39,425 bases of DNA from Nitrosomonas sp. (lineage in GTDB: Bacteria > Pseudomonadota > Gammaproteobacteria > Burkholderiales > Nitrosomonadaceae): positions 1 to 39,425 of the forward strand of contig JAHBZZ010000025.1 of the NCBI GenBank assembly GCA_019635215.1, in the 5' to 3' direction. Position 1 is the stretch's first letter, and each line of letters begins with the position of its first letter. Made by a program: the position numbers and the translations under genes. The notes below the pieces were generated by a model. The model was not told the origin of the DNA. It searched no databases and worked only from the letters and a program-made list of their open reading frames with translations. Shown in pieces: positions 1 through 39,425 of the stretch.

Positions 1-26
1 CGCTCTACCGACTGAGCTATCGGGGA
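1..26 (-). tRNA. tRNA, 5' part only (probably tRNA-Asn)
   Basis: Read on the minus strand from base 26, the sequence gives a 7-nt acceptor half (TCCCCGA), the TA linker, and a D-arm of the form GCTC-AGTCGGTA-GAGC. The gene runs off the left edge, so the anticodon is not visible. The TCCCCGA acceptor with this D-arm resembles betaproteobacterial tRNA-Asn from memory. The identity is an inference; the tRNA call itself is secure. Confidence 0.85.
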
Positions 27-42
27 TTCAAAAAAGATGCCA

Positions 43-71
43 ATCTTAACGGTTTGAGCCGGTCTGGTCAA
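43..71 (-). promoter_or_regulatory. sigma70 promoter for the tRNA
   Basis: On the minus strand TTGACC (71-66) is followed after exactly 17 nt by TAAGAT (48-43), placing transcription start some 10 nt before the tRNA 5' end. Spacing and position are both as expected for a stable-RNA promoter. A 12-bp palindrome, CCCGAGCTCGGG (81-92), lies just upstream. Confidence 0.65.
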
Positions 72-228
72 CTATATTAACCCGAGCTCGGGATAAGCCC
101 TCAAGCTTTGATCACTTTTTTTCTTTCTGCCGTACAAAGGTCTCATTTTTATGAAATAGGGGTTTGTAAAAGCCGCTACTTAATAGAAATTCCTCATTAT
201 TATTAGGGTATTACGAATGGGTAAAAGA

Positions 229-283
229 TTTTGTGAAGTTTTTGTAATTTTTTTGTGAAGTTTTTGTGAATTTTCTGTATAAT
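229..283 (+). promoter_or_regulatory. Promoter with 22-bp phased direct repeats
   Basis: A perfect -10 hexamer TATAAT sits at 278-283, but no good -35 is found at 16-19 nt spacing. Instead the 17-bp sequence TTTTGTGAAGTTTTTGT occurs at 229-245 and again at 251-267, a 22-bp period (two helical turns), with a further partial TTTTTGTGAA at 261-270. Same-face repeats beside a poor -35 suggest an activator-dependent promoter; this is inference. It drives the small ORF at 346. Confidence 0.55.
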
Positions 284-345
284 AACTACTCAGAATACAA
301 AAAACCTGATTAACATTTTTAACATTCTTTCACTGGAGAAATATA

Positions 346-423
346 ATGGAAAAGCTGCCCGGTACTTATTACGCAATCGTACTCATACTGCTCATGTTCC
401 TGATATTGGAAGCATTCGCATAA
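346..423 (+). CDS. 25-aa single-helix membrane peptide
   Basis: A short ORF (ATG 346, TAA 421) encodes 25 residues: a polar start (MEKLPG), then an almost unbroken hydrophobic run (about residues 8-20) ending in LEAFA. A good Shine-Dalgarno, GGAG at 335-338, lies 7 nt before the ATG; a TATAAT promoter is upstream and a terminator-like hairpin with a T run follows at 469-506. All signals of an independent single-gene unit are therefore present. By size and shape it would be a single-pass inner-membrane peptide, like the small subunits that stabilise respiratory or transport complexes (CydX and KdpF are of this type). It matches none I recognise, so the partner is unknown. The gene is read away from the tRNA. 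Confidence 0.7.
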   Translation: MEKLPGTYYAIVLILLMFLILEAFA

Positions 424-468
424 TCCAAAAAACAAATCAATCAATATTCACTTCTGAATGGTTATAAA

Positions 469-506
469 GAGGCCAGTTCTTTTGTAACATGAACTGTCCT
501 CTTTTT
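469..506 (+). terminator. Rho-independent terminator of the small peptide gene
   Basis: An 11-bp stem with one internal mismatch (arms 469-479 and 491-501, GAGGcCAGTTC / GAACTGtCCTC) is followed directly by TTTTT at 502-506. It lies 46 nt after the stop codon of the 25-aa ORF. Confidence 0.8.
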
Positions 507-519
507 ATCTCATGAATAT

Positions 520-558
520 GAAGTGTAGAACACGATTTTCTATTATGTTCTACACTTC
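520..558. repeat. 13-bp perfect inverted repeat
   Basis: The arms GAAGTGTAGAACA (520-532) and TGTTCTACACTTC (546-558) pair perfectly around a 13-nt AT-rich loop. No T run follows, so a simple terminator is not obvious. It could be a backup hairpin behind the terminator at 469-506 or a protein-binding palindrome. Confidence 0.6.
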
Positions 559-1062
559 TACTGCATTCCAGAATCATGCGCGGTATTTAACCGCAGAATT
601 CGACATCAACTTCTGAAGTTTTATAGCAAAATATCCTGTTTTTGCAGTCAGGCACTGGTTTCAATGTATCATTTGTACCTGAGCGTAAACTTGCTTAACA
701 GTTCATTTGTATGCAGCAGGATAACTTTACGTGCTTGCTGTGTAGTTTGGTATTTTCTCAGTTTTATGAAACATCCCTGCCTACCTAACGGTTTGTTGTA
801 CTGCTACTGAGTATTATTCCACTTGTACAACCAGTACGATGACATATACAAAGCCAACAACAGGCACTGCGAAGATCGCTCCGCCAGTACCGCCGCGTTG
901 TCCGGGAGAAACTTGGCAAGGGCAGTGAAATTTTGTGGCAAAGTCAGTATAAGCCTGATTAGCGAAAAAAGAATTCTGTTTGCCAACGTGTCTTAACAAA
1001 TATCGATTATGAGTTTGAGCAGCCCATTTAAAATAATGGATCAGAAACATACACTGCTTGCC
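559..1062. other. Gene-poor stretch
   Basis: I see no supportable gene here. Two overlapping minus-strand ORFs (804-986 and 814-1050) cover much of it, but neither has a Shine-Dalgarno sequence or a recognisable domain. The 78-codon one has a hydrophobic C-terminus and could be a decayed membrane-protein fragment. Confidence 0.4.
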
Positions 1063-1115
1063 GATCTCTCGATCTCTCGATCTCTCGATCTCTCGATCTC
1101 TCGATCTCTCGATCT
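1063..1115. repeat. 8-bp tandem repeat (GATCTCTC)x6 plus partial
   Basis: Six perfect head-to-tail copies of GATCTCTC occupy 1063-1110, followed by a partial GATCT. Such simple-sequence repeats change copy number by slippage. The tract is not inside a supported gene; it lies about 40 bp upstream of the Fur-box-like site and 270 bp upstream of the PepSY gene. Confidence 0.95.
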
Positions 1116-1156
1116 ATCTGTTTATCACGTGTCATTGAATAATAGCTTGCAAACAT

Positions 1157-1176
1157 AAATGAGAATGATTTGTATT
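1157..1176 (+). promoter_or_regulatory. Fur-box-like operator
   Basis: AAATGAGAATGATTTGTATT fits the usual proteobacterial Fur-box form (AATGAGAATnATTTGCATT) with a single difference. It lies upstream of the PepSY membrane-protein gene, a family commonly controlled by iron. The leader to the start codon would be about 200 nt, so the exact promoter is not fixed. Confidence 0.6.
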
Positions 1177-1381
1177 AATATACAAAAACCTGTACGATAA
1201 CGTATAAACAAGCGGACACTCACGGACCCGTGCGAATGAAGAAGAATAGTGTGCATGCAACTCTCTGAACTCAATAGCAATCGCTCAAGAAGCAAACCAG
1301 TGTTTATCAGTGTATTCATCTTAATTAAAGATTTTCTGCAAAATATTCTAGGAAAGATCGTTTTTACTGGGAGCTAACACT

Positions 1382-2701
1382 ATGCGCGTATTCTGGACAA
1401 TCGTACATCGTTGGATTGGTTTGGTAACAGCGGTCTTTTTATTTCTGACGGGAATAACCGGTGCAGTGATCTCCTGGGATCACGAACTGGATGAGCTGTT
1501 AAATCCGCATCTGGTTGAAACACATTCTTCCGGTCCGATACAGTCACCGTTGCTGCTCGCACAGCAGGTGGAAGAACGCTATCCGGAAATTGCTGTCCAG
1601 TTTATCCCATTGATGGTGGAAACAGGCAAGTCACTGGAATTAGGCGTCGATGCACGCGTTGATCCGGTCACCAACAGGTTGTTCGAACCGGGATTTAATC
1701 AGATTTTCATCGATCCCGTTTCCGGCGATGAACTCGGCAAGCGGGAATGGGGCGCTGTCTGGCCGATTTCCAAGGAAACATTCGTTTCCTTTCTATATAA
1801 ATTGCATTTTTCTCTGCATTTACCTGAGATGTGGGGTATTGACCGCTGGGGTATCTGGTTGTTGGGCATCATTGCAATCCTGTGGACATTTGATTGTTTC
1901 GTGGGCGCCTATCTCACATTGCCCGCCCGTAAGCGATCTCAACACAAAGCCGCCGACTGGCGGTCAAATGATGCATCGGATACCGAAGAAACAAGCGGCA
2001 CCAAAAGTTTCTGGCAGCGCTGGAAGCCTGCATGGAAAATCCGCACCAACGCAAGCACATATAAATTGAATTTCGATTTACACCGCGCAATCAGTCTGTG
2101 GACATGGGGAATCCTGTTCATCGTTGCTTTTACGGCATTCTCAATGAATCTATATCGGGAAGTGTTTTTTCCGATTATGAACAATTTTTCCCAGTTGACC
2201 CCCACACCGTTCGAGTCCCGTGAACCCAGATCGAAGCATGAGCCAATTACGCCCGTTCTGACTTTTGCCGAAACTGTCGCGATCGCCGAGGAAGATGCAA
2301 AAGAGAAGGGATGGCAGGAACCGGCAGGCGCTATCTTTTATTCCCAGGAGTTTGGTATCTATGGTGTGCAGTTTCATTATCCGGAAGCTGATCATGGAAC
2401 CGGCGGAGCTGGTCACAAGAGCTTATTTTACGACGGCATGAACGGACAATATCTCGGCGAGGTCTTGCCCTGGAAAGGAACAGCTGCCGATATTTTTTTA
2501 CAGGCTCAATTTCCACTGCACTCGGGACGCATCCTCGGCTTACCAGGGCGTATTCTGATTTCTCTGATGGGACTGGTTGTTGCAATGCTCAGCGTCACGG
2601 GCGTTTATATCTGGTGGAAAAAACGGGCGGCGCGTAACAAGCTGTCAGCGCGAGGTGTACCGTCATCCGATAATCAGCCAGTAAAAATAGAGGTACATTG
2701 A
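1382..2701 (+). CDS. PepSY-associated TM-helix membrane protein
   Basis: 439-aa inner-membrane protein of the PepSY_TM (PiuB-like) family, usually found with iron/siderophore uptake genes and proposed to act in reduction or handling of ferric-siderophores. The N-terminus RVFWTIVHRWIGLVTAVFLF is typical of the family. Four hydrophobic segments are visible at about residues 8-30, 154-180, 234-259 and 390-411, with two large periplasmic loops between them. The ATG at 1382 is preceded by GGGAG at 1369-1373, a good ribosome-binding site. A Fur-box-like site lies upstream at 1157, which supports iron repression. The next gene, a phosphopantetheinyl transferase, follows after 15 nt and is probably cotranscribed. 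Family assignment is firm; the iron role is inferred. Confidence 0.88.
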   Translation: MRVFWTIVHRWIGLVTAVFLFLTGITGAVISWDHELDELLNPHLVETHSSGPIQSPLLLAQQVEERYPEIAVQFIPLMVETGKSLELGVDARVDPVTNRLFEPGFNQIFIDPVSGDELGKREWGAVWPISKETFVSFLYKLHFSLHLPEMWGIDRWGIWLLGIIAILWTFDCFVGAYLTLPARKRSQHKAADWRSNDASDTEETSGTKSFWQRWKPAWKIRTNASTYKLNFDLHRAISLWTWGILFIVAFTAFSMNLYREVFFPIMNNFSQLTPTPFESREPRSKHEPITPVLTFAETVAIAEEDAKEKGWQEPAGAIFYSQEFGIYGVQFHYPEADHGTGGAGHKSLFYDGMNGQYLGEVLPWKGTAADIFLQAQFPLHSGRILGLPGRILISLMGLVVAMLSVTGVYIWWKKRAARNKLSARGVPSSDNQPVKIEVH

Positions 2702-2716
2702 GTACTATCGTAATCT

Positions 2717-3376
2717 ATGCAATTGCTGGCATTACCCCAAGCAGTTCCGGCAGGTGTTGAAGTTTGGCTGCTGACACTGAATTTACAAGTACCTCTGCAT
2801 GATTCCGATCTGTCGATACTGAATGACAGTGAGCGCAAACATGCATCGTCTCTGCATTTTCATGCGGATCGCGTACGTTCGGTCGTTACAAGAGCGACAT
2901 TGAGAAGACTGCTGGCTGCGCGCACGATGATGGCACCGGAAGCTTTGCTTTTAACTGCGAATGAATACGGAAAACCCGGTTTGCAAGGTAATGCGAATAT
3001 TGAATTCAATGTTTCGCATGCAGGCTGCTTTGCATTGATCGCACTGTCCAGTCATCAACGGGTTGGTGTGGATATCGAATATATTGATCGGCTTATAGAT
3101 GTGCACAGTATAAGTCAACATGTGTTTTCGCCATTGGAACGTCAATCGGCTCAGATGTCGCAGCAAGCATTCATGCGCCACTGGGTTGCCAAGGAATCCG
3201 CATTAAAAGCACTGGGCTTCGGAATTTCCGAACATCTGCAAGCGGTTTCCATATTATCCAGTGACAATACCGATTATCAGATCGTCTGCGATTATCCGGC
3301 ATGGCCCAGATTAAAAGGCTGGTTGATCGAGGTACCCGTTGATGATTATCTGGCGGCGCTTACCGTAGAATGCTGA
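2717..3376 (+). CDS. Sfp-type 4'-phosphopantetheinyl transferase
   Basis: 219-aa enzyme that would transfer the phosphopantetheine arm of CoA to a serine of carrier-protein domains (NRPS, PKS or ACP). Two hallmark motifs of the Sfp/HetI superfamily are visible: GVDIEYI around residue 116 (magnesium-binding Asp) and WVAKESALKALGFG around 155-168 (the WxxKEAxxKxxG box). Length matches the family. It starts 15 nt after the PepSY gene without a strong Shine-Dalgarno, so translation may be coupled. Pairing with an iron-type membrane protein hints at siderophore synthesis, but no NRPS or PKS lies in this window, so its substrate may be encoded elsewhere or may be the fatty-acid carrier protein. Confidence 0.9.
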   Translation: MQLLALPQAVPAGVEVWLLTLNLQVPLHDSDLSILNDSERKHASSLHFHADRVRSVVTRATLRRLLAARTMMAPEALLLTANEYGKPGLQGNANIEFNVSHAGCFALIALSSHQRVGVDIEYIDRLIDVHSISQHVFSPLERQSAQMSQQAFMRHWVAKESALKALGFGISEHLQAVSILSSDNTDYQIVCDYPAWPRLKGWLIEVPVDDYLAALTVEC

Positions 3377-3718
3377 CCGGTATTGACGCCAATAGGCATA
3401 CGCGATAAAACTGCCGACATTTTGAAATTAAATCATACAGAATACAGATTAAATAGAGCCTTAAATGTGCGTTACTCCCCTGATAATACTGCAATTGACA
3501 ACCGCCGGATGCAGATCTTTACGATGGATTACAGTCTGGCAAGCAACCATGAAAACGGACAATATCCGCGGATCTAATATATATTCAAAACACCTGCCAC
3601 CCAGCTTCACAGCCATTACGTTTCATCCCCAGACTCATTGTCACCTGATGCGCAGCAGAAACGCGCGATGGAATCCGTTACGTGACGACACACTGATATA
3701 TCCGATTATTAGGTATCA
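3377..3718. other. Intergenic stretch without a supported gene
   Basis: 342 bp between the phosphopantetheinyl transferase and the RND adaptor. Two short overlapping ORFs (from 3383 and 3465) show no ribosome-binding site, domain or codon signature. I see no convincing terminator. The promoter of the efflux operon presumably lies here. Confidence 0.4.
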
Positions 3719-4969
3719 ATGAAAATATCCCGGCAGTTGTTCGTCGCATTATTGATCACGATTATCGGTGGATTGGCAGCTTTTGCGATTGTGCAGTTTC
3801 CGCCGCAGACCGATCAGCAAGAAGAAGAGACCACTAAACCGCCACCGGTGCAAATCATCGTAGTAACACCCGCACGGTTGCGTTTGGATGTGCGCTCGCA
3901 AGGGCGCGTCCAGGCCCAGACCGAAATCGATATGGTCACCGGGGTTTCCGGGAACATTATCAAAATTTCGCCGGCTTTTGTCAGCGGAGGATTTTTCAAA
4001 AAAGGGGATCTGCTGGTTTCAGTCGATCCCGCAGAATATGATCTGCGCGTGGCACAAGCCCAGGCCAGAGTTATGGAAGCGCAGTACCAGTTGACGCGGG
4101 AAGAAGCTGAAGCTGAGCAGGCACGTGATGAATGGCAGCATCTGGGGCAGGGAGCCCCGAATCCGCTGAGCCTGCGGATTCCACAGCTCAGGGAAAAGAA
4201 AGCAAAGCTGGCCGCTGAACAGGAAGAATTGAAGAATGCCCAATTGCTCAGGCAACGCACCGATATTCGTGCGCCGTTCAACGGCCGGGTGCGCAGCAAG
4301 GAAGTCGGCCTCGGTCAATTTATTAGCAGCGGCGCAATATTGGGAAGAATCTACAGTACTGATCTTGCGGAAATACGTCTTCCCATCAATACTCAGGAAC
4401 TGGCATTTCTCGATCTGGCCGGTTTATCCGGCCAGGCGCGTTCCGCCAAGAAAATACCGGTAACGCTGATGGCATATTACCAGGGACAGCAACAAACCTG
4501 GCAGGGTCATATCGTGCGCAGCGAAGATGTGATCGATGAAAAAACCGGCATGACAATCGTGGTCGCACAGGTTCCAGATCCTTTCGGTACCGGAAAATCC
4601 AGACCATCCCGGCCTGAATCGTCTCCGGTCAGTTTACCGGTAGGGCTATTTGTGGAAGCACGTATCGAAGGCCGCTGGTTTGATGATCTGATTGTCCTGC
4701 CAGCCGGTGCGCTGTTTAAAAATAATCACGTTGCCGTAGTTGATCAGGACAATCGCCTGCGCTTGCGCGCGGTGGACATATTCCGAAGGGAACATGAGCA
4801 AATCACTATTAAAGCGGGTTTAAACACTGGCGAGCACGTGCTTGTTTCTGGCCTGCACCACCCGGTTGACGGCATGCTGGTAACACCGGTCGTTCCCGCT
4901 CACGCAGCACATCCAACCGGCGGTGAGAAAACGGTAGAAAGCGCCCCCGATACACAACCGAATCCATGA
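3719..4969 (+). CDS. RND efflux periplasmic adaptor (membrane fusion protein)
   Basis: 416-aa HlyD/AcrA-type adaptor that would link the inner-membrane RND pump encoded next door to an outer-membrane channel. An N-terminal membrane anchor spans about residues 7-27 with no lipobox. The biotinyl-lipoyl half-motif begins near residue 50 (VRSQGRVQAQTEIDMVTGVSG), an alpha-hairpin rich in Glu, Gln and Ala covers about 105-180, and the second lipoyl half follows as TDIRAPFNGRVRSKEVGLGQF. The C-terminal beta-barrel and membrane-proximal domains end in a Pro/Thr-rich tail. Its stop overlaps the pump start by 4 nt (ATGA), so the two are translationally coupled. The substrate cannot be read from the sequence. 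Confidence 0.9.
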   Translation: MKISRQLFVALLITIIGGLAAFAIVQFPPQTDQQEEETTKPPPVQIIVVTPARLRLDVRSQGRVQAQTEIDMVTGVSGNIIKISPAFVSGGFFKKGDLLVSVDPAEYDLRVAQAQARVMEAQYQLTREEAEAEQARDEWQHLGQGAPNPLSLRIPQLREKKAKLAAEQEELKNAQLLRQRTDIRAPFNGRVRSKEVGLGQFISSGAILGRIYSTDLAEIRLPINTQELAFLDLAGLSGQARSAKKIPVTLMAYYQGQQQTWQGHIVRSEDVIDEKTGMTIVVAQVPDPFGTGKSRPSRPESSPVSLPVGLFVEARIEGRWFDDLIVLPAGALFKNNHVAVVDQDNRLRLRAVDIFRREHEQITIKAGLNTGEHVLVSGLHHPVDGMLVTPVVPAHAAHPTGGEKTVESAPDTQPNP

Positions 4970-7900
4970 AGCTCATTATCTGGTTCGCCCGCAATCCTAT
5001 TGCCGCTAACTTTTTAATGCTTGTCATCATTGCTGGTGGATTGCTCGGCCTATCGATATCGGATCGGTATACGGTTCCACCCGCGCCTCAGAATCAACTG
5101 CAGATTGGAATCGCTTACCCCGGCGTCAGCCCCGCCGAAGTGGAACGGGCGCTCTGTATTCCGATCGAAGAAGCCATTCATGATCTGGCCGGGATCCGGC
5201 ATATCAACACCATCGCGCATCAGGCAGAATGTGAAATCTTCATAGAATTTGATCCCACACTCAATCCGACGCATTTTCAGGCTGCCGTACAGGCGAGAAT
5301 GGACCGAATCCCGGCTTTGCCGAAAGGTGCCGAGAAATTAAGAATCCGGGAAGTGAAAATGGATACTTCCGCCGTGATCGTCATGGTACACGGCGAAGTT
5401 GACCGGTTAATCCTGATGCGTCAGCGCGATCAGCTGCGGGCGATGCTGAGCAAGCATCCGGATATCGGCGAACTTTTTTCCTGGCCGCTGCTGCCCTATG
5501 AAATTGCAATAGAAATCACAGAGTCGGATCTGCACCGCTATGCGTTGAGCTTCGAGGAAGTTGCCGCCGCGATTCAGGCGGCATCCAATAATATCCCCGC
5601 GGGAGAACTCAAAAAAACCGACGGCAAACTGTTGCTGAGAAGCAAGGGACAGGCGATGACAGTGGCTGACTATGCCGCCATCAGCTTGCGCGCCGATCTA
5701 CAGGGTGCGCTCCTGCTGCTGGGTGATATCGCCCGGATCTATGAAACTACCAGAGAACAGGACTTACTGATCAGGATTGATGGCAAACCGGCTGTGCAAA
5801 TATTTGTAAAATCAAAAAACCGGATTGTCAGTACGGTCGAAGCAGTTAATGAGGTTATTGATGCCTACCGTTCCACCTTACCGGATGGCGTGGGTATCAC
5901 CACTTGGGACGATTGGTCGAAATACTATCAGCAGAATATGTCCATGCTGTTGAGTTCGGCATTTTTCGGCTTTCTGCTGATTCTGCTGGTCCTAACGCTG
6001 ACACTGCGCTTCCATTTGGCTTTGTGGGTCAGCTGCGGGATTCTGATATCGGTTCTCGGCACCCTCTGGGTTATGCCCATATTGGGTATTTCTCTGAACA
6101 CCTATTCGATTGCGGCATTGATCATGGTATTGGGCGTCGTAGTGGATGACGCGGTCATCGTCAGCGAGAATGTTTATACGCACGAACAGCAAGGGCGGAC
6201 TGGCTTATCCGGCGCAATCAGCGGCACACTGGAGGTTGCGCCGCTGGTGATATTGATGGTTTTATCCACCATGATCGCTTTCATACCGGGTATGTTCCTG
6301 CCCGGCTTGAGCGGCTATCTGATGTACAACATTTCCGCGGTTGTCATGCTGGCGCTGGCTTTTTCCTTACTGGAAACATTGCTCATTTTACCTGCGCATT
6401 TGGCCATGTATACCACCAGACCGGCTTCAGGCCGCAAGCAATCGATTTTTTCATTGGATGCGATCCAGACAAAAGTCGATGCCGCATTGCACGGATTCAT
6501 CAGAAATGTCTATATCCCAGTACTGAAAACAACACTGCGATTTCGTTACATCGCGTTATCCATATTTGTTATATTGCTGCTGATCACTTGGGCGCTGGTT
6601 TTTTCCGGCCGAGTGCAAAGTGTCATGGATGCGCCTGTGAACGATTATTATTTGGTTGCGGTACTGGAACATCCGGCCGGAACACCGCTTGAAGAAGTGG
6701 ACAGCCACGTGAGACGCCTGGAACAGATCGCCAGCGACATCCGCCTTGAATTGAACAACACATTCGGCGCCGGTGTATCATCCGTACTGAAGGACAGCTT
6801 TCAGCATGTCGTGGCTGTAAGCGATGACTACATCGGCTTTGTCAATATCGAAATGGCCATTGATGAGCGTATCCGCTCCAGAGTGGATGACATCAAACAG
6901 GAATGGCAGAAACGTTTCGGTGAACTCCCGACGGGCACAACACTTTCTTTCCAGACCTTCTGGCCCAGAAATCTCGGCATATCCGCAACGCAGTCCGCCA
7001 AAGCGATTGAGCTGAAACTGATCGCACCCGATAGTGCATTGCAAAGCGCAGCGGGAGAAGCACTCAAAGCGAAACTCGCTTCCTATGCCGGCGTGCACAG
7101 TGTGACAAGCTCCATGCAGGCCGGCAAACCCGAGTTAAACCTCCGCCTTAAACCGGAAGCCGCCTTTCATGGATTGACCATGCAGGGCCTGGGTGAACAG
7201 GTCCGCAATGGTTTTTTAGGACTGGAAGTACAGCGGTTTTTCCATGACCGCGAAGAAATCCGGGTGATAACACGTTTTCCTGCCGAACAGCGCCGCTCTC
7301 TGGACGATCTGTATCGCATGCCGATCAGACTGGCCGACGGCAACACCGTCCCTTTCGCCGCAATCGCCGAAGCTGAATACACACCGGGTTTTGCTAATAT
7401 AACTCGTCACAACCGGGAACGTATTCAACTCATCAGTGCGGAAGTGTATAAAGAACAAGTCAATGTTGAAATAGTTCTGACCGATCTGCGGACACATGTC
7501 ATTCCTGCTCTGGAAATGCAATATCCCGGAATAAAAATCGAACCCGGCCAAACCCGGCAAAAGCAGGAGGAAGCCATGTCGAATCTGTGGGGCTATGGCG
7601 CATTCGCATTATTGGGCATTTATGCGCTCCTGGCCGTACCGCTGCGTTCCTATACCCAGCCGCTCATGATCATGCTGGCAATTCCGTTCGGCTTTATCGG
7701 CGCGGTGTCAGGCCATATACTGCTGAATATTCCGTTGTCGTTGGAATCCTATGTCGCCATGTTCGCCGTAGGCGGGATTGTGATCAACGACAGCCTGATA
7801 TTAATAGCCCGGATCAATAAATCGCTACAAAAAAACGTATCGATTTACAAAGCCGTAATGCGTGCAGGAAAAGCACGGTTCCGCGCCATATTCCTGACCG

Positions 7901-8106
7901 CGATCACAACTTTCCTGGGTTTGTTGCCGCTGATCAACGAACAAAGCTCGGATGCCGAAAAAATCATGCCGATGGCAATCACACTCGCATTCGGTATCCT
8001 GTTTTCGACAGTCGTCACTTTACTGCTGATCCCGATCAGCTGCGTTATTCTGAAAGAAGTATCCGAACGGAAATTAATCAATCGGATGACTCAGAGCGCT
8101 TCCTGA
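4966..8106 (+). CDS. RND efflux transporter permease (AcrB/MexF-like)
   Basis: 1046-aa proton-driven inner-membrane pump of the RND superfamily, full length for the family. It opens with the usual first helix (ARNPIAANFLMLVIIAGGLL), followed by the porter-domain signature around YPGVSPAEVE. The proton-relay Asp pair falls at D394-D395 in GVVVDDAVIVSENVY. A second helix bundle starts near residue 870 (NLWGYGAFALLGIYALLAVPL). The protein is more like multidrug (HAE-type) pumps than heavy-metal (CusA) pumps in this motif. No outer-membrane factor gene follows, so the system would need a TolC-like channel from elsewhere. Transcribed with the adaptor. Confidence 0.92.
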   Translation: MKLIIWFARNPIAANFLMLVIIAGGLLGLSISDRYTVPPAPQNQLQIGIAYPGVSPAEVERALCIPIEEAIHDLAGIRHINTIAHQAECEIFIEFDPTLNPTHFQAAVQARMDRIPALPKGAEKLRIREVKMDTSAVIVMVHGEVDRLILMRQRDQLRAMLSKHPDIGELFSWPLLPYEIAIEITESDLHRYALSFEEVAAAIQAASNNIPAGELKKTDGKLLLRSKGQAMTVADYAAISLRADLQGALLLLGDIARIYETTREQDLLIRIDGKPAVQIFVKSKNRIVSTVEAVNEVIDAYRSTLPDGVGITTWDDWSKYYQQNMSMLLSSAFFGFLLILLVLTLTLRFHLALWVSCGILISVLGTLWVMPILGISLNTYSIAALIMVLGVVVDDAVIVSENVYTHEQQGRTGLSGAISGTLEVAPLVILMVLSTMIAFIPGMFLPGLSGYLMYNISAVVMLALAFSLLETLLILPAHLAMYTTRPASGRKQSIFSLDAIQTKVDAALHGFIRNVYIPVLKTTLRFRYIALSIFVILLLITWALVFSGRVQSVMDAPVNDYYLVAVLEHPAGTPLEEVDSHVRRLEQIASDIRLELNNTFGAGVSSVLKDSFQHVVAVSDDYIGFVNIEMAIDERIRSRVDDIKQEWQKRFGELPTGTTLSFQTFWPRNLGISATQSAKAIELKLIAPDSALQSAAGEALKAKLASYAGVHSVTSSMQAGKPELNLRLKPEAAFHGLTMQGLGEQVRNGFLGLEVQRFFHDREEIRVITRFPAEQRRSLDDLYRMPIRLADGNTVPFAAIAEAEYTPGFANITRHNRERIQLISAEVYKEQVNVEIVLTDLRTHVIPALEMQYPGIKIEPGQTRQKQEEAMSNLWGYGAFALLGIYALLAVPLRSYTQPLMIMLAIPFGFIGAVSGHILLNIPLSLESYVAMFAVGGIVINDSLILIARINKSLQKNVSIYKAVMRAGKARFRAIFLTAITTFLGLLPLINEQSSDAEKIMPMAITLAFGILFSTVVTLLLIPISCVILKEVSERKLINRMTQSAS

Positions 8107-8299
8107 CCTAATGGAATGGATGCTCACAACCCCGAACGGCATCTAATGTGTCAAAGTAGTGGTGTAAAAACTATCCAACAAGATCATTTCGCTGTAAAGT
8201 TTTGTCTGTGCGCAAGAAGGAAGGACTGACAATTGTTATAAAAAAATACTGTATGAACAGGCCCAGCGAAAACGGATAACACCGTAATACCGATAGAAA

Positions 8300-9034
8300 T
8301 TAACCATCGGTAAAAGCGGTGTCATTGACGCAGATCTGTTCGCGCGTGTATTCCAGCATACCGCGGCTTCTGAAATTGTTCATAATTGTGCTGACTACGG
8401 AACGGCTGGCGCCGACCAGATCAGCCAATTCCTGCTGGGTCAGGAAAATTTCCAGTGAATAACCATGCGTACAGCGTGCGCCAAACAGCTGAGCGAGTTC
8501 CAGCAGTGTGGCGACAATTCGCTCCTCGACCGGTCGGGTCAGAATCATGCGCAATTTATGCTCAACCTGGCGCTGGCGGGTATGTATCGATTCAAAAACC
8601 GGCCATGCCAAATCCATATGGCTGGAAATCAGTTGCCTAAAGTCATTGTGTCCGATGCGGTAACACACAACCTTGTCCAGCGCTTGCGCGCTTTCTTCCA
8701 TCGACGGAAGAGCGGCGGCATCACTTTGCAGGCGGCCCATGATGTCGCCTTGCTTGAGCAGCGCTAGTGTCAATGTATTGCCCTGCAACGTCAGATGCGA
8801 GAGTTTGACAATACCTTCCTTGATCCAGAAAAAATCGGTACAGCGATCCCCCTGCTGGTAAAGAAAGCCTTTGCTTGTGATTTCAACTTCACGGATGGAG
8901 GCATATACTTTTTTCCAGTCCTGCAGATTCTGCTCGAAAATGGAGTGGAGTGATTCTGCCGGGTTGCTGCCGCGATTCGGTTCGCATTGAGCTACCGGGA
9001 GGAGGTCCGGCTTGTCAGAAAATCCGGTTGCCAA
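8300..9034 (-). CDS. Crp/Fnr-family transcriptional regulator
   Basis: 244-aa regulator with an N-terminal cyclic-nucleotide-binding fold (about residues 40-145, including TDFFWIKEGIVKLSH) and a C-terminal winged helix-turn-helix at about 199-221 (TQQELADLVGASRSVVSTIM). There is no N-terminal cysteine cluster, so it is not an oxygen-sensing Fnr proper; the ligand is unknown. The start overlaps the end of the kinase gene by 20 nt, indicating coupling and placing it last in the glycine-cleavage run. A 7-bp hairpin (TACCGAT / ATCGGTA, 8288-8312) overlaps its stop codon but lacks a T run. It may regulate a wider stress or redox response. Confidence 0.88.
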   Translation of the reverse strand: MATGFSDKPDLLPVAQCEPNRGSNPAESLHSIFEQNLQDWKKVYASIREVEITSKGFLYQQGDRCTDFFWIKEGIVKLSHLTLQGNTLTLALLKQGDIMGRLQSDAAALPSMEESAQALDKVVCYRIGHNDFRQLISSHMDLAWPVFESIHTRQRQVEHKLRMILTRPVEERIVATLLELAQLFGARCTHGYSLEIFLTQQELADLVGASRSVVSTIMNNFRSRGMLEYTREQICVNDTAFTDG

Positions 9035-9950
9035 AGTGGTCGAAATAAAGCTGATTGATCATGTCACGGGTAAACGAATGATTCTGCCCGCCACGATGCG
9101 CGATTTTCAATGCACCCATGAGTGAACCGAGCCGTCCGGTTGTCTGCCAGTCCATGTCATGCGCGATACCGTACAGCAGGCCGGCGCGATAGGCGTCGCC
9201 GCAGCCGGTCGGATCAACGATGTCCTGTGGTTTCACGCTTGGAATGTCGATTTGCTGGCCATCGGTATAAATGGTCGAGCCCTGTGCCCCCAATGTTACG
9301 ATCAGCGCTTTGGTTTTTTGGGCGATCGCTTCCAGCGTGAGGCCGGTGCGTTCCTGCAGGAGCTGGCCTTCATAATCATTGACTGCCACATAATCGGCTT
9401 TGTCGATAAAGTCCGTCAGCTCGTCACCATTGTACATGGGTAGGCCTTGACCTGGATCGAAGATAAACGGAATGCCGTTCTGATGAAATTCAAGCGCGTG
9501 CTGCAGCATGCCGTCGCGTCCGTCCGGTGCAATGATACCCAACTGAACATTTTTGGCGTCGTGCACAGAATTGAGGTGCGAGAAATTCATGGCACCGGGA
9601 TGAAACGCAGTGATCTGGTTGTCATCCAGGTCGGTGGTGATAAACGCCTGCGCGGTAAAGGTATCCTTGACGTGCAGTACATTCGACTGATCGAGCCCGA
9701 GCTGTTCGAAACGTTCGCGGTAGGGCTGGATATCGTCGCCGACAGTCGCCATCATGACCGGTTCGCCGCCGAGCATTTTCAGATTATAGGCGATATTGCC
9801 CGCGCAACCACCGAATTCACGGCGCATTTCCGGCACCAAAAAAGCAACGTTCAGGACATGAATTTTTTCAGGAAGAATATGGTTTTTGAAATGATCCGGA
9901 AAGACCATGATGTTGTCGTAGGCGATCGAGCCGCAGATCAGTGTGCGCAT
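9015..9950 (-). CDS. PfkB-family carbohydrate/nucleoside kinase
   Basis: 311-aa ribokinase-fold kinase. The first motif, GGCAGNIAYNL, is at residues 47-57, and the anion-hole/catalytic motif DPTGCGDAYRAG is at 246-257 with the catalytic Asp at 252. Overall the protein looks closer to the adenosine kinase-like branch than to ribokinase or fructokinase, but the phosphoryl acceptor cannot be fixed from sequence. I chose the ATG at 9950 (MRTLICGSIAYDN), because the N-terminal beta strand of the fold begins there; an upstream in-frame GTG at 10007 would add 19 unrelated residues. It sits between gcvPB and the Crp/Fnr gene on the same strand. Confidence 0.85.
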   Translation of the reverse strand: MRTLICGSIAYDNIMVFPDHFKNHILPEKIHVLNVAFLVPEMRREFGGCAGNIAYNLKMLGGEPVMMATVGDDIQPYRERFEQLGLDQSNVLHVKDTFTAQAFITTDLDDNQITAFHPGAMNFSHLNSVHDAKNVQLGIIAPDGRDGMLQHALEFHQNGIPFIFDPGQGLPMYNGDELTDFIDKADYVAVNDYEGQLLQERTGLTLEAIAQKTKALIVTLGAQGSTIYTDGQQIDIPSVKPQDIVDPTGCGDAYRAGLLYGIAHDMDWQTTGRLGSLMGALKIAHRGGQNHSFTRDMINQLYFDHFGNRIF

Positions 9951-10035
9951 AACTGTTATTTTGGATGGTGGGTTTGTTGAAAAATCATTGCTCAAACTGT
10001 CTTGCACGTTGTGCGTGAGTAGCTGATGGAGCTGA

Positions 10036-10053
10036 CCGGTGCTGGTGCACCGG
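10036..10053. other. Stable GC hairpin after gcvPB
   Basis: A perfect 7-bp stem (CCGGTGC / GCACCGG) with a 4-nt loop lies 24 nt downstream of the gcvPB stop. There is no T run on the minus strand, so it is at most a partial terminator or an mRNA-processing hairpin before the kinase gene. Confidence 0.4.
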
Positions 10054-10076
10054 CCGGTTTTGCAACAGAGCGTGTT

Positions 10077-11528
10077 TTACGCGCCGGGTTTCCAGCAGAG
10101 ATCCAGTTCACGCGCTGCCTTGACATCATCGAGTTTGCGCAGCGGCATATTGTGCGGTGCGCTTTTAACCATGTCGGGCTGCTGCTCAATTTCGTCGAGA
10201 ATTTCTTTCATCGCGGTGACGAAGGCATCGAGCGTCTGTTTGGACTCGGTTTCCGCGGGTTCAATCAGCAGGCACTCGGGCACCAGAATGGGGAAATACG
10301 TTGTCGGCGCGTGATATCCCTTATCGAGCAGTCGCTTTGCCAGATTCATCGCGGTGACGCCGGTTTTATCCTTGATGTCTTTCATGGTGACAATGAATTC
10401 ATGGCTTGCCCGGCGTGTCGGATACGCAATTTCAAAGCCGATTTTTCTGAGCTCCGCCATCAGGTAATTGGCGTTCAGCGTGGCGAATTCGGCGATGCGA
10501 TTCATGCCTTCTCTGCCGAGCAGGCGGACATAAATGTAGGCGCGCAGAAGCACGCCGGCATTACCCATGTGTGCGGATAAATGACCGATCGATTGTGGTC
10601 TTTCCTGTTCGGTAATCCAGCGGTATTTGCCGTCTTCCAGCGTAACAAATGGTACCGGCATGAACGGCAGCAGGCGTTTTGCAACGCCTATCGGTGCGGA
10701 ACCCGGTCCGCCGCCACCGTGTGGTGTTGAGAAGGTCTTGTGTAGGTTGATATGGATGACATCGAAACCCATGTCACCCGGTTTCACTTTGCCGAGTACG
10801 GCGTTCAGGTTGGCACCGTCATAGTAGAGCAAGCCACCTGCCTCGTGCACGACGCGGCTCATTTCGGCAATGTTTTCTTCAAAAACACCCAATGTAGACG
10901 GATTGGTCAGCATCAGACCGGCGGTTTTCGGACCGACGGCGGCCTTGAGTGCGTTCAGATCGACATTGCCTTCTTTGTCAGTCGGGATTTCGACCACTTT
11001 AAAACCGCACATCACTGCCGTAGCAGGATTGGTGCCGTGCGCCGCATCGGGTACGATAATTTCGGTACGCTCGAAGTCGCCGTGGGCTTCGTGGTAGGCG
11101 CGGATCATCATCACGCCTGCCAGTTCACCTTGCGCGCCAGCCATCGGCGCGAGGGTGATACCGGCCATGCCGGTGACGTCTTTGAGAATTTCCTGCAATT
11201 CGTACATGCAGGCAAGAAAGCCCTGTCCGGTATCTTCCGGCGCCAGCGGATGCCGGCTGAGATACTGCGGCAGCATGGCCAGCGCATTGCATGCACGCGG
11301 GTTATATTTCATCGTGCAGGAACCCAGCGGGTAGAATTCGGTGTCAATGGAAAAATTCTTCTGCGACAGCCGCGTGTAGTGACGCACGGTGTCCATTTCA
11401 GAAACTTCCGGCAGCAGGGGTTGTTTTTTTCGCAGCAGATGATCCGGAATATCATCGATACTGGCGGAAGTTTTCGGTGCCTGGGAATAATTGCGACGTC
11501 CAGGGCGCGCGTGTTCGAATATCAGCAT
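10077..11528 (-). CDS. gcvPB: Glycine dehydrogenase (decarboxylating) subunit 2
   Basis: 483-aa C-terminal half of the PLP-dependent P-protein, in the two-subunit arrangement. With GcvPA it decarboxylates glycine and passes the aminomethyl group to the lipoyl arm of GcvH. The PLP-binding lysine is K264 in [18 protein letters not shown], with the glycine-rich loop typical of the family following it. The start [18 protein letters not shown] is the usual one for the subunit. It is separated from gcvPA by the thiol peroxidase gene tpx, which is unusual because the two P-protein genes are normally adjacent. It belongs to the riboswitch-led run on the minus strand. Confidence 0.95.
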
Positions 11529-11596
11529 GATTGGAGCGTTATCGTTTAATAGAAGGTTATTCGTGATGTATTGCCACGGAACTCGGGGCTGTCAGA

Positions 11597-12091
11597 TTAT
11601 TTCAGTGCCGCCAGTGCCGCGTCATAGTTGGGTTCGTCGGCTATTTCCGGCACCAGCTCGGCATGCACGATCGTGTCGGCTTCATCCAGTACGATAACAG
11701 CACGTGCGGTGATACCGGCAAACGGTCCTTCGGCAATCAGCACGCCGTAGTCTTTCATGAAGTTGGCGCCGCGCATGGTTGAAAGCGTGACGACTTTATC
11801 CAGATTTTCCGTGTCGCAGAAGCGGCTCATGGCAAATGGCAGGTCCGCCGCAATAATCAGCACGGCGGTATTGTTCATGTTGCTGGCCTGCTGGTTGAAT
11901 TTGCGCGTGGACAGCGCACAGACCGGCGTGTCAAGACTGGGCACGATATTCAGTACTTTTTTCTTGCCGGCGAAGTCTGCCAGCGTCACATCTTTCAAAT
12001 CCCGGTTGACCAGCGAGAAAGCCGGCGCTTTTTGACCGACTTTTGGAAAAGTGCCATCAATGCGAATTGGATTGCCTAAATGCGTAACCAT
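11597..12091 (-). CDS. tpx: Thiol peroxidase (Tpx-type 2-Cys peroxiredoxin)
   Basis: 164-aa peroxiredoxin that would reduce hydroperoxides using thioredoxin. The peroxidatic cysteine is C58 in [16 protein letters not shown] and the resolving cysteine C92 in [12 protein letters not shown], the exact pair and spacing of Tpx enzymes. Length and N-terminus ([20 protein letters not shown]) match the family. It lies between gcvPA and gcvPB with 45 and 68 nt gaps, same strand, so it is probably cotranscribed with the glycine-cleavage genes. A direct biochemical link to glycine cleavage is not known to me; protection of lipoyl or thiol groups is one possible reason for the placement. Confidence 0.95.
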
Positions 12092-12136
12092 AATTATTTC
12101 CTCGATTTGTAGAGTGTTGGAATAGATTCAGTCTGT

Positions 12137-13489
12137 TTAGCTCAGTGCTTGCCGGAATTGGCTGACATAATTGTCGATGTCGGCTTCGGTTTTCGTTTCC
12201 GTTGCGCAGACCAATAGGATGTTTTCCAGTTCCGGATAATGCGTTTGCAGGTCGAAACCACCCAGTATGCCGTTTTGCTTAAGCTTCGCGAGCGCGTTGG
12301 CCGCGGATGACGGCAGTCTGATGGCGGTCTCATGGAAAAACGGGCTGCTGAATATCTGCTCCACACCGGGTATTGCGGTCAGTTTTTTGATCAGGCTGGA
12401 CGTATTTGCATGGGAATGCGCAGCAACCCGGCGAAGCCCCTCGGGACCCAGCAAAGACATGTAAATCGTCGCCGCCGTAACCATCAACCCCTGGTTGGTG
12501 CAGATGTTGGACGTGGCTTTTGAGCGGCGGATATGTTGTTCACGCGCCTGCAACGTCAGGACAAAACCGGGTTTGCCATCCAGATCATTCGTGCGCCCGA
12601 TGATACGGCCGGGAATCTGGCGGATCAGGCTATTTTTACAGGCCATAAAGCCGAAATAAGGGCCGCCGCTGGATAACGGAATGCCCAATGGCTGACCTTC
12701 GCCGACAGCGATATCGGCACCTGTTTCTCCCCACTCGCCGGGTGGCTTCAATAATGCCAGTGCGGTAGGATTGACGACGCCGATGGCCAATGCGTTTTTG
12801 CTGTGCGCCCAGTCGGTCAATGCATCGACCTGCTCCAGTACGCCGAAGAAGTTGGGCTGCGGAATGACCAGCGCGGCGATATCGTCGGTGGCAAAAGCAT
12901 TCAACGATTCCAGCCGGACTTGCCCGGATGCTTTGTCGAACGGTACTTCAACAATCTCGATTTTCTGGTTACTGACAATGGCGCGAGCCACTTTGCGGTA
13001 AACCGGGTGAACGGTTTCTGGGATCAGTATGCACCGGGAAGATTTGTGTGACCTTACCGCCATCAGCGCGGCTTCGGCTAACGCGGTTGCGCCGTCATAC
13101 ATGCTGGCGTTGGAAACATCCATACCCGTCAGCGAAGCCATCATGGTCTGGTATTCATACAGCAGCTGCAAGGTTCCCTGGCTGGCTTCGGCCTGATATG
13201 GCGTATAGGAGGAATAAAACTCACCGCGTGTGGTGATTTGCCAGACGGCAGCCGGGATATGATGTTCGTAAGCGCCGGCGCCGATGAAGCTCTGATAAAA
13301 ACCATCCTGGCTGGCGCGCTCCATCATCAGCCGGGTAATTTCCATTTCGCTTAACCCGGGCGGAACTTCATCCAGGTTGCCGCCTTTCAGGTTGGCGGGA
13401 ATTTCATCAAACAGCGCTTCAATAGAATCGGCGCCGATGCTGGCAAGCATTTCAGCAATATCTTCTTCTGTGTGTGGGATAAACGGCAT
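12137..13489 (-). CDS. gcvPA: Glycine dehydrogenase (decarboxylating) subunit 1
   Basis: 450-aa N-terminal half of the glycine-cleavage P-protein. The start [19 protein letters not shown] and the segment [15 protein letters not shown] are characteristic of GcvPA. This subunit has the PLP-fold but the PLP lysine lies in GcvPB, so both are needed for an active enzyme. Length is as expected for the split form. It follows gcvH (74 nt gap) and precedes tpx. Expression should respond to glycine through the riboswitch before gcvT. Confidence 0.95.
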
Positions 13490-13563
13490 GGTGAATTACA
13501 CTAAGTCCATAGAATTGATAAAAAAGATGCGATTGATCATGGTGGATTGCTGGTAGGGCTGGT

Positions 13564-13953
13564 TTAATGATCTTCGCTGTCGAGCACTTCCTGATAACCG
13601 GCCGCGTCCAGCAATCCATCCAGCTCGGCCGGATTACTGGGTTTTAATTTGAACAGCCATGAGCCAAAGGCATCTTGATTGATTTTTTCAGGACTGTCAG
13701 CCAGCGCTGAGTTGGCTTCGATGACTTCACCGGATATGGGTGCATAAACGTCTGCCGCAGCCTTGACGGATTCGGCGACAGCGCATTCCTGTTTTTGCGA
13801 GAAGGAATCGCCCACTTTGGGTAATTCAATGAATACCATGTCGCCAAGTAATTCCTGTGCGTGATCGGTAATACCTACGGTTACCGTGCCGTCTGCTTCA
13901 GCCTTGACCCATTCGTGCGAGCGGGTGTATTTCAAATCGGATGGAATGCTCAT
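13564..13953 (-). CDS. gcvH: Glycine cleavage system H protein
   Basis: 129-aa lipoyl carrier that shuttles the aminomethyl group between the P, T and L proteins. The lipoylated lysine is K64 in [18 protein letters not shown], and the N-terminal [10 protein letters not shown] motif is standard. Full length for the family. It lies 56 nt after gcvT and before gcvPA. The L protein (dihydrolipoamide dehydrogenase) is not in this run and is presumably shared with the 2-oxoacid dehydrogenases. Confidence 0.96.
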
Positions 13954-14009
13954 TTATTTGCTCCCGGATTAATTTTGTGATGTTGATAGATGATTGAGGT
14001 GATTCTCGG

Positions 14010-15101
14010 TTAAACCAGAACTTTTCCGTTTCGTACGAAAGGGTATTTTACCACTTTGGCGCGCAATTGCTTATCTCTGACCAGTACCTGCACTTCGTCG
14101 TCGGGCGATACGCCGGCAGCAATGCGTGCCAGGGCGATTGATTGATTGATGGTCGGCGAAAACCCCCCGCTGGTGATTTCGCCCTCAAATGCCTGACCAT
14201 TGACTTGGCCCACCACTTTCTGATGACTTCTGAGCACGCCACGGTCAAGCAGTATCAGTCCGGCCAGTTGTTGCGTCGGATTTGAATCCAGCAGTGCCTG
14301 CTTGCCGATGAAATCGCGATCGCTCTTCAGGTCAACGGTCCAACTGAGACCGGATTCCAGGGGTGATGTCGATTCATCCATATCCTGACCGTACAGATTC
14401 ATGCCAGCTTCAAGGCGCAGTGTATCGCGTGCGCCGAGTCCTGCGGGTGCGACGCCTGCCGCATGCAGCGATTTCCAGAATGCCGGCGCTTCTTCGGCAG
14501 GAAGAATAATTTCAAAGCCGTCTTCACCGGTATAGCCGGTGCGGGCGATGAAAAAGTGATTCAAAGTCGTGGATTGAAATATTTTCAGATCTTCGGTGAC
14601 CGCCTGCGAACCAGGAATGACTTGCCATACTTTTGCGCGCGCGCTCGGACCCTGTACGGCGATCATCGCCATGTCGCGGCGCGGTGTAATCTCCAGTCCG
14701 GGGGCGAGCGTATCGCGTTGTTTAAGTATCCAGGCGACATCTTTGTCGGCGGTGCCGGCATTGACGACGATACGGAACCATGATTCCGTCAGAAAATAAA
14801 CGATTAAATCATCAATAATGCCGCCCTGCGGGGTCAGCATACAGGTGTACAGCGCCTTGCCGGGTATGGTTATTTTGTCGACGTTGTTGGCGACCAGTGT
14901 GCGCAGAAAACCGCGCGTGCCATCACCTTTGATGTCTACAGGCAGCATATGCGATACGTCGAACATCCCGGCGTCCTGACGAATCTTGTGGTGTTCTTCG
15001 AGTTGCGAACCATAGTGGAGCGGCATATCCCAGCCGCCAAAATCCACCATTTTGGCATTCATCTGGCGGTGTGTTTCGTTCAGAGGTGTTTTTTTCAGCA
15101 C
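14010..15101 (-). CDS. gcvT: Aminomethyltransferase (glycine cleavage T protein)
   Basis: 363-aa tetrahydrofolate-dependent T protein, which releases ammonia and forms 5,10-methylene-THF from the aminomethyl-lipoyl arm of GcvH. Family motifs are clear: [21 protein letters not shown] at the N-terminus and [11 protein letters not shown] in the middle. I place the start at the GTG at 15101 ([10 protein letters not shown]...) because GGGAG lies 7 nt upstream and it gives the usual length. An in-frame ATG at 15134 adds 11 atypical residues and lacks such a site. First gene of the gcv operon, directly after the tandem glycine riboswitch. Confidence 0.95.
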
Positions 15102-15167
15102 GGATTTTCTCCCGATAATAAAAAAATAGGTCATTGTAAAGCATTTAGAACAACTTCAATGACTTCA

Positions 15168-15418
15168 CCCCTCTGTCCTTCTACCTGAGAGATTTACGGG
15201 ATATCCGTGTGCCCCTTCGGTGGCCAAGCAAAAACATGAATTGCCAATATATTTATGAATATTATGGCGGATTGCTAAGCACTCTCCAGATTGCCTGTTT
15301 CAAGCGGTTTTCAGGGGATAACGACAGTTTTCTGACCTTGCCTGAGCGATTCCGGGGGGTTACGCCTTCGGCGGCGCTTGAATTATTGACTGATAACTTA
15401 AAGCGCGCTCTCCTGCTT
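15168..15418 (-). ncRNA. Tandem glycine riboswitch
   Basis: Two consecutive glycine aptamers are readable on the minus strand. The first starts GGAGAGCGCGC near 15413 and contains GCCGCCGAAGGCGTAA and CGCTCAGGCAA. The second starts GGAGAGTGCT near 15292 and contains CCACCGAAGGGGCA, then CTCTCAGGTAGAAGGACAG ending near 15168. These are the conserved elements of the gcvT riboswitch class. About 67 nt separate its end from the gcvT start. In this class glycine binding usually turns the glycine-cleavage operon on. Confidence 0.95.
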
Positions 15419-15440
15419 GAACATGTTCGGCTGAGTGCGA

Positions 15441-15470
15441 ACTATACCTTAGCAGTAGGGTTTTAGACAA
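15441..15470 (-). promoter_or_regulatory. Promoter of the gcv operon
   Basis: On the minus strand TTGTCT (15470-15465) and TATAGT (15446-15441) are separated by 18 nt. Transcription would begin near 15433, about 15-20 nt before the first riboswitch aptamer, which is the expected geometry. Confidence 0.6.
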
Positions 15471-15629
15471 GGCTTCAGTCAAAAAATCATACGTTTTCAT
15501 GATGGGTGGTACGATCCGGATTTTCAATTTAATGCGTTGATTGATAGAATGAACAAATTAAATTGAGATGGGTGGTTGGACAACCGATAGACTATTGGAT
15601 AAACAGCAAAAGAGGAATCTCAAAATCGA

Positions 15630-16325
15630 ATGAAAACCGTTTTGATTACCGGTGCAAACCGTGGCATAGGACTCGAATTTGCACGGCAGTATGCCGGAGA
15701 TGGCTGGCGTGTTCAGGCTTGTACGCGGAATCCGGATTCTGTCGCATTGAAGCAACTGGCTTTACAGTTTCAGGGTCACGTCCAGGTGTATGCGCTTGAT
15801 GTCGCAGATCATGCGCAGATCGAAAAGCTGTCGCACGACTTGTCAGCGGAAAAAATTGACGTATTGATTAATAATGCGGGTGTCTATCCCGCCAGCCGCG
15901 GTGACAGCTTTCATCAGATTGATTACGCTGCATGGGCTTATGCCTTCGAGGTGAACACCATGGCGCCGCTCAAAATGGCGGATGCCTTTTATCATCAGAT
16001 TGCTAGAAGCGATACGAAGAAGATTGTGACAATTACCAGTAAAATGGCCAGCATTTCCGACAACACTAGTGGCGGAAGCTATGTTTACCGTTCTAGTAAA
16101 TCTGCGGTTAATAGCGTCATAAAAAGCCTATCGATCGATCTGGAGTCCAAAGGTGTGATCGTGGCATTGCTGCACCCGGGTTGGGTGCGAACCGAAATGG
16201 GCGGACCGAATGCATTGATTTCCGCCGAGAAGAGCGTCACCGGCATGCGCCAGGTGATCGCCGATCTGATTCATACGGACAGCGGCAAATTCTTCGCCTA
16301 CGATGGGCAAATTATTTCCTGGTAG
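15630..16325 (+). CDS. Short-chain dehydrogenase/reductase
   Basis: 231-aa NAD(P)-dependent oxidoreductase of the classical SDR type. The dinucleotide-binding TGANRGIG is at residues 7-14, NNAG follows in the middle, and the catalytic YxxxK is Y153-K157 (YRSSK) with a serine near 140 (TITSK). It resembles the CsgA/carbonyl-reductase-like SDR group. The substrate is not predictable. The next gene, a class II aldolase-like protein, starts within 4 nt of the stop codon, so the two probably form an operon. Confidence 0.9.
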   Translation: MKTVLITGANRGIGLEFARQYAGDGWRVQACTRNPDSVALKQLALQFQGHVQVYALDVADHAQIEKLSHDLSAEKIDVLINNAGVYPASRGDSFHQIDYAAWAYAFEVNTMAPLKMADAFYHQIARSDTKKIVTITSKMASISDNTSGGSYVYRSSKSAVNSVIKSLSIDLESKGVIVALLHPGWVRTEMGGPNALISAEKSVTGMRQVIADLIHTDSGKFFAYDGQIISW

Positions 16326-16329
16326 GTTA

Positions 16330-17139
16330 ATGTCATCAAATGGAAAAGTCATGAGTGGAAAAACTTTCGATCTGGATAAAAATGAGCTGGTCAGGCAATC
16401 CTTCAATCAGATGGATGCGGTTTTGCAGGGCGCGCACTATACCTTGGCGCAGAAACTGGCATTGACCTGCCGTATTTTGTTTGACAACGGCCATGATTCA
16501 GGATTGGCTGGACAGATCACCGCGCGTGGCGAAAAACCAGGTACTTATCTGACACAGCGTCTGGGATTAGGGTTTGATGAAATCTGCGCGGGCAACCTGT
16601 TGCTTGTCAATGAGGATCTGGAAGTGCTCGAAGGCGAGGGCATGGCCAATCCCGCCAACCGTTTTCATTCGTGGCTATACCGCGCCCGTCCGGATGTGCA
16701 GTGCATTATCCATACGCACGCTGTTCATACGGCGGCATTGAGCATACTTGAAATACCACTGGTGATTTCGCACATGGATAACTGCGTGCTTTACGACGAT
16801 GTCGCTTTTCTGCCGGAATGGCCTGGCGTGCCCGTCGGTAATGAAGAGGGTGAACTGATTGCGCAGGCTATCGGAGCAAAACGCGCACTGTTTCTGGCGC
16901 ATCACGGCCTGCTCGTCGCCTGCGGTAGCATTGAGGAATCCTGTCTGCTGGCGATTGCATTTGAGCGGGCGGCCCGGATGCAGCTCATCGCGCTTTCCGC
17001 CGGTACAATCAAACCGATTGAACCGGAACTTGCACGCGAAGCGCATGACTGGATACTCCGTGCGCAGCGCAGTGCGGTCGGTTTTGCGTATTATGCGAGA
17101 CGCTGCCTCAGGAACAATAATGACGATTGTCTCGAATAG
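16330..17139 (+). CDS. Class II aldolase/adducin family protein
   Basis: 269-aa member of the fuculose-phosphate aldolase/adducin fold. The metal ligands are visible as HTH (H128 and H130, in IIHTHAVHTA) and the AHHGLL histidine pair (H191-H192); a Glu-rich stretch (GNEEGE) lies between them. The family includes aldolases, epimerases and decarboxylases; closest in feel are the uncharacterised proteobacterial members rather than FucA or AraD. I start at ATG 16330, 4 nt after the SDR stop; ATG 16351, with a purine-rich GGAAAAG before it, is an alternative. Probably cotranscribed with the SDR gene. Confidence 0.85.
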   Translation: MSSNGKVMSGKTFDLDKNELVRQSFNQMDAVLQGAHYTLAQKLALTCRILFDNGHDSGLAGQITARGEKPGTYLTQRLGLGFDEICAGNLLLVNEDLEVLEGEGMANPANRFHSWLYRARPDVQCIIHTHAVHTAALSILEIPLVISHMDNCVLYDDVAFLPEWPGVPVGNEEGELIAQAIGAKRALFLAHHGLLVACGSIEESCLLAIAFERAARMQLIALSAGTIKPIEPELAREAHDWILRAQRSAVGFAYYARRCLRNNNDDCLE

Positions 17140-17160
17140 GAAGGTGGCTGGAGTTATTTA

Positions 17161-17301
17161 AGAACTTATTCAAGATCTTAATCAAGGAGGTAGTGTAAGC
17201 AAAATTGAGCGAAAAAGCACAATATACGCAAAGTATGTGAAGCATTTGAGTTCAATTTTAACGCGACAATATACCCTTCAATGAAGTCTTGAACAGGTTC
17301 T
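17161..17301. mobile_element. MITE-like repeat, copy 1
   Basis: 141-bp non-coding element whose ends form an imperfect terminal inverted repeat (AGAACTTATTCAAGATCTT on the left; AGAACCTGTTCAAGACTTC from the right). Its inside aligns along its whole length with the copy at 25356-25498, including the AAATTGA-CGAAAAAGC and TTTGAGTTC-ATTTTAACG blocks, which themselves pair to form a long hairpin. There is no transposase and no clear target duplication. Confidence 0.8.
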
Positions 17302-17398
17302 AGGGCTTTCGAAAAAGCTTTTTGCAACCGTATTGTCGCAACAATCTTCCATCCGGGGAGTAATTTCAAAATAAAGATGAGTTTATCAACTTCTACGC

Positions 17399-17412
17399 TT
17401 AACCGCGGTTAA
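17399..17412. promoter_or_regulatory. 14-bp perfect palindrome before lolC
   Basis: TTAACCGCGGTTAA lies 85 nt upstream of the lolC start. A perfect palindrome of this length in a promoter region could be an operator. No partner site or regulator is evident. Confidence 0.35.
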
Positions 17413-17496
17413 AGAGGGGAGGCTGCCGAGTCTCTACTCTTCCGGCCTTAATTGTGGCACACTTCACGCTTTATTGATTAAACGCTCATTCAACTT

Positions 17497-18744
17497 GTGT
17501 CTCCCTACGAACTTTTTATCGGGTTGCGCTATACCCGTGCGAAAAAGCGCAATCATTTCATTTCATTTATTTCACTGATTTCTTTGCTCGGTATTACATT
17601 GGGTATGACGGCATTGATTACCGTCATGTCCGTGATGAATGGTTTTCAGAAAGAAGTGCGCGCGCGGATTCTCGGTGTTGCTTCACATGTCCAGATCAGC
17701 GGTTTTGATAATCAATTGACTGACTGGGCATTTACTGCGACTGAGGCATCCAAGCATCCGGATGTTGTCGCTGCCGCACCATTTGTCAGCGCTCAGGCAA
17801 TGGTTTCTTACGATCAGGTGGTCCACGGTGCAATTGTACGCGGGATATTACCGGATAAGGAAAATACGGTTGCAGATTTTGCGGCGATGATGATCAGCGG
17901 AGAATTGCAAGATCTGCGGCCTGGTGAATTCGGCATTATCATCGGCATGGAGTTGGCGCGCAGTCTCGGTGCGTATCATGGAGACAAAATTGTATTGATC
18001 TCACCGCAAGGACAGGTCACCCCAGCGGGTATTCTGCCTCGGCTCAAACAATTTACTGTTGTCGGTATTTTTGAAGCCGGTCATTTTGAATATGACTCCG
18101 GCCTGGTATTGATCCATATGAACGATGCGCAGAAACTGTACCGCATGACCGATGACGCAGTATCCGGTGTCCGTTTGAAGCTGAATGACATGTTTCTGGC
18201 GCCCCGAGTTGTCAATGATTTGGCCGGGTCATTATCCGGCGCATTTTATATTACTGACTGGACGAAGCAGCATGCCAATTATTTTCGTGCGATACAGATT
18301 GAGAAACGCATGCTGTCGCTCATTCTGGCGCTGATTATTGCAGTGGCGGCATTTAATATTGTTTCCACATTGGTTATGGCGGTTACCGATAAACAATCCG
18401 ATATTGCGATTTTGCGTACGCTAGGGACAAGCCCGGGCAGTATCATGAAAATTTTTATTGTACAGGGAACCTTCATCGGTGTTGCCGGAACGATACTGGG
18501 TGTAACTGGCGGCATGCTCCTGGCGTTTAACGTCGGTGAAGTGGTGGCGTTTATCGAATGGCTCTTCAGTGTGCAATTTCTTTCAAATGAAATTTATTAC
18601 ATCAGTAAAATCCCCAGTGATCCGCAGGCTGAAGATATCGTCACGGTCGCTGTGGTTTCATTTGCATTAAGTTTACTGGCTACACTTTATCCCAGCTACC
18701 GAGCATCTAAGGTTAATCCGGCAGAGGCTTTGCGTTATGAGTGA
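17497..18744 (+). CDS. lolC: Lipoprotein-releasing ABC permease LolC/LolE
   Basis: 415-aa inner-membrane permease that extracts outer-membrane lipoproteins from the inner membrane and hands them to LolA. The MacB/FtsX-type topology is visible: a first helix at about residues 23-48, a large periplasmic domain, then three helices at about 272-296, 320-346 and 379-398, ending in [18 protein letters not shown], the standard Lol C-terminus. The start codon is GTG. It overlaps lolD by 8 nt. Only one permease gene is present, so the transporter may be a LolF-like homodimer arrangement or have LolE elsewhere. Confidence 0.92.
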
Positions 18745-19423
18745 TATTGTCATTTCATGTCAGAACCTGTTTAAGCAATTTGATCAGGGGGAATTGGAAG
18801 TCTCGGTGTTAAAAGGCGTCAATCTGAACGTAGCACGGGGTGAATTGCTTGCCATTGTCGGTGCATCCGGTTCGGGCAAAAGCACATTGCTACATTTGCT
18901 GGGCGGTCTTGATAAGCCCAGCGGCGGGGAAATTAATATCCTGGGCCAGAATATAGCGGCGATGGATGAAAATACGCGCTGCAGACTGCGTAATGGTTCG
19001 CTGGGTTTTATTTATCAGTTTCATCATTTATTGCCCGAGTTTACCGCACAGGAAAATGTAGCGATGCCGCTGCTGATCAGGCGTGTCTCCAAACAGGAAG
19101 CTTTGGAACGCGCCGCTGAAGTTTTACAGCAGGTGGGTCTGGGGCATCGGCTGATACACACCCCGAGTGAATTATCTGGCGGCGAGCGCCAGCGTGCAGC
19201 CGTGGCGCGTGCATTAGTGACTCAGCCTGCTTGCATACTGGCTGACGAGCCCACCGGAAATCTTGACCGTCATACCGCCGAAGCCGTTTTTGATTTAATG
19301 CTGGAATTAAACGAAAAAGTAAATGCTAGCCTGATTATTGTGACTCATGATCCGCATTTGGCGAATCGCGCTAAACGCATCCAGCAACTCATTGACGGGG
19401 TTCTGCAGGATGTTGCAAAATGA
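18737..19423 (+). CDS. lolD: Lipoprotein-releasing ABC ATPase LolD
   Basis: 228-aa ATPase of the Lol transporter. Walker A is GASGSGKS (42-49), the ABC signature LSGGERQ (146-152), and Walker B with the catalytic Glu is [31 protein letters not shown] is the LolD-type Q-loop region. Length is standard. It starts inside the end of lolC, so translation is coupled. After its stop the sequence turns into an IS630 remnant. Confidence 0.95.
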
Positions 19424-19484
19424 AGCAGTGCTGAAAAACTGGACAACTTGTTAAGCTTAGTTATGGACACTGTATAGTACAGCC

Positions 19485-19770
19485 ATGTATTTTCTGGCGC
19501 TTAGGAAGCTTGATGTAACCTATAGAAAAACACTGACGAATCTCAAAGCGAACATAAACCACGGCGCATCTTCCAGGAATATCGCTGCCTATGAAGCGGC
19601 AGATCGTATTATCTATATCGATGAAAGTGGGTTTACGCAGATGCACCGTGTACAACGGATATGCGCCCATTGGCATCAACGCAATTGGCACTCTGGTCGA
19701 AAAACTGTTGGTTTGTTTGAAGCCAATAACAAAATCCAATATTGTTAACTGGTTAAACTATATCTCAAAT
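19485..19770 (+). pseudogene. IS630-family transposase remnant
   Basis: A broken middle piece of an IS630-type transposase. Recognisable blocks are FLALRKLDVTYRKTLT, then RRIFQE in another frame, then AAYEAADRIIYIDESGF (the DDE-domain DESGF motif), then YNGYAPIG in a third frame. At least two frameshifts separate them, and both the N-terminal helix-turn-helix and the C-terminal part are missing. It sits at the junction between lolD and the exopolysaccharide block. Confidence 0.8.
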
Positions 19771-19772
19771 TG

Positions 19773-21059
19773 TCAACAAATCTTAGTTGTGTCAAGTTTA
19801 GGTGTTGCCGCAAGCTGTGTTTCAATAATGCGTAACACCAAGGCCAGGATTACGACAAGATGATAAAAAAGATCAAAGTACGCCAGACCAAGAAAAGCAC
19901 CACCTACGCCATAACCAACAATCGATACCTGCGTCATGGATGCCAGATCGTGAGCCCATTTTTGTTCAGTGGAAGATTTTGTCAGCTTTATTATTTTATT
20001 GGCGGTTTTCCAAGCCAGAAAAAATAGTATCAGAAATGCCAATAGTCCTATAAAACCATGTTCACCAAGCACTTCAAAGTAGATGCTGTGAACGTCATGG
20101 TATTTACCTGTTCCTTCAGTTACCAATCCAGGAGTAAAACGCTCATAGTTGTCACTGTTAAAACACTCAAAGCCACCACCGACAAATGGACGAGCCAATG
20201 CAAGCTCATAAGCGAATGTCCAGGCTTGGATGCGTCCCATAGCAGATTGATCTTCTGAATAAGTAGATATGGTATGCATGCGCGTATGCCAAGATTCCGG
20301 CATAAACATATAAAAGAAAGGAACGAGCAACAGCATTGCCACAAACAATAAACCTTTTTTTCTGCTCTTTAGCCACAAAAAAGAGGATGCTGCCACGATG
20401 GCCAAAAGCGCACCTCGCGACTGTGTCCCCAATATTCCAATCGCAATGAGAAACATGGAACACAGTAAAGCATAACGTATCCAGACTTTATGTACGTTAA
20501 GATACAAATACCAAATTAACGGCAAAATCATTACCAGTGCCAAACCAATCTCCGTATTGCCACTAATAAATGATCCCGTAGGACCAAGCACATGTGTGCC
20601 GCCGCCCGATACTATCGTGAAAATACCACCTTTAACACCATAAAATCCGATTGATACGACAATCACCCATATCAAGCTATGAATTTTTTCCCGATCGTTC
20701 ATAACCCATAATGTTAAGAAGATTATCAATTGTATCTTTATAACTTTCTCCAATTGAAACAATGAATCTTCAGGTTGTAACGAAAAATAGGTTGTAATGA
20801 CCATCCAGATATTGAAAAAAATCAACCATCCTAGGATCGGTGACCAAAAAAATTCCAACTTTCTTTTGGAAAAAATTAATGAGCAGAACGTCGCAAGCGC
20901 TATAACTAGCGCAAAGGGAAAATTAAATGCGAATCCCCAACCTAGCCGATGTGGATTCATATAGCCGATCCATGACCACAGGAGAATTCCTAGATGTGTT
21001 CGCGTCAGAACGAAGGGTAATGCGCCAAAAACAATAAGAGTTACAAGCAAATCTCTCAA
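19773..21059 (-). CDS. Exosortase A-associated O-glycosylation/antigen ligase
   Basis: 428-aa polytopic membrane protein of the Wzy_C/O-antigen ligase superfamily. The N-terminus (MRDLLVTLIVFGALPFVLTR) followed by LGILLWSWIGYMNPHRLGWG is the signature of the ligase group found beside exosortase A (TIGR03097-type). About ten hydrophobic segments are visible, with the large periplasmic loop (MHTISTYSEDQSAMGRIQAW...ECFNSDNYERF) before the last helices. It would join or polymerise polysaccharide chains at the periplasmic face. It ends 3 nt from the IS630 remnant. The glycosyltransferase upstream is on the same strand. Exosortase itself and PEP-CTERM substrates are not in the window. Confidence 0.87.
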   Translation of the reverse strand: MRDLLVTLIVFGALPFVLTRTHLGILLWSWIGYMNPHRLGWGFAFNFPFALVIALATFCSLIFSKRKLEFFWSPILGWLIFFNIWMVITTYFSLQPEDSLFQLEKVIKIQLIIFLTLWVMNDREKIHSLIWVIVVSIGFYGVKGGIFTIVSGGGTHVLGPTGSFISGNTEIGLALVMILPLIWYLYLNVHKVWIRYALLCSMFLIAIGILGTQSRGALLAIVAASSFLWLKSRKKGLLFVAMLLLVPFFYMFMPESWHTRMHTISTYSEDQSAMGRIQAWTFAYELALARPFVGGGFECFNSDNYERFTPGLVTEGTGKYHDVHSIYFEVLGEHGFIGLLAFLILFFLAWKTANKIIKLTKSSTEQKWAHDLASMTQVSIVGYGVGGAFLGLAYFDLFYHLVVILALVLRIIETQLAATPKLDTTKIC

Positions 21060-21181
21060 AAATCATGCTCCAGGTTAAGGAAATTCATGCAAGGCAATTT
21101 TCTGTACGAATAAAAGAGTATTTTCTCCTTTAAACCTACTTCATCTATTTGCAACAATGCTGAAAAAACTATCAATAGTAT

Positions 21182-21337
21182 TTAGTCCAATTTTCCATTT
21201 GATAGGTGTTCTAAAGTTGATAAATCTACGGGTAATGTATAAATTGAAACTGTCTTGACATGATAATGGGCTATTTCCGGGAACCAGACTGAAAAGAATA
21301 CCAGTAAAGGAATAACAATAAGCATACTTGCTTTCAT
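21182..21337 (-). CDS. Small 51-aa protein coupled to the glycosyltransferase
   Basis: A short ORF starts with an ATG that overlaps the TGA of the glycosyltransferase (ATGA, 21337-21334) and runs to TAA at 21182. It encodes 51 residues: a Lys, then a hydrophobic helix (about residues 5-20, MLIVIPLLVFFSVWFP), then a short polar tail. The 4-nt overlap is the common sign of translational coupling, and the ORF lies in the operon direction between the glycosyltransferase and the ligase. I do not recognise the family. It could be a small membrane partner of the polysaccharide machinery or the 5' remnant of a larger gene. Confidence 0.5.
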   Translation of the reverse strand: MKASMLIVIPLLVFFSVWFPEIAHYHVKTVSIYTLPVDLSTLEHLSNGKLD

Positions 21338-22587
21338 AATTGATCCGAATTGGTCACCGCATTCAATAGCATCGCCAATTCTTTTGTCCGGGCGCTTCTT
21401 GAATTGAGCATAATCTTTTCCATCGGCACAAACTGTGCCGATTGTGTTTTGCCAGTTTGAATAAACTGAAGCAACTTCTGTGCAATATCCTCTTTTGAAT
21501 CCAGCTGTGCGATCGTATTGATACCCAGACCAGACAACTTCATGGCTGTATCGCCGTTTGCATCGGTCAGCGCCAGAATCGGCCTGCGTGCGCGCAAATA
21601 TTCATAGAGCTTCGCCGGAATCTGACTATTGCAATTGGCCGCTTGAATAATGAGTAATCCATCGACAGTCAGCATTTCCGATAAAGCATCCTCATAGCTT
21701 ATGGGGGGTTCCAGAAAAACAATCGACTCCAACTGATACCGTTTAATCAGGCTTGTAATATAGTGATCGTTAAAGGTGGCACGCAACACCACTTTTAAAT
21801 TATTGTTCCCTATTAATTTCTGCTGGAATAACAGTGATAAAGCTTCGAAAAACTGGACCGGGTCCCGCTCGGAGCTATAAATGATACCGCTATGCAGTAG
21901 AACAAACCGTTGATCTTTGGCTTCGGTGCCGAGGCCGGTTTTCTTCTCGATTGTGCGAAAAATTTCCTCATCGTAGCCATTCTCGATACAGGTAAATTTT
22001 GATGCAGGAAGCTCGGGATATCTTGATTGATAATCTTTGGTCGCATTAGGTGTTGTTAATATAACCTGACGACTGTGGTATACCGTATTTCTATCGATCC
22101 ATTGATAAGCACGCCGTAACAGTGGTTCAGCAGGAAAATCCGGTTCTACCATGGGATCTCTAAAATCGGATACCCATGGAATCTTGTTCATACGATGAAG
22201 ACAGTAGCCGATTAAATGTGCGGTAGCGATTGGATAAGTTGACCAAATTACATCTGGTTTATACTTTTTGATCAAATACATGCCAGTTGGTATTGCGCCC
22301 AACATCCAGGAAGACCAGCGGTCAGGTAATGCCAGTAAGCGGGGATAACGCTTCATAAACGACAAATGCTGAGCGGCATCCGCAGCAAAAGCACGGTAAA
22401 CTCTTGTCTGTTCATCGTCGATATGAGCATTATCGATTTTAGGGTACGCTCTGGGATGAACTGTCAGAATAATAGGCTCCCAGTCAAATTCCGGCAAATA
22501 ACGGGCAAATTTAAGAGTGCGCTGAATTCCGCTACTGCCGAGCACTGGCGGATAGTGATAAGCAATCATTAAAATGCGTTTTTTCAT
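21334..22587 (-). CDS. Glycosyltransferase, family 4-like
   Basis: 417-aa GT-B-fold enzyme for polysaccharide assembly. The N-terminal motif MKKRILMIAYHYPPVLGSSG and the acceptor-domain LKFARYLPEFDWEPIILTV are typical of GT4-type transferases in exopolysaccharide clusters. The donor-binding half ends with AKLYEYLRARRPILALTDANGD, the usual Glu-containing EX7E-like region. I place the start at 22587 because MKKRILM begins the first beta strand; in-frame ATGs at 22608 and 22635 give longer forms, and none has a clear ribosome-binding site. It is divergent from the heparinase-like gene. The sugar donor is unknown. Confidence 0.85.
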   Translation of the reverse strand: MKKRILMIAYHYPPVLGSSGIQRTLKFARYLPEFDWEPIILTVHPRAYPKIDNAHIDDEQTRVYRAFAADAAQHLSFMKRYPRLLALPDRWSSWMLGAIPTGMYLIKKYKPDVIWSTYPIATAHLIGYCLHRMNKIPWVSDFRDPMVEPDFPAEPLLRRAYQWIDRNTVYHSRQVILTTPNATKDYQSRYPELPASKFTCIENGYDEEIFRTIEKKTGLGTEAKDQRFVLLHSGIIYSSERDPVQFFEALSLLFQQKLIGNNNLKVVLRATFNDHYITSLIKRYQLESIVFLEPPISYEDALSEMLTVDGLLIIQAANCNSQIPAKLYEYLRARRPILALTDANGDTAMKLSGLGINTIAQLDSKEDIAQKLLQFIQTGKTQSAQFVPMEKIMLNSRSARTKELAMLLNAVTNSDQL

Positions 22588-22859
22588 TGAGAAACAGTAG
22601 TCTGTCATTCTATTAATCTGCAGGTCGTTACGCACCCATGAAGATGCTCACGTATTCATATCTTGGATGTCACTGTAACAGGTATCTCCTTTCTATCACA
22701 GTTTATTGATAACGTCCGGACACGCGATTATTTTAACAGCTGAATGACACTTCTTGATTTCGATTGTCTTTTTTTAACAGATCAGAATAATTTCAATCTA
22801 TTGACAATACCCGATAGAATGGGTGATTCTTGCAGAGTAATTTTTTATCCGCCTCACAC

Positions 22860-25349
22860 ATGCAGAAATTTCATGTCATTCAACGTGCCGTTACCGGCTA
22901 CTTGGTCATCGTCGGCATACTCGCGCATTTTGCTGCCATTGTGGCACTCATAGCCGCTCTGAAATATTTCCAGATCACGCCCAACCAGCTTTTAGTAAAA
23001 GCAGTTGAAAAAAGTCAGATAAATGTGCCGTGGCTGATAGAAACCATTGCGCCCAAAGCGCGTTTCTCGGATCATATATTTGATGGACAGGTACGTGCTG
23101 CTTATCCGCGCATATTACTCCCTGAATTATCCAACTGGTCAGGTCACGGGCAACCGGATCTGATTGCAAAGCGAATTGCTTTATTCCAGAAACAAGGTAT
23201 TCGTGATTTTGATCCGTGCGTACCTTCACAGAATATTTTAATGCTCGCAGCATGCTGGATCAGTAGTGGCAACCCGCAAACAGCATCACAGCTGATAGCA
23301 GCGCTTAAAGACTTCCCGTTGCAGATATCAAACGTCAGCGGTAATTACGGGAATGGTTGGCAAATGGCTTTTGCCTATGATCTAGTTGCGCATTTTCCGG
23401 GCATTACCACGAATGATCGTATGCTAATTGAATCCAAAATAGAGCATGCACTGCAGGATTACTTGCGTCTGCTCGATGATCCGTCTCCCTCGCTCTGGCA
23501 TGGGCGTGCGTCATTGGCGGCAATGGCATGGTTGACTGCCGTCACTTTGAACACCCACGATAACCCGCGCTTGCAAGGCCTAGTATCGCGCGCACAAGGT
23601 CATTTTCTTGATTTGATCCGCGCGCTTGAAATTACCGAAGCCTGGCCGGAGGGCTATAACTATTGGATACAGAATCGCGGAATGGTGATTAGCCTGGCGG
23701 CAAGCGCTTACGTTAACGGATTGGTGAATGCTCGGCATAAAGACCGTATTTTGACGCTGCTTAGACGCATAGGACTTTGGCATATTTATGCCACACGTCC
23801 TGACAACCGCATCGAAAATCTGGGCGACGAAGGCTCCCGTGTCGATTTAAAAGATGAAACACGGCGTGTCATCGATATCATCGCGCAGATCACCCGGGAT
23901 CCTGTTTTTTCAGGTTATTCGCGGTATCTGCAGCAGCTGCATGGTGTAGAAAGTTATTACGCAGGATACCGATGGGGAATACGGTTATTCAATGACCCAA
24001 CCCTGATCAATCCTGCTTTTACGGCGTCTGCGACACTGGAAAAAGGCGCGGCCAATTTGACCTTTCTCGACACACAGTTGTCCCGTGCGGAATTGTTCGG
24101 CCGAGGCGGTATGAATCAGATTTACATCCGTTCAGACTGGTCACCATCGGCAACTTTCATCAGCTTCCGGGCCGGCCATACATTTGCCCATCATGGCCAC
24201 TACGACGCGGGACATTTCACTGTATTCAAAGGTGCGCCATTGGCGATTAACAGCAGTGTTTATGGTAATTATATGAGCGCCAACCGTCTCAATTATTCTA
24301 TCCGCACAGTCGCAAAAAACGCGCTTCTGATCTTAAGGCCGAATGAAAAAGTGCAACCGAATCGCTTTTTCCAGCACAACGTGGCCGACGGTGGACAACG
24401 TATCGTTTTACCAACGGGAAGTGCCGTGCAAAATGTCAGCGACTGGATCAAGAATCTGGACAGCGGCAATTACTTTGCTGGTGGGAAAATCAATCATTTC
24501 AATACAATTGACGGCGAATATACCTATGTCTCATCTGATTTGACCCAAGCATACAATACGCCCGAGCGCGATGAAGGCGGGCGTGGCGGTAAAGTTCGCA
24601 AAGTTGAGCGTGACTTGCTATATCTGGCCAACGAAGACCGGGTATTAATTTACGACCGTATAGAAAGCACCGACCCTTCATATACCAAGAAATGGCTTCT
24701 TCATACGGTCAACCGTCCTCAGGTAGACCAGGCGCGGGTATTAAAAGGACAAGCCACCAACGGTATTTCCGAGACTTCCGACGCGATTGTTTTTGTGCAG
24801 AATGATCCAGGATACCTACGCATTGATCGTATTTATCCCGAAGATGCGAAAATCCGCTTGGTCGGTGGTCCAGATTACCAATTTTATGTGGAATCGGATG
24901 GCGATGATTCCGTACTTGACGGTGAAAATTTTTCCAGTGGCGCATCGCTCCAACCCTGGTTTGATATCGGTATGTGGCGTATCGAAATCCAACCCGGTGC
25001 ACCGCGCATCCACGATGAATTTCTTATTGTATTGTCACCAAGTCTGGACAAACCGCGTTATGACACTGCCAAGTCTCTGGTTGTTGAAGGCGCTAAGGCG
25101 AGAGGCGTCGATACCGGCCAGACTGTTGTCGTTTTTACGGAAAACCTCAGTCACGGTGAGATTAAAATCAACGTCGGGCATTCTGCAATACAAAAAAACT
25201 TGCGTAAATTATATGTGCTGGGTATGCCTATTGGAATGCACGTCCAGGTTACGAGCCACGGCGAGACGAAAACACACGCTGTAAACGCCAGCGGTGTACT
25301 GGCGGCTGTACTGCATGCTGATGCAGCACAGATCACCTTGCAGTGGTAA
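22860..25349 (+). CDS. Heparinase II/III-like polysaccharide lyase
   Basis: 829-aa protein with an N-terminal membrane helix (about residues 12-36), an alpha/alpha-toroid domain (about 100-400) and a beta-sandwich Hepar_II_III domain. The metal/catalytic region is visible as GHTFAHHGHYDAGHFTVFKG followed by PLAINSSVYGNY, the counterpart of the family's HxHxDxxSF...DxGxxxY pattern. Such proteins occur in exosortase A-type exopolysaccharide loci and would trim or release polymer in the periplasm. The ATG at 22860 is chosen; a TTG at 22830 is possible. Neither has a strong Shine-Dalgarno. It is divergently transcribed from the glycosyltransferase, with shared upstream DNA. Confidence 0.82.
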   Translation: MQKFHVIQRAVTGYLVIVGILAHFAAIVALIAALKYFQITPNQLLVKAVEKSQINVPWLIETIAPKARFSDHIFDGQVRAAYPRILLPELSNWSGHGQPDLIAKRIALFQKQGIRDFDPCVPSQNILMLAACWISSGNPQTASQLIAALKDFPLQISNVSGNYGNGWQMAFAYDLVAHFPGITTNDRMLIESKIEHALQDYLRLLDDPSPSLWHGRASLAAMAWLTAVTLNTHDNPRLQGLVSRAQGHFLDLIRALEITEAWPEGYNYWIQNRGMVISLAASAYVNGLVNARHKDRILTLLRRIGLWHIYATRPDNRIENLGDEGSRVDLKDETRRVIDIIAQITRDPVFSGYSRYLQQLHGVESYYAGYRWGIRLFNDPTLINPAFTASATLEKGAANLTFLDTQLSRAELFGRGGMNQIYIRSDWSPSATFISFRAGHTFAHHGHYDAGHFTVFKGAPLAINSSVYGNYMSANRLNYSIRTVAKNALLILRPNEKVQPNRFFQHNVADGGQRIVLPTGSAVQNVSDWIKNLDSGNYFAGGKINHFNTIDGEYTYVSSDLTQAYNTPERDEGGRGGKVRKVERDLLYLANEDRVLIYDRIESTDPSYTKKWLLHTVNRPQVDQARVLKGQATNGISETSDAIVFVQNDPGYLRIDRIYPEDAKIRLVGGPDYQFYVESDGDDSVLDGENFSSGASLQPWFDIGMWRIEIQPGAPRIHDEFLIVLSPSLDKPRYDTAKSLVVEGAKARGVDTGQTVVVFTENLSHGEIKINVGHSAIQKNLRKLYVLGMPIGMHVQVTSHGETKTHAVNASGVLAAVLHADAAQITLQW

Positions 25350-25355
25350 GCAGTA

Positions 25356-25498
25356 AGAACCTGTTCAATATCTCGATCAAGGGATACAGTGCAAGGCAAA
25401 ATTGAACGAAAAAGCGGAGCATACGTGAAGTATGTGAGCATTTTGAGTTCGATTTTAACGTCGCAATGTGCCCTTCAGTGAGATATTGAACAGGTTCT
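25356..25498. mobile_element. MITE-like repeat, copy 2
   Basis: 143-bp element with a perfect 19-bp terminal inverted repeat (AGAACCTGTTCAATATCTC at both ends). The interior forms a second, imperfect hairpin: AAAATTGAAC pairs with GTTCGATTTT, and CATAC with GTATG around the centre. It matches the copy at 17161-17301. It begins 7 nt after the heparinase stop and may act as its terminator. Confidence 0.85.
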
Positions 25499-25608
25499 AA
25501 GAAGTTTCGTTACTTCAGTCTACAGCACTGTCCACCGGAAAAAGCTGAATTTCGTTTTTTTTATCTGCCGCTATGATAATCTTGCGCACTTTTTAAACGA
25601 TAAAAGCT

Positions 25609-26220
25609 ATGCAACAAAACGACACTCCGACGCCTTCCAAACGTATACCCTATATCGCCTATTTCCTGTTTTTGTCCCGTTGGCTGCAACTCCCCTTGTA
25701 CTTGGGATTAGTGCTGGCGCAATGCGTGTATGTGTTTCACTTTTGGGTAGAACTGACAGATTTGATTGGCGCAGTGATGGGTAATAAGGGATCGCTCGAT
25801 CATATTCTTGACGTCGTGACGATTGAAGGCACAACCCGGCCGGATCGGCTGACCGAAACAACCATCATGCTGGTAGTATTGGGTTTGATCGATGTAGTGA
25901 TGATTTCTAATCTGCTGATCATGGTAATCATCGGCGGCTATGAAACGTTTGTCTCGCGAATGAATCTGGAAACGCATCCTGATCAACCGGAATGGCTGTC
26001 ACATGTCAACGCGTCGGTGCTCAAAGTCAAACTGGCCACCGCAATCATTGGTATTTCGTCAATTCATTTGCTGAAAACCTTTATCAATGCAAGTGCTTAC
26101 GACGAGAAATCACTGATCGCACAGACCTGTATTCATTTGGCTTTCCTGGTATCGGCACTGGCAATTGCCTATTGCGACCGAATCATTTCACAAACGGGCC
26201 AGTATTCGGACAGGCATTGA
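25609..26220 (+). CDS. YqhA family (UPF0114) membrane protein
   Basis: 203-aa inner-membrane protein of the YqhA/UPF0114 family, function unknown. The opening [25 protein letters not shown] and the middle [25 protein letters not shown] are family hallmarks. Four hydrophobic segments are visible at about residues 20-43, 80-110, 140-160 and 170-190. It is somewhat longer than E. coli YqhA because of the N-terminal and central loop segments. It stands alone between the MITE copies and shows no operon partner. Confidence 0.85.
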
Positions 26221-26421
26221 TCGATTGCCGTCAGGTTGCAGAATGCTCATGCATCAGTAGCATCCAGAAACTAAGCGTGCTTTGACATCGCGAAGCTGAA
26301 TCATTATATTTTTAGCTGTTCCAGCTTCACCAGAAATGAGAAATTGTCATGTATGCTAGATACTGTAGTTACAGACAAGAGTTATGAGATTCTTGTAGGG
26401 AAGGAAGATTTCATATGACAC

Positions 26422-26561
26422 GAGACCTTTGCACGGTGTCATGAGCAGTACGAGAATAAGGCAAAAATTTGCGAAAAAGCGGAGTTTGCACGGGGTAAAT
26501 GAGCATTTTTCGCCAATTTTTAACGCAATTATCGTGCCGCGTAGTAGCCGTGAGAGGTCTC
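26422..26561. mobile_element. MITE-like repeat with IS5-type ends, copy 3
   Basis: 140-bp element bounded by GAGACCTTTGCACGG on the left and, read inward from the right, GAGACCTCTCACGGC, an imperfect terminal inverted repeat. Its core (about 26457-26525) matches the inside of the two AGAACC-ended copies, including AAGGCAAAAAT, CGAAAAAGCGGAG, TGAGCATTTT and TTTTTAACG. Its right end directly abuts the truncated IS5-type transposase. Confidence 0.75.
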
Positions 26562-26579
26562 GACACAATTATCCGCGGG

Positions 26580-27112
26580 CGTGATAAGGGAGTATGGGAG
26601 AAATTGCTGGAAGTGCTGATAGACGAGAATTATAAATGGCTCATAATCGACGCCAACCACTGCAAGGTTCACCCCCACGTTGCTGGGGCTAGAGATGGAA
26701 ATCGGGACATGAGCCGCACAAAAGAAGGCTTAACAGTAAGTACATCTGGCCGTAGATGTATGGTATGCCGGTTAGAATCCTTATTACACAAGGCGGCAGG
26801 TAGATTGCACGTAGGCTGGCCGCTGATCGAAGGACTTTGCGGAGATTTACTGGCAGATCGCGGTTATGGCAGTAATACAATTATTGAACAAGTAAGGAAA
26901 CAGGGTATGAAAACTGTAGTTCCTTCAAAGAAAAACTGCACAACACAAAGATTTTTATGACAAAGAATTGTATAAATCGCGGCATCTTGTCGAAAATGCT
27001 TTCCTTCATCTTAAGAGATGGCGTGGTATCGTCATAAGATACGCAAAAATACTACCTCTTTCCTCGCTGATATACAAATCAAATGTATCGCTTTCTGGGC
27101 AAATGTCTTGTG
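26580..27112 (+). pseudogene. IS5-family (IS427-type) transposase remnant
   Basis: A 5'-truncated transposase. Recognisable blocks are DKGVWEKLLEVL, then WLIIDANHCKVHPHVAGARDGNRDM (first catalytic Asp), GMPVRILIT in another frame, LIEGLCGDLLADRGYGSNT (second Asp), YDKELYKSRHLVENAFLHLKRW (the C-terminal Glu region) and IQIKCIAFWANVL before the TGA at 27110-27112. At least four frameshifts and in-frame stops separate these, so it is dead. The N-terminal domain is missing exactly where the 140-bp MITE-like element ends. Its last codons overlap, in another frame, the apparent start of the DevB-like gene. Confidence 0.88.
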
Positions 27113-28015
27113 ACTACACTATCTAGAATAACACGCGTTTTTTTACTCCTTTTATTTCTTCTCTCTATCAGCTTGAACATATCCGCGGGTAACACTGGAG
27201 TTCCAGGCAATAATCAGGGTATTGGTGCATTGGGACATATCGAGCCACGCTCCCGCGTCATCAAAGTCTCTCATAATGCCGGCCCGGAAGGTACCAGAGT
27301 TGAACAGCTCTTTTATTCAGAAGGCGATCGGGTCAAATCAGGCGATGCATTGGCAGTACTCTCGGAGCATGACAAAAAAACTGCTGAAATGGAAGCAGCA
27401 GGTACACGTATTAACGTATTGAAGGCACAGCGGGATGCCGAGCAAATCGCACTTACTTTCAATCGGAAAGAGCACCTTCGCTATCAATCGCTCAAACAGG
27501 ATTCCATGGCCAGCATCTCGCTTGCAGATGCAAAATATTTAGCGTTTGCACAATCCGAAGCAAATCTTAGGCGTTTGTCTGCAGAAATAGCACATGCCGA
27601 ATCTGAACAACGTGTCTCAGTAGAAGCATTAAAAAATACACGCATTTATGCGCCGATTTCGGGCACAATTTTAAAAATCCTGGCCTGGCCTGGAGAACGC
27701 ATCAAAGATGGAGGTTTACTGGAAATGGCTGACTTGACACAGCTCGATGTAGTGGCAGAAGTCTATGAATCCGATCTCATTCAGGTCAAAGTAGGACAAA
27801 AGGCTTATATCAGTGCAAAAGGGTTTAATCAAGTCTATACCGCCGAGGTCAGGGAATTGGGGTATATGGTCAGAAAAAATGATCTCAATGATACCGATCC
27901 TCTGTCGGACAAGGATAACCGGATTATCGAAGTGCGGTTGACGCTCGACTCGATAGCGGTCGCTGATTTGCAGCATCAAATCTTTCGTCAGGTACGTGTG
28001 CGGATAGAGCCATGA
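27083..28015 (+). CDS. DevB-like ABC exporter membrane fusion protein
   Basis: Up to 310 aa. HlyD/DevB-type adaptor of a DevBCA tripartite exporter, which in cyanobacteria exports glycolipids through a TolC-like channel. After a hydrophobic helix (about residues 17-35) comes IGALGHIEPRSRVIKVSHNAGPEG, the characteristic DevB opening, then lipoyl half-motifs (SEGDRVKSGDALAVL and IYAPISGTILKILAWPGERI) around a helical hairpin. The ATG at 27083 lies inside the end of the IS5-type transposase remnant, so the first ten or so residues derive from IS sequence; no later ATG precedes the conserved part, though a TTG could serve. The stop overlaps devC by 4 nt (ATGA). Confidence 0.82.
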   Translation: MYRFLGKCLVTTLSRITRVFLLLLFLLSISLNISAGNTGVPGNNQGIGALGHIEPRSRVIKVSHNAGPEGTRVEQLFYSEGDRVKSGDALAVLSEHDKKTAEMEAAGTRINVLKAQRDAEQIALTFNRKEHLRYQSLKQDSMASISLADAKYLAFAQSEANLRRLSAEIAHAESEQRVSVEALKNTRIYAPISGTILKILAWPGERIKDGGLLEMADLTQLDVVAEVYESDLIQVKVGQKAYISAKGFNQVYTAEVRELGYMVRKNDLNDTDPLSDKDNRIIEVRLTLDSIAVADLQHQIFRQVRVRIEP

Positions 28016-29181
28016 ATATGCTGTCTTGGTACTATTTTCCGGCACGGTTGGCCTGGCGGCAGTTAATTCACGATCGGACCAAATTAATGGCTGCGATTGC
28101 CGGTGTTTTATTTGCCTGTGTCCTGGTTTTTATGCAGTTAGGTTTCAGGGATGCGCTGTACGCCAGCGCAGTTTCCGCCCCGACAAAATTAAGCGGTGAT
28201 TTATTCCTGATGCACAAGCAAAGTGAAGCGATGTGGCGCACGGTCACCTTTAAGCGCAACGAACTCATGCGCACACTCGGGCATCCCGCAGTCGCCGAGG
28301 CATTTCCGCTATATATGGGATTTGCGCCATTTAAAAATATAGAAACACAGACCAAACGCACGTTGATGGTTTATGGTTCTGATCCAGACGCTGAATTATT
28401 TGATGTGGATAGCATTAAAGATAAACGGCGGGAATTACAGCTTAAGGATACGGTCATGTTTGACGAGTTCTCCCGCCCTGAATTCGGACCGGTACGCCAA
28501 CTCATCGAGGCCGGTCGCACGGAAACAGAAATCAATGATTATAAGATCCGGGTTATAGGTCTTTTCCGTTTAGGCGTATCATTTACCGCTGATGGCAACA
28601 TAGTCACAAGTGACCTGAATTTTATGCGTATTTTTCCGGCTAGAAATCCGGGTGATATCGACATGGGCGTCATCAAGCTGCATTCCGGTGCATCGATAGA
28701 ACAGGTAAAAATTGATTTTGCGGAACGCCTTAATGAATTCGTCAATATTTTTACTTTTGCGGAATTGTTGGAATACGAAAAAAATTACTGGGCCAATACT
28801 GCACCAATCGGATTTATTTTTGGCTTTGGCACAGTGATGGGACTGGTTGTCGGATTGGTGATTGTCTATCAGATTCTTTTTACCGATATCGTCAATCATC
28901 GCTATGAGTTCGCCACATTGAAGGCCATGGGTTACAAACAGAGCTACTTTGTACGCTTAGTTTTTGCAACGGCCTTTTTTCTGGCTATATTAGGTTTTAT
29001 TCCGGGTCTGATCCTTTCAGTCAGCCTGTACCACATGGCTGAATCTCAAATGTTTATGCCTATGCCCATGACCTTCAGCAAAGCCACAAATGTTTTCTTT
29101 TTTATTCTGTTGATGTGCTTTATGGCTGGATTCCTGGCGATCCGCAAATTAAAAGATGCCAATCCTGCGGATATGTTCTGA
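28012..29181 (+). CDS. DevC-like ABC exporter permease
   Basis: 389-aa FtsX/MacB-type permease of the DevBCA system. A first helix at about residues 22-42 is followed by a periplasmic domain, then three helices at about 258-285, 318-345 and 358-378, ending in FLAIRKLKDANPADMF. The opening PARLAWRQLIHDRTKLMAAIAG is typical of DevC proteins. It overlaps its neighbours on both sides (ATGA with devB; TGATG with devA), so the three genes form one coupled operon. The cargo is unknown. Confidence 0.88.
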   Translation: MNMLSWYYFPARLAWRQLIHDRTKLMAAIAGVLFACVLVFMQLGFRDALYASAVSAPTKLSGDLFLMHKQSEAMWRTVTFKRNELMRTLGHPAVAEAFPLYMGFAPFKNIETQTKRTLMVYGSDPDAELFDVDSIKDKRRELQLKDTVMFDEFSRPEFGPVRQLIEAGRTETEINDYKIRVIGLFRLGVSFTADGNIVTSDLNFMRIFPARNPGDIDMGVIKLHSGASIEQVKIDFAERLNEFVNIFTFAELLEYEKNYWANTAPIGFIFGFGTVMGLVVGLVIVYQILFTDIVNHRYEFATLKAMGYKQSYFVRLVFATAFFLAILGFIPGLILSVSLYHMAESQMFMPMPMTFSKATNVFFFILLMCFMAGFLAIRKLKDANPADMF

Positions 29182-29858
29182 TGTCCATCGTAATCGACGT
29201 ACGCAATCTGAATTTCAGTTTTAATCACGATGAACTCGCACTACCCGTCTTGAAGAACGTGACCATCACGATACATAAAGGCGAGATTGTGATCATGACG
29301 GGGCCTTCCGGTTCAGGAAAAACGACTTTTTTAACCATTGTCGGCGGCTTGCGCCAAGCGTTTGATGGCAGCGTCCAGGTTCTTGATCAGCAGTTAATTA
29401 ATAGTGGAGAACAGACCAAAGTAAACATTCGTCAGCAAACAGGATATATTTTTCAGCAGCATAATCTACTCAAGTCGCTGACGGCGCAACAAAACGTCTG
29501 TATGACTTTGGAAATGTTCAATATTGTAACTGAGAAAGAAAGACTTGAACGTGCCGCCGAAATGCTGAGAGCCGTTGGCCTGGGTGACAGATTGGATCAC
29601 AAACCAGACCAACTCTCCGGCGGACAGCGCCAACGTGTTTCCATCGCAAGAGCACTCGTAGGACAGCCAAAAATCGTTCTCGCCGACGAGCCGACAGCAT
29701 CTCTGGATAAGCAAAGCGGACTGGAAGCCGTCATCATTCTCAAACGGTTGGCGAAAGAATCCGGCACCAGCATACTGCTCGTTACTCATGATTACCGTAT
29801 TCTGGATATCGCCGATCGTGTCGTGGAACTGGAAGACGGTATTATTTGGAACGCCTGA
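29181..29858 (+). CDS. DevA-like ABC exporter ATPase
   Basis: 225-aa ATPase. Walker A is GPSGSGKT (41-48), the signature LSGGQRQ (145-151), and Walker B is IVLADEPTASLD. GYIFQQHNLLKSLTAQQNV is the DevA/LolD-like Q-loop. I start at ATG 29181, which shares a base with the devC stop (TGATG); an upstream in-frame ATG at 29115 lies deep inside devC and adds a non-family extension. Last gene of the devBCA unit; IS66 debris follows. Confidence 0.92.
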   Translation: MSIVIDVRNLNFSFNHDELALPVLKNVTITIHKGEIVIMTGPSGSGKTTFLTIVGGLRQAFDGSVQVLDQQLINSGEQTKVNIRQQTGYIFQQHNLLKSLTAQQNVCMTLEMFNIVTEKERLERAAEMLRAVGLGDRLDHKPDQLSGGQRQRVSIARALVGQPKIVLADEPTASLDKQSGLEAVIILKRLAKESGTSILLVTHDYRILDIADRVVELEDGIIWNA

Positions 29859-29910
29859 TGAGTTACCGACGAATCGCCGCACTGATTGGGTGAATTGTTG
29901 AAATGTCTGA

Positions 29911-30113
29911 CTGATCACGCATACCGGGCAGATCTGGATGGTGGTTGATTCGGTGGATATGCGCCGGGGTATTGGTCTGTCGATGATTGTAGAGCAGGTA
30001 TTGGGATATTCACCCTATGCGGGCGCAGGTTCGTTTTTTGTGTTTTGCAATTTCGCTCGGAATCGCATATACGAATCCCATCCCCGCTCAATTTCCTACT
30101 GCTTAGCCTGACG
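29911..30113 (+). pseudogene. IS66 TnpB-like remnant
   Basis: The frame starting after the stop at 29908-29910 reads QIWMVVDSVDMRRGIGLSMI, then VEQVLGYSPYAGAGSFFVF, then CNFARNRI. This matches the middle of IS66-family TnpB (pattern VWLxxxxxDMRKGxxGLxxxVQ...LGxxPxxGxxFVFxxRRGxR). The start, the invariant Gly between Gly and Leu and the C-terminus are missing or altered. A fragment only, between devA and the TPR gene. Confidence 0.7.
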
Positions 30114-31847
30114 TCCGAAACGGGATGCATCGAGTTTCACATCCGCGCGCGCCCAGGCTTTTTTGAAACGCGCTTCGACGAGCACCGCCTGATCGTCTTT
30201 CTTTTGCGCGCGCAGCGCCTGCATTAATCCGTAAAGCGCCCAGCCATTGTTGCGATTCCTCTTCAGGTCTTCCCAATACACGGTCTCTGCTTCGGCTGGG
30301 GATCCTGACTCCAATAGAATAGCGCCCAGCGCCAGCCGTGGCGGAAAATGAAATTCCAATGGTTCCGTGTACACCAGGGCATCTTCAAGACGAACCGCCC
30401 GTTCAAAGTGTGCAATGGCCTGATCGAACTGTCCACGCGCGGCGGCGATTTCACCCGCAAGCACTTCGGGCGCAGCGTTCAGCACGGTGCGCTGGGTATT
30501 TTTAGAGAGTAGCGGACCATCCAGTGACGAATCCTTCATAATCTCGCGCAGCGCCTCCAGCTCCTGCTCGGCTTGCCGCAATTGCGCTGTAGCTACAAAT
30601 GCAAGGCCGCGCACATAATGCCAGCTGCCTTTCAGAAAGGCATTGGTCAATGGTGGGGCAGGTTCGTCAAGGATCTTTTGCCAGTGCCCGAACCTCGCGA
30701 GCGCCCAGTAGGGTTGCACCCGGAACAATGCGGTTAGCGGCAGATTCTTTAGTGTCGCATCGTCAATTCTGCCAGCCGCCTCCCGCGCCGATTCAATTGC
30801 AATCCTGCTTTGACCATCCATCGTTGCGGCAAATGACAGAAAGTGGACGTTATGCGGATAATAAACCATCGGATAAATCCCCTGCGCATGCGATTGCTTG
30901 ATGTAATTCTCATCAGCGGCAATAGCAAGTTGATTGCTCTGCATTGCGTCGGCATACCGGCCCACCCGCAGATAGATGTGCGAGGGCATGTGGATCATGT
31001 GCCCCGCAGCAGGCATCAGTGTGAGCAACGTATCGGCCGCTTTTTCCGCCCGTTCAGGTGTATTTGTCGCTTCGACAAGATGGATATACATATGCAGCGC
31101 ACCTGGATGCTTCGGATTGCGACGTATCACTGCTTCAGTGAGGGTGACAATTTCAGCTGTCCCTTCTTGCGAATAACCGTCCCGCATCCAATAATCCCAT
31201 GGGTGGATATTCATCATCGATTCGATATAAAGCGTCGCGATATCGTCGTCGTCCGGAAAGCGCTGGTGCACTTCGCGCATCGCATCCGCATAGGCTTTGT
31301 CGTTTGCCGCACGTTGCTCAGGCTTTCCCGTATAGCGCTTTTCAAGCGCACCGATGAGTGCTTGTTCCCGCGCCGATGCTGCTGCCATGGTTATCACGGC
31401 TTTTTGCACGAGTGCCAGAGCCTGCGCTTCATCCTTCGGATCCATCGGCGCGTTGATGTTAGGGCCGAGCACCAGCGCCTGGCCCCAATAAGCCATGGCG
31501 AGCCCGGAGTCAAGCCGCGCCGCTTCCCGGAACGCGCGGTGTGCTTCGGCATGGTTGAATCCATAGGCGAGATTCAAGCCCTGGGTAATGTATTGCTGCG
31601 CTAATGTGTTCTGTGTACTGACCGGAAAGGTATGGGCGCCCAGATCCAGCAAATCCGGGGTAACCTGATCATCCGGCTTATTCATCCTGTCGGGTAGTGC
31701 GGAATGCCGGTGGCCGCTGCCCGATCCTGTGAGGGTTTCGTTTTTCTTGACCGGGGCTACTTCACCCGTTTCCGCAAATACACCGGGAACACTGGTAACG
31801 GCTAAGGCCAGACTGATTATCATGAATCGGATGGTATGAAGTTGCAT
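30096..31847 (-). CDS. Exported TPR-repeat protein
   Basis: 583-aa protein with a Sec signal peptide (residues 1-25, hydrophobic core ISLALAVTSVPGVF, cleavage likely after VFA) and tetratricopeptide-like helical repeats through the mature part, for example TLAQQYITQGLNLAYGFNHAEAHRAFREAA and AYWGQALVLG. Conserved blocks such as IMTMAAASAREQALIGAL and the PGALHMYIHLVEAT region occur in uncharacterised periplasmic TPR proteins. GGGAG lies 8 nt before the ATG. It is on the same strand as, and 67 nt after, the DUF4242 gene, so it may share the TetR-controlled promoter. No enzymatic motif is seen; a protein-binding role is inferred. Confidence 0.82.
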   Translation of the reverse strand: MQLHTIRFMIISLALAVTSVPGVFAETGEVAPVKKNETLTGSGSGHRHSALPDRMNKPDDQVTPDLLDLGAHTFPVSTQNTLAQQYITQGLNLAYGFNHAEAHRAFREAARLDSGLAMAYWGQALVLGPNINAPMDPKDEAQALALVQKAVITMAAASAREQALIGALEKRYTGKPEQRAANDKAYADAMREVHQRFPDDDDIATLYIESMMNIHPWDYWMRDGYSQEGTAEIVTLTEAVIRRNPKHPGALHMYIHLVEATNTPERAEKAADTLLTLMPAAGHMIHMPSHIYLRVGRYADAMQSNQLAIAADENYIKQSHAQGIYPMVYYPHNVHFLSFAATMDGQSRIAIESAREAAGRIDDATLKNLPLTALFRVQPYWALARFGHWQKILDEPAPPLTNAFLKGSWHYVRGLAFVATAQLRQAEQELEALREIMKDSSLDGPLLSKNTQRTVLNAAPEVLAGEIAAARGQFDQAIAHFERAVRLEDALVYTEPLEFHFPPRLALGAILLESGSPAEAETVYWEDLKRNRNNGWALYGLMQALRAQKKDDQAVLVEARFKKAWARADVKLDASRFGRQAKQ

Positions 31848-31914
31848 GAACGTTACTCCCTTAATATGCGCATTTTTTCATGAATATAGCAATAAATTGC
31901 CATACGCTCTGGTA

Positions 31915-32190
31915 TTAATTTTCGGCAGTAGTCGGATCAATCACGGATTGAATGCGGGAAATACGATCGGCGGGAAATTCGCCCTGTTCCGTATGCGCTC
32001 TGATCGTAGCTTCGTCGGGCGCAATATAGAGACAATAAACTCTATCGTCCGTTACGTAGCTCTCCAGCCACTGAATGCGTGGCTCCATTGTATTCAGGAT
32101 ACCGCAGGATTTTTGTGAAATAGCCTGAAGATCCTCGGGAGTAAGGGAACCCGCTCCAGGGATATTACGTTCGATGATATATTTTGGCAT
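31915..32190 (-). CDS. DUF4242 (SCO4226-like) small protein
   Basis: 91-aa protein of the DUF4242 family, whose structurally known member SCO4226 is a nickel-binding ferredoxin-like protein. The opening PKYIIERNIPGAGSLTPEDL and WLESYVTDDRVYCLYIAPDEATIRAHTEQGEFPADRI are family hallmarks. No signal peptide. An operator-like box (32219-32232), matching the one before the TetR gene, lies 29 nt upstream, so repression by that regulator is likely. The metal role is known only from the family and is not evident here. Confidence 0.88.
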   Translation of the reverse strand: MPKYIIERNIPGAGSLTPEDLQAISQKSCGILNTMEPRIQWLESYVTDDRVYCLYIAPDEATIRAHTEQGEFPADRISRIQSVIDPTTAEN

Positions 32191-32218
32191 TTTTTATATC
32201 CTAATAAAGTTAAACAGA

Positions 32219-32232
32219 TATGACCGATCGTA
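32219..32232. promoter_or_regulatory. Operator-like box 1 (DUF4242 promoter)
   Basis: TATGACCGATCGTA lies 29 nt upstream of the DUF4242 start. It shares TATGACCG-TCGT with the box at 32858-32870, differing by one base, and includes the inverted core of a TetR-type site. Confidence 0.55.
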
Positions 32233-32250
32233 TTTTTACAGCACAAGCAA

Positions 32251-32847
32251 TCAGGGCTTGAAGAAATCTTCCAGCAAATCTTTGCAGCACTGCCTAACTG
32301 GGGTGGATGATTTTTCTATTTTCATTCTCAGTAAAGCGCCTTGCCAGGTATTCAACAGCAAATCCGCCATCTCTTTAGCTGATTTGTCTGATCTTACCGT
32401 GCCTTGCTGCTGTGCTTTGGCCAATCCGGATTGCAATAAATCCAGATATCGCCCAACGGCGGATTGAAGCGACTCCCGGCAAATTTCACTGGTATCACCG
32501 ATTTCCCCTATCAGATTGCCCAATAGACAACCGCCTTTAAATTCATTTCTTTCCAGTTCCAAGATGAGTTCGTCAAAATAACGCCGTATCGCACCCAGCG
32601 CGTCAGTCTCGGATTGTTGCAGATGCGTTGTTAATTGCGCGATAAAAGGATTGATATAGTGCTGGATAACCTCCGCACCAAAATTTTCTTTACTGCCAAA
32701 GTAATTATAAAAAGAACCTTTGGGAATACTCGCCGCATCGAGAATTTCCTGCAGCCCCGTGCCATGATAACCTTGCTCCATCAGCATAGTTACGCCCTGA
32801 TTCAGCAGATTTTCCCGGTTGAATTCTTTTTTATTGACTTTAGACAT
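32251..32847 (-). CDS. TetR/AcrR-family repressor
   Basis: 198-aa regulator. The N-terminal helix-turn-helix (about residues 30-57) reads GTGLQEILDAASIPKGSFYNYFGSKENF, the canonical TetR recognition region. The C-terminal domain contains single cysteines (GGCLLGNLIGEIGD and EICRESL) in the arrangement seen in the NemR/AcuR-like group, which sense electrophiles through cysteine; this is only suggestive. It is upstream of and codirectional with the DUF4242 and TPR genes. Matching operator-like boxes before it and before DUF4242 suggest autoregulation and control of the group. Confidence 0.9.
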   Translation of the reverse strand: MSKVNKKEFNRENLLNQGVTMLMEQGYHGTGLQEILDAASIPKGSFYNYFGSKENFGAEVIQHYINPFIAQLTTHLQQSETDALGAIRRYFDELILELERNEFKGGCLLGNLIGEIGDTSEICRESLQSAVGRYLDLLQSGLAKAQQQGTVRSDKSAKEMADLLLNTWQGALLRMKIEKSSTPVRQCCKDLLEDFFKP

Positions 32848-32857
32848 GCAAGAATAA

Positions 32858-32870
32858 TATGACCGGTCGT
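32858..32870. promoter_or_regulatory. Operator-like box 2 (TetR promoter)
   Basis: TATGACCGGTCGT, containing the perfect palindrome GACCGGTC, lies 11 nt before the TetR start codon. It is nearly identical to the box at 32219, consistent with autoregulation. Confidence 0.6.
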
Positions 32871-33131
32871 CTTAAATGTCAAGATAAAATACTGCGACTG
32901 GAATTATCTCATCGGATTGAGCGGCTTCATGCAATTCCTCATGGCACCCCAATGCACAAATAGTTAGAGTAATCTTTTCAGCAATGGAATCATTGCAATT
33001 GGTATATACAGTCACAGTCCAAGAACTGCGGATGTTTTTTTATTTGAATAGCAAAAGTTTTTAGAACGCTAGAAATGAGGTTGGTCATGCATTCTGGGAA
33101 TAAGTGGATAAACAGACCTTAATTCATTATT

Positions 33132-36100
33132 TTGAGAAGTGTGAAGCCAGAATACCATTCAGCAGATTTTATAACCACAGAACAGAATGATCTATATTTC
33201 ATTGAGTTATTGCGTGCTTGTCATGATGCACGCCAAAAATTCAAGCAAATAATTTTATATCTAACAGAACGTCAGCATTCCTACAATATGATCAACCAAG
33301 GGAGCGTAACGGCTTTGAAGTCTAAAGATAATTTGTGGAGACACATAATTGATGTAGCAGTATTTGTTCCTCTATTATTTCTCGGGTTAGTGTTTAATTC
33401 CAAGTTAGCCAAAGCTGAAACGATCTCTTATCCGGCAGAAGTTACAGGATGCTGGGTTACTTTATTTGCTGGTAATGGTTCTAATAGAAAAATAAGACCC
33501 ACATGTGAAGAATCACTACAAGCAGTTTCGGGATACCCTGTGTTGAGTTGTTCGCCTAATACAATAAGCGAATTCCAGAATATTTCATGTGAGTATTATG
33601 ACACGACATCCGGAAATAACCGCACGATTGGAGTTGATGCTTATCCTATCTATACCTGTCCCAAAGGCGGGAAACACTATAGTTGGAATTCCTATTCAAC
33701 GATTGATACGTACAGCTTTACTCCATTCACATGTGACATTAATCTAAACAATTCATATTTAATATCTGTCAAAAATCTTGGCGGTGATGATAACTGCAAA
33801 AACCCTGTTCACGATGGAAATCCTATTCATTCAGGAACGGGTAACAAGTACGAAGTAGCGGTTGATTATATTTCTCCCACACTTGAATTTACTCGTTATT
33901 ACAACAGTAGCCAAAATAAATCAAACAGATCTATAGGTGTGGCATGGCGGCATACCTATAGTGCCAGACTGACATTTGATCAAAGTGGAACACCAACAGT
34001 TGTTTTTGCAGAACGTAAAAATGGAAGAATCATTTTCTTTTCTCTGGTTAATGGCCTATGGGAAGGCAACGATGATGTTTCTGCCCGGTTACTGAAATTG
34101 CCAAATGGTAATTTCCAACTCATAGCGGATGATGATTCGACCGAAACCTATGATCCCGATGGTAATTTATTGTCAATCGCGAGTCGTGATGGTCACATTC
34201 AAACACTGACTTACGATACACATAACCGGCTGGTTACGGTACTTGATGATACTGGACGCGAACTGAATTTCACCTATAATAATTCAAACCGCATTGCAAC
34301 ATTAACTGATCCGGCAGGCGGGTTATATGCATACAATTACGATGCTGTTGGTAATTTTATATCGATCACTTATCCGGATGCCAAGATTCGCCAGCACCAT
34401 TACAACGAATCGAGTCATACCTATAGCAAAGATTTCCCTCATGCATTAACGGGCATTACAGATGAAAATGGTGTCCGTTTTGCAACTTATAAATATCTGA
34501 CTAATGATCGTGCAATCAGTACAGAACATGCTGGTGGCGTTAACAAACATACACTATCTTTTAGCTGGACAAGTACTACCACTACTGACCCACTTGGCAG
34601 TCAATACACCCGTCAATTCCAAACTATATTGGGTGTTGCCAAGAATACTGGTCAATCGCAACCCGCAGGATCGGGTTGCAGCGCGGCATCTTCGGCCACG
34701 ACTTACGATGTCAACGGCAATGTCGCAAGCCGCACCGATTTCAATGGAAACAAAACCTGTTATGCCTATGACCTGAATCGCAATCTCGAGATTGCGCGGG
34801 TTGAAGGCTTGTCTTCCGGCAACAGTTGTCCGGCCGATGTGGTGAACTATACGCTAGCACCCGGAACCAGCCAGCGCAAGATTCTGACCGAGTGGCATGC
34901 GAATTTCCGTCTGCCGGTGCAAGTCACTGAGGATGGCCGTGAGACAACGATTACTTACGATACTTACGGGAATATCACGCAACTGAGCATCCGCGACATT
35001 GCCACCAATGAAACGCGTACCTGGAATACTAGCTACACCTATCATCCAACCATTCCCGGTGTCATCGTGCAACGCATCGAGGACGGGCCGCGGACTGATA
35101 TCAGCGATGTGACGACTATCGATTACTACGCACCCGATGCGGCGTGTACCGGTGGTCATTTCGGTTGCCGTGGGCAGGTGATGCGTATCACCAATGCACT
35201 TGGTCATGTCACCGACATTACGCGCTATAACGCGCACGGGCAAGTTGAACAGATTGTCGATGCGAACAATCTCAACACGACACTGACGTATGACGCCCGT
35301 CAGCGCTTGATCTCGCGTGTGATGGGCACGGAAACAACAGCTTACCAGTATGACGGTGTCGGCCAGTTGATCCAACTGACCCGCCCCGATGGCAGCAGCC
35401 TGTACTACACCTATGACGCTGCACACCGGTTGACGGACATCACCGACAGTCTTGGCAACGCCATCCGCTATACGCTCGATGTCGCAGGCAACCGCACTCA
35501 GGAAGAAATCTTTGATGCCGGGAACATGCTTGCACAAACGCGTCAGCAGGAGTTTGACGCATTAAGCCGTCTGTGGAAAATAGTCGGCGCACAGAACCAG
35601 GTAACCGAATTCGCATATGACGCCAACGGCAACCTGAAACAGACTACCGACCCGTTACTACATACGTCTACGAACCAGTTTGATGCGTTGGATCGGCTAA
35701 TTCAGATGACCGACCCGATGAGCGGCCAAACCCTGCAACAACATGATGCGCTGGATCAGATCGCGCAAGTCACCGATCCCAAAGGCGTAGCTACCAGCTA
35801 TACCACCAATGCGTTTGGCGATGTGACACAGGAAATTTCGCAAGACCGAGGAACGACAACCTATACCTACGATCTGGCGGGCAATCAACTGACAAAAACG
35901 GATGCCAGAGGCGTGATACAGACCACCACCTACGATGCATTGAATCGTCCAATCAGTCAGTCGTACAGCACGGTATCAGGCATACCGCCAACCGGTACGA
36001 TCACCTGGACATACGATACCGGCAGTAACGGTATCGGGCGTTTGGTCCATATGAACGACGAATCGGGCAGTACCGGTTATCAATACGACCAGCACGGGCG

Positions 36101-37694
36101 ATTAACCGGCAAAACTCAGACCGTCAGCCACAACGGTGAAAACTTTGTCCATACACTCAGTTATCAATACAACGCCAGCGGTCAGCTTACACGTATTACC
36201 TATCCTTCGGGAGCGCAGATCGACTACGCGTATGGCATTGACGGCAGGCCGAAGGAACTGCGCATCAATGGCAACATCCTGATGAAAAACATCGCTTACC
36301 GGCCATTTGGCGAACAGGAGAGCTGGAACTGGGGCAACAACCAGCCGCACAGCCGCAGTTTCGATCTCGATGGCAGACTCACGCAGCATCCATTGGGTTC
36401 GGACACCCAAACGCTGACTTACGATGCGGCCAACCGTATCGTCAATACTACGCACACCAACCCGGCCAACAACCGCAATTATGCCTACGATGCATTGAAC
36501 CGGCTCACCCATCAATCCGACAGTACCAGCTACCGTGTCTGGGGTTATGATGCGAACGGCAACCGTATCGGCGAACAATCCGGCGCGACGGTGTATCCAT
36601 ACACCATCGATACGAACAGTAATCGCTTGCTCACCGTGGCCGGGCCGGTGGCTAAAACATACACCTACGACGCGGCAGGCAATTCGCTCAGTGACGGCAC
36701 GAGAAGCTTCACCTGGAATGCCGCCAGGCGGTTGGTACAAACCACGATCAGCGGCAATGACATCCTGTATCAATACAACGGCAGTGGTGAACGGGTTAAT
36801 AAAGGCATCAGCGGCAGCAGCCAAACGTTCTTCGTATTCGATCCGGCAGGACGGCTTGTCGGCGATTATCAGGAGAACCAGTCAACCCCGCAAACTGGGG
36901 ACTGGCTGTTAGGGCAGGAAACCGTCTGGTTTGGCGATATTCCGGTGGCTGTCATCAAACAGGCATCTCCGATCAATCCTGTCGAAGTTTACAGGATCCA
37001 TGCCGATCATTTGAATACACCAAGGGTTATTGCTGATTTATCCAATACACCGGTATGGAACTGGCAAAACCAGAACGCTTTTGGTAACAATTCGCCCAAC
37101 GAAGATCCTGATGGCGACAGTAACCTGTTCGAATACAACCTCCGCTTTGCAGGACAGTATTTCGATACTGAAACTGGACTGCATTACAATTTCTTCAGAG
37201 ATTATGAACCGGCTACGGGACGGTATCTGTCATCCGATCCGATTGGGTTGGTGGGTGGATTGAATACTTATGGGTATGCGCTGCAGAATCCGTTAACCCA
37301 TATTGATCCGACAGGTGAGGCTGTTCAGCTTCCTGTAGTAGTAAAAGGTGCTGTTGCAGCTTGCCGTGTGGCAATATCAGGAATAGCTAAGTTAATCTCT
37401 AAAGTTCAAAACAAAACAACGAAAGAAGTCTTAACTCGAAAATCAAAGGGTAGTGATGGCGGTACATCCCAGCAGATAATCGAACGAGACGCACCCGGCA
37501 ATGTTATATCGAGAACTCATAAGGTTACGACGGATGGTAAAACTGTTCATCAGCACCAAAACCACGTCGGTAAAGAAGGAGGTATTAGGCAGTTTCCCGA
37601 CGAATGGACAGGAACAAAAACAATAAATGCCCCTTATGAGAATATTTCGCCTAAGTTTCCGGCGGATAAAGTACCGAATGGGAGGACATTCTAA
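33132..37694 (+). CDS. Secreted RHS/YD-repeat polymorphic toxin
   Basis: Up to 1520 aa from a TTG at 33132; an ATG at 33288 gives 1468 aa and puts a good signal peptide at the N-terminus (hydrophobic FVPLLFLGLVF then AKAET), so it is the likelier start. A DUF6531-type segment (GNPIHSGTGNKYEVAVDY) begins near residue 229 (long-form numbering). YD repeats with GxxxxxxYDxxGN units fill the centre, and the RHS core (RFAGQYFDTETGLHYNFFRD, then GRYLSSDPIGLVGG and NPLTHIDPTGE) covers about 1338-1395. The last 125 residues are a separate variable tip, His-rich near its end (HQHQNH), presumably the toxin. The stop overlaps the next gene by one base. Confidence 0.9.
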   Translation: MRSVKPEYHSADFITTEQNDLYFIELLRACHDARQKFKQIILYLTERQHSYNMINQGSVTALKSKDNLWRHIIDVAVFVPLLFLGLVFNSKLAKAETISYPAEVTGCWVTLFAGNGSNRKIRPTCEESLQAVSGYPVLSCSPNTISEFQNISCEYYDTTSGNNRTIGVDAYPIYTCPKGGKHYSWNSYSTIDTYSFTPFTCDINLNNSYLISVKNLGGDDNCKNPVHDGNPIHSGTGNKYEVAVDYISPTLEFTRYYNSSQNKSNRSIGVAWRHTYSARLTFDQSGTPTVVFAERKNGRIIFFSLVNGLWEGNDDVSARLLKLPNGNFQLIADDDSTETYDPDGNLLSIASRDGHIQTLTYDTHNRLVTVLDDTGRELNFTYNNSNRIATLTDPAGGLYAYNYDAVGNFISITYPDAKIRQHHYNESSHTYSKDFPHALTGITDENGVRFATYKYLTNDRAISTEHAGGVNKHTLSFSWTSTTTTDPLGSQYTRQFQTILGVAKNTGQSQPAGSGCSAASSATTYDVNGNVASRTDFNGNKTCYAYDLNRNLEIARVEGLSSGNSCPADVVNYTLAPGTSQRKILTEWHANFRLPVQVTEDGRETTITYDTYGNITQLSIRDIATNETRTWNTSYTYHPTIPGVIVQRIEDGPRTDISDVTTIDYYAPDAACTGGHFGCRGQVMRITNALGHVTDITRYNAHGQVEQIVDANNLNTTLTYDARQRLISRVMGTETTAYQYDGVGQLIQLTRPDGSSLYYTYDAAHRLTDITDSLGNAIRYTLDVAGNRTQEEIFDAGNMLAQTRQQEFDALSRLWKIVGAQNQVTEFAYDANGNLKQTTDPLLHTSTNQFDALDRLIQMTDPMSGQTLQQHDALDQIAQVTDPKGVATSYTTNAFGDVTQEISQDRGTTTYTYDLAGNQLTKTDARGVIQTTTYDALNRPISQSYSTVSGIPPTGTITWTYDTGSNGIGRLVHMNDESGSTGYQYDQHGRLTGKTQTVSHNGENFVHTLSYQYNASGQLTRITYPSGAQIDYAYGIDGRPKELRINGNILMKNIAYRPFGEQESWNWGNNQPHSRSFDLDGRLTQHPLGSDTQTLTYDAANRIVNTTHTNPANNRNYAYDALNRLTHQSDSTSYRVWGYDANGNRIGEQSGATVYPYTIDTNSNRLLTVAGPVAKTYTYDAAGNSLSDGTRSFTWNAARRLVQTTISGNDILYQYNGSGERVNKGISGSSQTFFVFDPAGRLVGDYQENQSTPQTGDWLLGQETVWFGDIPVAVIKQASPINPVEVYRIHADHLNTPRVIADLSNTPVWNWQNQNAFGNNSPNEDPDGDSNLFEYNLRFAGQYFDTETGLHYNFFRDYEPATGRYLSSDPIGLVGGLNTYGYALQNPLTHIDPTGEAVQLPVVVKGAVAACRVAISGIAKLISKVQNKTTKEVLTRKSKGSDGGTSQQIIERDAPGNVISRTHKVTTDGKTVHQHQNHVGKEGGIRQFPDEWTGTKTINAPYENISPKFPADKVPNGRTF

Positions 37695-38176
37695 TGAAAA
37701 AATACCCTTTTGGAGTTTTTAATGACCAAGTTTCGTTTATTTGGTGTCTGCTGCATCTTTATTTCGTCAAGAGTTCGTTGGATGACGTAATTGATCTGGT
37801 GTCATCAGTTTACGAGCAACAATTTGAATTTACTGATCAGTTAGAGGACCTGCTTCTCAAATTATGGGAAACTTCTGATATAAAATTCTTGATTGAAATT
37901 GCCAAGCATGTTGTTTGGCAGCGCCTACTTGATATAGAAAAGCATATTTTTATTGTGGCCGTCCTATTCGAAAAGGGCGAGATCAGCATCAATGATGCTG
38001 TATTACTTTTGAAGTATGATTCAGGAAAAAATTATGCGGACCTTGATGAGAGGGTAAAGCGAGTTATTGATATAGCATGGTTGATAATTGAAGACGCAGA
38101 AGATGGAGTGATGTCTCCAGACAATGATGACATGTTAGCTGACGCTCTAAGAGCCTGTTCAAAGTCTTTTGAGTAG
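37694..38176 (+). CDS. Probable immunity protein to the RHS toxin
   Basis: 160-aa, strongly acidic (many Asp and Glu), mostly helical soluble protein with no signal peptide. Its ATG shares one base with the TAA of the RHS gene (TAATG), so the two are translationally coupled. A small acidic gene directly after an RHS variable tip is the standard place for the cognate immunity protein, which binds and blocks the toxin in the producer. I recognise no immunity family. AT-rich, like the toxin tip. IS481 inserted 28 bp after its stop. Confidence 0.65.
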   Translation: MKKYPFGVFNDQVSFIWCLLHLYFVKSSLDDVIDLVSSVYEQQFEFTDQLEDLLLKLWETSDIKFLIEIAKHVVWQRLLDIEKHIFIVAVLFEKGEISINDAVLLLKYDSGKNYADLDERVKRVIDIAWLIIEDAEDGVMSPDNDDMLADALRACSKSFE

Positions 38177-38204
38177 AAGGACCAGGAATGCCAAGTGGAT
38201 GAGT

Positions 38205-39425
38205 TGTAGTAATTCAGACCCGATCTGACAGTCACCCGATTTGACGATGTGCCTGTTAGATCAAATGCAGTTATTTAATGTGGTAATTTTATCGTCCCAT
38301 ACCGCCTTTGCGTCAATTAAAGTTTGCATTGGTGTGCGCCCACAGCACATCTTTCCTTGGTGAGTACGCGTGCTGTTGTAATACGCCATCCAGTCATCCA
38401 GATCGTGCTGTAGCTCATCGATTGATTGGTAGATCTTGCGCCGGAATGCCACTTGGTAGAACTCCTGCAAGATGGTTTTGTGGAAACGCTCGCAAATACC
38501 GTTGGTCTGCGGATGATTGGCTTTCGTTTTGGTATGCTCAATGTCATTGAGTGCCAAATAGAGCTGGTAATCGTGATGCTCCGGTTTACCGCAATATTCA
38601 GTACCGCGGTCGGTCAGGATACGGATGACGCCCATGCCCTGCTCAGCGAAGAACGGCAGTACCCGATCATTGAGTAAATCAGCCGCTGTGATCGGCGTTT
38701 TATTGGCATACAACTTCGCTGCTGCCCACTTGGAATAGGTATCGACGAAGGTCTGCTGGTAAATCCGTCCCACGCCTTTGATGGTGCCGACATAAAATGT
38801 GTCTTGACTACCGAGATATCCAGGATGAGCCGTTTCAATCTCGCCATGAGCAACATCATCGTCTTGTTTCTTCTCCAATGCCTGTACCTGCGCCTCGGTT
38901 AACACTCTTCCAGTTTCAGCGACATACTTTTCCAAGGCCGACAAACGTTTTTTGAATGACTCCAGATTCTGGCGCAGCCACACTGAACGAACACCGGACG
39001 GAGAAACGAAAATACCGCGTTTGCGTAGTTCGTTGGATACTCGAACCTGACCAAAAGCCGGTTGCTCCAGGGCAAAAGCTGTAACTGCTGCTTCCGTCGC
39101 TTCTTCAACACGGTTCTTGATGTTGGGCTTGCGCCGATTCGCATCTATCAGCGCCTCAACACCTCCTGCTTCCACTGCTGCCTGATAGCGATAAAAAGTA
39201 TCACGTGAAAAACCCATCACCTTGCAGGCGCGGGATACATTGCCAAGCTCGGCTGCCAGATTAAGCAGACCAATCTTGTGTTTGATGACTTTCTGTTGAA
39301 AACTACTCATGGGATTACTCCTTTGCGCTTGCGCGCTTCGTTGATAAAGTTTCACACCTCTATCAAACCGGGTAATCCCACCTCTTGGCAAGACCCTAAT
39401 GTCAGATCAAGTCTGAACTACTACA
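38205..39425 (-). mobile_element. IS481-family insertion sequence, complete
   Basis: 1221-bp element with terminal inverted repeats of about 25 bp: left TGTAGTAATTCAGAC (38205 on) and, from the right, TGTAGTAGTTCAGAC (39425 inward), then GATCTGACA after two mismatches. It ends exactly on the last base of the window, so the target duplication cannot be tested. One intact transposase fills it. Confidence 0.9.
38261..39310 (-). CDS. IS481-family DDE transposase
   Basis: 349-aa transposase. An N-terminal helix-turn-helix (NVSRACKVMGFSRDTFYRY) is followed by the rve integrase core with catalytic residues in FVDTYSKWA (Asp), RILTDRGTEYCG (Asp) and NHPQTNGICERFH (Glu). I start at ATG 39310 (MSSFQQKVIKHKIGLL), the usual N-terminus; an in-frame start at 39391 adds 27 residues close to the terminal repeat. 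No frameshift or stop, so the element may still be active. Confidence 0.92.
   Translation of the reverse strand: MSSFQQKVIKHKIGLLNLAAELGNVSRACKVMGFSRDTFYRYQAAVEAGGVEALIDANRRKPNIKNRVEEATEAAVTAFALEQPAFGQVRVSNELRKRGIFVSPSGVRSVWLRQNLESFKKRLSALEKYVAETGRVLTEAQVQALEKKQDDDVAHGEIETAHPGYLGSQDTFYVGTIKGVGRIYQQTFVDTYSKWAAAKLYANKTPITAADLLNDRVLPFFAEQGMGVIRILTDRGTEYCGKPEHHDYQLYLALNDIEHTKTKANHPQTNGICERFHKTILQEFYQVAFRRKIYQSIDELQHDLDDWMAYYNSTRTHQGKMCCGRTPMQTLIDAKAVWDDKITTLNNCI

Follow-up and report, generated by a model that had tools for sequence, protein, structure and literature searches.

Several small membrane proteins are known to modulate transporters, among them AcrZ (which works with AcrB), MgtS and MgtR; they are short, have few helices and are made from stress-type promoters. 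Direct repeats of 11 bp lying over the -35 region are typical of regulators of the OmpR/PhoB family, and in the pho box of PhoB such repeats, of the CTGTCAT type, replace the -35 element. To our knowledge, little is known about inorganic-carbon sensing and response in non-photosynthetic autotrophs.

As far as the accessible text of each source goes, the cre/blr-tag TTCACnnnnnnTTCAC of CreB/BlrA has the form TTCAC-N6-TTCAC (PMC3660660), and BldC binds head to tail on varying numbers of 9-bp AATTXXXX(C) direct repeats (PMC5859096). In the accessible part of PMC13144422, hneap_0908 is given as a third member of the DAB1 complex, a small transmembrane protein; that small membrane proteins have accessory functions in carbon pumps is therefore plausible. 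The available portion of a review (PMC10880623) counts SbtA, SulP and DAC among the uptake systems and names no regulator like RR-A, the candidate response regulator discussed below. In the available portion of PMC12628692 the words LysR, CcmR, two-component and response regulator are all absent, and within the accessible text of the open-licence literature we found no description of a regulon of the kind proposed here.

A predicted transcription unit for a putative 25-residue membrane peptide

The window (the whole stretch of Nitrosomonas sp. DNA analyzed, 39,425 nucleotides) carries near its start a short unit whose parts are listed in Table 1. Its promoter array resembles the pho box in having 11-bp direct repeats at the -35 place, and differs from it in its core, which is GTGAA and not TGTCAT. 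The core and the 11-bp spacing are identical to those of the cre/blr-tag in the accessible description of that element, TTCAC-N6-TTCAC being present at 255-270 on the other strand. BldC, from what the available text says of it, is like the proposed regulator in its head-to-tail binding and varying repeat number but is rejected as an explanation, its repeat being 9-bp AATTXXXX(C) and that of the window 11 bp with a GTGAA core. Compared by description, the peptide is similar to hneap_0908 as a small hydrophobic protein that appears tied to an inorganic-carbon pump, and is unlike it in that hneap_0908 is listed, in the accessible part of PMC13144422, as part of a complex. The likeness to AcrZ, MgtS and MgtR is also one of description; what sets the present case apart is a single kind of array, common to several families and to carbon-uptake genes.

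Table 1. Features of the peptide unit (window coordinates)
Feature	Position	Strand	Remark
11-bp direct-repeat array, four units	229..272	+	Occupies the -35 place; read from sequence
Array cores	GTGAA 233-237, GTAAT 244-248, GTGAA 255-259, GTGAA 266-270	+	
-10 element TATAAT	278..283	+	7 nt past the final GTGAA core
Shine-Dalgarno GGAG	335..338	+	ATG (346) 7 nt on
Peptide ORF MEKLPGTYYAIVLILLMFLILEAFA	346..423	+	25 aa, one hydrophobic helix
Hairpin with T-run 502-506	466..504	+	Probably an intrinsic terminator
Duplicated segment with array, gene and hairpin	178..742	+	Second copy on contig C43

The sequence-only reading had taken this stretch for a self-contained unit encoding a single-helix peptide, and every part that it named (Shine-Dalgarno, ORF, TATAAT, repeat and hairpin) is found in the sequence. 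At the sequence level the reading is supported by the relatives of the peptide, by their pN/pS and by the arrays upstream of them. Its pair of 17-bp repeats (TTTTGTGAAGTTTTTGT, 229-245 and 251-267) is likewise present at both places but is better parsed as four 11-bp units, each spanning roughly one turn of the helix; the repeat family adds a further copy at 262, 11 bp on and 77% identical. The pair as such is thus rejected, both members being parts of the 11-bp array.

Transcription is expected to start near 290. The strongest σ70 match in the first 1500 bp of the window (11/12) lies at 319-347, across the start codon, and therefore cannot drive the peptide ORF. Over the same 1500 bp neither promoter-like sites (3 vs 4.6 expected) nor terminator-like sites (1 vs 1.3 expected) are enriched. 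The region of the hairpin folds with -17.1 kcal/mol over 460-515 (z -3.57); a simple terminator scan omits the 466-504 hairpin because its loop of 11 exceeds the limit of 8. The best 19-residue Kyte-Doolittle mean of the peptide is 2.25.

With a threshold of E<=2.5e-4, a profile search of 85 Nitrosomonas genomes located the peptide in 21 of them, at 26 places; weaker matches (E<=1) raise the number of genomes to as many as 37. An additional search of 61 genomes at E<=10 returned 13 places, spread over 9 genomes; one of these places (L008) is false and was rejected as a relative for its lack of a start codon. Conservation of the frame in relatives had been set beforehand as a test of the reading, and the frame is kept; in the copies read, length and Shine-Dalgarno are kept with it, with similarly placed SD-like purine runs. 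A K/R near the start, the helix and an E or D near the end are often retained. Over 11 pairs of relatives and 20 codons, pS is 0.204 and pN 0.057, giving a pooled pN/pS of 0.28 (p 4e-7), a pool that takes in two pairs of second-type, array-less peptides. The short unit closing in a strong hairpin might also suggest a small regulatory RNA in which the ORF is incidental or a leader. We consider this very improbable, since frame, length and Shine-Dalgarno are preserved and synonymous changes are in excess; as judged by eye, distant relatives seem to share little of the untranslated parts. On this evidence, ORF 346-423 is a real gene.

The gene is also duplicated within its own genome. A segment of 574 bp (window 178-742) is found again on contig C43 at 93.6% identity; the two ORFs differ at two positions, both synonymous, so that the peptide is unchanged, and the hairpin keeps its stem with a loop 2 nt longer. 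It is because of this duplication that GTGAANNTTNTGTGAA has two exact matches in the 3.39-Mb genome, each before this peptide. Tandem copies occur in two other genomes, G010 and G026. Such duplicated copies, together with the single helix and the length of 25 aa, would fit a type I toxin, that is, a small hydrophobic protein silenced by an antisense RNA. This explanation appears improbable to us, as no minus-strand promoter-like site is seen over 226-1500 in a consensus scan (a method that cannot exclude one) and the promoter array is of the type that stands at carbon-uptake genes and at genes for other small proteins.

Searches beyond the genus gave partial and weak matches in 4 of 300 genomes of the order (E 0.04-0.1, counted besides the window's own genome), which we take as noise. 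The peptide has no match in Pfam or NCBIfam at E<=0.01, a search to which so short a query (25 aa) gives little power. Plasmids and phages were rejected as carriers after an equally low-power search of their records found no match at E<=1. Homology to the larger array-controlled small proteins was also rejected, hhalign giving a probability of 2% for 19 peptides against 8 of the 62-73 aa proteins.

A second type of peptide, MKLPTAYYVILTILLLLNIFELIA, was noticed at four loci (L009, L029, L031, L033). It is without an array and has in its place an apparent upstream inverted repeat, GAGAACCATA..TGGTTTCTC. In G026 (L195), two peptide copies stand 860 bp apart, each with two consecutive arrays.

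Arrays before small membrane proteins and at carbon-uptake genes

Upstream regions were read for 25 copies of the peptide, of which the four second-type copies were left out. Under a loose rule that scores a unit when 3/5 core letters match, 19 of the remaining 21 array-type copies are preceded by 4-7 units. Both exceptions are the G010 tandem copies: in the first, the units are spaced by 11 and 12 bp, while the second lacks an array of its own. Fuller arrays than that of the window precede the relatives in G002, G026, G078, G079, G085 and G086; in G085 the array of a second copy (C107) lies ~100 bp upstream. A TATAAT 7 nt past the array recurs in L010, L011 and L027; L002 has TACAAT at this distance. 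Of 19 array-type copies, 8 carry, 7-8 nt past the array, a -10 that matches in 5 or more positions. The most frequent spacing is exactly 7 nt, but it is not general: 21 of 43 arrays have a good -10, and in 6 of these 21 it lies at that distance.

Related arrays are found across the genus. The pattern (GTGAAN6)x4 with <=1 mismatch has 105 matches, overlapping ones counted, in 51/85 genomes, and (GTGAAN6)x3 occurs exactly in 42/85; the reversed array pattern, used as a control, has none in all 85. The window array departs from (GTGAAN6)x4 at two positions and thus falls below the strict search line (the strict match of this genome is C1:272579 instead), so its link to the genus-wide arrays rests on the relatives with fuller arrays. 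Among 40 array contexts, picked by the analyst for variety, 30 have a membrane ORF of 40-100 aa <=130 nt past the array, compared with 83 of 2000 random places drawn from those same loci. One further small ORF (L109) was overlooked by the counting rule. Three array-linked small membrane protein queries gave nothing above the Pfam or NCBIfam cut-offs.

Several of these arrays are close to inorganic-carbon transporters. In L083, L089 and L118 a small ORF and then SulP follow, 0.6-0.9 kb from the array. dabB-dabA lies 0.9 kb away in L100 and 0.4 kb away in L116, where the array points at a small protein. The 10 contexts without a small ORF include L094, in which SulP follows directly at 176 nt, and L091 and L113, in which dabB-dabA is ~200 nt away and the array points away from it. 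Other arrays precede an efflux-like operon (L093, L103) or a metal-binding-like protein (L119), and two have no plain target (L097, L098), L098 perhaps holding a broken small gene as judged by eye. The activator dedicated to this peptide that had been proposed earlier is thus not supported, since arrays of this kind occur throughout the genus, both ahead of other small membrane proteins and close to genes for carbon uptake.

One array is longer. At L101 6079-6160 (G000:C1:272579) there are six to seven 11-bp units, GTGAAGAATTx and then GTTAA-type, flanked, as judged by eye, by a TonB-receptor-like gene on one side and an acylphosphatase-like ORF on the other, with no small membrane ORF <=130 nt away.

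RR-A as the candidate regulator

The OmpR-family DNA-binding domain has 4-7 matches in each of seven genomes. The regulator that we call RR-A has, in G108, a receiver and a Trans_reg_C domain, and a kinase adjoins it in 20/20 contexts. In 14 of these a transporter directly follows the kinase (10 SbtA-SbtB, 2 DabA and 2 SulP, with DabB behind one of them; L284 is an SbtA case), the families having been assigned by Pfam from one protein each (Sbt_1, P-II, DabA, Proton_antipo_M, Sulfate_transp). Among 80 RR-A relatives in genome records, a transporter lies <=1.5 kb from the kinase end in 56, which are not independent since many represent one orthologous site, and no transporter was found within 1.5 kb in the other 24. 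An exact TTCAC-N6-TTCAC follows the kinase in 47 of the 56 loci, Nitrosospira multiformis included; two Paraburkholderia RR-A records have neither a transporter (<=1.5 kb) nor this motif. In the genome of the window, RR-A is not beside a transporter.

The 13 promoters read between the RR-A kinase and the transporter show TTCAC-N6-TTCAC followed by RTGTTAA-like letters. This uptake site has the core and spacing of the array on the other strand. As TTCAC-N6-TTCAC-N7-RTGTTAA it has 86 matches in 68/85 genomes, against 2 for the reversed control. A carbon transporter is the next gene in 28 of 30 uptake-site loci (21 SbtA, 4 SulP, 3 DabA/B), for the most part next to the RR-A/kinase pair; many of these loci again represent one orthologous site and are not independent; the two failures are L304, with one mismatch and no transporter, and L315, where the contig ends. 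In this genome an uptake site stands 80 nt from a SulP gene. Relative to the peptide promoter, the core has the opposite orientation at SbtA and dabB and both orientations at SulP. The peptide copies mapped in the window, L195, L196, L198 and L199 do not adjoin transporters as judged by eye.

Presence of RR-A and of these sites tends to go together across the genus. With a line of E<=1e-85, set after the gap to 1e-61 was seen, RR-A is absent in 11/85 genomes, two of which (G004, G064) are only 75-80% complete. The strict 4x array is found in 0/11 genomes without RR-A and 51/74 with it (p 1e-5, kinship ignored), so that 23 of the 74 lack it; the uptake site is found in 2/11 and 66/74, respectively (p 3e-6, kinship ignored). 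PhoR, present in 85/85 genomes, was rejected as an explanation of where arrays occur. Among 44 OmpR-type regulator loci of seven genomes, some places covered twice, the uptake site occurs only at RR-A, in 3 loci from 2 genomes; the RR-A loci of G000, G006 and G061 have none in the stretch read.

Array binding by another direct-repeat regulator, such as an orphan PhoB paralog or an RR-A paralog, with an indirect link to carbon, is in our view unlikely. A tree does place an orphan PhoB-like regulator beside PhoB, but its recognition helix is nearly that of PhoB, and the pstS-like genes of two genomes (L200, L201) are preceded by a TGTCAT-type box. RR-A paralogs of ~41-50% identity occur in many genomes, and in this one such a paralog has a SulP-Usp pair next to it (L193; genes identified by eye). 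G010 has no RR-A ortholog, yet it has RR-A paralogs and carries two genes for the peptide, one uptake-type site and an array of irregular 11/12-bp spacing. Against a paralog stands the restriction of the uptake-type site to RR-A among the 44 regulator loci. A PhoB box as such was rejected on its core and on 20 loci at pstC-type matches, not all of which include a pstS promoter, in which no GTGAA array is found. RR-A differs from CreB/BlrA, as the accessible text describes them, in scoring 159.3 bits against the CreB model (cut-off 273), in having carbon-uptake and small membrane genes as its apparent targets, and in its 3-7 units. PhoB box, CreB regulon, BldC and type I toxin all fit worse than an RR-A regulon.

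At four loci (L152, L159, L160, L161) the orphan PhoB paralog has no adjoining kinase, in genomes that also have phoB-phoR. The receiver of the G061 orphan looks degenerate.

Proposed regulon and other features of the window

The best reading, to which we assign a probability of roughly 0.6 from sequence comparison, is that the peptide gene belongs to a regulon that is controlled by RR-A, is linked to inorganic carbon and comprises many small membrane proteins. The spaced promoter repeat suggests that the peptide is made in response to carbon supply. Phosphorylated OmpR-family RR-A would most likely bind head to tail along the array, covering the -35 region, and would activate rather than repress by recruiting RNA polymerase to the -10 located 7 nt downstream. 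The result would be a short mRNA of about 290-506, ending at the hairpin. The peptide would be translated from the GGAG site, inserted in the inner membrane with its N-terminus inside, and most likely serve a membrane complex important under carbon limitation as a small adaptor or modulator, with SulP, DAB and the respiratory chain as candidates for that complex. More tentatively, the commonest output of such a two-component carbon-linked regulon in Nitrosomonas may be, rather than the transporters, several families of 25-90 aa membrane proteins under the same kind of operator. These proteins might be subunits or brakes, each able to replace another, in the bicarbonate/CO2 pumps and the respiratory chain, and the peptide of 25 aa would then be among the smallest members. 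Ammonia oxidizers are thus provided with a motif, a list of targets and a candidate pair of regulator and kinase, and the operator, which is open to direct testing, ties very small membrane proteins to a carbon-uptake motif.

We also noticed several features elsewhere in the window. Past the terminator, 520-558 holds a perfect 13-bp inverted repeat, GAAGTGTAGAACA..TGTTCTACACTTC, which is the only GTGTAG..CTACAC hairpin in the window; a similar one with changed stem bases is found in the C43 copy and in G002. Tandem CGATCTCT 8-mers, in seven overlapping 24-nt copies, lie at 1054-1125, in the spacer upstream of the ORF that starts at 1382. The contig start (1-30) looks like a partial minus-strand tRNA gene, of which ARAGORN reports none. 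A psRNA2 match at 39312-39425 runs off the window end, and two glycine riboswitch aptamers lie in a row on the minus strand at 15163-15425, upstream of minus-strand ORFs.
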